Shown piece after piece: positions 1 through 64,000 of a stretch of DNA of 64,000 nucleotides. Source of the DNA: Rubripirellula lacrimiformis (GTDB taxonomy: Bacteria; Planctomycetota; Planctomycetia; Pirellulales; Pirellulaceae). The stretch spans positions 3,286,001-3,350,000 of the forward strand of contig NZ_CP036525.1 in assembly GCF_007741535.1 (NCBI RefSeq). Reading direction: 5' to 3'. Each line of letters opens with the position of its first letter. Within the stretch, counting starts at the first letter, position 1. The position numbers were made by a program, and so were the translations under genes. The notes under the pieces were generated by a model, which was not told the origin of the DNA, searched no databases, and was given only the letters and a program-made list of their open reading frames with translations.

Positions 1-2
1 GA

Positions 3-302
3 GATCACTATTGCCGGTCCTGGGAAATGCTCGGAATGCATGCGTTCGGACCGATCGTGAACGTCGACGACACCGACCCTCCCTACAGCAATACGCGGCG
101 ACTGATTTCGGCGGCGGATGTCGGTGGCGATGCCGGCAAGGCTCACTCTTCCGTCGTGCCGGGCAGGGCATCCCCCAAGAATAAGAAAGGGGAGTTTCTG
201 TTCGAACCGGTGTGGCGATATCTGTACACACATTCGGTCGACGAAGTTGGTGCACCAACCCCCGAAGACAGTGATTGCCTGCGCGAACACGTCAAGTACT
301 AA
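3..302 (+). CDS. C-terminal part of an unrecognised protein (gene starts before the window)
   Basis: The frame is open from the window edge to the stop at 300-302, and its third codon positions are strongly GC-rich, as in the coding genes nearby, so it is probably the last ~99 codons of a longer gene. In-frame ATGs at 27 and 36 could start a short protein, but the open frame upstream makes a truncated longer gene more likely. The visible part is hydrophilic with no membrane segment and ends near 'WRYLYTHSVDEVG'. I do not recognise the family. The 66-bp repeat array begins within about 70 bp of the stop. Confidence 0.5.
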   Translation, partial: DHYCRSWEMLGMHAFGPIVNVDDTDPPYSNTRRLISAADVGGDAGKAHSSVVPGRASPKNKKGEFLFEPVWRYLYTHSVDEVGAPTPEDSDCLREHVKY

Positions 303-372
303 CGCTGTGTCAGTCCGGAAGTGCCGGTGCACGACCTGCGCCGCCGCGTGACCCCGCACCGCCCCAACCCGT

Positions 373-940
373 AGCGCAAGTCGCCAAGACTTTCGGCCCA
401 CCCCAGGCTGAGCCGTTTGGGCGATCGCCCCAACTCGTAGCGCAAGTCGCCAAGACTTTCGGCTCACCCCACGCTGAGCCGTTTGGGCGATAGCCCCAAC
501 TCGTAGCGCAAGTCGCCAAGACTTTCGGCCCACCCCACGCTGAGCCGTTTGGGCGATCGCCCCAACTCGTAGCGCAAGTCGCCAAGACTTTCGGCTCACC
601 CCACGCTGAGCCGTTTGGGCGATCGCCCCAACTCGTAGCGCAAGTCGCCAAGACTTTCGGCCCACCCCACGCTGAGCCGTTTGGGCGATAGCCCCTACTC
701 GTAGCGCAAGTCGCCAAGACTTTCGGCCCACCCCACGCTGAGCCGTTTGGGCGATAGCCCCAACCCGTAGCGCAAGTCGCCAAGACTTTCGGCCCACCCC
801 AGGCTGAGCCGTTTGGGCGATCGCCCCAACTCGTAGCGCAAGTCGCCAAGACTTTCGGCCCACCCCACGCTGAGCCGTTTGGGCGATCGCCCCAACTCGT
901 AGCGCAAGTCGCCAAGACTTTCGGCCCACCCCACCCGAAT
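373..940. repeat. 66-bp tandem repeat array, nine units
   Basis: Units begin with AGCGCAAGTCGCCAAGAC at 373, 439, 505, 571, 637, 703, 769, 835 and 901, an exact 66-bp period with few substitutions. Because 66 is a multiple of three, all units stay in one frame, which creates long spurious open frames. The array fills the intergenic space and also encodes the last residues of the minus-strand gene ending at 695. Each unit joins a core also found at 6.6-8.6 kb with half of the palindromic element seen at 1010-1072. Confidence 0.95.
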
Positions 941-3940
941 TTCCGTATGGACCGGCGGACCGCAGATCGTCACGGCCTGTCGATCAAACCCCGTTTCGAA
1001 TCTGAACGTGAGCCGTTTGGGCGATAGCCCCGGTTCTTGGGCGACGAAACCGAGGCTATCGCCTAACGGCTCATTCATCGAAAAACCGCCAACCGTTCCG
1101 CCCTTCACTCCAACGGCTATTGGAGATTCCGATTCGCCCGGCTTGATTCTTCCCAATTCGTTGATCACTCGCAACGCATCCAATGCCGTCACATTCTGGT
1201 CGCCGTTTTGGTCGTAGTACACGCCCGGCCATGACGTGACGCCTAACGGGTCGTCCAGCAGACCGTCGTCCGAATTTCGTGACGACCCGAGTTCATTGAT
1301 GATCACCAACGCGTCCAGGGCCGACAGATTTCCATCGTTGTTGATATCGCTGGGCCGCAAAGAGTTCTGCCAAGGTCGCTGGAAATTCAGGGTCAGTTCG
1401 GCTGACGAATTTTCGTTCTCGGTCGGGGAAGCAATCTGCCGTGCGGCGCCCGACGAAGTGCTGAGCGATGTCAGTCGCCACTGCGAAAAATCGACAACCG
1501 ATAGCGTGTCGTTCTGGTCACCCACAATTTCCAGTGATCCCAGGATTCGATCGGATCCGAATTCGGCTGACCCGATTTGAAACAGGTCCGCCCCGCCCTG
1601 CCCCGACGCCGTGATCCGCACACCGACCGGCAGATCCAAAATTTCGATGATGTCGTCGCCGTCCGCGGTGCTGACCTGCCACTCGGCGGCGCGGGTTGCG
1701 CTGTCTAGTGCGCTGATCGAAACCGTTTGGCGGGTGCCGATTGCAGAGATCCCAAACGAATGGCTGGGCGATGCCGTGGTGATCGTGAAACCGCTGGACA
1801 AGACGATTTGATTGACACCGTCCGCTGGGACTGCATCGTCTTGAACGCCTATGACTGCGTCGTCAATGTCGAACTGCCACTGGCGTCCATTGGCGCTAGA
1901 CGTATCGACGATTTCGCTGACACCGGTGAACGATAGGTTGGTCGATGGCGGGTCGCTCTGGTTCGCTAGACCAAACGTTGCCTGGATCACGCCGGTTTGG
2001 TCGTCCAAGCTGGCATCGATCTCGTTGATATCCGAGCCGACAAGATGAAGGATGCCGCCATGAACTTCCGTCGATTCAAATCCATTGAACCGGACGGGCA
2101 CGTCGATCGGGCCACCATCAAAGTCAATGGTCAATGTGTTGGCGTCCAGCGATCCCGTGATCAGTATGTCGGTCACCTGGCCAATGTCAATCGAATCGAT
2201 CACGTCGTCGGTGTCCGAGTTGCGAATCACCCAATTGCCCCCCGCGCGTGCCAGGGTGATTCGAGCGGCGCTGGATGCAATGGCCCATTGGGCCGGTTGG
2301 ACGACAGTGGATGTGAACGAAATAACGATCCGCTGATTGTCGTCTGCATCTTCTGAACCGTCGCCGGTTGGGCCACTGACTTGGACATCGATTTCGACGT
2401 TGCCCTGGTAGGCGTCCGGGACAGTGACGGTCAGTTCGCCAGTGGCGGCATCGATCGAGGCTAGGACGTCCGACGGCGACCCGACGACGCTGGCCGAGTA
2501 GACCACGGGATCGTTTTCGATATCGACGCTGGCCAACTGGATCGTCATCGGTACGCCACTGGTTCCGGACAACGGTTGCGGGATCGGCAACAGGAACGGT
2601 GGGCTGTTGACTGTGTCCGCGATGACCGTGACTTCGACGGTTTCAGAGTATTCGTTCCCGTCCTGATCGGTCACGGTGAATGTGACCGATGTCGTGCCGG
2701 TCTGCAGCCCCGTCGGCCTTAACATCACGACGGCGTTTTCGGTATCGTCGAAGACCTCCATCATGTCGATTCGAACGTCGAATATCGGGCGGTTCTGGAC
2801 TCCATTGTTGACGGCGGTCTCGCTGATGGATTCACGGACGTCGAACCCTTCGACCAATTGGCCGAAGACCGAGTGATTGAAATCTAAGAAGCGAGTGGGA
2901 GTTTCGGTGATGAAGAACTGAGAGTCGTTGGTGTCATCGTCGCGTTTGGCGAACGACAAGACGCCTTCGCGGTTGTGTTGCAGTTCAGGGTGAAAGTCGT
3001 CGTCGAAATCGGGAAGAGACGATCCGCCGGCTCCGGTGCCGGTGGGGTCGCCTGCTTGGATCACAAAGTCATCGACAACACGGTGGAAAGAAATCCCGTC
3101 ATAGAATCCCTCTTGCGCAAGCTGAATCACTCGACCCGACGCGGTCGGTGCACGCTGTTCGAACAACTCGAACACCATGTCGCCGTAGCCTTCCATGTCG
3201 AAACGGATCGATCGATTTCCGCTCGGCACCGTTGCATCGATCAGGCTGGGATCGGCAACCGATACGGTGACCGTCAGCGGGCCGCCATCCGGGTCGAAAG
3301 CGTCGATGGGAACATGCAGCGGGCTGCCGGTTTGGACGACCAGGTTCCCGATCGCTTCGAATGTCGGGAGGTCGTTCTGCGGGATTGGAATGCCAGCAGC
3401 GGTGGCCAGGGTTTCCAGTGTCTGAGGGCCGACCAACTCGGTTCCGTCGGTAAATTTCCAGGTCGGGATCGACGTGATGCCTTCGGCCAAACCGATCTCG
3501 TTCAAGGTTCGTTGAGGCGTCGATACGTCAACGTAGTTCAGGTCGTTTCCCCCGTCGCCGAAGGCCTGTTGTTGCTGGGTGCATGGGGCACACCAGGCGG
3601 CGCCGAACAGGATAGCGCCGGCATCGCGAAGGTCCTTGGCAAATTGGACCAGATCGACCGGCAGTTCACCCTCGGCCGAATCATGGGCAGCACTGGCCTG
3701 CATCGGCCAAGCGACTTCGGGATGGTCGCTTGTGGGGGAAGTCGCCGAATGCGCCTGCAGGGGCGCGATGCCGGCCGCCAACGACGGTACCTGTGTGATG
3801 GGTGCGACTGGCAACACGGCAGCTGAATCCAAGCCGGCGGTCAGCATTCGACGGTTTTCAAGCGTCTCGAAATGCAAAACCTTGCGTCTTCGCTGCCGGC
3901 TAGCACGGCCTGCTGCGAGATGTTTAGGAGAAGGCGTCAA
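695..3940 (-). CDS. Secreted thioredoxin-like / cyclophilin-type peptidyl-prolyl isomerase with dockerin repeats
   Basis: A 1081-aa secreted or surface protein. Residues ~24-35 (FETLENRRMLTA) are the planctomycete LEPR-like N-terminal signal after a basic stretch. A thioredoxin-like segment follows, with the CAPC active site at C117/C120. A cyclophilin domain spans ~244-395 (HRVVDDFVIQAGDPTGTG, and QFFIT). Cadherin/Ig-like regions come next, then a paired dockerin type I at about 875-945 (DINNDGN and DQNGDQN calcium loops, INELG). Trx plus cyclophilin suggests oxidative and prolyl folding outside the cytoplasm (inference). The last ~80 residues are four copies of a 22-aa peptide translated from the 66-bp repeat; the stop exists because one unit carries a TTG-to-TAG change, and five more units lie beyond it. 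The native C-terminus was probably soon after the dockerins. Confidence 0.85.
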   Translation of the reverse strand: MTPSPKHLAAGRASRQRRRKVLHFETLENRRMLTAGLDSAAVLPVAPITQVPSLAAGIAPLQAHSATSPTSDHPEVAWPMQASAAHDSAEGELPVDLVQFAKDLRDAGAILFGAAWCAPCTQQQQAFGDGGNDLNYVDVSTPQRTLNEIGLAEGITSIPTWKFTDGTELVGPQTLETLATAAGIPIPQNDLPTFEAIGNLVVQTGSPLHVPIDAFDPDGGPLTVTVSVADPSLIDATVPSGNRSIRFDMEGYGDMVFELFEQRAPTASGRVIQLAQEGFYDGISFHRVVDDFVIQAGDPTGTGAGGSSLPDFDDDFHPELQHNREGVLSFAKRDDDTNDSQFFITETPTRFLDFNHSVFGQLVEGFDVRESISETAVNNGVQNRPIFDVRIDMMEVFDDTENAVVMLRPTGLQTGTTSVTFTVTDQDGNEYSETVEVTVIADTVNSPPFLLPIPQPLSGTSGVPMTIQLASVDIENDPVVYSASVVGSPSDVLASIDAATGELTVTVPDAYQGNVEIDVQVSGPTGDGSEDADDNQRIVISFTSTVVQPAQWAIASSAARITLARAGGNWVIRNSDTDDVIDSIDIGQVTDILITGSLDANTLTIDFDGGPIDVPVRFNGFESTEVHGGILHLVGSDINEIDASLDDQTGVIQATFGLANQSDPPSTNLSFTGVSEIVDTSSANGRQWQFDIDDAVIGVQDDAVPADGVNQIVLSSGFTITTASPSHSFGISAIGTRQTVSISALDSATRAAEWQVSTADGDDIIEILDLPVGVRITASGQGGADLFQIGSAEFGSDRILGSLEIVGDQNDTLSVVDFSQWRLTSLSTSSGAARQIASPTENENSSAELTLNFQRPWQNSLRPSDINNDGNLSALDALVIINELGSSRNSDDGLLDDPLGVTSWPGVYYDQNGDQNVTALDALRVINELGRIKPGESESPIAVGVKGGTVGGFSMNEPLGDSLGFVAQEPGLSPKRLTFRFETGFDRQAVTICGPPVHTEIRVGWAESLGDLRYELGRSPKRLSVGWAESLGDLRYELGRSPKRLSLGWAESLGDLRYGLGLSPKRLSVGWAESLGDLRYE
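1010..1072. repeat. Palindromic dispersed element (module A) inside the dockerin gene
   Basis: An imperfect palindrome: GAGCCGTTTGGGCGATAGCC on one side and GGCTATCGCCTAACGGCTC on the other, with CGGTTCTTGGGCGACGAAACCG between. Related copies occur at 12865-12890, 42531-42597, 47823-48013 and 51622-51676. Here it is translated as part of the gene ending at 695, downstream of the dockerins, which indicates insertion into the 3' end of a coding region. Confidence 0.8.
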
Positions 3941-4183
3941 TGGAGTTCAGGAAAACGGGGCCAGCGGATTGGGGGGCGTCAGCAATGAAGTTCGTCAATT
4001 CTAGTCACTGTCGCAATAGGCTTTTTGATCCCGCGGTTGCCATGCCGGATCGGTCGCGGCGATGAATTTGCAAAACGGTACAGGAAATAGTCGGTTTGCC
4101 GATTGTTTTCCTGGGCGGCGACAGTACATTTCGCAAATGCGCCTTTGCATTCTCCCTGAATCAATCCAGCCTTTGCCCCGTCA

Positions 4184-6568
4184 ATGACAACAACTCACGC
4201 CTGTCTTTCTTCCTTTCCTTGGTTTGCAAAGATGGCAAAAGTGAGCTCGGCGGTTGTGCCCGCTTGCTTCTGTGCCAAGCCGCCCCTTGGCTGGATGGTT
4301 CTATTCGTTTCGATCATCACGGCGGCGAGTGTTCCCGCACCGGATGCGAGTGGCCAAGATTGGTTGGCGTGGCGCGGTCCACACAACAACGGCACGGTGG
4401 ACCAAGGTGGTTTGATCGAACGATTCAATCCACGTGGGGGACCCGACAGCGGCGTCGTTTGGAAAAGCGAACAAGGGGCGGGAATCTCGACTCCTGTTGC
4501 GATGAACGGTCGCCTATTCACGATCACTCGCCATCAGCCGGGAACGCCGACCGAGGCCGAGAAGGTGGTGTGCTTGGATGCCGAATCGGGCCAACTTGTA
4601 TGGGAGAATGTCACCAATGTCTTTCTGTCGGATGTGCCGGCTGAACGCGTCGGCTGGTCCCATGTTGCCGCCGACAAACAGACCGATTCAGTCTTTGCGA
4701 TGGGCGCGTGCTGCTTGCTAAAGTGCATCGACGCGGACACCGGTGACACGCGGTGGAGTCGATCGCTGAGCGAAGAATTTGGGATGCTTAGCACCTACGG
4801 TGGCCGAACCAATACGCCGGTGATCTTCGATGATCTGGTGATCATCAGCGGGGTGACGACGGGCTGGGGCGATGACGCGCAGCCGGCGCATCGATTCTTA
4901 GCGTTCGATAAAATCAGCGGCGAATTGATTTGGAAGACTGCCACCCGCACGTTCCCCGAGGACACCACCTACAGCACGCCTGTGTTCGGTGTCGTCGCGG
5001 GGAAGGGTGTGATGGTATCGGGCTCGGGAGACGGTTCGCTATACGTGTTCGATCCGCGAACCGGCGCTCGCTTGGGCAGTGTCCAAGTTTCGCGCCGCGG
5101 CGTGAACACGTCGCCTGTGATCTCCGATGACGGTCGCGTCTTCATTGCACATGGCGAGGAGAACCCGACCGGTACGTTGATGGGCGCGGTCGTGGGTGTC
5201 GATCTGGACGGATTGGCGTCGGGATCGACTGGATCGGAACTATGGCGGACCGAAGAATTGATTGTCGGCAAGAGTTCGCCGCTGTTGGTGGGTGATCGAT
5301 TGTATGTAGTGGAGGACTCGTCTCGGCTGCACGTTCTTGACGCCGATACCGGCACCGAGATCGGTGAACCGTTGAAACTGGGCACATCGATGCGAGGCAG
5401 CTTGATCTTTGCCGACGGTAAGATCTACGCGTGCACCGCCACGGGTTACTTCTATGTCTTGCGCCCGTCGACCGATGGCGTGGAAGTGGTTTCCAAGACG
5501 CGATTGCCCAAAGGACATGACGTCGGTGGATCACCAATCGTGGCCTTCGGGCGAATCTATTTGCCAACCACCGGCGGAATCTTCTGTTTGGCAACCGAGG
5601 CGGCGGCGAACGTTTCGCCAGATTCGGCGGATGGCCCAGCTGCTAATGAATCAGCTGCTAATGAATCAGCTGCTAATGAAGCGGCCGTCGACGAAGCGGC
5701 CGTCGACGAAGCTACCCCAGTCGCATCCGATTTGGAGGTGACGCAGTGGCAGATCGTTCCGGCCGAAGCGATCGTGCAGCCCGGGCAGCACATGGTCCTG
5801 CGTCTGATTGGTTACAACTCGGCTGGGCGAGCGGTCCGCGAATCCCAACCATCGGTTCAGTGGACCGTCGACGGGGATGGAGCGATCGATGAAAACGGGA
5901 ATTTGACGGTCGGCGATTCATCCCACCACTCTGCGTTGACGATCAAGGCCGTCGTCGGGGATGCAGTGGCCACTGCCCGCTATCGGATCATCCCTGCCCT
6001 GCCCTGGAATTTCGATTTCATCGACGGGCAAGTTCCGATCACGTGGATCGGGGCCCGCTATCGGCACGAGGCTCGCCAGATCGACGGAAATCACGCGATC
6101 GTGAAGATCACCACGATTCCCAAGGGAACACGGAGCCAGACTTGGTTCGGATCACCCGAAATGAGCGACTACACGGTCACCGCCGATGTTCAGGCGGCCG
6201 CTGGCAACGCCAAGTTGCCGGACATCGGATTGATCGCCCAACGCTACACGATGGACTTGATGGGGGAATCCCAACAGCTGCAGATCCGGACCTGGTCGGC
6301 TCAGCTGCGAATGGCGAAGAGCGTTCCCTTTCAATGGACCGCGGGAACGTGGTATCGGTTGAAGTTTCGTGCAGCCAACGAAGACGGCAAGGCAGTGCTG
6401 CGGGCAAAAGTTTGGCAGCGAGATTCGGACGAGCCCGAGAAGTGGACTCTGGTCGCAACCGACGATTCCCCCAATTTGACCGGCAGCCCCGGTCTATTCG
6501 GCAATTCAACCAATGCCGAGATCGTGATAGGGAACGTCGCCGTCGATTCCAATGCTGGCGAACGCTAG
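4184..6568 (+). CDS. Secreted PQQ-like beta-propeller protein with C-terminal lectin-like domain
   Basis: A 794-aa exported protein. The propeller (roughly residues 60-470) starts at DWLAWRGPHNNG, the typical opening of planctomycete PQQ/BamB-like proteins, and shows repeated blades such as 'VVCLDAESGQLVWE' and 'YVFDPRTGARLG'. A linker of 15-bp tandem repeats (AANES / AVDEA, ~485-510) joins it to an Ig-like segment and a C-terminal region (~590-794) resembling the DUF1080/concanavalin-like fold. Starts at 4184, 4232 and 4295 are all possible; the hydrophobic signal segment follows 4295. No redox partner gene is adjacent. The enzymatic role is unknown; blades alone do not prove a dehydrogenase. 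Confidence 0.8.
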   Translation: MTTTHACLSSFPWFAKMAKVSSAVVPACFCAKPPLGWMVLFVSIITAASVPAPDASGQDWLAWRGPHNNGTVDQGGLIERFNPRGGPDSGVVWKSEQGAGISTPVAMNGRLFTITRHQPGTPTEAEKVVCLDAESGQLVWENVTNVFLSDVPAERVGWSHVAADKQTDSVFAMGACCLLKCIDADTGDTRWSRSLSEEFGMLSTYGGRTNTPVIFDDLVIISGVTTGWGDDAQPAHRFLAFDKISGELIWKTATRTFPEDTTYSTPVFGVVAGKGVMVSGSGDGSLYVFDPRTGARLGSVQVSRRGVNTSPVISDDGRVFIAHGEENPTGTLMGAVVGVDLDGLASGSTGSELWRTEELIVGKSSPLLVGDRLYVVEDSSRLHVLDADTGTEIGEPLKLGTSMRGSLIFADGKIYACTATGYFYVLRPSTDGVEVVSKTRLPKGHDVGGSPIVAFGRIYLPTTGGIFCLATEAAANVSPDSADGPAANESAANESAANEAAVDEAAVDEATPVASDLEVTQWQIVPAEAIVQPGQHMVLRLIGYNSAGRAVRESQPSVQWTVDGDGAIDENGNLTVGDSSHHSALTIKAVVGDAVATARYRIIPALPWNFDFIDGQVPITWIGARYRHEARQIDGNHAIVKITTIPKGTRSQTWFGSPEMSDYTVTADVQAAAGNAKLPDIGLIAQRYTMDLMGESQQLQIRTWSAQLRMAKSVPFQWTAGTWYRLKFRAANEDGKAVLRAKVWQRDSDEPEKWTLVATDDSPNLTGSPGLFGNSTNAEIVIGNVAVDSNAGER

Positions 6569-6570
6569 TG

Positions 6571-8640
6571 TTCGCAAACGTCGTAGCGGAAGTCGTCAAG
6601 ACTTTCGTCAGCCATGTCGAATCCGAAACTCTTGACGATTTGCCGATCTAGTGAGCCGTGATCGCGCGAGCGGCCGGGCATTTTCCGTTGTCAGTCGCCT
6701 CACGGCCAGCGGCACTCTGAATCGACGCAAATGATTTGCGCCAGAAAGAGGTTCGAGTCAAACGTCGTAGCGGAAGTCGTCAAGACTTTCGTCAGCCGTG
6801 TCGAGTCCGAAACTCTTGACGATTTGCCGATCTAGTGAGCCGTGATCGCGTGAGCGGCCGGGCATTGTCAGTTGTCAGTCGCCTCACGGCCAGCGGCACT
6901 CTGAATCGACGCAAATGATTTGCGATCGGGAAGAAGTTTGCGTCAAACGTCGTAGCGGAAGTCGTCAAGACTTTCGTCAGTCATGTCGAGTCCGAAACTC
7001 TTGACGGTTTGTCGATCTAGTGAGCCGTGATCGCGTGAGCGGCCGGGCATTTTCCGTTGTCAGTCGCCTCACGGCCAGCGGCTCTCTGAATCAACGCAAA
7101 TGATTTGCGCCGGGAAGAAGTTCGAGTCAAACGTCGTAGCGGAAGTCGTCAAGACTTTCGTCAGTCATGTCGAGTCCGAAACTTTTGACGGTTTGTCGAT
7201 CTAGTGAGCCGTGATCGCGTGAGCGGCCGGGCATTTTCCGTTGTCAGTTGCCTCACGGCCAGCGGGTCGCTGAATCGACGCAAATGATTTGCGCCGGGAA
7301 GAAGTTCGAGTCAAACGCCGTAGCGGAAGTCGTCAAGACTTTCGTCAGTCATGTCGAATCCGAAACTCTTGACGGTTTGTCGATCTAGTGAGCCGTGATC
7401 GCGTGAGCGGCCGGGCATTTTCCGTTGTCAGTTGCCTCACGGCCAGCGGCACTCTGAATCGACGCAAATGATTTGCGCCGGGAAGAAGTTCGAGTCAAAC
7501 GTCGTAGCGGAAGTCGTCAAGACTTTCGTCAGTCATGTCGAGTCCGAAACTCTTGACGAGTTGTCGATCTAGTGAGCCGTGATCGCGTGAGCGGCCGGGC
7601 ATTGTCAGTTGTCAGTCGCCTCACGGCCAGCGGCTCTCTGAATCGACGCAAATGATTTGCGCCGGGAAGAAGTTCGAGTCAAACGCCGTAGCGGAAGTCG
7701 TCAAGACTTTCGTCAGCCATGTCGAATCCGAAACTCTTGTCGAGTTCCGCTACCCGAAAACCGAAGTGCTCGTCCAAACGCATGGCGAGCGGCTCTCTGA
7801 ATCGACGCTAATGATTTGCGCCGGGAAGAAGTTCGAATTGAACGTCGTAGCGGAAGTCGTCAAGACTTTCGTCAGCCATGCCGAATCCGAAACTCTTGAC
7901 GAGTTCCGCTACCCCAAAACCGTAGTACGCGTCCAAACGCATGACGAGCGTCTCGCTGAGTCGACGCAAATGATTTGCGCCGGGAAGAAGTTCGAGTCAA
8001 ACGTCGTAGCGGAAGTCGTCAAGACTTTCGTCAATCATGTCGAGTCCGAAACTCTTGACGAGTTGCCGATCTAGTGAGCCGTGATCGCGTGAGCGGCCGG
8101 GCATTGTCAGTTGTCAGTCGCCTCACGGCCAGCGGCTCTCTGAATCGACGCAAATGAGTTGCGCCGGGAAGAAGTTCGAGTCAAGCGTCGTAGCGGAAGT
8201 CGTCAAGACTTTCGTCCGTCATGTCGAATCCGAAACTCTTGTCGAGTTCCGCTACGCGAAAACTGAGGTGCTCGTCCAAACGCATGACGAGCGTCTCTCT
8301 GAATCAACGCAAATGATTTGCGCCGGGAAGAAGTTCGAGTCAAACGTCGTAGCGGAAGTCGTCAAGACTTTCGTCAGCCATGTCGCGTCCGAAACTCTTG
8401 ACGAGTTCCGCTACGCGAAAACCGAGGTGCTCGTCCAAACGCATGACGAGCGGCTCTCTGAATCGACGCAAATGAGTTGCGCCGGGAAGAAGTTCGAGTC
8501 AAACGTCGTAGCGGAAGTCGTCAAGACTTTCGTCAATCATGCCGAATCCGAAACTCTTGACGAGTTCCGCTACCCCAAAACCGTAGTGCACGTCCAATCG
8601 CACGGCCAGCGGCTCTCTGAATCGACGCTAATGATTGGCG
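6571..8640. repeat. Tandem array of 184-bp and 159-bp repeats, twelve units
   Basis: The core TCGTAGCGGAAGTCGTCAAG recurs at 6581, 6765, 6950, 7134, 7318, 7502, 7686, 7845, 8004, 8188, 8347 and 8506. Intervals are 184 bp (once 185) or 159 bp. The two unit types share the ~75-bp core and the right part (AATCGACGCAAATGATTTGC) but differ in the middle: long units carry a block with GAGCGGCCGGGCATT, short units a block with CCGCTACCCCAAAACCG. Long units hold stops; short ones are open in one frame and create spurious ORFs. It directly follows the stop of the PQQ-like gene. Confidence 0.95.
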
Positions 8641-8649
8641 CCGGGAAGA

Positions 8650-8787
8650 AGTTCGAGTTCGAGTTTAAGTTCGAGTTTAAGTTTGTGTCGTGCCAATCAA
8701 TACGCCAAAAAACTTAAACTCGAACTCGAACTCGAACTTGAACTCGAACTTTTCTTCTTCTTCTTCTTCTTCTTCTTCTTCTTCTTT
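8650..8787. repeat. Long hairpin of GTTCGA/GTTTAA hexamers followed by a TTC microsatellite
   Basis: The left arm (8650-8685) is built of GAGTTC and GAGTTTAA hexamer variants. The right arm (8711-8750) is its complement built of CGAACT/CTTAAA hexamers, with about 25 bp between. A run of roughly eleven TTC triplets follows from 8752. Such simple-sequence hairpins are rare in bacterial chromosomes. The hairpin abuts the last 159-bp unit, which ends in GAAGTTCGAG, so the arm may have grown by slippage from the repeat end. The next ~290 bp (8788-9078) lead to the sugar transporter and contain nothing else recognised. Confidence 0.9.
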
Positions 8788-9078
8788 CACTCCTGTTCTC
8801 GACGCAAATACTGCCAGTACCCGTCGATCGAGTTGCACCGTCAACTTCGATTCCAAGTCCTAGCGATTTCTGCCCGGACTCGGTGGCAGGGCGAATCGTG
8901 TGATCGCACTGTCGCCTGTGCATCAAAAAATGCGACCCTTTCCCGATTTTCTTCGTCACGCTCGTGTAGCGAGTCCTTCCAGCGGCTAGCCTTAGCGGTT
9001 CGGCGGATATGTTTTTTCGCTTGATCATTCGATCGCGACCGCCTGTTACTGATCCGCGACTAAGGAAGAGAAGAATCG

Positions 9079-10416
9079 ATGCCCAGCCGTTTGTTCATTT
9101 GGTCTTTGACCGCTGCTCTGGCCGGGTTCCTGTTTGGTTTCGATACCGTCGTGATCTCGGGAGCCGAAAAGACGATCCAAGAACTGTGGTCGTTAGGCGA
9201 ATTCGAGCACGGCTTGGCGATGAGCATGGCGCTGTGGGGGACCGTTTTCGGTTCGTTGATCGGCGGCTACCCGACGGATCGATTTGGGCGAAAAGCGACG
9301 CTATTGTGGATCGGGATTTTTTACGTGGTGTCGGCGGTCTGGTCCGGCCTCGCGACCGACGTGTACTCGTTCATGGTGGCACGTTTCATCGGTGGTGTGG
9401 GAGTCGGTATATCGACGGTTGCGGCTCCGCTTTACATTTCTGAGATCGCGCCGCCGGAGCGTCGTGGTCGCTTGGCGGGCATGTTTCAGTTCAACATCGT
9501 GTTTGGAATCCTGGTTGCGTTTGCATCCAATGCGGCAATAGCCGGGATCGGACCCAACGCGTGGCGATGGATGCTGGGCGTCGAAGCGATCCCCGCGGTC
9601 ATCTACAGTTTGATGTGCATCGGGCTGCCAGAGAGTCCCCGTTGGCTGATCGTTCGGCGTGGGGATGTCGCCCGTGCCAAGCAAACCATCGCGGCGGCCA
9701 ATCCAGACGCGACCGAGGCGCACGTGAATGATCTGGCTGAGCAGATCGAAACTTCCCGCGATGGTCAGGCGACCAGAGGCGGATTCTGGAATTTGCGTCT
9801 CCGCGGCCCCGTCAGCTGGGCGTTTTTGATCGCGTTTTTCAATCAGCTTTCGGGGATCAACGCGATCCTGTATTTCGCACCGCGGATCTTCGAAAAAGCG
9901 GGGATGGGGGAACAAACGGCTCTGTTGCAGTCGATCGGAATCGGCGTCACTAATCTAATCTTTACCTTTGTCGGATTGTGGTTGATCGACCGACTAGGCC
10001 GGCGGACGCTGATGTTCGTCGGGTCGATCGGATACATCGCATCGCTGGGGCTGTGTGCGTGGGCTTTCCAAAGCGAAACCTTCGCCATCGTGCCGATGTG
10101 CATCTTTGCGTTCATCGCAGCGCACGCGGTCGGTCAAGGTGCTGTGATCTGGGTGTTCATCTCCGAGATCTTTCCCAACCAATATCGCGCGGTTGGTCAG
10201 TCCCTGGGGAGTTTCACGCACTGGATCTTTGCGGCCCTGTTGACGTTGTTCTTTCCTAGCATGGTGACGGCGTTTCCCGCGTCACTGGTGTTCTTGTTTT
10301 TCTGTTTGATGATGGTGATTCAATTGTTGTGGGTCATCTTTGTGATGCCCGAAACCAAAGGGGTCCCGCTGGAACAGATCGAGCGGAAGTATGCGGCCAG
10401 CAAGTCAACGCGATAG
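9079..10416 (+). CDS. Sugar porter family MFS transporter
   Basis: A 445-aa inner-membrane protein of the SP (sugar:H+ symporter) family of the major facilitator superfamily. Visible signatures are GFDTVVISGA in helix 1 (20-29), DRFGRK in the loop 2-3 (67-72), PPERRGRL (125-132), PESPRWL before the central loop (184-190), QLSGINAI in helix 7 and PETKG near the C-terminus, all in the expected order, with about 12 hydrophobic segments. The length matches the family. The ATG at 9079 is preceded by AAGGAAGAGAAG. The substrate cannot be told from sequence. It converges with the sulfatase gene, 59 bp apart. Confidence 0.93.
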   Translation: MPSRLFIWSLTAALAGFLFGFDTVVISGAEKTIQELWSLGEFEHGLAMSMALWGTVFGSLIGGYPTDRFGRKATLLWIGIFYVVSAVWSGLATDVYSFMVARFIGGVGVGISTVAAPLYISEIAPPERRGRLAGMFQFNIVFGILVAFASNAAIAGIGPNAWRWMLGVEAIPAVIYSLMCIGLPESPRWLIVRRGDVARAKQTIAAANPDATEAHVNDLAEQIETSRDGQATRGGFWNLRLRGPVSWAFLIAFFNQLSGINAILYFAPRIFEKAGMGEQTALLQSIGIGVTNLIFTFVGLWLIDRLGRRTLMFVGSIGYIASLGLCAWAFQSETFAIVPMCIFAFIAAHAVGQGAVIWVFISEIFPNQYRAVGQSLGSFTHWIFAALLTLFFPSMVTAFPASLVFLFFCLMMVIQLLWVIFVMPETKGVPLEQIERKYAASKSTR

Positions 10417-10475
10417 TCCCATTCGGGATGCCGCGGTGTCGTGAATCCTGCGGCATCCCTGTTTATCGCGAACCG

Positions 10476-11921
10476 CTACTTCGATTTAGCGGACTTGGTC
10501 GCAGCCTGGTTCAATCGATCCGTCAATTGTTGTTTCAGCTGGGCGACAACTTCGGGTTCCTCTTTCGCTAGGTTGCGAGTTTCGCCTTCGGGAGTTCGGT
10601 GATCGTACAGTTCTAGCGAACCGTCGCGATGGACGGTCAAACGGTGGCTTGGGCTACGAATGGTTTCCGCTTTGCTGTTGTAGGCGATCGCAGTGCCATC
10701 GTGATTGGCGTTGTTCTTGATCGCAGGGACCAGCGACTGGCCGACCAATCCATCGGGAGCGTTCAGGTTGGTCAGTTCGCACAGCGTTGGAAACAGGTCG
10801 ACCGTTTCGACCACTGCGTCGTTGGGCACACCATCGCTGGCGGTGCCGACAGCGCGAATGATCAGTGGCGATCGCAGCGATTCTTCGAACAAGGCATGCT
10901 TGCCCCAGATCGCGTGCTCGCCCAAGTGCCATCCGTGGTCGCCCCATAGCACGACAACGGTATTGTCGGCCGCTGGGCTGGCTGACAACTGATCCAGAAT
11001 ACGGCCCACCATTGCGTCGGCGTACGAAACGCAGGCAGCGTAATGGCGACGCACTTCCAACGCGAACTCGGCGTCCTGGTTTGGATTGCGGTCCCATCGG
11101 TTGTAGGTCATGAATTCACCCGACCCGTGCCACGTCGTCTTTCCCGCCGGTTTGGTGGGGTGAGGGATCGCTGGCAGTTTGGCATCGCGATAGGGCTGCA
11201 TGTACTTTGCCGGTGCACCAAAGGGCAGGTGTGGGCGGATAATGCCGACGGCCAAGAAAAAGGGTTGGTCGCCGTCGTTTGCCAGCGCGTCCAGTTGGCT
11301 GATCGCTTCGTTGGTGATCAAACCATCGGGGTAGATTTCGTCGGCGCCTGTGGTCGACTGGAACACGTCCATTTTAGATCGATCCACGCGGATCTCGCCA
11401 TTGGCAAGCCCGTGCATCGCGCCACGCGGATGTTGCCATGGACCTGCCGGCAATAGATGGCGGTCCCAGGCACCGGGCATCTCGGGGATCGCGGGATCAT
11501 CCCAGTTCGGCCCGCCACGGCCGCCGGGGTGGTGCGATACTTTGCCTACCGAAACCGTCGCATAACCGTTCTGCCGAAACCATCCCGGCATGCTGACCGG
11601 AACCGGTTTGTCTTGTTCCATTTGTTCGGCCCGCTGGAACAATGCGTTGTTGGAACGTCCACCGTAGACGCCGGTCAGCAGCGCGTTGCGCGATGCACCA
11701 CAAGTGGGAGCTTGGACGTAATGGTGCCGAAATAGGCGACTTTGCGACGCCAGCCGATCAATGTTCGGCGACTGGATGTAATCGACTCCATAGCATCCTA
11801 ATTCCGGGCGCAAATCATCGATGCAGATCAAGAGCACATTCGGACGCTGGGCCGTCGATTCCGCGTGGACCAATAGGTTGGCGGCTGCGATGACCGCTAA
11901 GGTGGCGATGGTTCGAAACAT
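10476..11921 (-). CDS. Secreted sulfatase (iduronate-2-sulfatase-like)
   Basis: An exported type I sulfatase of 481 aa from the ATG at 11921, where a signal peptide ([17 protein letters not shown]) begins; an upstream in-frame start at 11975 would add 18 residues ahead of it. Metal-binding [12 protein letters not shown] is at ~33-44 and the formylglycine motif CGASR starts at C73, the cysteine an FGE-type enzyme would convert. [17 protein letters not shown] is the second conserved block. It should hydrolyse sulfate esters of polysaccharides, as the many planctomycete sulfatases do. No FGE gene is in the window. Substrate not assignable. Confidence 0.93.
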
Positions 11922-12110
11922 AGTCCAAGCAAGGTGGATGGAGGTGGGGATAGACGCGCGACGGCGATGGATCAACGCATCAAATATAGATGGAATCCAA
12001 CACCGATCGCCACCATCTTAGGTTCTCGGCGGACTGCATGCCGCCAATTCAGCAATCCGACTCGAAGGTTTTGACGCGAAGGTTTCCGCGCCAAGTCCCA
12101 GCGATTGGGA

Positions 12111-12638
12111 TCAGCTGATTTGGCTCGATGGCTTGGGTGGGGCGTCTGTGCCGTCAGGCTTCGAAGCGTTGCTTGCAGACTCGAAAAAACGAATGCAGTC
12201 TCGACGGAACAACACGTACCCGGCGGCGATGGTCACCAAGCAGTACAAGCCGATTGTCCACGGCGACACTCCCGCCGAAAGCATTCGTGGAGTATCCAAC
12301 AGCGGATCACCCGACACCCAGGCTAGCGCCAAATAAGAACCGTTGGCAAGCACACAGAAGTCGGCGACCAGCCAAGCCCATCGGTATCGAAGCACCGACG
12401 CGATGACCAAGGGCGCGACAACACCAAAGATCGGGCCGGACCATAGCGTCAGACGAGGGACGGGATCCGGTTGATGGATCGAATAGGGCAGTCGCCACGG
12501 GGCCAAGTCAAAGTCTGTTAATTCCGCGCCACCGATGAAACCGCCGATGATGTGCCCGATCTCGTGAGTCACACACATCACCACCCAGGACACGACCATC
12601 CAGAACGCGAACGTCATAGTGGTCTTGGGATTCGGCAT
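12111..12638 (-). CDS. M50-like zinc metalloprotease-type membrane protein
   Basis: A 175-aa protein with about four to five hydrophobic segments. The first membrane segment ends in CVTHEIGHIIGG, a HExxH zinc motif typical of intramembrane M50-type proteases, followed by SGPIFGVVAPLV, which resembles the conserved core of the minimal family. A possible third ligand is the Asp in GDPLLD. The C-terminus is short and hydrophilic. Substrate and signalling role unknown. It may equally be an inactive relative, because the third ligand is uncertain. Confidence 0.7.
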   Translation of the reverse strand: MPNPKTTMTFAFWMVVSWVVMCVTHEIGHIIGGFIGGAELTDFDLAPWRLPYSIHQPDPVPRLTLWSGPIFGVVAPLVIASVLRYRWAWLVADFCVLANGSYLALAWVSGDPLLDTPRMLSAGVSPWTIGLYCLVTIAAGYVLFRRDCIRFFESASNASKPDGTDAPPKPSSQIS

Positions 12639-12744
12639 CGTTGCAACCCGAGGAAAATGCAGGAAAGCGATCGGCGTCGGTGCAGTCTAGTCAATGCACG
12701 GTCAATCAGCTTCGCAAACGAGTGGTCTGTGCCAGCTAAATCTT

Positions 12745-12895
12745 TGGGTTAGCGGCCTGCTGATCTGATCGTGTTCCTGAACTTAGCGTGCAAGTCAAAA
12801 CCCGAAGCGTGAGCGAGGGATCCTTTCGAATCCCTCGCTCACGCAGCGGGTTACTAAATCAGCAGTTCGCTAGCGCCTAAACGGCTAGCTGTGCC
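12745..12895. repeat. Composite dispersed palindrome (modules C and A)
   Basis: The centre is an inverted repeat: CCCGAAGCGTGAGCGAGGGA (12801-12820) and TCCCTCGCTCACGCAGCGGG (12831-12850) around a 10-bp loop. It is flanked by TTAGCGTGCAAGTC and by half of module A (GCGCCTAAACGGCTAG). The same composite occurs at 47823-48013 in the other orientation and forms the tandem array at 51681-52430. It lies between two minus-strand genes. Confidence 0.85.
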
Positions 12896-12923
12896 GACCC
12901 TAAAACGAAGGTGTCCCAGACCA

Positions 12924-13580
12924 CTAGAAGTTGATCGAAAAGCGACCGTTGCCGAAACTGATGCCACGGCTTCGTGGTACCGAGATGCCATGTTGCGGAG
13001 CGTGATGACCACCGTGATGTCCCGCACCATGACTGCTTCGGTAAGACCGTTGGATGTCCGAGTACGTGCGGTAGCTGCGAACCGGAGCAACGGTGGGACG
13101 GGTGACAACGACACGACGAACCGTGTGACTGCTGGTTTGCAGCGAACGCAAATCGTCTTGCAAATGATGGATGCTATTTTCAATCGAACCTAACAGCCGA
13201 TGGACATGGGATGTGTGTCCGTGAATGTGGCCGTGACCATGGTTCGCTTCGTGTTCAATCCGGCCAATCACGCTTTCCAAGTGATGGAACTTAGAATCGA
13301 TTTCCGCTAGGTCGGATTGCAGGTGATGCAGGCTGCCCTCGGCATGTGCGACGTCATGCATGTGACTGGCCAATCGGCTCAGGTCGCGGGCGTCCGCTTG
13401 GAGGTGTCGGTATTCACGTGAATGGCGATAGTGGCGGGTCTCGTTGACCAACTGCTTGGTCTCGCGGTCGATGGAAAGTGCCAGTTGATCGATATGGTGA
13501 TACGTGTCAGCAAATGCGGATGTGGCGGACATCGAAAGGATGATTGCCAGTGCTGCGGCGATTTTGGTGATGGGTGTCAT
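12924..13580 (-). CDS. Histidine-rich secreted helical protein, unknown function
   Basis: A 218-aa protein from the ATG at 13580, chosen because a clear signal peptide (MTPITKIAAALAIILSMSAT) starts there; the open frame continues 48 codons further upstream without homology-like content. The mature part is a long helix-rich, probably coiled-coil region with very frequent His (HHLQ, HVHR, HGHGHIHGH), then a basic Ser/Tyr/Gly tail ending in HHGGHHAPQHG. His clusters suggest metal binding in the periplasm (inference only). I do not recognise a named family. Confidence 0.75.
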   Translation of the reverse strand: MTPITKIAAALAIILSMSATSAFADTYHHIDQLALSIDRETKQLVNETRHYRHSREYRHLQADARDLSRLASHMHDVAHAEGSLHHLQSDLAEIDSKFHHLESVIGRIEHEANHGHGHIHGHTSHVHRLLGSIENSIHHLQDDLRSLQTSSHTVRRVVVTRPTVAPVRSYRTYSDIQRSYRSSHGAGHHGGHHAPQHGISVPRSRGISFGNGRFSINF

Positions 13581-13993
13581 GGGAGGACTCTCGGGTCGAA
13601 GTGAAAAAGGTGCCGCCGGGCTTATGCCCGACAGCAGTCCTTTCACGCAGCGCCCGTGCCAAACTGTTTCACAGCAAGCCAAACAGCGTCCAAGACGGCG
13701 GTTTTTACGGTGTTTCACGAGCATTCACGCCGGCAATGGCGGCGCCGACATGTGAGGTCGTTTTGAGCACACTGTTGATTCGCGTGTCGTCAGATGGACC
13801 GCGTTGGGGCGAGTTGGATCAGGGGGCCAGATCGGAGGGGATTGGCGACCGCATCGCGGCGCTGTCCGCTAGGGGCCGCTGAAATCATGGAGTACGGACC
13901 GTCCGATGCCTGTTCCCTGGTTGCCCGGATGTTTCGCAGCGAAACAATCAAACCTACACGGCGGAATCGATCGTCAATCGAAACAAAGTACTG
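13581..13993. other. Divergent intergenic region without recognised features
   Basis: About 410 bp between the His-rich gene (minus) and the Bcr/CflA gene (plus). It must hold both promoters, but no convincing -35/-10 pair, operator or small gene could be picked out by eye. Short open frames here lack codon bias. Confidence 0.5.
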
Positions 13994-15199
13994 ATGCCAA
14001 GACGACTTTACATTTGCTTTCTGGGTTTGCTCGCCGCGGCGCCACCACTGGCGACCGACATGTACTTGCCGGCGATTCCATCGATCACCCAGCAGTGGCA
14101 GGTCGAGACGTCACAGCTGCATCTGTCGTTGGTTTTGTGGTTCGTCGCGTATAGCGTGACGTTGATGGTCTGGGGCAGTCTGTCCGATCGGTTTGGTCGG
14201 CGTCCGATATTGCTAACCGGCTTGGCGTTGTTCACGATTTCGTCGCTGCTGTGCGGTCTTTCGCAAAACGTGATGCAATTGATCGCTTGGCGTATTCTGC
14301 AGGGGACAGGGGCGGCGGGCGCTTCGTCGATGGTGATGGCGATCGCGCGCGACCAGTTCGAAGGAAAGGAACGGCAACGAGTGCTCGCATGGATCGGCGT
14401 CATCCTAGGAGTCGCGCCGATGGTCGCACCGTCGATTGGCGCTGCGATCATGCAGTTCGCAAGTTGGCGCTGGATCTTTGTGATGCAGGCGACACTGTCG
14501 ACATTGACGTTGGTGTTGGCGCTGGTGATGTACCGCGAAACGGCCTTGGCGTTGGAGGCAACCGGGGTGGCCGGCATGTTCCAACGCTACGGGCGGCTGG
14601 CGATGAACCGAAATTTCATCTTCATCAGTGCGACGACCGCCGTGCTTGCCGCGCCGCTATTAGGCTTCGTCGCATTTTCGCCAATCGCATTCATGATTCA
14701 TTTTGGCATGAACGAGCAACAGTTTGCGTTGCTGTTTGGCGCCAATGCAATTTGTGTCATCCTCGGTTCGGTGGCATGCACCAAGGTGATCCATCGGTAT
14801 AGCGAATTTCGATTGCTGACGATTGCCTTTGTAGGCTGTTGCGTCGGCGGCGGTGTGATTTTGGTCACGGGGAATTCCGGGTGGCCATACTTTTCCGCTG
14901 GCATGGCGCTGTATTCATTCTTCTTTGGTTTAAGTCGACCCTTGGTGACTCACTTGGTTCTAGAACAAGTGGATCGAGACATCGGAGCCGCGTCGTCCGT
15001 GATCGTGTGCCAACAATTCCTTTGCGGTGCCTGCGGGATGGCGATCAGCACGTACCACTGGGACCAACCCTTTGTGGTTTTTGGAATTTTGGCCACGGTC
15101 AGTCCATTGGTGACGTTGGCGTGTTGGCCATGGATTCTGAGATGGATTTCGCATCCGGTGCCGTCGGAACCACAGGCTCAAGTCAATCGCGTCCGATAG
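13994..15199 (+). CDS. Bcr/CflA-family drug efflux MFS transporter
   Basis: A 401-aa, 12-helix proton-driven exporter. Helix 1 reads AAPPLATDMYLPAIPSI, the hallmark of the Bcr/CflA (bicyclomycin/chloramphenicol) branch of DHA1 transporters, followed by GSLSDRFGRRP in loop 2-3 and RILQGTGAAGASSMVMAIAR with helix-5 GVAPMVAPSIGA. The length fits. Substrate not predictable. The ATG at 13994 lacks a strong Shine-Dalgarno, which is common in this genome. It is monocistronic. Confidence 0.92.
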   Translation: MPRRLYICFLGLLAAAPPLATDMYLPAIPSITQQWQVETSQLHLSLVLWFVAYSVTLMVWGSLSDRFGRRPILLTGLALFTISSLLCGLSQNVMQLIAWRILQGTGAAGASSMVMAIARDQFEGKERQRVLAWIGVILGVAPMVAPSIGAAIMQFASWRWIFVMQATLSTLTLVLALVMYRETALALEATGVAGMFQRYGRLAMNRNFIFISATTAVLAAPLLGFVAFSPIAFMIHFGMNEQQFALLFGANAICVILGSVACTKVIHRYSEFRLLTIAFVGCCVGGGVILVTGNSGWPYFSAGMALYSFFFGLSRPLVTHLVLEQVDRDIGAASSVIVCQQFLCGACGMAISTYHWDQPFVVFGILATVSPLVTLACWPWILRWISHPVPSEPQAQVNRVR

Positions 15200-15470
15200 C
15201 GACGCGCTGATCCGTCTGGCGACTTTGCGGTCCGTCTGGCCGTGATGTTTGCGTGCGCATCAGCATGACCGGGGGCGAAGACTGGTTTGCGACTAGCTGT
15301 GGTTCCGCTGCAAATTTCAAATCCAATCCGCGCAGCAAACGCCGCTCGGTTAGGCCGAAGCTGAAACCGGGTTGCCACTTCGATACAATTTTGGTCAGCC
15401 GAATCGAAACCGATCGGCTACCTGTGCGGATTTTCTAAGCCCCATCTCGGAACCCCAAGAGTCTGCTGTT

Positions 15471-16361
15471 ATGACACGCAAAGAAGCGCACCAGTTTGAT
15501 CAGGCCATCATTGATCTATACGACGACTACGCACACGGTCGATTGACACGTCGCGATTACGTCAAGCGGTTGGCGGCGTTCGCAGTGGGCGGCTTAACGG
15601 TCGAAACCTTGGAACAATCGCTCGCCCCCAACTACGCGCTGGCTCAGCAGGTCAAGCCGGACGACGCACGCATCGTCTCGGAAATGATCACATACGATTC
15701 GCCCCACGGTGGTGGAAAGATCAAGGGACTGTTGGCTCGGCCAGCGAAGGGGGAAAAGTTTCCGGCCGTGTTGGTGATCCACGAAAACCGTGGCCTGAAT
15801 CCGTACATCCAAGACGTCGCGCGGCGATTGGCCGTGGATGGATTCCTGGCGCTGGCCCCCGATGCGTTGACTCCGCTGGGTGGTTATCCGGGCAATGATG
15901 ACGAAGGGCGGGCCATGCAGGCTCGTCGCGACGGAGCCGAAATGACACAGGACTTCATCGCAGCGGCAAAGTGGTTGGATACAAGCGATCAATCGACCGG
16001 CAAAGTCGGTGCGGTCGGATTCTGTTATGGCGGCGGCGTTGTCAATCAATTGGCCGTGATGATTCCCGACGTGATCGATGCGGGAGTTCCGTTCTATGGG
16101 CGCCAACCCGATGCAGCCGAAGTGTCCAAAATCAAATCACCGCTGATGATCCAGAACGCCGGTTTGGACAAACGGATTTTGGCCGGGGCGGCGGCTTATG
16201 AGGAAGCATTGCAGGACGCGGGAGTCGAGTATCAGTCGTTTGTTTATGAAGACGTCAATCACGGATTCCACAATGACACGACCCCACGCTACGACGCAGC
16301 GGCGGCGAAGTTGGCGTGGCAGCGGACGATCGCATTCTTTCGGCGGACGCTAACGAGTTGA
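15471..16361 (+). CDS. Dienelactone hydrolase family protein with Tat-like N-terminus
   Basis: A 296-aa alpha/beta hydrolase from the ATG at 15471; the frame is open 33 codons further upstream, but homology-like sequence starts at [13 protein letters not shown]. The likely triad is Cys185 (GFCYGGG), Asp233 (AGLDKR) and His264 (VNHGFHND), with Glu105 in HENRGLN, matching the YghX/dienelactone hydrolase class that uses Cys. Residues 26-60 ([12 protein letters not shown] then a mildly hydrophobic stretch to ALAQQ) look like a twin-arginine signal set behind a ~25-residue extension, as in other members of this subgroup. Natural substrate unknown. The 285 bp after it, up to 16646, hold nothing recognised. 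Confidence 0.88.
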
Positions 16362-16646
16362 TGCGGTTGTGACGCATCTGCGACAGACAAGCCGTTTCGA
16401 ACCAACTTTCAAGATGTTCGCGGCTGTTTTTGGGTTGCTGCCCTGGTATCCTCTAACGATCATCATGGGCCGGGGCAGTCCCACCATCCCGCCTTCCCAC
16501 CTATCCGCCGCGCGTCGGCACCGCCCTGCCCTGCTGCATAGCCGCGGTGCTGCCCCGCCCGCCCCTGCCCCGCCCACCACATCCGCAATCTAGAGTCCTG
16601 GTCGTTCGTTGGACGAACATGGCTCCCCGCCTGAGAAAACGGAACC

Positions 16647-18056
16647 GTGCCCCCACCAATCCCTGACGTACCAGCGATTTCCAATCGCTCGGCAAGCTTC
16701 CCGATTTCGGCGGGCTTGGCTCTGGCTGTATCGACCGCTGTTGTCTTGTTATCGGCTGGCTGCCGACCGGCGGACGTCGCCGATGACGGTGCCGACCAGT
16801 CTTCCGAAATGCCGACGATTTCAGCCGACACCTTCACCGTGCAGCTGCAGAGTTGGCCGACGATTGTCCGTAGTCAGGGAAGCCTGCATCCGGATGAGCA
16901 CGCGGTGGTCGGCGCAAAGATCGGTGGTCGCGTGGATTTGGTGCACGTGGAAATCGGCGACTTTGTCCAACAGGACGATCCGCTGGCGACATTGGATCAG
17001 CAGGAAACGCTGCTCCGTATCGTTCAAGCCGAAGCCCAATTGTTGCAAGCCCGTTCGACGGTGGGATTGCTGGAAGGTCAGTCGGCCGACGACTTGGACC
17101 CGAAAAATGCACCTCCGGTTCGCGAAGCAAAAGCGATTTGGGATGAAGGGGTCGCCGCGTTTGAACGAGCCAAAACACTCAATCGCCGCAACGCCATGTC
17201 GGCTGCCGAATTCGAACAAGCGGCAGCCGCCGAGCGAGTTTCCGAGGCCCAGTATGTTTCTTCGCTCAATAGCGTGGCCGAGCGACTGGCGTCGATTGCC
17301 GTCCGCCGGGCCGAACTAGCGATCGCTAAACAACAGCTGGCGGATTCCGTCGTGCGCGCCCCGTTCACTGGCTATATCCAACAACGCGATATCGCCCCGG
17401 GGACCTATGTGGCGACGGGCCAGCCGATCGCGGTCATGGTACGCACCAGCCCGCTGCGTTTTCGCGGCGCTGTTCCTGAACGTCACGCCCAGGCGTTGCG
17501 TTTGGGCCAGGAGGTCCGATTGACCATCCAATCGGTGGAAACACCTTCGATTGCAACCATCACACGGATCAGCCCCATGCTGGACCCGCGTTCGCGAACT
17601 CTGATGTTCGAAGCCGAAGTGGGCAACGATGACCATCAGCTACGCAGCGGGTTGTTCGCCGAAGCAGAGGTGGTGATCGATCCGGCCGCCCAGGCGATCG
17701 TGTTGCCGGAATCTGCGGTCGTGGAGTTTGCGGGCAACCAAAAAGTCTGGAAGGTCATCGAAGGCGTTGCGGCGGAACAAACCATCGTGACCTCGGATCG
17801 TCGCGACGGATTTCGCCGCGTTGACGATGGCCTCGTCGTTGGCGATCAAGTGTTTGTCGACGGTTCGCAAGGCATGGTCGCGAAGGTGTCGGTTCCTGGT
17901 CCACAGGCCGTTGTTGCCGCCAACGAATCGGCGACGGGCGATTCGAAACACCTCGGCGACGGGGCCGGCAAGACCGACGCCGCCGAGGTTTCGGATTCAA
18001 GCGTTCCCGCCAATTCTCGCCCGCAAGACGATCCGAACACGCGAGAGTCTTCATGA
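16647..18056 (+). CDS. RND efflux periplasmic adaptor lipoprotein (MFP)
   Basis: A 469-aa membrane fusion protein. The N-terminus has a hydrophobic segment and lipobox LLSAGC (Cys39), so it is anchored in the cytoplasmic membrane. A lipoyl half-motif (GAKIGGRVDLVHVEIGD), a coiled-coil hairpin (~120-235), the second lipoyl half (RAPFTGYIQQRDIAPGTYV) and a beta-barrel follow. The C-terminal ~45 residues are low complexity. It would link the pump encoded next to an outer-membrane channel; no TolC-type gene is in the window. It is followed by 198 bp and then the pump gene on the same strand, so an operon is likely. Confidence 0.93.
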   Translation: MPPPIPDVPAISNRSASFPISAGLALAVSTAVVLLSAGCRPADVADDGADQSSEMPTISADTFTVQLQSWPTIVRSQGSLHPDEHAVVGAKIGGRVDLVHVEIGDFVQQDDPLATLDQQETLLRIVQAEAQLLQARSTVGLLEGQSADDLDPKNAPPVREAKAIWDEGVAAFERAKTLNRRNAMSAAEFEQAAAAERVSEAQYVSSLNSVAERLASIAVRRAELAIAKQQLADSVVRAPFTGYIQQRDIAPGTYVATGQPIAVMVRTSPLRFRGAVPERHAQALRLGQEVRLTIQSVETPSIATITRISPMLDPRSRTLMFEAEVGNDDHQLRSGLFAEAEVVIDPAAQAIVLPESAVVEFAGNQKVWKVIEGVAAEQTIVTSDRRDGFRRVDDGLVVGDQVFVDGSQGMVAKVSVPGPQAVVAANESATGDSKHLGDGAGKTDAAEVSDSSVPANSRPQDDPNTRESS

Positions 18057-18172
18057 TGTGGATTCGCCACAGGGTGTCGACTGCCCTGGGACCTGACCGC
18101 AGGACGCCCCGGGCCGAAATTTCCAACGCCGCCCTGCCCTGGGCAAAGCAAACCAGCCCCTGGAACCTGATC

Positions 18173-18214
18173 GCTGGTCAACTGATCGCTGGTCAACTGA
18201 TCGCTGGGTTCGCC
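18173..18214 (+). repeat. Short direct repeats between adaptor and pump genes
   Basis: The 15-bp unit CTGATCGCTGGTCAA occurs twice in tandem with a third partial copy, and a looser echo (CTGATCGCCTGCCAG) lies about 20 bp further on, just upstream of the pump's start at 18255. Probably a slippage-generated spacer; a regulatory role cannot be shown. Confidence 0.6.
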
Positions 18215-18254
18215 TGCGCTTGTCACCTGATCGCCTGCCAGCACGGAGACCGCC

Positions 18255-21200
18255 ATGTACTGGCTCGCTGAAGTCTCGGTCAAACGACCGGTGTTCGCGC
18301 TGATGTTGATCACAGCCTTGGTGGTCGCTGGAATTGTGGCCTTTCCTTCGCTAGGCGTTGACCGATTTCCCAGCATGGATATGCCGGAAATCTACGTCAG
18401 CACCGAGTACGTCGGGGCGGCGGCCGAGGAAATTGAATCGGAAGTCAGCAGCGTCATCGAAGATGCGGTCGCGACCGTCGCAGGGATCGAAGAATTACGA
18501 TCCATTTCACGCGATGGTCGTTCGTTTGTAATCATCACTGTCGAACTCGACCGCGACATCGACGCTGCGATTCAAGACGTGCGCGATGCGGTCGCCGGGG
18601 TGGTCAGACGATTGCCCGCGGGCATCGAACCGCCCGTCGTCGAAAAACGCGACATGGAATCGTCACCCATCATGACGTTGGCCGTTTCGGGGCAACGTTC
18701 ATCACGCGAACTATTCGTGTTGGCCGAACGGAACGTCAAGAACGTCATCGAATCGTCACACGGTGTGGGCGAGGTCGTCATCGCGGGGGCAGCCGACCGC
18801 GCCATCCAAGTCGACATCGACGCCGACCGATTGGCGGCCCATCAGCTATCGATCCTGCAGGTTCGCGAAGCCCTGGTGCGACAGAACGCGGAAGTGCCCG
18901 GTGGCCGCGTCGACGAAGGCGGTCGCGAATTGACGATGCGGACGCTCGGGCGGTTCGAGAACTCTGCCGATTTTGCCGACCTGGTGGTGAACACCGTGGA
19001 TGGCGTCCCCGTTCGACTAAGCGACCTGGGCAGTGTCACCGACGGCACCAAAGAAGTTCGCACGTTGGCTAGTTTGAATGGTCAGCCAGCGGTGGTTTTG
19101 GAAATCCAACGCCAATCGGGACAGAATACCGTCGCTGTGATCGATGCAATCAAACAGCGACTGCCACGTTGCAACGCTCTGCTGCCCGATGATGTTACGG
19201 TCACGATCATTCAAGACCAGTCGCGTTACATTGTCGAAGCGCTTCACGAGATTGAACGTCACTTGATTTCTGGCAGCATCCTGGCCTGCCTGACGGTGTT
19301 GTTGTTCATGCGATCATGGCGATCGACCGTCATTGCAGCGGTCGCCATCCCGGCGTCGATCATCGCGACGTTCGCGTTCATGCGGTGGTTCGATTTCACG
19401 TTGAACAATGTCACGATGCTGGCGTTGGTGTTGATGGTAGGCGTGGTGATCGATGACGCGATCGTTGTGCTGGAGAACGTCTTTCACTGTATCGAAGAAA
19501 AGGGGATGGACCCGATCGAAGCGTCCATCCAAGGCACCCGAGAAATCGCATTGGCGGTCTTGGCGACCACCGTGTCGCTGGTGATCGTATTCTTGCCAGT
19601 GTCGTTCTTGTCCAGTGTTACCGGACGAATGCTGTTCCAGTTCGGCGTTACCGCGACCGTTGCGATTCTGATTTCGATGCTGATCAGTTTCTCTTTGACG
19701 CCGATGATGTGCAGCAAGTTGTTGCGACGAAGCAAGAAAGTGGATGCGGGCGACACCGCGGCATCACGCCGAGGATTTTATTCCTATGTGGAACGCAGCT
19801 ATCTGTGGATGTTGGCGTTGTCACTGCGTTTCCGTTGGGTCGTGCTTGCCGTCGTCGTTCTGGTGATCGCGTCGAATGTCCCGCTAAGCCAACTGGTACA
19901 GCGTGATTATGTTCCGCTGAATGTCGATGAATCCGAATTCGAAGTGCGTGCCGAGGCGCGTCAGGGGGCCAGCATCTTGGCCATGCGGCAGGCGATCGAA
20001 AGAGTCGAATCGGTGCTTCGCAACGTCGAAGGCGTCGAAACGGTGTTAGCGACCGTCGGGACGCGTGGCGGAGGCGACGTGAATCGAGCCGGATTTTTCA
20101 TTCGATTGCAGGACAGCAAGCAGAGATCGTTTTCTTTGTCCCGGTTGGCAGACGGATTGTTGGCCGGAGACGTCGGGGCGGCGTGGCGTGGGAATTTTAC
20201 CCAGCGTCAGAAAATGACCGAGATCCGCGCTCTGCTAAAAACGATTCCCGACTTGCGATTGTCGGTGCGAAATCTGACCTCGCTTCGACAAGGCGCCCCG
20301 GTCGACATTGACTTTGCGATCACCGGTTCGGATGCCGATCGATTGTTGGAATTCAGCGACCAGCTTCGGCAACGTGCCAAGCAGATCCCGGGGCTGGTGG
20401 ACGTGATGTCGACGCTGCGAATTGACAATCCGGAATTGCTGGTTCACATCGATCGACCACGGGCGGCCGCGATGGGTGTAGCGGTTCAAGAAATTGCAGA
20501 CACGTTGCGAGTCGCCGTCGGTGGCGACGATCGTGTTTCTCGCTACTTGGATCGATCCGCCGGGGATGCCTACGATGTGGAGTTGCGGTTGGTCGGCATG
20601 GACCGAAACGACGTGCCATCGATCTCGCAACTGTTCGTGCGGACCAACCCGAACGCCGCCAGTCGACCGAGCGAAAATTTGGTAGCTCCCGTGTCGACAT
20701 TGGCAAGTCGCAACGTCGTCGCCACCAACACGGTGCCGGGAATGGCATCGCTGACGCGATTGGACAACGTCGTCACCTTCGACGTCAGCACGTCGGCATC
20801 GCGGATCGACCGGCTTAGTCGGCAGCGAATGGTAGCCGTGCGAGCCAACATTGCAGACGGCTATGCCCTGGCGGACCGGATCGCGGCGCTGCAGGCAGCA
20901 GCCGACGAAATCGGAGTGCCGCCCGGTTTCAATGTCGAGGTCTTGGGGGGTGGGCGTGAATTGGAGCGGACGATCGCCGATTTCGGTTGGACGTTCCTGT
21001 TGTCGTTCGTGTTCATGTACATCGTGTTGGCGGCCCAATACGAAAATTTGGTTTACCCCGTTATCATCCTGTTGTCGCTTCCGATCGCCGTTCCGTTTGG
21101 TTTGATCAGTCTGTACTGGGGTGGTGAGACTCTGAACTTGTACTCGGCGCTTGGGATTTTGGTGCTGTTTGGCGTCGTCAAGAAGGCCGCCATTTTGCAA

Positions 21201-21509
21201 GTCGATCACACCAACACGCTTCGTTCTCAAGGACTGCTGCGACACGACGCGATCATGCTGGCCAACCGTGATCGATTGCGGCCCATTTTGATGACCACGA
21301 TCTCGTTTGTTGCCGGTCTGCTTCCACTGTTGATCGCCACCGGTCCGGGAGCCGAGGAACGTCGCTCGATCGCGGTGTTGGCGGCCGGGGGGCAAACGTT
21401 GTCGTTGCTTTTGACCCTGCTGGCGATCCCCGTGCTGTACACTTTCGTCGATGATTTAAGCCGGATCGCTTCAAGAATTGGAAAAGGAAGCTCGGCAAAC
21501 GAAGCCTAG
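18255..21509 (+). CDS. RND-family multidrug efflux pump (AcrB/MexF-like inner membrane transporter)
   Basis: A 1084-aa proton antiporter. The start MYWLAEVSVKRPVFALML is the typical first helix. Two repeated halves each have a large periplasmic loop (~35-335 and ~560-865). Helix 4 contains GVVIDDAIVVLENV with the Asp-Asp pair of the proton relay, and FGVVKKAAILQVDHTN provides the partner Lys. The length is slightly above the usual 1030-1050, mainly in the second porter loop. With the preceding lipoprotein adaptor it forms a tripartite export system; the substrate is unknown. Confidence 0.94.
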   Translation: MYWLAEVSVKRPVFALMLITALVVAGIVAFPSLGVDRFPSMDMPEIYVSTEYVGAAAEEIESEVSSVIEDAVATVAGIEELRSISRDGRSFVIITVELDRDIDAAIQDVRDAVAGVVRRLPAGIEPPVVEKRDMESSPIMTLAVSGQRSSRELFVLAERNVKNVIESSHGVGEVVIAGAADRAIQVDIDADRLAAHQLSILQVREALVRQNAEVPGGRVDEGGRELTMRTLGRFENSADFADLVVNTVDGVPVRLSDLGSVTDGTKEVRTLASLNGQPAVVLEIQRQSGQNTVAVIDAIKQRLPRCNALLPDDVTVTIIQDQSRYIVEALHEIERHLISGSILACLTVLLFMRSWRSTVIAAVAIPASIIATFAFMRWFDFTLNNVTMLALVLMVGVVIDDAIVVLENVFHCIEEKGMDPIEASIQGTREIALAVLATTVSLVIVFLPVSFLSSVTGRMLFQFGVTATVAILISMLISFSLTPMMCSKLLRRSKKVDAGDTAASRRGFYSYVERSYLWMLALSLRFRWVVLAVVVLVIASNVPLSQLVQRDYVPLNVDESEFEVRAEARQGASILAMRQAIERVESVLRNVEGVETVLATVGTRGGGDVNRAGFFIRLQDSKQRSFSLSRLADGLLAGDVGAAWRGNFTQRQKMTEIRALLKTIPDLRLSVRNLTSLRQGAPVDIDFAITGSDADRLLEFSDQLRQRAKQIPGLVDVMSTLRIDNPELLVHIDRPRAAAMGVAVQEIADTLRVAVGGDDRVSRYLDRSAGDAYDVELRLVGMDRNDVPSISQLFVRTNPNAASRPSENLVAPVSTLASRNVVATNTVPGMASLTRLDNVVTFDVSTSASRIDRLSRQRMVAVRANIADGYALADRIAALQAAADEIGVPPGFNVEVLGGGRELERTIADFGWTFLLSFVFMYIVLAAQYENLVYPVIILLSLPIAVPFGLISLYWGGETLNLYSALGILVLFGVVKKAAILQVDHTNTLRSQGLLRHDAIMLANRDRLRPILMTTISFVAGLLPLLIATGPGAEERRSIAVLAAGGQTLSLLLTLLAIPVLYTFVDDLSRIASRIGKGSSANEA

Positions 21510-21532
21510 GTTTTTCCAGTTTTGCATTGCAC

Positions 21533-22975
21533 ATGAAAACTTATCAGCACTGGATCGATGGCCAAGATGCAGGCGAACCCGACGCGTGCGAACCCGACGC
21601 AGGGGTTTTTGATGTACTGAATCCCGAGGATGATTCGGTGATCGCCACGGCGGTTCGCGGCACGGTCGATGACGTGGCCCGTGCCATCGCTGCGGCGGAC
21701 GCGGCATGGGCGACTTATCGAAAAACGAGTCCGAGCCAGCGGGAAGGATGGCTTTTGGCAGCCGCCGATCTGCTGGAATCCGATGGGCAGCGGCTGGTGG
21801 AGCTGTTGGTTTCCGAGGTCGGTTCACCGATCAGCAAGGCGCGGCGGGAGATCGCCACGTCCGCCGGTGTCCTGCGATCCGCCGCCGGGACCTGCCGCCG
21901 CCAAACCGGGCAAACGATCCCAACCGATGTTCCGGGGCGTGTCAGCTATAGCGTCCGCTGTCCGTTGGGGGTGGTCGCGGGGATCACGCCGTTCAATGTG
22001 CCGCTGATCAAAGGAATCAAACACAGTGCGATGCCGCTAGCGACCGGCAACACCGTGGTGCTGCTGCCGTCGCCCCAGGCCCCCGGTGTGGCGATCGAGA
22101 TTGCCCGACTGTATCACCAGGCGGGATTTCCGCTGGGTGCATTCAACGTGGTGTTGGGCTATGGCGATCAGATTGGCGACGCGTTGACGGGGGCATCTGC
22201 GGTTCGCGCCGTCGGTTTTACCGGATCCAACGATGTTGGGCGGCACATCGCCGGCCGGTGCGGTGCGAGCCGAAAACGGTTCACTTTGGAAATGGGCGGC
22301 AAGAATCCGTTGATCGTGATGGACGACGCGGACTTGGACCAAGCTGTGAAGGCCGCCATTGCAGGGGCGTTCCTGTTTCAGGGGCAAATCTGTATGTCAT
22401 CCAGCCGGATTCTGGTCGCTCGATCCATCATCGATTCATTCACGCAGCGACTTGCCGCGGCGGCACAAGGTTTATCGTTGGGGGACCTGCGTGAACCTAG
22501 CACGATGATCGGCCCCATCATCCATGAACGTCAACGCAGCAAGATTCGGCGGCACGTCGATGACGCGATCCGGCGCGGTGCCACGCTGGTCACCGGTGGC
22601 AAGTGGGTTCAGAATCGATTTCAGCCGACCGTGCTAAGTAATGTCCCGGCGGATGCTGTGATTCACCGCGAAGAAACGTTCGGGCCGGTGGCAGTGATCG
22701 AACCCTTTGACGCCGTCGACCAAGCGATCGATTTGGCAAACTCAACCAACTTCGGTCTGACCGCGTCGGTGTTCACGTCCAGTCTGAAAACAGCGCTGCG
22801 CTGCGTCGATGAAATCGATGCGGGAATGGTCCACGTCAACGAGATGACGATCCAAGAAGAAGCTCACGTTCCGTTTGGCGGGAACCGCGACAGTGGGTTT
22901 GGACGCGAAGGCAGCGAAGTGGGCATCGATACCTATACCGAGTGGAAATGGGTGACGATCCACGGCCTGGGTTAG
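21533..22975 (+). CDS. NAD(P)+-dependent aldehyde dehydrogenase
   Basis: A 480-aa enzyme of the ALDH superfamily, with its ATG at 21533, 24 bp after the pump's stop. Residues ~135-175 (GVVAGITPFNVPLIKG) form the cofactor-binding region, GFTGSNDVGRHIA the glycine-rich turn, FTLEMGGKNP contains the general-base Glu, and GQICMSS the catalytic Cys. The C-terminus PFGGNRDSGFGREGSEVGIDTYTEWKWVT fits the family. The subgroup resembles vanillin/salicylaldehyde-type dehydrogenases, but the substrate is not certain. The N-terminus has a small DACEPDA repeat. Co-transcription with the pump is possible but may be read-through. Confidence 0.92.
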   Translation: MKTYQHWIDGQDAGEPDACEPDAGVFDVLNPEDDSVIATAVRGTVDDVARAIAAADAAWATYRKTSPSQREGWLLAAADLLESDGQRLVELLVSEVGSPISKARREIATSAGVLRSAAGTCRRQTGQTIPTDVPGRVSYSVRCPLGVVAGITPFNVPLIKGIKHSAMPLATGNTVVLLPSPQAPGVAIEIARLYHQAGFPLGAFNVVLGYGDQIGDALTGASAVRAVGFTGSNDVGRHIAGRCGASRKRFTLEMGGKNPLIVMDDADLDQAVKAAIAGAFLFQGQICMSSSRILVARSIIDSFTQRLAAAAQGLSLGDLREPSTMIGPIIHERQRSKIRRHVDDAIRRGATLVTGGKWVQNRFQPTVLSNVPADAVIHREETFGPVAVIEPFDAVDQAIDLANSTNFGLTASVFTSSLKTALRCVDEIDAGMVHVNEMTIQEEAHVPFGGNRDSGFGREGSEVGIDTYTEWKWVTIHGLG

Positions 22976-23201
22976 CCAACCCATCGTCCGCAATCGCCTG
23001 ATGCTGTTTTGTCGGCCACCCGATGATCGTGCAAGAAAAAAGTGTCCGACCCAAATGGCACTGAATCTGCGGCAGGTCTTTGCCGAGTGAGATCGACCAT
23101 CGGTTGACAGTAAGCAGGTTCAATAGCTCGGAGCCTGGCAACGACCTCACGCCGGCCTTATACCATTTCCACCCACCGATTCGGCGGAAGAGCCAGAAGT
23201 T

Positions 23202-23283
23202 TTAACCACGAATCACACGAATGACACGAATATGAAAGGCACTGTTCCTTTCCCATTCGAGTGATTGGTGTCATTCGTGGGTT
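23202..23283. repeat. Imperfect inverted repeat, ~26-bp arms
   Basis: ACCACGAATCACACGAATGA on the left is mirrored by GTGATTGGTGTCATTCGTGG on the right around a ~30-bp centre. The ACGAATGACACGAAT phrase is a dispersed type of repeat seen in many environmental bacteria (from memory). It lies in the gap after the aldehyde dehydrogenase gene; 22976-23201 holds nothing else recognised. Confidence 0.6.
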
Positions 23284-23299
23284 TTGCATTTTGGTTCGG

Positions 23300-24197
23300 C
23301 GCTGCAATGCAGCACAGCCCAATCGTTTCACCGCGTGGGCAACGCCCCGCGCGTCCATACACTGAAACGCGCGGCCCGCCGGGCACACGGCTAAACGACG
23401 CGCAGCAATGCAACACAGCCCAATCGTTTAACCGCGTGGGCAGCGCCCCGCGCGTCCATGCACTGAAACGCGCGGCCCGCTGGGCACACGGCTAAGCGAC
23501 GCGCTGCAATGCAACACAGCCCACAGCCCAATCGTTTAACCGCGTGGGCAACGCCCCGCGCGTCCATACACTGAAACGCGCGGCCCGCCGGGCACACGGC
23601 TAAACGACGCGCTGCAATGCAACACAGCCCAATCGTTTCACCGCGTGGGCAACGCCCCGCGCGTCCATGCACTGAAACGCGCGGCCCGCCGGGCACGCGG
23701 CTAAACGACTCGCTGCAATGCAGCACAGCCCAATTGTTTCACCGCGTGGGCAACGCCCCGTGCGTCCATACACTGAAACGCGCGGCCCGCCGGGCACACG
23801 GCTAAACGACGCGCAGCAATGCAACACAGCCCAATCGTTTCACCGCGTTGGCAACGCCCCGCGCGTCCATACACTGAAACGCGCGGCCCGCCGGGCACGC
23901 GGTTAAACGACGCGCTGCAATGCAACACAGCCCAATCGTTTAACCGCGTGGGCAACGCCCCGCGCGTCCATACACTGAAACGCGCGGCCCGCCGGGCACA
24001 CGGCTAAACGACGCGCTGCAATGCAGCACAGCCCAGTCGTTTAACCGCGTGGGCAACGCCCCGCGCGTCCATGCACTGACACGCGCGGCCCGCCGGGCAC
24101 ACGGCTAAACGACGCGCTGCAATGCAGCACAGCCCAATTGTTTCACCGCGTTGGCAACGCCCCGCGCGTCCATACACTGAAACGCGCGGCCCGTTGG
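23300..24197. repeat. 101-bp palindromic tandem repeat array, nine units (module D)
   Basis: The ATG of CTGCAATGCA/GCAATGCAAC lies at 23307, 23408, 23509, 23617, 23718, 23819, 23920, 24021 and 24122: 101-bp spacing with one 7-bp insertion. Each unit is itself an imperfect palindrome (CGTTTAACCGCGTGGGCAAC against the complement of GGGCACACGGCTAAACG). A single copy sits at 55968-56042. The right end replaces the 3' end of the Abi_2 remnant. Confidence 0.95.
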
Positions 24198-24199
24198 CC

Positions 24200-24686
24200 A
24201 AGTTGGGAAAACCATCGTAGGTTTGCTGATACTTCGAGACGAAAAGTAATCATTCGATTGCCTGGCTTCTTCACGAAGCGAATCGAGCCAATCGGTGTGA
24301 TCGAACGACTACAAGCGATTACTGTATCCACGAGGCTGCTGAAAGTTTGTTCGATTGAGATGCCCGAACTCCCCAACAGGCTGTGCGAAAAAGTGAGCGA
24401 CGGTGATCCGGAAATCGACCTCAATCACTTCCAATGCGTCAGCAATGATGTCTCGTCGATGAACATCGAAACGATAAGCGTTGTCGATGTCTCGGTAAGT
24501 CGTTCCTTCATAGAACGTATGCCGGTTTGGTTCAAAGGCGAGTGCATAGCCACTGTGCCGGTAGTAGCCGAGGTGGTTGAGAAACTCTTTGCAGTCTGGT
24601 TTATCATCAATGACCAGTCCTCTCGATTCGAGCAACGCCATTTGGTCGTCAATCGAAAGCCAATCCTTGTCGTAAGACTTTGTCAT
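24200..24686 (-). pseudogene. Abi_2-family (abortive infection) gene remnant, 3' end lost
   Basis: From the ATG at 24686 (ribosome site AGGGAGCGA) 125 codons run to a stop at 24309. The text LLESRGLVIDDKP, FLNHLGYYRHSGYALAF and YRFDVHRRDIIADALEVIEVDFR is characteristic of Abi_2/AbiD/F proteins, which are ~300 aa. In the same frame, after the stop, the similarity continues (HTDWLDSLREEARQSNDYF ... PTW) until the 101-bp repeat array begins at ~24197. So a nonsense change plus truncation by repeats inactivated it. Family members abort phage infection and bind RNA or act as toxins; this copy is probably dead. Confidence 0.75.
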
Positions 24687-25068
24687 TCGTCGCTCCCTGT
24701 CTTGGGGAGCGGAGGAAGAGGCCAGCCAAGATGCACACAAGTGTCGATATCGACGCTCAAAGCAGTAGCGGCAGTAGCAACACGGGTTTTCCCGCCCAAG
24801 GGTCCTTAGGTTGATCAAGAAACCCGCCTTTTATGCACGTCACTGAAGTGGCGATGGACCAGTTCCAGGAGAGATGCAGCGTGAGTGTTGCATGAAGTAT
24901 CGGTTTCGTCTCGCCGAGAATTGCGGTGGACCATGGCTCGGCTTCGTGATTGACACTGAATTGTCGCCATTTTGGCGGAAAAACCGCGAAAACTCCTTGC
25001 TTGACCACGACGTTCTATTTGGAAAATTGTCGGAAACATTCGAGGATTGTCTGCTGGTGCCGTCATTT
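24687..25068. other. Gap without a recognised gene
   Basis: About 380 bp between the Abi_2 and SNF2 remnants. A plus-strand frame at 24874-25101 (75 codons) has no recognisable family or codon bias and overlaps the helicase remnant, so it is not called as a gene. Confidence 0.5.
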
Positions 25069-25435
25069 TTACTCCTCCATCATCCGGTGAAAGCTGAATA
25101 ACAGCGTTACGCTAGTTCGCTGGCGTAGTTGTCCTTCGATTTGCTCGAGCAGTTCGTCTCGACGTTCGTCGATCTCGTCTTGGGCTTGATGCAACCGTTT
25201 GGGGCGTTCTTTATCAGTGTGTTCCGACGTCTTGGTGTGCTACTGAGCGGCTAGTATCAGCCGATGAGGAGGCCAGAGCGGCGACCTCTCTAGCCTCTCG
25301 AATTTCTTTGTCGATTTCCTTGATTCCCAATCCCAAGCCCTGCTTCAACTCGTCGGACCAGCGACCCGGCTTCAAAACCTCATCGTCAAAATGCAGGAAA
25401 TTACGTTGTTCGACTTCTTTGACACGGCTGGTCAT
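25069..25435 (-). pseudogene. C-terminal fragment of a SNF2-family helicase
   Basis: A first frame (25435 to ~25230) reads EVEQRNFLHFDDEVLKPGRW and GIKEIDKEIREARE. A second frame (~25220 to the stop at 25069) reads RLHQAQDEIDERRDELLEQI followed by EGQLRQRTSVTLLFSFHRMM. Together they match the coiled C-terminal region that follows the SNF2 helicase core in large defence-associated helicases (the family's 'qDeIDxrrdxLi' block, from memory). A frameshift separates the parts and the helicase core upstream is gone. It marks a former defence gene, possibly a DISARM-like or related helicase; the exact system cannot be named. Confidence 0.65.
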
Positions 25436-25533
25436 TTCCTCTTCACGATGAGCTGAAAAATCGGGGTGCTTGTTTACGTAGCGGAAAATTGGTGTTCGTG
25501 AATTTGGGCTGAATCGACCAAAATTCGTGAGTT

Positions 25534-26269
25534 ATGGATGTGCGCAGGATCACGACCGATTGCCCCGATTGGAAGCCGTTGCTCGAAAAGCAGCAGGCGA
25601 TCATTGACATGCTAGTCAAGCAGGTCGAGTTGCTTGCTGGCCGTCTCGAAAAAGTCGAGTGCGAAGGAAAGCGTCAGGCCGCTCCGTTCCGTAAGAAGCG
25701 CAGAGCCGATCCGAAGAAGCCAGGACGCAAGAGCGGTGAAGACCACGGCAAGTATCATCGCTGAGCGGTGCCTGAGAAGATCGATGAAACCTACGATGCG
25801 CCGCTTCCGAAATACTATCCTGACTGTGGGCACGGCGAACTGACCAAGACCGAAACGCTCGTTCAGTTCCAATCCGGTATCCTCCCGTCGTCATCAATCG
25901 ACATTTCAGTATCGACGCGGGTACTTGGCATTTCGGCGTGGAGTGAATGACGTGTTGCTCGAGGCATTCGAATGCCGTATCCGATTTCGGCGAGATGCGA
26001 TGACCGCTCATGGGATGAAGGTAATTGCCGGGCGATTGACGATGCAGATGTGGGACTTGGTCCTCCATCGGAAAACGCACCGCGGTAGCGAACGCTTCGC
26101 GAAGTTCCTTGCAAATCATTTCGACGACCTGTTCACGTTATTGCGACATCCCGGTGCGGCTGCAACGAACTGGCGAGGCGAGCAAGCCATCCGTCTAGCG
26201 GTCGTGTATCGAAAAGTCTGGGGTGCAATCGAACCAAAACCGGAGCACTTGCTTAATCAAGAATCGTGA
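25534..26269 (+). pseudogene. IS66-family transposase remnant
   Basis: The N-terminal part (from 25534) has the leucine-zipper-like region and QAAPFRKKRRADPKKPGRK, the typical IS66 TnpC basic block. A TGA interrupts after GKYHR, and PEKIDETYDAPLPKYYPDCG continues the zinc-binding part. Frameshifts and a large deletion follow. The end (~26100-26269) reads FLANHFDDLFTLLRHPGAA and LAVVYRKVWGA, the IS66 C-terminal 'TNN..AERalRp' region with the key residues lost. No terminal inverted repeats were found. It abuts the trailer end of the CRISPR array. Confidence 0.75.
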
Positions 26270-26393
26270 GCGTGATGCAAACCTGCAGACAACGACTGGC
26301 CGGCCCCCTCGATTTTATCTATCGTCAACTGACCGCGACCAGCCCGCTGGCGATGCCACTACCCAACACCGCTCGTTAAACAAGTACGGTCGA

Positions 26394-32944
<6,551 letters not shown>

Positions 32945-33124
32945 TGCGGTGGTCGTTCGACGCAGCCACCGTTGCCTTTAAACGTAGCGATTCGCGAACC
33001 AGGCGTGTAGTGCGGCATTACCCGGCTTCCTGATCAGACGCTATCGATTGAAGTGCCGCCCCGGCGGGCTTGAAACCGCTTTCGCGAACCAGCCAGCTTT
33101 GGCGTGGGCGCTTCACGTTCGCGG
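32945..33124 (-). promoter_or_regulatory. CRISPR leader region
   Basis: This is the 180 bp between the cas2 stop and the leader-proximal repeat. It is non-coding and contains the 12-bp sequence TTCGCGAACCAG twice, at 32991-33002 and 33081-33092, exactly 90 bp apart. Such repeated leader motifs may serve promoter or adaptation-factor binding (inference). No clear -10/-35 pair could be assigned. Confidence 0.65.
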
Positions 33125-33418
33125 TCACGCCAAAAGTGTCCCGCCACTGAGGTCCGTTGAGGGGTTCGTGCCAATGTGCTCCACCCGCTCACGCCATTGA
33201 TTGCCCAGCCGGTAGAAACGCAGGCTGTCCTCCTCCGGCTCCATCGTATCGAGCAGCCGCGCACGGCATTCGACCCACTTCGCATGATCCAAATCCAACT
33301 CGAAAACGCTGTTTTGAACCCGCTGGCCATAGTCCAAGCAAATTTTGGCGATCAAACGCAAGCGACGTTTTCCCGCCGCGCTCGCCGTGCTCACATCATA
33401 CGTCACTAACATCACCAT
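33125..33418 (-). CDS. cas2: CRISPR-associated endonuclease Cas2
   Basis: A 97-aa protein from the ATG at 33418, which has AAAGGTGG eight bases upstream; a GTG at 33427 is an alternative. MVMLVTYDVST is the Cas2 first strand with the conserved Asp, and YGQRVQNSVFELDLD the typical second strand of the ferredoxin-like fold. It is the last gene of the cas operon, 50 bp after cas1, and with Cas1 and Cas4 inserts new spacers at the leader end that starts 180 bp downstream. Confidence 0.95.
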   Translation of the reverse strand: MVMLVTYDVSTASAAGKRRLRLIAKICLDYGQRVQNSVFELDLDHAKWVECRARLLDTMEPEEDSLRFYRLGNQWRERVEHIGTNPSTDLSGGTLLA

Positions 33419-33468
33419 CGACGCCACCTTTGAATCGTGCTGATTTCAATCTTGTCACCAACCGATGT

Positions 33469-34494
33469 TCACTTCCAAATGAACGCCGGGTATTCGTCCA
33501 AATCGCCTCGCAGATGCCGTGCGAGCAACCGTGCCTGCAAGTGCACCAACAGCCCCATCGTGGTTTTCTCGCCCAAGAACGGATGTTCAATGGTGTCTTG
33601 CTTGCGGGTTTGATAGGCCGTCAGTACCGTTTTTCGGGTCTTGTCGTCCATTCGCACCGCTCCCGATGAAGTCACCTCGAAGCCTTTGCAACTGACCTGT
33701 TTACGATTGATCAGTGAGAACGCCAAACGGTCCGCCAAAACAGGGCGAAATTCCTCCATCAAATCCAACGCACACCCCGGCCGCCCCGGACGATCGCGAT
33801 GCAGAAATCCCACCGCAGCGTCGAGCCCACATGCCTCGCAAGCGCTGCGGGCGTCGTGCGCAAGCATCGCGTAAAGAAACGACAGCAATGCGTTGATCGG
33901 ATCCAGTGGCGGTCGTCTCGATCTTCCTTTCATTTGAAACCCGTCCACGGATGTCAAATCACCAAAGGACGCAAAGTATTTTGACGCCGACTCGCCCTCA
34001 TACCCCCGCACTGTGTCCGCGTCATCGGCCTTGGCGACCCGCCGCAAGATCGGTGCCAGCTGTTTCGCGGCCAGCTTTAACCGGCTTGATCGGTCCTCGT
34101 CCTTGGCGTCACGGGCCGCCCGCAGCAGTACACTGCGAGAGTTCGCAATTTTGCCGGAGATGCAATTGCGTGCTATCCGTGCGGTCAGCTCGGGGTCGTC
34201 GGCCGCCCGGTACTGTTGGCGCCGAAGTAGCACGTTGCCAGGCGAGAACCCGACGACGGCGGCTCGAAACCGTCCATGCGGCGACATCAGTGAAATCGAC
34301 ACACCGGCTTCGGCACAGGCGGCGGCCAATTGCGAACTGAATCCAACCCGACCAAAGCAAACGACGCTATCCAAATTATGCAGTGGCACACGAAGCAGCG
34401 TTTTCTTCTCGAACCGAACTTGCACAGCCGCACCGTCCTTGGCCAAGTAGCTGCCTTCAGTGGTTACAAATAGTGTGTTCAGATGACGCTTCAT
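33469..34494 (-). CDS. cas1: CRISPR-associated integrase Cas1, type I-C
   Basis: A 341-aa integrase. It begins [21 protein letters not shown], the characteristic I-C start, with an N-terminal beta domain and C-terminal helical domain. Likely metal ligands are Glu in [11 protein letters not shown], His in [12 protein letters not shown] and the acidic residues of DLMEEFRP. The start overlaps the end of cas4 by 4 bp (ATGA type), so the two are translationally coupled. It forms the Cas1-Cas2 spacer integration complex. Confidence 0.97.
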
Positions 34495-35171
34495 TCGTCC
34501 GTCGTTTCGTCTTGGAGATGGGCATTCAATTGTCGGCTCATAAAGCGGGCCACACTGCGGTCACCGCCGGTGGCATCCGGCAAGCAGAGGTCGATCAGCG
34601 AACACTTCTCACACGCCTTGGTTCGGACCGCCGGAGGTGTCACGCGGCCTTCGATCATGGTTCGCAACGCATCGATGGTTTGCATCGTGCGTCGACGAAG
34701 ATCATCATCGAAGACGACCTCGGTTCGCCGCCGCCGAGTGCCATAAAAGAGCGCACCTTCGGTTACCCCGGTGGAGCACATTTCCTCCAAGCACAAAGCC
34801 TGAGCACACAGTTGAACGCGATCGCAATCATTCGCCTTGGGTTTGCCACGTTTATACTCGACCGGGATGATGCGGGGGGAATCAGACGAGTCACGTGGAT
34901 GGTGAAATTCCACGATGTCTGCCTTGCCGATCAACCCCAGTTCCAGCGACCGGATCGGCAGCGCCCGTTCGACGCGAATGCGAACGCCATCGTGTTGCGG
35001 TCGAGTCTCGTGCGTCGGCGAATCTGCCCGCTCGTGCAACAGTAACCCCTCCATCGTCAACTGGTTTTCAGCCCAAACCTGTTCCAGGTGAATCAGGGCG
35101 CATTGCCTGGGGCAAAACAGGTAGTGCTGCAAAGCCGAAATCGGCAGCAATTCGTCATCGTGGTAGGTCAT
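34491..35171 (-). CDS. cas4: Cas4 PAM-processing exonuclease
   Basis: A 226-aa protein. [18 protein letters not shown] supplies the first Fe-S cysteine region and [14 protein letters not shown] the three C-terminal cysteines of the [4Fe-4S] cluster. GKADIVEF and [10 protein letters not shown] are RecB-type nuclease motifs. In I-C systems Cas4 works with Cas1-Cas2 to trim prespacers next to the PAM, which agrees with the TTC PAM deduced here. It overlaps cas1 by 4 bp. Upstream, a kinase-like gene ends 14 bp before its start. Confidence 0.95.
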
Positions 35172-35184
35172 AGATCGTGCGGTT

Positions 35185-35679
35185 TTAGAATCGAATGTTG
35201 CCAGGGTTTACATCCGCAATGTGGATTCCCATCCACCGAAATTCAGCAAGAATCTTCTCCACAGTCGGCCAATTGTCTTCGAAATCCTCGGACTTTTCCT
35301 CTCTCCAATCCCGCCACACTTCGGGCGAGTAATCCGGTGGCTGGTCCAAGTAGGCTCCGCCAAAGTCGAGACAGAAGGGAGGCCGGACGGTGGACATTTC
35401 GATGGCCAGCAGATCGTCGTCATGGCCAAGCAGCTGGGGAACTTGGTGGCCACAGACTTCGCTCGCGTCCAGATCTTGCAGACGCAGGTAGACGCCGACT
35501 TCGCGGTCATAGGCAACCTGGCGGAGATGAAACTTGACTGCGTAAAGACTCAGATGGCGTGGATTTTTTGCGGTAAAAACGGTACCCTGAGTACCGGTGC
35601 CGAGCGATCGTCGCAGCACCGCCAGATGCTTTTGGCAGTACTCTTCGATCTGTTCTTCGTAACCAACGGGTAAATCCAT
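35185..35679 (-). CDS. Small protein-kinase-like protein inserted in the cas operon
   Basis: A 164-aa protein from the ATG at 35679 (a TTG at 35691 would add four residues). Kinase-fold signs in order: glycine-rich loop LGTGTQGTVFTAK, YAVKF with the candidate ATP-binding Lys, a following Glu in YDREVGVYLRL, hinge-like LLAIEMSTV, and at the C-terminus HIADVNPGNI, which resembles the HxDxxxxN catalytic loop. The chain stops four residues after this Asn, so no DFG metal site follows; the only DFG (CLDFGGAY) lies before the loop. It may be a minimal or inactive kinase. I recall similar small planctomycete proteins of unknown function. It sits between cas7 and cas4 on their strand. Confidence 0.6.
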   Translation of the reverse strand: MDLPVGYEEQIEEYCQKHLAVLRRSLGTGTQGTVFTAKNPRHLSLYAVKFHLRQVAYDREVGVYLRLQDLDASEVCGHQVPQLLGHDDDLLAIEMSTVRPPFCLDFGGAYLDQPPDYSPEVWRDWREEKSEDFEDNWPTVEKILAEFRWMGIHIADVNPGNIRF

Positions 35680-35941
35680 GATCGCGTCCAATCTTCCTCG
35701 TTCAGCCGAAGTTGAGTTGTGGTTGCATTGTGGCGGGAAGCGATACGAACTGGGTCAGGTCGGTGGGAACTTTGCCATTCTTGCAAGACACGAGGCTATT
35801 GTCGGCGGGGAAGCGGTTGTCGAAACAATCATCGACGGCCAAAGCGATCATTTCCCCGTTGGTGTCATCGAAGACCACACTGCAGAGTCAAAGCGAATCA
35901 CCTTTTCGCCGCCCTCCACGCAAGACGCTAGTGGTGGCTAA
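35678..35941 (+). CDS. Small conserved-looking protein divergent from the kinase-like gene
   Basis: An 87-aa protein. ELWLHCGGKRYELGQVGGNF, AILARHEAIVGGEAVVETII and DGQSDHFPVGVI suggest a small beta-rich domain that I recall as a recurrent uncharacterised planctomycete protein. Its ATG (35678-35680) overlaps the ATG of the kinase-like gene (35679-35677) on the opposite strand by two bases, so the two are a tightly coupled divergent pair. It is antisense to cas operon transcription, between cas7 and cas4. Function unknown; real-gene status rests on codon use and the paired arrangement. Confidence 0.5.
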   Translation: MIASNLPRSAEVELWLHCGGKRYELGQVGGNFAILARHEAIVGGEAVVETIIDGQSDHFPVGVIEDHTAESKRITFSPPSTQDASGG

Positions 35942-35981
35942 GCACCATGGTTCCGCGTCTTACCGTAACGAAATGAAGCAA

Positions 35982-36836
35982 TCAAAACATCCGCTCAATC
36001 GAAATGCCTGCGGGAAGATCGGCTTCGTCAATTTGGACGTCGTAGTCATCGCTCGAACGTGCCGGCGTGGTGACGTCTTTGCGAACAACACTGACGCGTT
36101 TTTGTAGCTGATGAGCTGGGGCGTTGCCCAATGCGTCGTCGTGTTGAAACACGACTAGTGCTTGCGGCGTCATCTGCCCACGGCTAGCCGAGCGATCCAG
36201 TTCAAACATGTTTTGCAGCGACTTCCAGAAAAGTTGCAAATCGTCTTCGCTGAAACCGGTTTGACGTGCGAAGAATGGATTGATAAATCCGTGGCAACGA
36301 TACATGCCGTAAGGAACTGTGAATTTACGTCCCATTGTTCGATTGTCGCCATCTTGTTTTTCGGCTTCTTTTTCCGTGGCTACAGCACAGCGTGTGATTG
36401 AATGTTCTAGCGAGACAATTGGGTCAATGCTTCGGGAGAACGCCATTTGAACCGGACCTCGCACTTGGCCACAATTGACCTTGGTGCTCATCACCGCACC
36501 GAACGTGCGCACGTCAAAGAAATTTTGGCACATCCAATCGCGACATTGATCAACTTCGGTGCGTTTCGCCTTTGCCGCGTCCAACTTCAACGCTTCATAG
36601 GCTCGGGAGTGTTGATTGTTCAACACTGCCCGCTCCTTCACATAAATTTCAAACGGTGGCGCTTCGTCCTTTACGTTGGCGACGAAATTGCGAATCTTCC
36701 GTTTCAAACAAACGTCGGTGACGAGCCCGTGTCCGGTTTCCGGATCGACGCGTGGAAGGTTGCCCGCATCCGGGTCGCCATTAGGGTTGCCATCGGTAAC
36801 ATCAAACAAGAAAACAAAATCGTATCGGTGGTCCAT
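35982..36836 (-). CDS. cas7: Cas7 (Csd2), type I-C Cascade backbone subunit
   Basis: A 284-aa protein. The start [20 protein letters not shown] is the strongly conserved Csd2 N-terminus. The RRM-like body includes [20 protein letters not shown] and [13 protein letters not shown], and [16 protein letters not shown] is conserved. Several copies line the crRNA along its spacer. The gene starts 50 bp after cas8c and is followed by the kinase-like module rather than directly by cas4, as is usual. Confidence 0.97.
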
Positions 36837-36886
36837 GATGAATCCTTGGGAGGGTGAATCAAAAATCGAGAAAGGGGCGTGAGAGT

Positions 36887-38644
36887 TTATTGGACGGTTT
36901 CAGCCGGTTTTTCTTTCTTCGTGAAAAAGTCTTGCCGCTGATGGTAGTAACCGATTGAAAATAGACCTTGGTCAACGATTCCAAGATGCGAAGGGAAATC
37001 ATGCAGACGTCCCATGATTTCTTGGATTCGTTTTTCAGCGACAACCTTCTTACCGCCTTCGAGCTTACCGATGTGGTGCTGGTTCATTCGGATCAGTCGC
37101 GGGAAAACCGTTCCGGGCGTGGCAGATGCCGCTCCGAAGTAGCGATCTTTGATTGTGGCGTTGAGGCCGGGCAGGGCGTCTTCCTGCGCGCGTTCCAGGC
37201 ACGCAAACAATCGCCCAAGTAGATAGGCAGGGTCGGGGCGTTCGCGATCGAGCATGACGGAAATTTCCTTTTGGTGGTTGTGGTTCAAAATCGCTTTGAT
37301 TGTGGCTGCCTTGACGTGTCGAATTTCCTGTTCGGCACGGATCCGACGCAGGATTGCAGCGAGCAGGGCCTCGGGATAGCGACCGCCTGCAAGAACACTG
37401 CGAAGCAAAGCGCCGCCAAGCAACGGCGGCACTTCTTTGGATTCGCGAGCCGTTTGAGCAAGGATCATCCACAAAGGAATCCAATCGGAATCCTTTCCGC
37501 CGCGAACGATTTCAAGCCTTCGTTGATGCTCAGCGACTCGGCTGACCATTTCGATTGCCGAACCGGAGATCCAAAACCGTATTGATAGCCGCGAGGCGTT
37601 TGGGGACAAACCGAGCACATGAAAAGCGGCACCGGGATCCGGCAGAACTGCGTTGCCGTCTATGGCTTGACTGAGCACATTGCCAACTGCCGCAGCACGC
37701 CCTTCATCTTCGAACCGTCCAGGGTCAAGTCCAAACGAAAACACATCTTCAGCGATCGTGTCCTTGGCGTCAGACCAAAATACGCAAGTCGCATCACCGA
37801 CTTGGAGGGTCCGACCGTTCTTGCGATCGAGCAAGTAATTCAGTGCGGTGGTGTATTTGAATGCGGCCTGTTCGCCGACAGGAGAATTGAAACTTTGAGT
37901 TTTGCCGAAACTTTCAAATGCCGATTTGTTAAATGAGACGATCGAGGCACCAGACGATTGGGCGTCGCGGACACCTTTGATACTGCCGTGCAATCGAGCC
38001 AGTGATGTCCGTTCACCGGTGACTAGGCAAATTCCTGACACGTCATCGCCGTCGCGGTTCATCTGGTAGCCTGACCAAAACCGACGCAGTGGGCTGCAAT
38101 CGTGCAGGAACTGGCGATCACCGTCGATCCTAAAAACCCCGAAGCCGGTTCCCAGTTCGTCAATCAATGCCCGTTGCTCGACTGAAAGACTCGACAGTTC
38201 CCAGGACGAATAGAACCGACAGAGTACGACGTAATCATCGTCTTCGATCGAATCGGCAAATTCCAAGTGCGTTTGTTTGGATGCTTCGAAACATTTTGAA
38301 ACGCGATCGACTTTCTTCAGTCGCTTCTTTTCATCAGATTCACTTTCGCCGATCGGCGGATCACGAAGTTCCGGCGACAGGTACCCCAGCAAGTACTCCG
38401 CTTTGTCCCAAAGGAACATCGCCTTCACGCCGCTGGTTCGTCCCTCGAATGGCAACCGAAGTGAACGCGGGATCTTGCGTTTACCCTCGGTCGATCGCAG
38501 GTCATTGATCGCGGCAACAAGACCATCGCGAGAAAGCACAATCTCAAAAGTGACTTTTTGCGGGGCGAAACCTTCCTGTGCGATTTCGATTTCCGGGTCC
38601 CTGTCGATGACGTCGTAGTACTCGCACAAGCGTTGCAGAATCAT
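36887..38644 (-). CDS. cas8c: Cas8c (Csd1), type I-C Cascade large subunit
   Basis: A 585-aa protein, the usual size of Csd1. It starts [20 protein letters not shown] and contains [34 protein letters not shown] and the C-terminal [20 protein letters not shown] with [10 protein letters not shown], all typical. It recognises the PAM and recruits Cas3; in I-C an internal translation start inside this gene yields Cas11, and I did not try to place it. It overlaps cas5c by 4 bp. Confidence 0.96.
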
Positions 38645-39312
38645 GACCGCACCTCCTCGCTTTGGATCCGCGGAACCTCAATCACACCGTCGATCATGGT
38701 CGCGCGAAAGAACTTGGGTGTCATCTCGTGCTCAAAGTCAATGTCGTGCAGCATGAACCCCATATCACGCTTGCCCTTTAGAGATTCATCAACCGCCGGC
38801 CCATCTCCTTCGTACCAAGCAAAATTTGCGACAAATTCACGACAACCGAGGTAGGGTTGTTGAAAGCATTGTCCTTTGGATGCCCGCCGTTTGAACATCT
38901 CGAAGTGCTTTTGCGGGGCTCCGTTGCCATTGCGGACTTCGTAGTGTGCTTCAATCAAGTACTCGACATCCTGCAATAGCGTAGCGGCACGTTGCTGCCG
39001 ATCGTCTTCGATGATTTGCATCAAGGGTTCAGTTTTAGTACCGCTCAAGTACGGTTTCAGCGTCCGATCCGAGGGGCCGACGCTACCCAGTTCGTTGCGG
39101 CGAATGTTGGTGAAGCGAATCGGCTTCAGGACGTGCAACCGATCGATGACCCAGACGATCTGCGGCTTCCAATAGATGGCTTCCAATACGCCGCGTGCCG
39201 CCGATGGTGTGATCACGTCGTATGACACGCGCTCGACCTTCATCTCAGGCCGGGTGAAACAGGCAAAGTCGCCCCAAATTCGCAGGGCAACTCGATTTTT
39301 TGATAGGTCCAT
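38641..39312 (-). CDS. cas5c: Cas5c (Cas5d), crRNA-processing endoribonuclease of type I-C
   Basis: A 223-aa protein from the ATG at 39312, with AGAGGA correctly placed before it; the frame is open 21 codons further upstream but would run through the promoter. [20 protein letters not shown] and [19 protein letters not shown] are diagnostic. In I-C this subunit replaces Cas6: it cleaves the pre-crRNA at the base of the repeat hairpin and keeps the ~11-nt 5' handle. First gene of the cas5-cas8-cas7-cas4-cas1-cas2 unit, behind the promoter at 39349-39375. Confidence 0.96.
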
Positions 39313-39337
39313 CGATTCCTCTCGTTTTAGCGACGAC

Positions 39338-39357
39338 TTCGCGTTAGTTCTATACGT
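39338..39357 (+). promoter_or_regulatory. Predicted self-target of the CreR-like guide: TTC PAM plus 17-bp protospacer on the cas promoter
   Basis: TTC at 39338-39340 is followed by GCGTTAGTTCTATACGT (39341-39357). The guide after the diverged repeat reads GCGTTAGGTCTGTACGT. They agree at 15 of 17 positions, including the first seven (seed); mismatches are at 8 and 12, and pairing ends at 18. Positions 12 and 18 are among those flipped out in Cascade. The site overlaps the -10 box, so binding should block transcription, while the short match should avoid Cas3 cleavage (inference from known CreR behaviour). Confidence 0.8.
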
Positions 39358-39375
39358 ACCTAAAACGCGTGTCAA
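39349..39375 (-). promoter_or_regulatory. Promoter of the cas5-cas8-cas7-cas4-cas1-cas2 operon
   Basis: On the minus strand TTGACA (39375-39370) and TATAGA (39354-39349) are separated by 15 bp; reading the -35 as CTTGAC gives 16. Transcription would begin near 39341, leaving a ~30-nt leader before the cas5c ATG at 39312. It is the best sigma70-like promoter I can see in the locus, and its -10 box is covered by the guide's target site. Confidence 0.7.
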
Positions 39376-39496
39376 GGGTTGTAACTAAACGGATTGTCGC
39401 GAGACTTAATTGCACTATTGAGAACTCAGCCAATCGACTTCCGATTTTTCGTCGTAGTGGGCATCCGTTCTTTGGTTAGGAGCATTGGCGTCCCGT

Positions 39497-39588
39497 GTCG
39501 CTGGATAAACCAGCGTGGATTGAAACGCGTTAGGTCTGTACGTTTTCGGAGTTAGGTAGACGCAGCGGCATTGCCGCTGTGTCTACCT
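39497..39588 (+). ncRNA. CreR-like cas-regulating RNA (diverged CRISPR repeat + guide + hairpin)
   Basis: The transcribed-sense array repeat is GTC, arm GCGCCC, loop TTCAC, arm GGGCGC, then handle GTGGATTGAAAC. At 39497-39526 the + strand reads GTC, arm GCTGG, loop ATAAA, arm CCAGC, then the identical handle GTGGATTGAAAC. Both stem arms have changed together, so folding is preserved: selection, not decay. The guide starts at 39527 with the self-target match given above; no second repeat follows. A 17-bp inverted repeat (39554-39588, arms beginning AGGTAGACGCAGCGGCA) closes the unit and may end transcription, though it lacks a T-run. The promoter was not identified. CreR RNAs are known from other type I and V systems; the I-C and planctomycete setting is what I have not seen described. 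Confidence 0.8.
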
Positions 39589-39648
39589 GAGGATTGTCGA
39601 TAGAGTCGTGCGTTGATCAGCACTCCTCCACGCAACTCTGCCACTGCC

Positions 39649-41901
39649 TCAGCACATCAAGTCACTTGGCGGGACAACTCCGTCAGCTTTCGATAGCACC
39701 AGTCCAAGTTTTTGGTCGTACAAATGCCGCTGCGTCAGCGTGTTGTAGCCATGGAAGGACAATACCGCGCCGGCAGCGTGCAGTTGCACCATTTCGTGAC
39801 GGCGCAGGTTGATCGAATAACGTTGCAAACGGCGTCGTAACTTTCGGTCAGGCGGATAATCCGATTCACTTAAGCTTCGGATTAATTGCTCGCCTTTTTT
39901 CCAGGGTACGTAGAGTGTTTCAGCTACTTCTTCGATGAAGCGATAACGGTCGGCGATCTGACGAAACTGAAATTCCATTCTGCTGGGATCACGACCGATC
40001 GCGTCCATCACCTGACGGAAATCCCAGCGTTCTTTTTGCTGCCAATAGTGCAAGCGGAAGTACGCTTCGATGGCTTCAGGACTGAGTAAATCGTCGAACT
40101 GACGAGCTATTTCTAGACCATGATCGGCCGACATTCGCAGCGTGCCCGGCGGTGGTCGTCGCTCGCCTTGGAAAAAATACACGCTGCCTTCGGCGGCACG
40201 TCCTTCGCGGTTGCAACGTCCAGCGGCCTGAGTTAACGAATCGATGCCACACACGTCGCGGAACACGACCGGGAAGTCGACATCTACCCCGGCTTCAATC
40301 AATTGGGTGCTAATAACACGACATTGCAAACCCTGGTCCAGTCGGGGACGAATCTGTCCGTCGAGCACATGCAGCCGGTGCGCCGCACACATTCGTGTGC
40401 TCAAGTGAAAGTTCGCGCTGGACTCATCAAGTTCCGCAAACAGCTTGCTTGCATGCGGCCGAGTGTTGACAATGCAAAGGACCCGATCTTCGGCATTGAT
40501 CCGGGCGACAAGCTGCTCGTCGCTCAGCGCGCCGATCGGATGTACGGTTGTCCGACGCAATCGGTCATGGAGCTTCTCGGTCATCGGAATGATGTTGCGG
40601 ATCTCGTGCAAGCCGATCGCAAAGTCTTCTTGCCACTGAAACGCTGGCTGGGTGGCGGTGCAAAGCACGACCGTGCAACCGAACGATTCGACCAATTCGC
40701 GAATGGCCAACAATGTGGGCGTCAGCAATTCGACCGGCAACGATTGCACTTCGTCCAGGATGATGACCCGCCGTGCGATCCGGTGGAGTTTTCGGCAGCG
40801 TGAGGCTCGACACGCGAACAACGATTCAAAGAGTTGGTTGTTGGTGGTGACCACCAAAGGCGCGTCCCAATTCTCCGATTGTAGACGACTCTGAGTGGTT
40901 TCCTGTTCAGGGTCAGTGTTGCTGTGGTGTTCCAGCACAACGCCTTCGCCAAGCGATTCGAAAACACCGCGATACACCTTTGCGTTCTGTTCGATGATGC
41001 TCGTGAACGGGATGCCGACGACGACACCATCGAGTCCATGATGCGCGGCATGACGCAGCGCGAACTGCAAGGAAGCAAGCGTTTTGCCACCACCAGTGGG
41101 AACGTTCAGTGAAAATAATCCGGGGACGAGTTCAGCCGCATCGACACATGCTTTGCTAACTTCGTCACGAATCTGATTCACCGGTGAAGGCTCCGCTTCG
41201 GAGCGAAGGCATCCAAGGTGATTATCGATTGCTTTTGCCAAATCGGTCATGTTCGCCGAAACGTTTGCCCGATTGATTGACTGCTCTGGCGACATGAACG
41301 CTTCGGTGGACAGAAAGTCAGCATCGACCAAAGCTGAAAATATCATACGAGTCAAACAGGTGACTCGAAACGAAGCGATGCGATGCTTACAAAACGTCTC
41401 GCGCGTGTGAGGCGGTCGAATGGGAATCGATTCCGGAAGTCCTAATGCCTCCAGACCCTTTGTCGCCTCGGCTCGCCAGCACGGTACTTTTTTGTCGAGT
41501 CGTTGCTTCAAGCCTGATCGCCCCGTCGCCACGTCCCAGTCCGGCAAACCCGCGTGATGTCCCGCCAACGTATAAGCGATCAATTTTCCAAGTGGCGAAG
41601 ACTTGCTACAGGCCAACTGAGCACCCGCAGTCGAATGATCGACTTTGCCTGAGACTTCCGAACTGTGAACATCTGAATCGCCATTGGACGCTAAATAGCA
41701 CTGAAAGTCTTCACTATACTTTCCAATGTCGTGCCATCGTCCGAGTAGGTCCCCCCAGGCAGCAAGTCCAGGGTCGATTCGATTGAGAAAACCAGCAGAA
41801 AGTTTAGCGACTGCCTGCTCGTGCTGCCCCAGCGTCTCCCACTTCGATCGATCGGGATTGCCGGGAAGGCTGTGGGCGTAGTGGGGCATCGCAGTTCGCA
41901 T
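39649..41901 (-). CDS. cas3: Cas3 nuclease-helicase (HD + DEAH-type SF2)
   Basis: A 750-aa protein; ATGs at 41901 or 41889 are both possible. The N-terminal HD nuclease has GRWHDIGKYSEDF (H57-D58) with downstream VDHSTAGAQLA and AGHHAGLPDW. The SF2 helicase has NVPTGGGKTLASLQFAL (Walker A, ~270), VIILDEVQSLP (Walker B) and CTATQPA, then the C-terminal helicase motifs ISTQLIEAGVDVDFPVVFRD and QAAGRCNREG. It degrades DNA marked by Cascade. It ends 61 bp from the hairpin at 39588 and is separated by the guide RNA locus from cas5c, so it is probably transcribed from its own promoter. Confidence 0.97.
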   Translation of the reverse strand: MRTAMPHYAHSLPGNPDRSKWETLGQHEQAVAKLSAGFLNRIDPGLAAWGDLLGRWHDIGKYSEDFQCYLASNGDSDVHSSEVSGKVDHSTAGAQLACSKSSPLGKLIAYTLAGHHAGLPDWDVATGRSGLKQRLDKKVPCWRAEATKGLEALGLPESIPIRPPHTRETFCKHRIASFRVTCLTRMIFSALVDADFLSTEAFMSPEQSINRANVSANMTDLAKAIDNHLGCLRSEAEPSPVNQIRDEVSKACVDAAELVPGLFSLNVPTGGGKTLASLQFALRHAAHHGLDGVVVGIPFTSIIEQNAKVYRGVFESLGEGVVLEHHSNTDPEQETTQSRLQSENWDAPLVVTTNNQLFESLFACRASRCRKLHRIARRVIILDEVQSLPVELLTPTLLAIRELVESFGCTVVLCTATQPAFQWQEDFAIGLHEIRNIIPMTEKLHDRLRRTTVHPIGALSDEQLVARINAEDRVLCIVNTRPHASKLFAELDESSANFHLSTRMCAAHRLHVLDGQIRPRLDQGLQCRVISTQLIEAGVDVDFPVVFRDVCGIDSLTQAAGRCNREGRAAEGSVYFFQGERRPPPGTLRMSADHGLEIARQFDDLLSPEAIEAYFRLHYWQQKERWDFRQVMDAIGRDPSRMEFQFRQIADRYRFIEEVAETLYVPWKKGEQLIRSLSESDYPPDRKLRRRLQRYSINLRRHEMVQLHAAGAVLSFHGYNTLTQRHLYDQKLGLVLSKADGVVPPSDLMC

Positions 41902-42895
41902 GGGCAGCGGTTCGGGAAAACCAATGTTTTATCACGACCGATGACACGTCTGGTCACTCCGCGATCGAATTCTATCTAGCCCTTTTTCCCTGCAGCACGG
42001 ACCCACAACTGCCATGAATGAAAGCCGTGGGGTGCTGAGTGTGAAACGAAGGGGCATGGTAAGAGCTCGTCGGATCTTGTTTGACTCCGGTCGGTCGTTT
42101 GTTCGTAGTACCAGCGTCAGCCGAAGTTTTTTTGGCTCGGTTAGCTCCGATTTCTCGGGTCCGCTTCCGCCTGAAGGCGGTACTACAAACAGAGCCAATG
42201 CAGCGTGTGTCGCCTGACCGTGAACGGCGAACCTAGTGTCTGGAACAGGGTGTCAACCTATTTGGTTGGCCGCTGCATTTGTGATCGGCTAGCGTATTGC
42301 TGCTTGCCGGATTGGATCCATCGCCGGGTGGGACTGGCGCCTGGTTGATCTTTTTCGTTCCCTCGTCGCTGCCGTCGAAGGGCCGCATCTGTTCAATCGT
42401 GCGCAAGCCATTCTCGCTACGTTGATTGCAGACTCGGTACATCGCGGTGACGATGTCGTACTGGCGGTCGCCCCGAACCATTACACAAGGACTAGCGGCC
42501 TGTCGGTTGAGTGCAGTTTCAAATTTTGATGTTAGCCGTTTGGTCGCTAGCCTCCGGTTCTTGGGTGACGAAACCGAGGCTAGCGCCTAAACGGCTAACT
42601 AAACCGACAGCCCGCTAGCCGCGGATGAAGTGCCATTCGTGCCAGGGCGCTCGTACCGCAAAAAGTCCTGGCACTTTCTCGGATCCCCAGATCACCGAGC
42701 ATACAGTCATTCGGCGGCAGCCTTCGACGATAGGCCCGCATCAGTGGGTCTAAGACTGAATCGCCCGAAAGTCTGATTGTTGACGATCGACGCGACGATC
42801 GGCGACGTTGACCGGGACCGAGCGGACGATCTTTCCGTCATGTATGATCGCCACCTGACGAGGTGACACCGGACGAATGGACACAGAGTCATCGC
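41902..42895. other. ~1 kb gene-poor stretch with dispersed repeats
   Basis: Between cas3 and the insertion sequence I see only repeats: 42105-42192 (CGTAGTACC ... CCGCCTGAAGGCGG ... GGTACTAC), a module A palindrome at 42531-42597, and an inverted pair GTGCCAGG/CCTGGCAC at about 42638-42672. Minus-strand frames at 42233-42481 and 42750-42965 have no recognised family; they could be relics of older mobile elements. The cas3 promoter must lie at the left edge, but no clear boxes were found. Confidence 0.6.
42531..42597. repeat. Module A palindromic dispersed repeat
   Basis: TTAGCCGTTTGGTCGCTAGC and GCTAGCGCCTAAACGGCTAA form arms around CCGGTTCTTGGGTGACGAAACCG. It is the same family as 1010-1072 and the flanks of 47823-48013, and a possible MITE- or REP-like unit. 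Confidence 0.8.
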
Positions 42896-42898
42896 TTA

Positions 42899-44239
42899 GG
42901 AACGACGAATAAATAGTCCTCGCCACATCGCCTATAATGTGATCTACCGTTGCGGTGGGAGGCACCGCTCAGAATTCACACGGAGGGTAATTCCATGGCG
43001 TTTCAATTTGAGTCCCCGTACTCCAAGCAGATCGAAGAACGCATGAAAAATGTTTTCGATAGCTTGTCTGAAAAGGATCGTCGCCGCTACGCCGCCATCG
43101 AGACGGAGAAGCTTGGATATGGTGGTCAACGCTACATCTCAGAGCTATTTGGTTGTTCCGAGCATGCGATCCGGCATGGTTTGGATGAGATTGAATCGCT
43201 GCCCGAGGATCCTCTGGGCGATCGACAACGGGCTGAAGGTGGAGGAAGAAAGCAGAAAATTGACGAGGAACCAGAGATCGAAGATCAACTCTTTGAAATC
43301 GTGGATATTCACATCGCTGGCAGTCCCGACGAACCCGATATCATCTGGACTCATCAGTCGCCGCAAGCGATCGCTGCGACGTTGACGCACGATGGCACAC
43401 CGATCAGCGCGCCCACGGTGGCCGATTGGCTCGAAGGCCAAGATATCCGTCGACGCAAAATTGAAAAGTCGATTGCCGGCGGACAGAGCCCCGATCGCGA
43501 TACACAGTTTCAGGAAATCGATCGATTCCGTTCGCTCTTCCGAGAGGCTGGCGACCCTGTTTTCTCCATTGACACCAAGGCGAAAGAGCTTCTTGGCACG
43601 ATGTATCGCGACGGCCGTGCCTACCTGAGCAGTCCGATGCGAGCATTCGATCACGACTATCCGAGTTGGTCCGATGGCGTTTTGATTCCCCACGGAATCT
43701 ACGACCCGGTTCGCAACCACGGACACCTTAACTTGGGGCTCAGTCACGATACCAGCGAGTTTGCCTGCGATAGTTTTTGGTGGTTCTGGCGTCGTGTCGG
43801 GCGATTCCATTATGCAGGGGCCAAAAAGATACTTTGGTTGTGTGACGCCGGTGGCAGCAACAATGCTCGGTACTGGATCTTCAAAGAAGACTTGTCTCGC
43901 TTGGCTACGCGGATCGGACTGCCGATCCAGGTTGCTCACTACCCGCCATACTGCAGCAAGTACAATCCGATCGAACGGCGGTTCTTCTCACAGGTGGGCC
44001 GAACTTGCAGCGGGCTGATGATGCGATCAGCCGAGTTTGCAGCAGAGCTAATGAGACAAACGTCAACAGCGACCGGTCTGAGCACGACCGCCCATATCAT
44101 CAAACGAGCCTACGAACTCAAACGCAAGGCAACCGAGGAATTCATGACACGAATGCCAATCACATTTTCGAACCTACTGCCTCGACTAAACTACACGGCC
44201 AACCCTTCATAGCAGCGCGTCTTATTTATTCGTCGTTCC
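42899..44239 (+). mobile_element. ISAzo13-family insertion sequence with 17-bp inverted repeats and TTA target duplication
   Basis: The ends are GGAACGACGAATAAATA (42899-42915) and its exact complement TATTTATTCGTCGTTCC (44223-44239), giving a 1341-bp element. TTA at 42896-42898 and 44240-44242 is the likely 3-bp target duplication. The single transposase gene is full length, so the copy may be active. Perfect ends and an intact gene suggest recent arrival, next to the CRISPR locus. Confidence 0.88.
42995..44212 (+). CDS. ISAzo13-family DDE transposase
   Basis: A 405-aa protein from the ATG at 42995, with GGAGGGTAA just upstream. The N-terminal helix-turn-helix includes KLGYGGQRYISELFGCSEHAI. 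The catalytic core shows VFSIDTKAKELLG (first Asp), WLCDAGGSNNARYW (second Asp) and YNPIERRFFSQV (Glu), the pattern of the DDE_Tnp_ISAZ013 ('Rhodopirellula transposase') family. Length is normal and there is no frameshift. It fills the element between its inverted repeats. Confidence 0.92.
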   Translation: MAFQFESPYSKQIEERMKNVFDSLSEKDRRRYAAIETEKLGYGGQRYISELFGCSEHAIRHGLDEIESLPEDPLGDRQRAEGGGRKQKIDEEPEIEDQLFEIVDIHIAGSPDEPDIIWTHQSPQAIAATLTHDGTPISAPTVADWLEGQDIRRRKIEKSIAGGQSPDRDTQFQEIDRFRSLFREAGDPVFSIDTKAKELLGTMYRDGRAYLSSPMRAFDHDYPSWSDGVLIPHGIYDPVRNHGHLNLGLSHDTSEFACDSFWWFWRRVGRFHYAGAKKILWLCDAGGSNNARYWIFKEDLSRLATRIGLPIQVAHYPPYCSKYNPIERRFFSQVGRTCSGLMMRSAEFAAELMRQTSTATGLSTTAHIIKRAYELKRKATEEFMTRMPITFSNLLPRLNYTANPS

Positions 44240-44388
44240 TTAGGCTCGTCTCATGCCGACATCGATTCGCTCTTTGACTCACTTCTTCAGTAATCTATAC
44301 CAGAAAACTGCTCAAGACCTGAGTCGCTAGTCGGGTTATTTGTCTAGACCTCTATGGCCAGCGGCGAATGCCTGAATGATCGATCGAG

Positions 44389-47300
44389 ATGAGTGGAATA
44401 ACCATGAGTGCTTCCGATGAAGGCGTCGCCGCTGACTTTGAATATTCTCGCTTCGAGTCCCGGCTTGGGTTGCCCCAAGGTGACGACCGGCAATTGAAGG
44501 ATGCGGCTGTCGCTGTTCGCCAGGAGTATCGAGATGGGTCACGGTGGAAACGCTTGAGTTGCCACCGCGTCAGCATCTTTGCTGAGAAAGATCGTGGGAC
44601 CATTTTCGTCGTTCATGTCGGCTCGTCGGTCGAGTTTGATTGGACCTGGGAAGGAGCGAAAGCGTTTCGCCCGAAGTCGCTTGACGACGACGGACGTGAC
44701 TCTGATCGGTTTTATGAAGAAGCCGACTATGAGGACGACATTGTCTGGTCGAGTGAGATCGTCGAAGTGGACGAGCGGAACGGTTGCTTGTTCATCAGTC
44801 TTGATGATCCTGAAAGGACGCCGACGGCCGGACCGTTCTTTGTTCGTCCGTTTGAGTTCATGTCGGTCTTGGACGCGGTCTATAACGCAGACGAGTTTGA
44901 AGAGGTTCGCAGGCATATACCGGCGAGACTGAACGCCAGCGAGGGCGATGTGCATCCGAGAGTGGCGCTGCCGTGTGAGTTCGGCTTGCCAGAGTTGCGT
45001 GATTGGTGGCAGCACGCGTGGAGCGTTCTTTGGGGACCGCCCGGCACCGGCAAAACTTGGACGACCGGGCAGCAGATCGCCAAGGTCATGCAAGATGAGA
45101 GCGAGCGAGTTCTGGTGGTATCGACGACCAACCGAGCGACGGATGCCGTCGCTATCTCCATTGGCGAAGCGGCAAAGGGATTCTGCCCTGATGAACTCGG
45201 TGATGACACGCTGCTGAGAATCGGGAAGGGTGCGTCGTACCAAACGTTCGTCGGAAAAGAGCTCGATCCGATGCTCCGGGGAACCGAGTCGGAAGTCTTG
45301 TCACAGATCGATGGACTGGCACAGCAACTGCAACTGTTTGAATCGTCCGAAGACAAAGCCCTGACACGAAAACGGATCAGCGAACTGCGAGCCTCCGGTA
45401 ACGACCAAAGCAACCGAATCTTTGTGGATGCTCAGCGACGAGTGGTGGTCGCCACCGCATTCAAAGCGATGAGCTATTTGAAGGACGAGTCCATCCGCAA
45501 GATGGTCGAGGATGGCGGCGCCCCTTTCACCACAATTTTCATTGACGAAGCGGGGTTGATCTCCAGGGCAGCGGTCGCTGCGTTGTCGCTGTTGGCCGCC
45601 AGACGAGTCGTGTTGGTCGGGGATTCAAAACAATTGGCTCCGATCAGTCGAATCTCACGGATTCTGCCAACTCGCCAGCAAACGTGGTTGGCGAGCAGTG
45701 GGCTGAGCCATCTGGACGATACGGAAAACATCCCCCACGCGGTTCACCTCCTTTCGCAGCAGCGGCGAATGCACCCGGACGTTTGCAGGGTCGTGTCGAG
45801 CTACCAGTACGATGGCGTGTTGACGACCGCACCGGACCGAGCCGAGTTGGAATCTACGCTTTCGCCATTCATTGCCGGTCAATCGAGAGCCATCTGGTAC
45901 GTCCTGGATGAAGAGGATGCCAGTCTCGCTTCCATTCGTGCCGCACGTGGACCGGGCAACCGAAGCTGGGTTCGTGGAGTAACGCAGTCAGTGCTGCAAA
46001 AGCTGTTTTCGGATGCCGATGTTTGCTCAGCAAACGGCTTGTTCATCTCGCCATTCAAAGCCCAAGCTCAGCAGGTCGGGAAGCTTCTGGCTGGTTGGGG
46101 GATGACGAATTGGGAAGCTTCGACCGTCCACAGTCAACAAGGTTCGGAAGCGGACATTGTCATCTTTGATACGGTCAATGCGGGCAGTGGGACGTGGCAA
46201 GTCCCCGAATGGAAAAGGCTTGTCAACGTTGCACTTAGTCGGGCCAGGGAAGCGGTGATTGTTCTAGCAAGTCGTAGCGAGATGGAAGAACCGTATCTGC
46301 GCCCACTGAAGAAGGACATGACCGCAGCGTTCCTTGCGCGAGACGACGAGCGTTTTGTTTGGCGAAAGCCGGGTCATCGAGAGTCAGGTCAACGAGATCC
46401 AGGCCAAACGGTAGGGTTCGGAGCATCGATTGCGGCTGAGCAAAAGGGAAGCTACAAGAAAAAGGCATCTTGTCGCATGGGCGATCAGTTCGTTGATCGC
46501 AAGGGAATGAAGCCCATTCTTTCCCAAGAACAGCAACGGCTGACCAATCTTGAACTTGATGGAAAACCCCGCTTGGTTCGTGGAGTAGCGGGCAGCGGAA
46601 AGTCGATTGTTCTTTGCAATTGGCTCGCCAAGACGGCGAAGCGTTTGCAAGATCAGAAGGATGCCCGTATCTGGGCCGTCTACGCCAATCGAAGTTTGCA
46701 AAAGCTGCTTCGCGAATCGATTGAATCGGCATGGACCAGCCTTAACGAAGGAGACCTTTTCGATCAATCAGAGTTCCCTTGGGATAAAGTGTCGCTGCTT
46801 CATGTGAAAGACGTTTTGGCCGGGATGCTGCCAAGCGTTCGGATGTCGATCGAGTCGATTGGTTTTGATTACGACCGTGCCGCCGAGGAGTTCCTGAATC
46901 GTCAGGATGTGGACGATCTGCTTCCCCGTTGCTCGGCTTTGTTCATCGATGAAGCTCAAGACATGGGACCGGCAACGTTGCGGTTGCTGTTGTCCATCGT
47001 CGAGCAAGCGGACGAAGGAGACGCCAACAGTCGTTCGGCACATATCTTCTACGACAACGCACAAAACGTTTACGACACCAAGACTCCGAAGTGGTCCGAG
47101 TTCGGTCTCGACATGCGTGGTCGTTCGACGATCATGCGAGAGAGCTTTCGGTCAACCACGCCGATCACCGAACTTGCTGTCAACGTGCTGAGCCGACTTT
47201 CGGAATCAAGCAAGCGACAAGATCAGCAAGAATTGCTTCAACTGGGATTGCTGGAGAAAATCCATCGAAACGACGAAGACTGGTTGCGAGTGCGGTACAA

Positions 47301-47805
47301 CCAGATCGATGGACCGAAACCGATCTTCCATAGCTTCGAGAACCGAAGCCAAGAAATGGCTTCGATTGCCGGTCACCTAAAGCACTTAATCCAGAACGAT
47401 GGGATTTCGCCAACCGATATCTGCCTCATTTACAACGGTCGAGTTCGGAACGTTTTGCAATCCAATCTTGCACCGGCACTTGCAGCGATCGGTGTCGAAC
47501 TCTCTTTTCAAAAGAATCGTTCGTTCGAAAGACAGCCCAACACACTGGTTGCCACCACTCCACATTCGTTCAAAGGTTACGAATCAGAAGTCGTTGTGAT
47601 CCCGTGCGTGGACCACTATGTGGCTCCCGAAGGCAAAACCTTGAAGAACAGCCTTTACGTGGCAATGACTCGCGCTCGCTCGCTGCTGGCAATCTATGGA
47701 GTGAACCGTGGATCGGAAGCGAGTCGAAAGATTGGCGAAACGATTGGTACGTGTATCGCGATCCAAAACACTCAGCCGATCGTTCAGGATTTGGGCGATG
47801 GGTAG
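44389..47805 (+). CDS. Tandem SF1 helicase fusion (Upf1/DNA2-like + UvrD-like)
   Basis: A 1138-aa protein with two complete SF1 ATPase modules. The N-terminal ~200 residues are a beta-rich unrecognised domain. Module 1 has GPPGTGKT (~216-223), FIDEAGLISR (~384), VGDSKQLAP, TVHSQQGSEADIVIFD and NVALSRARE, as in Upf1/DNA2-like helicases. Module 2 has GVAGSGKS (~731-738), FIDEAQDMGP (~851), RESFRSTTPI, TTPHSFKGYESEVVVIP and YVAMTRARS, as in UvrD/Rep enzymes. No nuclease motif was found. All ATPase motifs look intact. It stands alone downstream of the insertion sequence in the defence-rich island; a role in DNA repair or phage defence is possible but unproven. ATG at 44389 or 44404. Confidence 0.88.
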   Translation: MSGITMSASDEGVAADFEYSRFESRLGLPQGDDRQLKDAAVAVRQEYRDGSRWKRLSCHRVSIFAEKDRGTIFVVHVGSSVEFDWTWEGAKAFRPKSLDDDGRDSDRFYEEADYEDDIVWSSEIVEVDERNGCLFISLDDPERTPTAGPFFVRPFEFMSVLDAVYNADEFEEVRRHIPARLNASEGDVHPRVALPCEFGLPELRDWWQHAWSVLWGPPGTGKTWTTGQQIAKVMQDESERVLVVSTTNRATDAVAISIGEAAKGFCPDELGDDTLLRIGKGASYQTFVGKELDPMLRGTESEVLSQIDGLAQQLQLFESSEDKALTRKRISELRASGNDQSNRIFVDAQRRVVVATAFKAMSYLKDESIRKMVEDGGAPFTTIFIDEAGLISRAAVAALSLLAARRVVLVGDSKQLAPISRISRILPTRQQTWLASSGLSHLDDTENIPHAVHLLSQQRRMHPDVCRVVSSYQYDGVLTTAPDRAELESTLSPFIAGQSRAIWYVLDEEDASLASIRAARGPGNRSWVRGVTQSVLQKLFSDADVCSANGLFISPFKAQAQQVGKLLAGWGMTNWEASTVHSQQGSEADIVIFDTVNAGSGTWQVPEWKRLVNVALSRAREAVIVLASRSEMEEPYLRPLKKDMTAAFLARDDERFVWRKPGHRESGQRDPGQTVGFGASIAAEQKGSYKKKASCRMGDQFVDRKGMKPILSQEQQRLTNLELDGKPRLVRGVAGSGKSIVLCNWLAKTAKRLQDQKDARIWAVYANRSLQKLLRESIESAWTSLNEGDLFDQSEFPWDKVSLLHVKDVLAGMLPSVRMSIESIGFDYDRAAEEFLNRQDVDDLLPRCSALFIDEAQDMGPATLRLLLSIVEQADEGDANSRSAHIFYDNAQNVYDTKTPKWSEFGLDMRGRSTIMRESFRSTTPITELAVNVLSRLSESSKRQDQQELLQLGLLEKIHRNDEDWLRVRYNQIDGPKPIFHSFENRSQEMASIAGHLKHLIQNDGISPTDICLIYNGRVRNVLQSNLAPALAAIGVELSFQKNRSFERQPNTLVATTPHSFKGYESEVVVIPCVDHYVAPEGKTLKNSLYVAMTRARSLLAIYGVNRGSEASRKIGETIGTCIAIQNTQPIVQDLGDG

Positions 47806-47822
47806 CCAGGAGTCTTTCGATT

Positions 47823-48090
47823 GATTAGCCGTTTTGGCGCTAGTACCGGTTCATAGGTGACGAAACCGAGGCTAGCGGCCTGCAGATTTAGTAACCCGCT
47901 GCGTGAGCGAGGGATTCAACAGGATCCCTCGCTCACGCTTCGGGTTATGATTTGCACGCTAAGTTCCGGAAAACGAATTAGCACGCCGCTAGCGACTAAA
48001 CGGCTAACTAAATCGACAAACCGTCAAGAGTTTCGGCCTTGCCATGATTTACGAAAGTCTTGACGACTTCCGCTACGACGTTTGCCCGAA
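47823..48090. repeat. Composite dispersed repeat: modules A-C-A and an inverted core of the 184-bp repeat
   Basis: Module A half (TTAGCCGTTTTGGCGCTAGT), then the module C hairpin (CCCGCTGCGTGAGCGAGGGA against TCCCTCGCTCACGCTTCGGG), TTTGCACGCTAAGTT, then the inverted half of A (CGACTAAACGGCTAACTAAA). At 48021-48085 follows, inverted, the core of the array at 6.6-8.6 kb (ACGAAAGTCTTGACGACTTC then CGCTACGACGTTTG). It lies between the helicase gene and the dehydrogenase gene (convergent 3' ends). Confidence 0.85.
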
Positions 48091-48123
48091 CGTCTAGCTG
48101 GCATTGCGCAAACTCACTCAGTC

Positions 48124-49149
48124 CTAAACGACTTCGATGATCGCCTTGATGACACCGGTTTCTGGCTTAGTGAACGATTCGAAATCGTTCAGGACGCCGT
48201 CAAAGCTGGTTCGGTGCGTGATCCACGGATCGGTGTTGATGGTGCCGTCTTCGATCAAACCGATGATGCGTGTGAAGTCTGGTGGAAGCGCGTTTCGCGA
48301 CGCCTTGATCGTGGCTTCGGGACGGTGCATCACCGGATGTCGGAACGACAATTCGTCGGTCGTGATTCCCACGTAGACCAGCGTTCCGGTCGGTGCCAGA
48401 TACTGGAACGCGCCGGACATCGAATGCTTGTTGCCGGTTGCGTCGGTGATGACCTGATACATATCGCCGCCGGTCAATTCCTTCATCCGATCGATTTCGC
48501 TGCCGTCGCCTTTGAACAGGACCGTGTTTTCGATTCCGTAGTTGTCTTGGACGAACTTCAATCGGTCGGGATTCATATCCATCACGCTGACGGTCGCGTC
48601 GGTCAAGCGAGCGAACTCTAAAGTCGCCAGCCCGATTGGGCCCATCCCGATGATCAACGCATGATCGCCACCGGTCGGTGCGCCTCGGTCGTTGGCGTGA
48701 CAGCCGATGGCCAGGGTTTCGACCAATGCCAATTGGTCGTAGGTCAGTTTGGACGACGGGTGCAATTTGTCGGCGCGAACCAAGAACGATTCGCATAGTC
48801 CGCCGTCGCACATCACGCCGATGACCTTCAAGTTCTGGCAGCAGTTGATCGCCCCTCGGCGACAGGCATAACATTCGCCACAGTTCATGTAGGGTTCGAT
48901 GCTGCAGGCGTCGCCCGACTTGACGTTGGTGACGCCATCGCCGACCGAGACGACTTCGACGCCCAGCTCGTGTCCCGGGATCCGCGGGAAATCGAAGAAC
49001 GGAAACTTGCCCAAATAGCAGCTGACGTCGGTGCCGCAAACGCCCATGCGATGGGTTTTGACCAACGCCATGCCGGGGCCGGGTGCGGCCGGGGCGTCGA
49101 TTTCGATGGACTTGAGTTCTTTGACGTTCGAGATCTGAATGGCGCGCAT
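48124..49149 (-). CDS. Zinc-dependent MDR-family dehydrogenase
   Basis: A 341-aa medium-chain dehydrogenase. Catalytic zinc site: CGTDVSCY (Cys), PGHELGVE (His-Glu) and a later Glu; structural zinc site: CGECYACRRGAINC. The Rossmann motif GMGPIGL near 170 binds NAD(P)H. It resembles sorbitol/threonine/L-galactonate-type dehydrogenases acting on sugar acids or polyols. The next gene downstream of it in chromosomal order (49247-50080, same strand, upstream in transcription, 97 bp away) is a fuconolactonase-like hydrolase, so a shared role in L-fucose or related deoxysugar breakdown is plausible (inference). Confidence 0.9.
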   Translation of the reverse strand: MRAIQISNVKELKSIEIDAPAAPGPGMALVKTHRMGVCGTDVSCYLGKFPFFDFPRIPGHELGVEVVSVGDGVTNVKSGDACSIEPYMNCGECYACRRGAINCCQNLKVIGVMCDGGLCESFLVRADKLHPSSKLTYDQLALVETLAIGCHANDRGAPTGGDHALIIGMGPIGLATLEFARLTDATVSVMDMNPDRLKFVQDNYGIENTVLFKGDGSEIDRMKELTGGDMYQVITDATGNKHSMSGAFQYLAPTGTLVYVGITTDELSFRHPVMHRPEATIKASRNALPPDFTRIIGLIEDGTINTDPWITHRTSFDGVLNDFESFTKPETGVIKAIIEVV

Positions 49150-49246
49150 TCTATTTCCAAGCGTAAGAAAGGAGTTGCGGGTTGGTTGGGAATGGGGGTG
49201 TCGTTGTGTGGCAGATGCATGGGGATGTCAGGCCCCTGCGGGTGCA

Positions 49247-50080
49247 TCAAGCCAGGCTGTAGGCTCGGATAGCGTTGTCGGCAAAGATTGCTTGTTGTTC
49301 GTCAGCCGTCAGTTCCGCGGCTAGTTCGCGTACGGTATCCAGCCAACGGCGATGATGGGTCTTTAGCAGACAGACCGGCCAATCGCTGCCGAACATCAAT
49401 CGGGACGGTGTGAACGCTTCCAATGCGACGTCCCAGTACGGGCGGATCGTTTCGATCGACCAGTCGGCATCACGCACTTCCGTGGCGACACCCGAGAATT
49501 TGCAGGTTAGGTTTGGTCGCCGAGCGAGTTCGCGAAGATGGTCGGCCCAAGTTTGATCAAACTCTGCTGACGCGATTGTCGGCTTGGCGATGTGATCCAA
49601 GACCATCGGCAAATTGGTATGAAGATCTGCAAACTCAATCGCCGCAGGCAATTGTTTAGCGAAGATCAAAACGTCGTAGACCAATCCACGATCGTGCAGT
49701 TGAGAAACACCGCGATTGAAGTCCGCGCCCAATAGGAATCGGTCGTCGGGTTCGTCTTGGACCACATGTCGAATGCCCTTCAGCTTTGCGACACCCTCGA
49801 AGCGATCCAGCGCGTCGCCAACATTGGGATCCGCCAGCGGAACCCAGCCGACGACGCCGCGAATCAGTGGTTCGTTGTCGGCGATTCGCAACAGTTCCTC
49901 GGTCTCTTGAACCGTTTGCCTGGCTTGCACCGAAACAAACCCATCGACGCCGCTTTCCGCGGCAACTTGACGTAGTTCGTCGCCAAGAAAGTCCCGCCGC
50001 AGGACCGACATCGATTCGTCGATCCATCCGTATTGTTCGGCCGAATACTTCCACAGGTGATGGTGGGAATCAATCAACAT
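49247..50080 (-). CDS. Amidohydrolase-family lactonase, L-fuconolactonase-like
   Basis: A 277-aa TIM-barrel hydrolase of COG3618. It starts MLIDSHHHLWKY with the metal-binding His pair; other conserved pieces are FVSVQARQTVQETEELL, GIRHVVQDEPDDRFLL, MVLDHIAKP and FGSDWPVCLL with the catalytic Asp. The family hydrolyses sugar lactones such as L-fuconolactone and L-rhamnono-lactone. First gene of a likely two-gene unit with the MDR dehydrogenase. The exact sugar is not provable here. Confidence 0.88.
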   Translation of the reverse strand: MLIDSHHHLWKYSAEQYGWIDESMSVLRRDFLGDELRQVAAESGVDGFVSVQARQTVQETEELLRIADNEPLIRGVVGWVPLADPNVGDALDRFEGVAKLKGIRHVVQDEPDDRFLLGADFNRGVSQLHDRGLVYDVLIFAKQLPAAIEFADLHTNLPMVLDHIAKPTIASAEFDQTWADHLRELARRPNLTCKFSGVATEVRDADWSIETIRPYWDVALEAFTPSRLMFGSDWPVCLLKTHHRRWLDTVRELAAELTADEQQAIFADNAIRAYSLA

Positions 50081-50154
50081 GCTGAAATCATCTAATCAGA
50101 GAAAGCCAAAGGGTGACATTGCGACGGTACAAGTTACCGCAAATCGCGACGGGG

Positions 50155-51504
50155 TTACCCCAATAATGCGCGGGCGATGTTGATGTAGATCACAATGCCC
50201 AAAATGTCGACGATTCCCGCCACGAACGGGTTGCTCATCATCGCCGGGTCCAGCCCTAGCCGTTTGAAAACGATGGGCAACGTCGCCCCGCACAGGCAAC
50301 CGCAAACGATGACCGACAATAAGGTGAACGGAATGACCATCGCGGCACGCGGCGACGGTGCGATGAACAGGGCAACCGCGAAGCCGATCATGGCAAGAAA
50401 ACTGCCCAACCCGAACGCCACGATGACTTCACGTCGCAGCACTTCGGGCCAGTCGCGGAACTTGACCTCGCCGCTGGTCATGGCGGTGATGACCAGGGTG
50501 GCCGACTGGCTTCCAGAGTTGCCGCCGGCGCTAATGATCAACGGAATGAACCACACCAACCACGCAAATTTGTCGAGTTCGACTTCGTAGTGTCGCAGTG
50601 CGAACGCAGTCAACAGGGCGGCGAAGAATAGGATCGTCAGCCATAGACCGCGTTTCCACGATAGCGTCCACAGACCGACCTTCAGAAAATTTCCCTCCAG
50701 CGGCTCGACCGCAGCGATCCGCTGAGCATCTTCGGCGAGTTCTTCGCGGACGACATCGATTACGTCATCGTGAGTGATGATGCCCAGCAGTTGTCGGCCG
50801 CTGTCGACGACGGGGATGGCCAACAGATTGAATCGTTCGACTCGTTCGGCAACGGTTTCTTGGTCATCGGACACCAGGGCCGCGATGACATCCGATTCCA
50901 TGATTTCGCCAAGCGTGCGTGTCGGCGTTTTCAGCGAAGAAACCAATTGACGCGTGGAAACGACACCGCGAAGCAGATTTTTATCGTCGACGACGTACAG
51001 GTAGTAGATGGTTTCCAGTTCGCTGGATTGCCGCCCCAATTCCTCCAACGCTTCGCGAACCGTGAGGTGTTCCTCTAGCATCGCCACTTCGCTGGTCATC
51101 AGCGCGCCGGCGGTTTCGTCCGGATAGGACTGCAACCGTTGGATGTCGCGGCGGTCCTCCAGCGGCAGCAGCGGCATGATCTGGTCGGCACGCTGGCCCG
51201 ACATCTCTTGGATCAAGTCGACGCGATCGTCCGAGGGAAGTTCTTCGATCAATTCGGCCGCTTGGGCCGACGGCGACTGTTCCAACAGCGTCAGTTTGCG
51301 TTGATGCGGAAAGTAGCCAAAGATTTCCGCTCGTCGCGTCGGGTCGGCAAACTGGAGCACCTGCCAGACCTCATCGTCTGCGAGTCCCTCCATGAACTCG
51401 GCAGTACGACCAGCGTTGAGCGCTTGGCAAAATTCTTCGAGTTCCGCCCGGTTCGCAGCGGCCAGCATCTCTCGCAGCTCAGGCAAGAATAGCGTGTTGT
51501 ACAT
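50155..51504 (-). CDS. mgtE: Magnesium transporter MgtE
   Basis: A 449-aa Mg2+ channel. The N-terminal superhelical domain (~1-130) has LADDEVWQVLQ and ELPSDDRVDLIQEM. Two CBS domains (~135-260) include DETAGALMTSEV and LLGIITHDDVIDVV. Five membrane helices (~285-449) include the pore signature PLIISAGGNSGSQSATLVITAM, followed by a C-terminal helix with GIVDILGIVIYINIARALL. Cytosolic Mg2+ binding to the N and CBS domains closes the channel in this family. Monocistronic. Confidence 0.95.
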   Translation of the reverse strand: MYNTLFLPELREMLAAANRAELEEFCQALNAGRTAEFMEGLADDEVWQVLQFADPTRRAEIFGYFPHQRKLTLLEQSPSAQAAELIEELPSDDRVDLIQEMSGQRADQIMPLLPLEDRRDIQRLQSYPDETAGALMTSEVAMLEEHLTVREALEELGRQSSELETIYYLYVVDDKNLLRGVVSTRQLVSSLKTPTRTLGEIMESDVIAALVSDDQETVAERVERFNLLAIPVVDSGRQLLGIITHDDVIDVVREELAEDAQRIAAVEPLEGNFLKVGLWTLSWKRGLWLTILFFAALLTAFALRHYEVELDKFAWLVWFIPLIISAGGNSGSQSATLVITAMTSGEVKFRDWPEVLRREVIVAFGLGSFLAMIGFAVALFIAPSPRAAMVIPFTLLSVIVCGCLCGATLPIVFKRLGLDPAMMSNPFVAGIVDILGIVIYINIARALLG

Positions 51505-51616
51505 GGCCGGGACTTTGGGGGAACGAAGGATCGATCAAAACGTTGGCTGAAGAACAACCTTCAACAGCAATGGTGAGCCGCTGGCCGTGAGGCCACGGGC
51601 AATTCCCGGCCTGCTG

Positions 51617-52430
51617 ACTTAGTTAGCCGTTTAGGCGCTAGCCTCGGTTTCGTCATCCAAGAACCGGGGCTGGCGGCCTGCACCTTTCGTAACCCGCTGC
51701 GTGAGCGAGGGATCTAGTGGTATCCCTCGCTTACGCTTCGGGTTGTGATTTGCACGCTTAGTTCAGGAAGACGACTGAATCAACAGGCCGCTAGCTTGCT
51801 AACGGCAAACATTCATCATCCAACACAGCGCACCTTTGGTAACCCGCTGCGTGAGCGAGGGATCTAGTAGTATCCCTCGCTTACGCTTCGGGTTGTGATT
51901 TGCACGCTTAGTTCAGGAAGACGACTGAATCAACAGGCCGCTAGCTTGCTAACGGCTAACATTCATCATCCAACACAGCGCACCTTTCGTAACCCGCTGC
52001 GTGAGCGAGGGATTTGGTAGGATCCCTCGCTTACGCTTCGGGTTGTAATTTGCATGCTTAGTTCAGGAAGACGACTGAATCAACAGGCCGCTAGCTTGCT
52101 AACGGCAAACATTCATCATCCAACACAGCGCACCTTTGGTAACCCGCTGCGTGAGCGAGGGATTTGGTAGGATCCCTCGCTTACGCTTCGGGTTGTGATT
52201 TGCACGCTTAGTTCAGGAAGACGACTGAATCAACAGGCCGCTAGCTTGCTAACGGCTAACATTCATCATCCAACACAGCGCACCTTTCGTAACCCGCTGC
52301 GTGAGCGAGGGATCTAGTAGTATCCCTCGCTTACGCTTCGGGTTGTGATTTGCACGCTTAGTTCAGGAAGACGACTGAATCAACAGGCCGCTCGCTTGCT
52401 TTGGCTGACATTCATCATCGAACAGTGCGA
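51617..52430. repeat. 150-bp tandem repeat array, five units, built from module C
   Basis: CACCTTTCGTAACCCGCTGC-type units start at 51681, 51831, 51981, 52131 and 52281, exactly 150 bp apart. Each contains the hairpin CGTGAGCGAGGGAT / ATCCCTCGCTTACG, then TTTGCACGCTTAGTTCAGGA and CAGGCCGCTAGCTTGCTAAC. Module A (51617-51680) leads the array. The array fills the gap between the mgtE start and the efp stop, ending 25 bp from the efp gene. Confidence 0.95.
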
Positions 52431-52455
52431 ACCGTCCTCTTTGACCACCCGCGTA

Positions 52456-53025
52456 TCAGTTGCTGACGCGTTCGACGTATTCCCCGGTCCTGGAGTCGAT
52501 CTTGATGACGTTGCCTTCCTTGATGAATCCAGGGACCAAGAACTCGGCTCCCGTTTCCACGATCGCAGGCTTGGTGACGTTGGTCGCGGTGTCGCCCTTG
52601 GTGCCCGGTTGGGTTTCGGTGACCTTCATTTCGACTTGGTTGGGGGCTTCGACGATGATCGCGTTGCCGTTGTAAAGCGTCATGGTGCAAACCATTCCGT
52701 CCAACAGGTACTTCCAGATATCGCCAGCCACATCCGCGGAAACTTCGTACTGTTCGAACGTCGTTTGATGCATGAACACAAAGTCTTCGCCCTGTCGATA
52801 CAGGAACGAAACCGATGTGGTTTCGACGTCGGCCGATTCCAGCGAATCGCCGCCCTTGTAGGTCCGGTCCAGGCTGTTCCCGCGGACCAGGTTTTTCAGG
52901 CGGCATTTGTACATCGCGTTCCCCTTGCCCGGTTTGACGAACATCATGTCCGTCATCAAGTAGGGTTCGCCGTCGATTTGGACCTTCAGCCCTTTTCGGA
53001 AGTCACTTGTGTTATAAGTAGCCAT
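52456..53025 (-). CDS. efp: Translation elongation factor P
   Basis: A 189-aa, three-domain factor that relieves ribosome stalling at proline runs. MATYNTSDFRKGLKVQIDGE starts the KOW-like domain; the tip loop KPGKGNA carries Lys34, the residue beta-lysylated by EpmA/EpmB. The domain II/III OB folds end with GTYVERVSN-like text (TGEYVERVSN). It is divergent from epmB with only 16-68 bp between the starts, depending on which epmB start is used, linking the factor and its modifying enzyme. Confidence 0.96.
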   Translation of the reverse strand: MATYNTSDFRKGLKVQIDGEPYLMTDMMFVKPGKGNAMYKCRLKNLVRGNSLDRTYKGGDSLESADVETTSVSFLYRQGEDFVFMHQTTFEQYEVSADVAGDIWKYLLDGMVCTMTLYNGNAIIVEAPNQVEMKVTETQPGTKGDTATNVTKPAIVETGAEFLVPGFIKEGNVIKIDSRTGEYVERVSN

Positions 53026-53041
53026 AAGATTTGCAGGCTCC

Positions 53042-54226
53042 GTGTCGAGGAGTCAAAGAGGTAAAATTGTGCGGGGGATATCGTTGATTCGAGTGACTGA
53101 GAACGACCGCAACGAGCATCCGGCGGTCCAACCATCGCAGGCTGAGTTCCCAGGTTCAACGAACCAGGTGGGCGAAATTCTAACGGGAACGACGGATCTT
53201 GTCCCGGTCCCTTCGCAGTCGCCCCAAAACCCCGAAAATCCGGGCGTTTGCGGCGAAGTCAGTTGGCAAACCGCGATGAAGCGGGCCATCCGCCGGTCGA
53301 ACCAGTTGCGGGCAGCAGTCGGGTTGCCGGTGACCGCAGAACCGCATGCCGAGGCGGATTTCCCTACTTTTGCCCCCCTGGAATACGTCCGCCGGATGAT
53401 CCCCGGCGATCCCCACGATCCGCTGCTGCGTCAGGTGCTGCCCATCGCTGCAGAAGACCAGACCGATCAGCCCGGGTTTTCCTCGGATCCGGTCGGCGAC
53501 ATGGGGGCGTTGGTGGCCGGCGGCCTGTTGCACAAATATCACGGCCGAGCCCTGGTGGTGACGACGGGAGCCTGCGGGGTCCATTGCCGGTATTGTTTCC
53601 GCCGCGAATTTCCCTACTCGGAATCGGGCTCTCAAAACCAGGACTACGCGCCAGCGATCGAATACCTGAGCCGGAAAACCGACATCGACGAAGTGATTCT
53701 CTCCGGTGGCGATCCGCTGACGTTGGTGGACGACAAAATCGATCGTTTGCTGAGTCAGCTAGAAGCGATCCCGCACCTGCGTCGGCTTCGCATCCATTCG
53801 CGAATGCCGATCGTGATTCCCCAGCGGATCACCGAACTGCTGGTCCGCCGTCTTCGGCAGAGCCGGCTGGCTACCTGGATGGTTGTCCACGCGAACCATC
53901 CGGCGGAACTGGATCACCACGTGATCGATGCCTGTGGACGTTTGGTGGATGCAGGGATCCCCGTCCTGAACCAAGCGGTGCTGCTGCGCGGGGTCAACGA
54001 CGATGCCGACACGCTGGAATCCCTGTGTCGGCGTTTGGTCGATCATCGGATCCAACCGTATTACCTACATCAACTGGATCGTGTCACCGGTGCGGCTCAC
54101 TTCGAAGTCAGCGAAGCCGAAGGTCAATCTTTGGTCGATACGCTGCGCACCCGTTTGCCTGGGTATGCAGTGCCGACCTATGTGATCGAACAATCCGGTC
54201 AGGCATCCAAGACGCCGATCCCCTAG
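53042..54226 (+). CDS. epmB: EF-P beta-lysylation protein EpmB (KamA-family radical SAM lysine 2,3-aminomutase)
   Basis: About 394 aa if started at the GTG at 53042; TTG 53084 has GCGGGGG in good position, and GTG 53093 is also possible, which would leave more room for the divergent promoters. The radical-SAM motif is CGVHCRYCFRRE (near residues 178-185). LSGGDPLTL, RRLRIHSRMPIVIP and LNQAVLLRGVND are conserved in KamA/EpmB. It converts lysine to beta-lysine for EF-P Lys34. EpmA is not in the window. Pairing with efp supports this identity over a catabolic aminomutase. Confidence 0.92.
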   Translation: MSRSQRGKIVRGISLIRVTENDRNEHPAVQPSQAEFPGSTNQVGEILTGTTDLVPVPSQSPQNPENPGVCGEVSWQTAMKRAIRRSNQLRAAVGLPVTAEPHAEADFPTFAPLEYVRRMIPGDPHDPLLRQVLPIAAEDQTDQPGFSSDPVGDMGALVAGGLLHKYHGRALVVTTGACGVHCRYCFRREFPYSESGSQNQDYAPAIEYLSRKTDIDEVILSGGDPLTLVDDKIDRLLSQLEAIPHLRRLRIHSRMPIVIPQRITELLVRRLRQSRLATWMVVHANHPAELDHHVIDACGRLVDAGIPVLNQAVLLRGVNDDADTLESLCRRLVDHRIQPYYLHQLDRVTGAAHFEVSEAEGQSLVDTLRTRLPGYAVPTYVIEQSGQASKTPIP

Positions 54227-54310
54227 GCAAACCGCCGTCGATTTGGCGTCGGCTCGCCATTTCGACGCAGTCCACTTTTTTGGCAACCGCACCGATCCTG
54301 TGAACACTTG

Positions 54311-55948
54311 ATGTACGTTTTCGAAAACCCTGTGCTGCAGCGTGAACTGTTGGTCAATCTTCGGACCAACCGTGCGTTTCTATTGTTGGCGGCTTACCAA
54401 TTGTTGTTGGCGGCCGTGGTGTTGGTTGCCTGGCCGACGGACCAGCGATTGGATTTGACGACCAATCCGCCCAGTGCGAAAAAATTGGTCAACATCTTTT
54501 TCTTGGGCCAATACGTGATCGCGTCGTTGATGGCGCCAAGCTTTGCAGCCGGGACGATCACCGGCGAAAAAGAACGCCGCACCTACGAAATGCTGTTGGC
54601 TAGCCCGCTGCGTCCCGGTGCGATCGTGTTCGGGAAAATGGTCGCCTCGTTGACTCACCTGGGCATGCTGATCCTGGCGTCGCTTCCGATCATCGTGCTG
54701 TGCTTGCCGCTGGGCGGGGTCAGTGTGTACGAGGTCTTGGCGGCGTATTTCTGTTTGATTGTGTCGGTGATTTTGTTTGGTGCGATCGGCGTTTTCTGCA
54801 GCAGCTATTTTTCGCGGACCAGCAGTTCGTTGGTGGTCAGTTATCTGATCATCCTGCCATTGGTGATCGCCGCGATCTTGTTTTGGTGGTCGCTGGAAAG
54901 TCAGGGGGAACTGAGACTGAAGTTGGCCGTGCTGGTCTTGCCGGCGTTCATGTTGACGGCCGTCATCTTGATGTGTTCGGCGGCTGCCGGGCGGATGCTG
55001 TATCCGCCTGATGTGGGCAGCGAAGGCAAAGAGGTGATCGACCTTGCGAAAGAATCCGAAGAGGCGGTTGGATTGGTGATCCAGCCGGACCAATTCCCCG
55101 ATCGTCTGTTCGCGCCGCCAAAGAAACAGGAACTGATGCTGGATGGGACCAATCCCGTCTATGACAAGGAAATCCACAGCGAAATCTTTAGCCAAGGCAC
55201 TTTGATGCTGCGGTTGGTGATCCAGATCAGCATGCTGTTGGCGATTCCGTTGATGGGCGTGTTCTTGTTTTGGATGATGGACAAGTGCGCCTGGTTCGCC
55301 GTCTACGTGATCGTGTTCAACCTATTGGTCGGTCCCGTATTTTTGGCCGGCAGCATGACGAGTGAACGCGAACGCGAGACCTTGGATTTGTTGCTGACGA
55401 CGACGCTGACGCCCTGGCAAATTTTGTGGGGCAAGTTCGTGGTTGGATTCCGAATTTCCGCGGTGCTGACGGGGTTCTTGTTGTGGCCGCTGTTGTTGGG
55501 AACGGCGCTGAACACCAGTTTTTGGACCAACTGGGCAGCCGTGGTCGGAATGTTCTTGGTCGTCTTGATGGTGTGTCTTGTCAACGCCGTGGTGGCACTG
55601 ACCAGTTCGTTGTTCACCAAGAAGACCTCGATCGCCCTGCTGACGACCTATGTGATCTTGCTGTTGCTATACGTGGCACCGCCAACGATCGTTTCGCTAA
55701 TGCAGATCCTGGAATTTGCACCGGAGAAGATTGCCACGGCCCAGTGGACCGGCATCACCAGCCCATTCTCGGCGCTGTTTTCGATCCCGCTGGACGAGAA
55801 TTTGAAACGAGAGCCGGATAGCGAGCCCGCGAATATCGGCAACTTGAAAGTCTTGATCGGCTATTTCGTATTCAGTCTGACGTTGGTCCTGGCGTCCACC
55901 GGAGCGATGGTGGCGAGGTTAAGAGCCCGACGCGGACTGTCCGAATAG
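54311..55948 (+). CDS. ABC-2 type membrane permease, two-module
   Basis: A 545-aa integral membrane protein from the ATG at 54311, with about twelve hydrophobic segments arranged as two similar halves. Each half has the ABC-2 phrase 'E+ERRTYEMLLASPL' (TGEKERRTYEMLLASPLRP at ~80 and TSERERETLDLLLTTTLTP at ~355), followed by membrane segments. This duplicated form is common in planctomycetes (from memory). An ATPase is not adjacent on the same strand; the ABC genes at 56069-58593 on the other strand may supply it. Confidence 0.85.
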   Translation: MYVFENPVLQRELLVNLRTNRAFLLLAAYQLLLAAVVLVAWPTDQRLDLTTNPPSAKKLVNIFFLGQYVIASLMAPSFAAGTITGEKERRTYEMLLASPLRPGAIVFGKMVASLTHLGMLILASLPIIVLCLPLGGVSVYEVLAAYFCLIVSVILFGAIGVFCSSYFSRTSSSLVVSYLIILPLVIAAILFWWSLESQGELRLKLAVLVLPAFMLTAVILMCSAAAGRMLYPPDVGSEGKEVIDLAKESEEAVGLVIQPDQFPDRLFAPPKKQELMLDGTNPVYDKEIHSEIFSQGTLMLRLVIQISMLLAIPLMGVFLFWMMDKCAWFAVYVIVFNLLVGPVFLAGSMTSERERETLDLLLTTTLTPWQILWGKFVVGFRISAVLTGFLLWPLLLGTALNTSFWTNWAAVVGMFLVVLMVCLVNAVVALTSSLFTKKTSIALLTTYVILLLLYVAPPTIVSLMQILEFAPEKIATAQWTGITSPFSALFSIPLDENLKREPDSEPANIGNLKVLIGYFVFSLTLVLASTGAMVARLRARRGLSE

Positions 55949-55967
55949 GACCTTTTGCACGTCCATT

Positions 55968-56042
55968 TTCGTTTAGCCGCGTGGGCACCGCCCCGCGCGC
56001 GTCTGCTGCATGAACGCGCGGCCCGCTGGGCAGCGGCTAAAC
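55968..56042. repeat. Single copy of module D palindrome
   Basis: GTTTAGCCGCGTGGGCACCG and GGCCCGCTGGGCAGCGGCTA form the arms of an imperfect palindrome between two convergent genes. It is the same family as the 101-bp array at 23300-24197 and may act as a bidirectional terminator here. Confidence 0.75.
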
Positions 56043-56068
56043 TAGATACTGACTTCGGATCGCCGCCC

Positions 56069-57802
56069 TCACTGGGGTGGGACGTCTAAGGATAAATCGA
56101 ATCTTCGCCAGCATCCTGCGGTGACCCAGACAGCTACGCCGGCGATGCCCCAGGTGGCGGCGACGGCGCCGGTCACCATGGCAATGGCTGCGGCGGGTTG
56201 TGGCAGGTTCGATTGGCACCACGTGGCCCATCCGGCCAGTATCGCTAACGAAGCGATCATCAGCGCGGCCTTGCCCAGGAACGTCAATTTTGCCCGGATC
56301 ATCATCGCAATCCCCTCTGCCTTTTCGTGATGAGGGAATGCTAGGAACAGTGCGTTTTCGATGGCAAATGTGAATAAGGACAACGCGGAGAGCATTCCGG
56401 TCCACAACATCACGGCGGACCATCCGGGCATCGTCACCGCGGCTGCAATGGCGATGGTGATCCACTGAAACAGGCAAGTGATGAACACTGGGATCGCCAG
56501 TTGTCCGATCACCATGGCGATCGGTCGCACCGGCAACGATCGCAGCAACTGCATTCGTTTGAGGTCGCGGCGAAAGTCGATGCGCAGTGCGGGTGGCGCC
56601 AACAGGACCGTACACAAGGCAATGCCGCCGACCACAAAGAACCATTGGTCGGTGATCCGTCCGGTCGCCAGCGGCGATAGGCAAAGCACTGTGGGGACGA
56701 CGAAACTGAAGACGATGGTGCCCGAGTATCTGCGCACGCTGATCCATTGACGCGACATCACGGCCGCCGCATCAGCCCAGCCCCAGCGACTGAGCCAGTT
56801 GGAGATCCCGACGAAGCTTGGGCGGTGGTTTGGATCCGCTGAAAGATCTTGATCGGAACTGCGGTAGTCGTTGCGTTGTAGGTGGGCAAGTTCGGCTTGA
56901 TGGGCGGCTGTGCGACTGCGCGAATCGATTCCGACCAGCGTCAGAATGGCAAGCGGCAGAATCGCGATCGCCGATGCAAACTGGACCATCGTCCACATGC
57001 CGTAGGTTTCGGCGACGGCCAGGTGGGCTGTGGGAATCCACGGCAGTGACATCCACTGGACCGCGTCGCTAGCGGCCGTTTGCCCGATCGCCGAGAACAG
57101 ATGGATCACATAGGTGACGGTGGGGGCGCCCATCGGCGTCATCGCAACCGTCCGCAGAATGACCTGCAATGCGATCGCGGTGGCGATCAAGGTTGTGACG
57201 ACTCTAAATTTTCGTCGCCCGGTTTCCGACAACGAAGACGCCCAGCGACCGACTGTCAGCCGGACAATCTCCATCAACAATAGTGACGTGAAGACGCCGA
57301 TGCACATCAATTCAAGATGCTTTGCATCGACCGCCAAGACGACGGCCAACAAGGCGGTCTTCAAGGCGGTCGAAAAGACCAAGCCGGCAACGTGGTAGAT
57401 GGCTAACGACGAACGGCGAATCGGGGCACCGCCCAACCAAAGAATTTCGGCCGGACTCATTTCAAGCTCGGCGGTTTGTCGTGACCATGCGCATCGAAGT
57501 GCGTGATACACCCCGTACATCACCATTCCGCCGGAAAGCCACCATCGCATCCGCTCGGGATCCGCTGGTTGCCGGGTCGAAAGGATCCACCAACCGTTGG
57601 CGATGTACAGCACCAGAAACAACAGTGTCAAAGTCGTGGCGACGATGCGACGTGGTGATCGAATCCGGTCCATCGTTCGCGCAAACCGGAATCGACCGCG
57701 CAGCACCAACAACCGCAACAGTTCGCGGTGCGTCGCCCATTGGTCCCAATTGTCCGATTCGCGGTCGACCGGGTGTGTCGTCTCGGATGCGACCCCGATC
57801 AC
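56069..57802 (-). CDS. ABC transporter permease (large membrane protein)
   Basis: A 577-aa protein with roughly a dozen hydrophobic segments and a basic N-terminus before the first helix (~53-73). RNDYRSSDQDLSADP marks the cytoplasmic middle loop. No solute-binding domain. Its start overlaps the stop of the ATPase gene by 4 bp (57799-57802), so the two are translationally coupled and should form one exporter or membrane-remodelling ABC system. Substrate unknown. Confidence 0.75.
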   Translation of the reverse strand: MIGVASETTHPVDRESDNWDQWATHRELLRLLVLRGRFRFARTMDRIRSPRRIVATTLTLLFLVLYIANGWWILSTRQPADPERMRWWLSGGMVMYGVYHALRCAWSRQTAELEMSPAEILWLGGAPIRRSSLAIYHVAGLVFSTALKTALLAVVLAVDAKHLELMCIGVFTSLLLMEIVRLTVGRWASSLSETGRRKFRVVTTLIATAIALQVILRTVAMTPMGAPTVTYVIHLFSAIGQTAASDAVQWMSLPWIPTAHLAVAETYGMWTMVQFASAIAILPLAILTLVGIDSRSRTAAHQAELAHLQRNDYRSSDQDLSADPNHRPSFVGISNWLSRWGWADAAAVMSRQWISVRRYSGTIVFSFVVPTVLCLSPLATGRITDQWFFVVGGIALCTVLLAPPALRIDFRRDLKRMQLLRSLPVRPIAMVIGQLAIPVFITCLFQWITIAIAAAVTMPGWSAVMLWTGMLSALSLFTFAIENALFLAFPHHEKAEGIAMMIRAKLTFLGKAALMIASLAILAGWATWCQSNLPQPAAAIAMVTGAVAATWGIAGVAVWVTAGCWRRFDLSLDVPPQ

Positions 57803-58593
57803 AACGCCGCTCCCGCCGCTGTCGCGATGGGGGGCATGGGCAGCGCAGCGACATTGGCGGCGATGCTTGGATCAGTCGTCCCAGGCGATGTTGCGGCAAA
57901 GTAAGCCGCTTCCAATGTTCGCGCGTGGGGGAAACGTAAACGAAGATCCTCCGCCGCCCCGAAGTACTCGGCTTTTCCATTCTGCATCACCAACAGGTGG
58001 GTGCAGACGTCTTCGATCATCGCCAACAGGTGGCTGCTGATGATCACTGTCGCCCCGGCAGCGGCTCGTTGATGAATCGATTCCAACAGGGTGCGAATTC
58101 CGGGGGGATCCAGGCCGGTCAGTGGTTCGTCCAGCAGCAGCACGTCCGGGTCGTAGAGGTACGCGCAGGCCACGGCCAGTTTTTGACGCATCCCACGTGA
58201 CAGCGTCGTGGCGCCGGCGCGTCGTTTTTTGATCAGGTCGAATTGTTCCATCAGCGCGACGCACTTGGCGGCGTGATTTTCGACCCCGTAGACACGCCCG
58301 ATAAAATCCAAATGCTGCTCGACGGTCAGGTCATCGAACAACGGTGGATCATCGGGAACGTAGGCGAGCCGGCGTTTGAGTTCGATGGGATCGTCGCCGC
58401 AGGGGATTCCCGCGACTTTCAGGGAACCCTCAGTGGCGCGAATCAGACCCGCAATGCAACGCATCGTGGTTGTCTTGCCCGCTCCGTTGGGGCCGACCAG
58501 TCCGCAGATTTGTCCGCGACCGAGTGAGAACGAAACGCCATCGACGGCTAGATAGTCTTCGTATAGTTTCCGAAGCGATTCAACGATGATCAT
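57799..58593 (-). CDS. ABC transporter ATP-binding protein
   Basis: A 264-aa nucleotide-binding subunit. Walker A GPNGAGKT at ~34-41, Q-loop region PDDPPLFDDLTVEQHLDF, signature LSRGMRQKL, Walker B VLLLDEPLTGLDP, H-loop SSHLL. The pattern matches the CcmA/ABC-2 exporter class. The C-terminal ~30 residues after LEAAYFAATS are low complexity. First gene of the two-gene unit with the permease at 56069-57802. Confidence 0.93.
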   Translation of the reverse strand: MIIVESLRKLYEDYLAVDGVSFSLGRGQICGLVGPNGAGKTTTMRCIAGLIRATEGSLKVAGIPCGDDPIELKRRLAYVPDDPPLFDDLTVEQHLDFIGRVYGVENHAAKCVALMEQFDLIKKRRAGATTLSRGMRQKLAVACAYLYDPDVLLLDEPLTGLDPPGIRTLLESIHQRAAAGATVIISSHLLAMIEDVCTHLLVMQNGKAEYFGAAEDLRLRFPHARTLEAAYFAATSPGTTDPSIAANVAALPMPPIATAAGAAL

Positions 58594-58755
58594 GGGCAGC
58601 GGCGATGGGTTTCCAGGCGTCTACAATCCGGCGTTTGTCACTGAAAACTTAGCACGTAACTTTGTGCCACCTACAGAATCCGATCCGACGATAGCGGTTG
58701 CACCGATCGTTTCGGCAAATTGCCTCGAAATCGATCAACGGCGAAATCATTCAAC

Positions 58756-60135
58756 ATGTCCAATCTTGATCAACGTCCAAGTCCGGCTGACCTAAACCAG
58801 GAAATCTCTGGCCAGGAAACAGTCGGCGAAACGATCCCCACCCCGGCGGCGCCAAGCGATGCGCTGGCCACCGGTTCGCGACCGCCCTCCCCTGCGGTGG
58901 TGGATGCGGGCGACAGCCCCTCGCCCTGGGCACCCTTGGCGGTTCCGCTGTTTCGTGCTTTCTGGCTGGCATCGCTGGTTTCGAATTTGGGGACCTGGGT
59001 TCATGAAATCGGTGCCGGCTGGTTGATGACCAACCTGGATTCGTCTCCCGAAATGGTTTCGGCGGTCCGCGTTGCGATGTCGTTTCCGATGACGGTGTTG
59101 GCGATCCCGGCGGGTGTGTTGGCGGATCGAATTGACCGGCGGCGGCTGTTGATCATCACTCAGTGGGTGATGCTGACGACGACCGCTACTTTGGCCACAT
59201 TGACGCTGACCGGTCAGATTACCGCTTGGACGCTGCTGGGGCTGACGTTTGTGATCGGTCTGGGCATGGTGCTGCATGTGTTGACTTGGCAAGCAACCAT
59301 CCCCGAACTGGTGCCGCGGTCACAGCTATCGCGGGCGGTTGCGTTGGGCAGCATCAGTTTCAACTTGGCCCGATCCGTCGGTCCGGCCATCGGCGGCATC
59401 TTGATCGCCGTGTCGGGCCCCTGGATCGCGTTCGCCGCCAACGCGTTGTCATTCGCGGCCGTGTTGACGGTGTTGATGCGATGGAAGCGAGAAAACACCG
59501 AGTCGTCCAACGGGCTTTCCTACCGCCGGTCGCTGGCCGAGGGGATTGCCTACGTTCGAAACCACCGCCAGATGCGGCGAACATTGATGCGGTTGTCGAT
59601 GTTCATGCTGCCTGCGTCCGCGTTGTGGGCGCTGTTGCCGTTGGTCGCCCGACAGCGGCTCGGTTGGGATGCCGAGGGTTTCGGATTGTTGGTGACCACG
59701 GTTGGTGCGGGGGCGGTCAGTGCGGCATGGTTGCTGCACCGCATGCATGCCAAGATCGGGACGGACCGTACGATCGCGATTTCCGTACTCGCGTTCGCTG
59801 GCGGAATGCTGGGGATCAGTTTGGCGACCGGCGCCGCCGCTGCGATGACGTCGATGTTCGTGATGGGGGCGTCGTGGATGACGACGCTGACCACGCTGAA
59901 CTCCGAAGCCCAATTGGCGCTGCCGAATTCGATGCGGGCCCGAGGGATGAGCTGCTATGTGACCGTGATGGCGATATCGATGGCCGGTGGATCCGCCATT
60001 TGGGGGCAGATTGCCGGCGCAATCTCGGTACCCGCCGCCCAACAGGTCGCGGCCGCCACGTTGGTCGTGACGGCTGCGGTGATCGCCTTGGGGACGCTGC
60101 GTCCCCCAGAGACCGATGGCCCCCCAACCGCCTAG
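58756..60135 (+). CDS. MFS exporter, EntS/MFS_3-like
   Basis: A 459-aa transporter from the ATG at 58756; an in-frame TTG at 58720 is less likely. The first ~65 residues are hydrophilic and Pro/Ala-rich, then PLFRAFWLASLVSNLGTWVH, typical of the transmembrane-secretion-effector/enterobactin-exporter branch. GVLADRIDRRRLL is the loop 2-3 motif, and ARSVGPAIGGILI lies in helix 5. Substrate unknown; siderophore or drug export is typical of the family. Its stop overlaps the amt stop by 4 bp on the opposite strand (convergent). Confidence 0.87.
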   Translation: MSNLDQRPSPADLNQEISGQETVGETIPTPAAPSDALATGSRPPSPAVVDAGDSPSPWAPLAVPLFRAFWLASLVSNLGTWVHEIGAGWLMTNLDSSPEMVSAVRVAMSFPMTVLAIPAGVLADRIDRRRLLIITQWVMLTTTATLATLTLTGQITAWTLLGLTFVIGLGMVLHVLTWQATIPELVPRSQLSRAVALGSISFNLARSVGPAIGGILIAVSGPWIAFAANALSFAAVLTVLMRWKRENTESSNGLSYRRSLAEGIAYVRNHRQMRRTLMRLSMFMLPASALWALLPLVARQRLGWDAEGFGLLVTTVGAGAVSAAWLLHRMHAKIGTDRTIAISVLAFAGGMLGISLATGAAAAMTSMFVMGASWMTTLTTLNSEAQLALPNSMRARGMSCYVTVMAISMAGGSAIWGQIAGAISVPAAQQVAAATLVVTAAVIALGTLRPPETDGPPTA

Positions 60136-61622
60136 CTGAACATGTAGCCTTCTTCACCATGGTCGGTGACGTCCAGGCCGCGTTGTTCACTTTCGGCAGG
60201 CACTCGAAGTCCGATCACGATGTCGATCGATTTCAGCAGCACGAAGCTGCCGATTCCGGCGAACAGGAAGGTGATCAGCACGGCCACGATCTGCCCGATC
60301 AACAAGGTTGGGTTTCCGCCCGATTCGATCAGGCCGATCGGCGTCCCCTCGCTGACATCCAAGCACGCTCGTGTAGCAAAGACACCGGTCAGCACTGCGC
60401 CCAGCGTTCCGCCCACGCCGTGCACACCGAATGCGTCCAACGCATCGTCGTACTTCAGCAGGAACTTCAACTTGGAACATGCCCAATAGCAAACCACGCC
60501 GGCCATCAGTCCCATGAAAATCGCTGGCATCGGTTGCACGAATCCCGCCGCAGGGGTGATGCAGACCAATCCGGCAACGGCACCAGAACTAGCACCCAGG
60601 ACGGTCGGTTTGCCTAGCACGACCCATTCTGTCATTGCCCAGGCGACCGCGCCGGCGGCGGCCGAAAAGTGAGTGACCGCGAACGCGCTGCTGGTCAATC
60701 CATCGGACAACATCTCGCTGCCGGCATTGAACCCGAACCAACCGACCCAAAGCATCGATGCACCCAGTGCGGTGTAGGTCAGGTTGTGGGGTTGGATCGG
60801 TTCCTTCAGGAAGCCCATCCGTGGTCCGATCAGGATGGCTGCGACCAGGGCCGAGATACCGCTGCTGATGTGCACGACGGTTCCGCCGGCAAAGTCCAAG
60901 GCACCGCCGGCAATGCTGCCTTCGTTGTACGATAGCGGTCCGCCGTCCCAAACCCAGTGGCATAGCGGACAGTAGATCAGTGTCCCCCAGACAATGGAGT
61001 AAACCACCATCGCGCTGAACTTGATTCGTTCGGCGAACGCACCGCAGATCAGTGCAGGCGTGATGATAAAGAACATGCCTTGGAACAGCATGTGAGTCAG
61101 TCGGGTCATCTCGCCTTCCATCGGCGTGACCGGTTCGCCCAAGGTTTCGCTGTAAACTCGCTGGACGCCGTTCATGAACAGGTAGTCGCCGTTGCCGATC
61201 CAGCCGCCATCGCCACCAAAGGCCAGCGAATAGCCATAGATGGCCCAGATCACGGTCATCAGTCCCATCAAAAAGATGCACTGCATCATCACGCTTAGCA
61301 CGTTCTTTCGCCGAACCAGTCCGCCGTAGAACATGGCCAATCCAGGGGCGGTCATGAACAACACAAGCGCACAGCAGACCAACATCCACGCATTGTGCGC
61401 GGCATAGGGTCCGTTGGCGATTTCGTCGTCCGTCAGCGCGCCTTCGGGGACGTCCGAGGGCGCTGAAATGTCACTGACGACCACTTGGGTCACTTCGTCC
61501 ACCGCAGCTTCCACTGCGGCCGTATCGGCTTCCTGCCCCAGGGCGGAGGACATTGGCAATGCCAGGACGAACAATAGCCCTGCGCTGAAAATCAGACGTT
61601 CAGATAGATACACCGTGCTCAC
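60132..61622 (-). CDS. amt: Ammonium transporter Amt
   Basis: A 496-aa protein. Signal sequence (~1-29, ending SSALGQ), an acidic ~40-residue extracytoplasmic segment, then 11 helices beginning NAWMLVCCALVLFMTAPGLAMFYGGLVRRKN. The conserved DFAGGTVVHISSGISALVAA and WVGWFGFNAGSE contain the pore Asp and the first conserved His; HFSAAAGAVAW and GVHGVGGTLGAVLTG complete the twin-His pore. It moves ammonium into the cell. No glnK follows, unlike in many bacteria. Confidence 0.95.
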   Translation of the reverse strand: MSTVYLSERLIFSAGLLFVLALPMSSALGQEADTAAVEAAVDEVTQVVVSDISAPSDVPEGALTDDEIANGPYAAHNAWMLVCCALVLFMTAPGLAMFYGGLVRRKNVLSVMMQCIFLMGLMTVIWAIYGYSLAFGGDGGWIGNGDYLFMNGVQRVYSETLGEPVTPMEGEMTRLTHMLFQGMFFIITPALICGAFAERIKFSAMVVYSIVWGTLIYCPLCHWVWDGGPLSYNEGSIAGGALDFAGGTVVHISSGISALVAAILIGPRMGFLKEPIQPHNLTYTALGASMLWVGWFGFNAGSEMLSDGLTSSAFAVTHFSAAAGAVAWAMTEWVVLGKPTVLGASSGAVAGLVCITPAAGFVQPMPAIFMGLMAGVVCYWACSKLKFLLKYDDALDAFGVHGVGGTLGAVLTGVFATRACLDVSEGTPIGLIESGGNPTLLIGQIVAVLITFLFAGIGSFVLLKSIDIVIGLRVPAESEQRGLDVTDHGEEGYMFS

Positions 61623-62009
61623 CTAAGTAATTCGAATTCCATCGTTTCATGATGGCAACATCTCCGAATGTGATTCGCAAACCGAAGGTCAGCGAAGCGA
61701 TCCGCGAACGGCTGGCCGCCTGTCGCCCCCAAGCCTCGAAACCCGAGCGTTCGATTCCGGGGGGACACCAACCGAGCACCTAAAAAGATGTTCGGGAAAA
61801 GGACCGTCTGGCATGTCGAGACGGCATCGCCAAAAAGGATACGTGTTGAAGATTGTGGTGGCAACGCGTCCGCTGCAATACGGGGGTGATCGTCCCGGAA
61901 CGCCTGGTGACCAGACCGCGGGAATCCGTGCTGTGCAGGCATCGGCGGACTGCGGTTCCCCGAAGTGCCGATCTTTGCGGCCGGGGGGGGAACCCCAGCG
62001 AATCAATCG
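61623..62009. other. Intergenic region between lepA and amt
   Basis: About 390 bp downstream of lepA and upstream of amt, both minus. It should carry the amt promoter; I could not identify a sigma54-type or sigma70-type pair with confidence. Short frames here show no codon bias. Confidence 0.5.
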
Positions 62010-63803
62010 TTATTCGCCGTCGCTAAGCACAGCCATGAAGGCTTTTTGGCTGATTTCGACGTTGCCAATCGCCTTCATTCGTTTTTTGCCTTCCTTTTGT
62101 TTTTGCAACAGTTTTCGTTTTCGCGTGATGTCGCCGCCGTAACATTTGGCGGTCACATTTTTTCGCATCGCCGGCACGGTTTCTCGCGCGATCACGCGGC
62201 TGCCGATGGCGGCTTGCACGGCCACTTCGAACATGTGCCGTTCGATCTCTGCTTTCAACTTCTTGGCAACCGCTCGGCCACGGCGATCGGCATCGGCCCG
62301 ATTGCAAACAATGCTGAGCGCATCGACGCGGTTGCCGTTGACCATGATGTCCATCCGGCAAAGGTCGGCCGGTTCATAGCCAACCATTTCATAGTCCAGC
62401 GTCCCATAGCCGCGTGTACAGCTTTTGATTTTGTCGTGAAGGTCGTAGACGACTTCGGCCAAGGGGATGTCGTAGGTCAACATCGCTCGGTTGGCACCGA
62501 GGTATTCTTGGTTCTTTTGGATCCCGCGTCGTTCTTGGCAAAGCTTCATCACCGCGCCGATATAGTCGCCCGGCACGATCACGTTGCAGCGGACGATCGG
62601 CTGGCGGAATTCTTCGATGTCGCCCGGATCGGGAACATCCTGCGGCTTGTGAATCGTGACGGTCTCGCCACGTTTGTTGACCACTTCGTAGGTCACGTTG
62701 GGCGCCGTTTGCACCAAGTCGATGTTGGATTCGTTTTCCAGTCGCTGCTGGATGATTTCCATGTGCAACAGCCCCAGGAATCCACATCGGAATCCAAACC
62801 CCAACGCGTCGCTGGTCTCGGGTTCAAATTCGAAGCTGGGGTCGTTCACGGCCAGCCGTTCGAGGGCGTCGCGAAGTTCGGAAAAGTCCTGGCCATCGCT
62901 GGGGAACAAACCGCAATACACCATCCGCTTGGGACGCGAGTATCCGGGCAATGCCGGGGCGTGTTTGTCGCCGGTGATGGAAACCGTGTCGCCGATGTGG
63001 ACGTCCCCGAGGCTCTTGATGTTGCAAATCAAATAGCCGACTTGGCCGGCCGAGAGGGTGTCGCAAGGTTCCCGCTGGGGGACGAACTGTCCCAGTTCCA
63101 CCACTTCGTGCTGGCTGCCGGTGCGGATGAACTGAATCTTTTGACCCTTGCGGACGGTTCCCTGCATGACTCGCACATAGGTGATTGCACCTCGGTAATC
63201 GTCATAGTTGGAATCGAAAACCATCGCCTGCAGCGTTGCATCGGGATCGCCCGACGGCGCCGGGATCTTGGCAACGATGGTTTTTAGCAATTCATCCACG
63301 CCAATCCCGGTTTTGGCACTCACACGCACACAGTCGTCTGGATCAGTGCCCAGCGCGTTCATCATTTCTTCGGCGACTTCCTCGGGCCGTGCCATCGATA
63401 GGTCGATCTTGTTGATCACCGGCACGATGTGCAGTTCGTGTTCCATCGCGGCGAACGCATTGGCCACCGTTTGCGCTTCGACGCCTTGGAACGCGTCGAC
63501 CAACAACAGGGCGCCTTCGCAACATGCCAACGATCGCGAAACCTCGTATTGAAAGTCCACGTGGCCGGGGGTGTCGATCAGGTTCAGTTCGTATTCCTGA
63601 CCGTCCTGTTTGTACCGCATCCGGACCGCACGAGCCTTGATCGTGATGCCACGTTGCTGTTCCAGTTCCAGATCATCCAACATCTGCTCTTTTTTGTCAC
63701 GGTTCATCACCGTGCCGGTATGTTCAAGCAGACGATCGGCCAGCGTGCTCTTGCCATGGTCGATGTGTGCGATGATGCAAAAATTGCGAATATTGGCTGT
63801 CAT
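62010..63803 (-). CDS. lepA: Elongation factor 4 (LepA), back-translocating GTPase
   Basis: A 597-aa protein from the ATG at 63803, giving the usual start MTANIRNFCIIAHIDHGKST; the frame is open 15 codons further upstream. G1 AHIDHGKST, switch-I region EQQRGITIKA, G3 DTPGHVDF, G4 NKIDLSMA. Domains II-V follow, with the LepA-specific C-terminal block DILVNGNRVDALS-like (DIMVNGNRVDALSIV) and CYGGDITRKRKLLQKQKEGK. It acts on stalled or misplaced ribosomes. The ~150 bp to the window edge hold no recognised gene. Confidence 0.97.
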   Translation of the reverse strand: MTANIRNFCIIAHIDHGKSTLADRLLEHTGTVMNRDKKEQMLDDLELEQQRGITIKARAVRMRYKQDGQEYELNLIDTPGHVDFQYEVSRSLACCEGALLLVDAFQGVEAQTVANAFAAMEHELHIVPVINKIDLSMARPEEVAEEMMNALGTDPDDCVRVSAKTGIGVDELLKTIVAKIPAPSGDPDATLQAMVFDSNYDDYRGAITYVRVMQGTVRKGQKIQFIRTGSQHEVVELGQFVPQREPCDTLSAGQVGYLICNIKSLGDVHIGDTVSITGDKHAPALPGYSRPKRMVYCGLFPSDGQDFSELRDALERLAVNDPSFEFEPETSDALGFGFRCGFLGLLHMEIIQQRLENESNIDLVQTAPNVTYEVVNKRGETVTIHKPQDVPDPGDIEEFRQPIVRCNVIVPGDYIGAVMKLCQERRGIQKNQEYLGANRAMLTYDIPLAEVVYDLHDKIKSCTRGYGTLDYEMVGYEPADLCRMDIMVNGNRVDALSIVCNRADADRRGRAVAKKLKAEIERHMFEVAVQAAIGSRVIARETVPAMRKNVTAKCYGGDITRKRKLLQKQKEGKKRMKAIGNVEISQKAFMAVLSDGE

Positions 63804-64000
63804 GATTCTTGTGAAATGTTGACCTTGGTGTGACCTCGGGATTTCCACGAAGCCTGCGGGTGCAGAATACCGTTGCCCATACAGAAATGGATGCGGCCCG
63901 CTGCTGTTCTGGACGGCTTGGCGTTTTCAGCCGTCCCGATCTATCCAACCTGTTTGCTCTGTTTTCGGGCGTATCCGGCAACGCCCAGATAGCCGGCATC

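What the first reader, a model, noticed from the sequence alone, without database searches (positions are those of the whole stretch)
39338..39588. CreR-like autoregulatory guide RNA in a type I-C cas locus, aimed at the -10 box of the cas operon
Seen: a diverged CRISPR repeat at 39497-39526 (+) keeps the exact 12-nt handle GTGGATTGAAAC and the 5' GTC, with a new stem (GCTGG/CCAGC in place of GCGCCC/GGGCGC) in which both arms changed together. The following guide matches 39341-39357 at 15 of 17 positions with a perfect 7-nt seed, directly 3' of a TTC PAM. That site covers the TATAGA box of the cas5c promoter, and a hairpin ends the unit. By simple arithmetic with equal base frequencies, a match this good anywhere in ~500 bp of both strands is expected by chance less than once in 10,000 trials, before requiring the PAM. 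Known: CreR RNAs repress cas promoters in other type I and V systems through partial matches that block cleavage. Inferred: Cascade sensing and feedback control here. To my knowledge not described for planctomycete I-C systems.
Basis: partly seen in the sequence, partly recalled or inferred. Interest (0 to 1): 0.95.

Follow-up and report, generated by a model that had tools for sequence, protein, structure and literature searches.

The report
CRISPR guide that represses its operon
Next to a bacterial CRISPR immune system lies a single altered CRISPR repeat whose guide matches the switch of the system's own genes, so the immune complex probably turns its own production down; similar units turned up in related systems from several bacterial phyla.

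Summary
A lone diverged type I-C repeat (39497-39526, +) keeps the exact handle and a new paired stem. Its guide matches 39341-39357 at 15 of 17 positions behind a TTC PAM, over the cas5c promoter. Within 3 mismatches of TTC plus guide, the 8.54 Mb genome holds only this site and the guide itself. A census of 155 I-C loci gave 35 ectopic handles upstream of cas3 or cas5 (1.4 expected); in 23 loci the guide matches its own locus better than all, or all but one, of the 154 others. Scored without PAM or position weighting, 16 of 19 sites carry TTC, and mismatches fall on guide positions 6 and 12 (24 of 38), rarely elsewhere in 1-14 (8 of 228), the Cascade flip-out signature. Best reading: a one-repeat CreR-like RNA that recruits Cascade to repress cas5-cas8-cas7-cas4-cas1. 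CreR is known from types I-B, I-E and V-A; I saw no I-C case, but two key papers were not readable. Caveats: the window's guide has a true mismatch at position 8; expression is untested; a divergent RNA toxin is not excluded; 132 of 155 loci lack a confident unit. Several related units target small toxin-like genes instead.

The parts
39497..39526 (+). lone diverged I-C repeat: GTC, 6-bp stem CGCTGG/CCAGCG (its last G is the first handle base) with loop ATAAA, exact 12-nt handle
   Evidence: Rfam CRISPR-DR9 is the best but sub-threshold match (18.3 against 45 bits)
39516..39526 (+). 11-nt part of the handle expected to become the 5' handle of the crRNA-like RNA (I-C processing by Cas5c, recalled)
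   Evidence: identical to the array repeats
39527..39543 (+). guide, matching part (15 of 17; mismatches at 8 and 12)
39552..39590 (+). 3' hairpin, 18 bp with 3-nt loop, standing in place of a second repeat; its 17-nt core occurs once in the genome (1 mismatch allowed)
39338..39340 (+). TTC PAM of the target
39341..39357 (+). protospacer-like target over the cas5c promoter
39349..39354 (-). -10-like TATAGA of the cas5c promoter (TAGAAC, 17 nt from -35, is an alternative)
   Evidence: scanner negative
39370..39375 (-). -35 TTGACA of the cas5c promoter, identical in three related loci
38641..39312 (-). cas5c, first gene behind the targeted promoter (ATG 39312)
   Evidence: TIGR01876, 184.5 bits
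36887..38644 (-). cas8c
   Evidence: TIGR01863
35982..36836 (-). cas7c
   Evidence: TIGR02589
34491..35171 (-). cas4
   Evidence: TIGR00372
33469..34494 (-). cas1c
   Evidence: TIGR03640
39649..41901 (-). cas3, on the far side of the unit, not behind the targeted promoter
   Evidence: TIGR01587 and TIGR01596
26393..32944 (-). I-C CRISPR array: 98 exact handles plus a terminal repeat with one changed handle base

Best explanation
A small RNA is transcribed on the + strand from just before 39497 to about 39590. Cas5c cuts the diverged repeat at its stem, leaving the standard handle, and the RNA enters Cascade with a fold-back 3' end in place of a second repeat. The guide takes Cascade to the TTC-flanked site over the -10/-35 region of the cas5c promoter. 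Pairing stops after about 17 of the 33-37 nt of most spacers here, so the DNA is held but not cut by Cas3, and transcription of cas5-cas8-cas7-cas4-cas1 falls. More Cascade means more repression; many crRNAs, or an anti-CRISPR that ties up Cascade, relieve it. Shown: parts, match, uniqueness of the site, recurrence of the design with locus-specific guides, flip-out mismatch pattern. Inferred: transcription, processing, Cascade loading, repression, no cleavage, release by competition.
For: (1) Anatomy and uniqueness of the target. (2) The site is 29 nt upstream of the cas5c ATG with perfect TTGACA and an AGAGGAA ribosome site; no gene fits between. (3) A. aestuarii keeps the pair: 15/17, seed 11, TTC. 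(4) Of 35 ectopic handles in 155 I-C loci, 23 guides match their own locus at rank 1 or 2 of 155, in a score that credits TTC; expected handles 1.4, at most 3 in 20 shuffles. (5) Without PAM or position weights: 19 of 35 rank so; TTC in 16 and GTC in 2 of the 19; mismatches at 6/12 24 of 38 against 8 of 228 elsewhere in 1-14, Fisher 7e-18. (6) Handle-adjacent stem of at least 5 pairs (G-T allowed) in 20 of the 23 units against 80 of 385 background places; 3' hairpin of -14 kcal/mol or better in 21 of 23 against 74 of 385. (7) The close relative L054 has a decayed repeat, no guide or hairpin, and its promoter has changed at guide position 2 and in the -10.
Against: No transcript, reporter or binding data. 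Position 8 of the window's guide is a true mismatch (G opposite A); in the I-B CreA of H. hubeiense a change at any of 1-5 or 7-11 abolished function (passages of PMC8501985), so this copy may be weak; position 12 is a G-T wobble at a flip-out place. The scanner finds no sigma-70 promoter or terminator. The unit's own promoter is unidentified. The hairpin starts 25 nt after the handle, nearer than a 33-37-nt spacer would end. 132 of 155 loci showed no confident unit, and 12 of 35 handles had no convincing target at home. In several others the target lies before a small gene, not at cas. The mismatch count takes related loci separately and includes one doubtful site (L059, PAM CGG).
Confidence: 0.82

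Rival explanations
1. CreTA-type module: the site is the promoter of a small RNA toxin read on the + strand through 39358-39496, and the unit is its antitoxin; repression of cas5c would be a side effect or a second role.
For: Unit and presumed toxin interval lie in the same order and strand as in CreTA; several I-C relatives have the target before a small gene: PIN-domain genes in L012 and L138, small hydrophobic peptides in L164, L169, L173, L134, L193.
Against: I saw by eye no clear + strand promoter at the site; the short + strand ORFs listed there (36 and 53 codons, GTG and TTG starts) have no clear counterpart in L056 or L054; the site sits on the cas5c promoter; the interval aligns unevenly among three relatives, with conserved blocks next to the promoter and just before the repeat; L054 lost the guide but kept the promoter.
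Confidence: 0.1
2. Relic: a stray or degenerate repeat-spacer left from an old array, with a chance or self-acquired match to the promoter.
For: One near relative (L054) has a decayed copy; the window's guide has a seed mismatch; two further array-like handles exist elsewhere in the genome, unlocated.
Against: 6.6 kb from the array and on the other strand; exact handle with a newly paired stem; conserved in L056; recurrence with the same mismatch rule in other loci.
Confidence: 0.06
3. Chance: handle-like word plus a lucky promoter match.
For: A 12-nt word is expected about once in such a genome (arithmetic); four copies of a transposase-like word and three strays are there.
Against: 2 of 20,000 shuffles reach the match even without PAM, 98 array spacers reach at most 12/17; the swap control and mismatch pattern over loci.
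Confidence: 0.01
4. A decoy RNA that occupies Cascade or Cas5c (as phage solitary repeats, Racrs, do) rather than a guide.
For: A lone repeat with a hairpin end is the shape of a solitary repeat unit (PMC10651486, abstract start and passages only).
Against: The guide matches the cas promoter behind a PAM here, and guides match their own loci elsewhere.
Confidence: 0.02

Closest known systems
CreR, cas-regulating RNAs (Liu et al. 2023, Cell Host Microbe; not held, known here through passages of the reviews PMC13131331 and PMC12737573)
   Same: crRNA-like RNA with limited complementarity to the promoter of its own cas operon; generally no toxin gene beside it
   Different: reported as autorepression of types I-B, I-E and V-A; here type I-C, Cas5c-type repeat, one repeat plus a hairpin
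CreA of CreTA, Haloarcula hispanica one-repeat form (PMC8501985, passages)
   Same: one diverged repeat, guide pairing at 1-5 and 7-11, terminator in place of the second repeat; for its H. hubeiense relative also TTC PAM and free 6th and 12th nucleotides
   Different: type I-B, archaeal, represses an RNA toxin instead of cas; most CreA genes have two repeats
crRNA-like elements and mini-arrays surveyed by Shmakov et al. 2023 (NAR gkad495; not held, content recalled, citation seen)
   Same: standalone repeats in cas loci with partial matches to cas promoters (recalled)
   Different: cannot say whether I-C or this architecture is listed
Cas9 autoregulation by a natural single-guide RNA (Workman et al. 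2021; citation seen, content recalled)
   Same: effector represses its own promoter with a partial guide
   Different: type II, guide derived from the tracrRNA
CrePA (review section read)
   Same: Cascade guided by a crRNA-like RNA represses a gene beside the CRISPR system
   Different: the target is a protein toxin gene, typically with a KilA-N domain; relevant to L012 and L138, not to the window

Membership tests
CreR | crRNA-like: repeat-derived handle of the cognate system in front of the guide | tested here: met
   12 of 12 handle, new 6-bp stem
CreR | limited complementarity to the promoter of the own cas operon, with the system's PAM | tested here: met
   15/17, TTC, over the cas5c promoter, no other such site in the genome; that TTC is the I-C PAM is recalled and fits 16 of 19 sites
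CreR | no toxin gene coupled to the unit | tested here: inconclusive
   no ORF in the gap with a clear counterpart in relatives; an RNA toxin cannot be excluded
CreR | RNA is made and loaded into the effector | not testable with these tools
   needs small-RNA sequencing or Cascade pull-down
CreR | effector-dependent repression of cas without cleavage | not testable with these tools
   needs reporter and mutants
CreR | second repeat, as in a mini-CRISPR (usual, not defining: one-repeat CreA is known) | tested here: not met
   only one exact handle in the gap; a hairpin follows the guide
CreTA | target is the promoter of an RNA toxin | tested here: inconclusive
   target is the cas5c promoter; a divergent RNA in 39358-39496 not excluded
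CrePA | target is the promoter of a protein toxin gene | tested here: not met
   the gene behind the targeted promoter is cas5c; only short GTG/TTG ORFs in the gap
Rfam CRISPR-DR9 | gathering score 45 bits | tested here: not met
   18.3 bits

The most novel reading that the evidence does not exclude
One-repeat, hairpin-ended Cascade guides are a recurrent trait of type I-C systems in at least three phyla, with two outputs: repression of cas itself, as in the window, and repression of small toxin-like genes placed between guide target and cas (PIN-domain genes, hydrophobic peptides of about 50 residues). Type I-C would then carry its own autorepression and addiction circuits, so far described for other subtypes.
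Probability: 0.6. Interest if true: 0.72.

Novelty: new member of a known kind. Interest (0 to 1): 0.62.

Why it matters
If right, type I-C joins the subtypes that control their own amount by guide RNA, in bacteria whose CRISPR regulation is little known. Through the circuit the cell could sense crRNA load or anti-CRISPRs. The mismatch rule (free at 6 and 12, TTC in front) gives a cheap search that separates likely regulatory guides from stray repeats in type I loci, and the toxin-linked units are candidates for new CRISPR-guarded toxins.

Tried and rejected
A joint scan for relaxed handle plus target (its score leaves out positions 6, 12, 18) gave the exact-handle set over again plus borderline L013 (23.0; highest shuffle score was 23.8), which was left out. 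Considered and rejected: array relic, chance, decoy RNA, protein toxin in the window gap (see rivals). Handles counted but not accepted as units (12 of 35): L017, L057, L059, L069 (second handle), L073, L091, L105, L116, L135, L142, L143, L185; L073 and L135 have a handle but no convincing target. L018 (10 of 12 handle; matches through guide position 21 except 6 and 12, PAM GTT) fell below the handle cut and is not counted.

27 genomes over the cut-off, own plus 26 fetched; 7 below it not fetched; 45 new places, 40 fetched, 5 left out (short contigs, one of them also a partial match); 68 new places, 49 fetched; 5 new, 4 fetched; 33 new, 27 fetched. Total 155 with the window.

Full report
The locus. 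The window is part of an 8.54 Mb single-contig genome. Minus-strand genes from 41901 down are cas3, cas5c, cas8c, cas7c, cas4 and cas1, followed by an array with 98 exact handles; cas2 was not looked for. Cas5c is 87% identical to that of Aporhodopirellula aestuarii. The 20 listed other genomes of the same genus have no Cas5c match (187 more genomes without a match were not listed one by one), which hints at transfer of the system.

The unit. In the 336-bp gap between cas3 and cas5c a lone repeat lies on the + strand, opposite to the array and the cas genes. It keeps GTC and the exact handle, but its stem is new and still paired. The guide that follows matches the cas5c promoter at 15 of 17 positions behind TTC. 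By arithmetic the chance is 7e-5 per 1000 sites; 2 of 20,000 shuffled gaps reach it without PAM, and none of the 98 array spacers passes 12 of 17. Within 3 mismatches of TTC plus guide, the genome holds only this site and the guide itself. An 18-bp hairpin follows, whose 17-nt core occurs once in the genome (1 mismatch allowed); the unit folds with z = -6.2.

Other handles in the genome. Of 108 copies, 99 are in the window. Seven of the other nine were read: four belong to one sequence, by eye a transposase gene, three are strays. Two, preceded by CGC like array repeats, remain unlocated (counts); they could be further lone repeats.

The target. The promoter has a perfect TTGACA and either TATAGA at 15 nt or TAGAAC at 17 nt; the scanner accepts neither. 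The ATG lies 29 nt from the first matched base, with AGAGGAA before it. A spacer-length footprint would run from the PAM to the -35.

Close relatives. A. aestuarii (L009, L056) keeps stem, handle, guide, PAM and match, with seed 11 and mismatches at 12 and 15. L054 (Cas5c 95% identical) shows a decayed repeat with broken stem and handle, has lost guide and hairpin, and its promoter differs at guide position 2 and in the -10. L049 (90%) has a 97-bp gap with neither. So the pair is kept, or lost together, in this sample of four; that is suggestive only.

Census. I collected 155 I-C loci: 68 from Planctomycetota, 51 from the phylum of the Akkermansiaceae contig L012 (L014 counted here by its name), 28 from the phylum of the Thiothrix contig L013, 8 others (fetched in 27, 28, 36, 37, 52, 53, 56, 57). 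In the cas3-cas5 gap and 800 bp upstream of cas3 (1000 bp upstream of cas5 in the 7 loci where no cas3 was seen there) there are 35 handles matching at 11 or 12 of 12; shuffles give 1.4 on average, 3 at most. Each guide was then scored against its own locus and all 154 others. 23 guides rank first or second at home: 11 of 68, 8 of 51, 4 of 28 and 0 of 8 by group. That score gives credit for TTC; without any PAM or position term 19 rank so, and 16 of these have TTC and 2 GTC, against 4 TTC in the other 16. One of the 19 (L059, CGG) is probably false.

The mismatch rule. In those 19, position 6 mismatches 13 times, position 12 11 times, all other places from 1 to 14 together 8 of 228 (Fisher 7e-18; related loci counted apart). 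In type I Cascade every sixth base is flipped out (recalled), and in the I-B CreA of H. hubeiense the 6th and 12th bases are free while 1-5 and 7-11 are needed (passages of PMC8501985). A relic or chance match would not show this. The window's own guide fits less well than most: it matches at 6, mismatches at 12 and also at 8. By the I-B data a change at 8 would matter, so this copy may repress weakly. In the I-F CreA of Acinetobacter the unpaired places are 6, 11 and 18 (passages of PMC10097628).

Architecture. Of the 23 units, 20 have a stem of at least 5 pairs next to the handle and 21 a 3' hairpin of -14 kcal/mol or better, against 80 and 74 of 385 random upstream places; a TTTT lies 35-85 nt after the handle in 14 of 23, not always right behind the hairpin, and not in the window. 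This resembles the one-repeat, terminator-ended form that PMC8501985 describes for H. hispanica creA and takes to be a reduced two-repeat form.

Not all guides point at cas. Distances from target to the aligned start of cas5 or cas3 run from 27 to over 500 nt (starts are alignment starts). L083, L133, L056 and the window lie within 60 nt with no gene between. In L012 and L138 the target lies just before a PIN-domain gene (Pfam PF01850; VapC is my label), in L138 with a FitA-like antitoxin gene upstream; in L164, L169 and L173 before small hydrophobic peptides (membrane nature judged by eye) directly followed by, or overlapping, the unit; L134 and L193 share another small hydrophobic protein, L055 and L066 a basic protein of 66-69 residues; in L062 and L063 a tRNA-Trp gene lies between target and cas5. 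These look like CreTA or CrePA relatives in type I-C and deserve their own study.

Literature. Reviews (passages only; one section) state CreR for I-B, I-E and V-A, or for type I in general. Eight searches (several lists capped) showed no paper on a I-C CreR; none of the 12 papers listed of 32 holds 'type I-C'. Liu 2023 and Shmakov 2023 are not in the library, so a I-C entry in their tables cannot be ruled out.

Verdict. It is a new member of a known kind, with good comparative support and no experimental proof.

Noticed in passing
L012 about 2040-2484; L138 about 5193-5961 (cas5-forward coordinates): Cascade-guide targets sit directly before PIN-domain genes inside I-C cas loci; in L138 with a FitA-like antitoxin gene. 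Candidate CRISPR-guarded protein toxins.
   Followed up: partly
L164 5809-5970, L169 3134-3289, L173 5713-5850 (cas5-forward coordinates): Small hydrophobic peptides between guide target and guide unit, upstream of cas genes; L164 and L169 are 36% identical over 33 residues; no Pfam family over its cut-off.
   Followed up: partly
L134 5889-5701, L193 5766-5575; L055 6827-6627, L066 6002-6208 (cas5-forward coordinates): Two further small protein families (39% and 37% identity) next to guide units and their targets.
   Followed up: partly
L062 5600-5685, L063 13168-13253: A tRNA-Trp gene lies between the guide target and cas5 in two I-C loci.
   Followed up: no
L054, cas3-cas5 gap: Decayed copy of the window's unit in a relative with 95% identical Cas5c: broken stem and handle, guide and hairpin deleted, promoter changed.
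   Followed up: yes
window 39394-39407: TTGTCGCGAGACTT upstream of the -35 is identical in three related loci; possible further regulator site.
   Followed up: no
own genome outside the window, unlocated: Two more copies of CGC plus the handle, one per strand, follow from the counts; they may be further lone repeats.
   Followed up: partly
L018 about 1178 and 1340 (Clostridia-type contig, cas5-forward coordinates): Guide with 10 of 12 handle matches a site 53 bp before cas3 through position 21 except at 6 and 12, with PAM GTT; left out of the counts.
   Followed up: partly
window 42531-51979: Dispersed repeats with GCTAGC and AACGGCTAAC motifs around 42.5, 47.8 and 51.6 kb.
   Followed up: no
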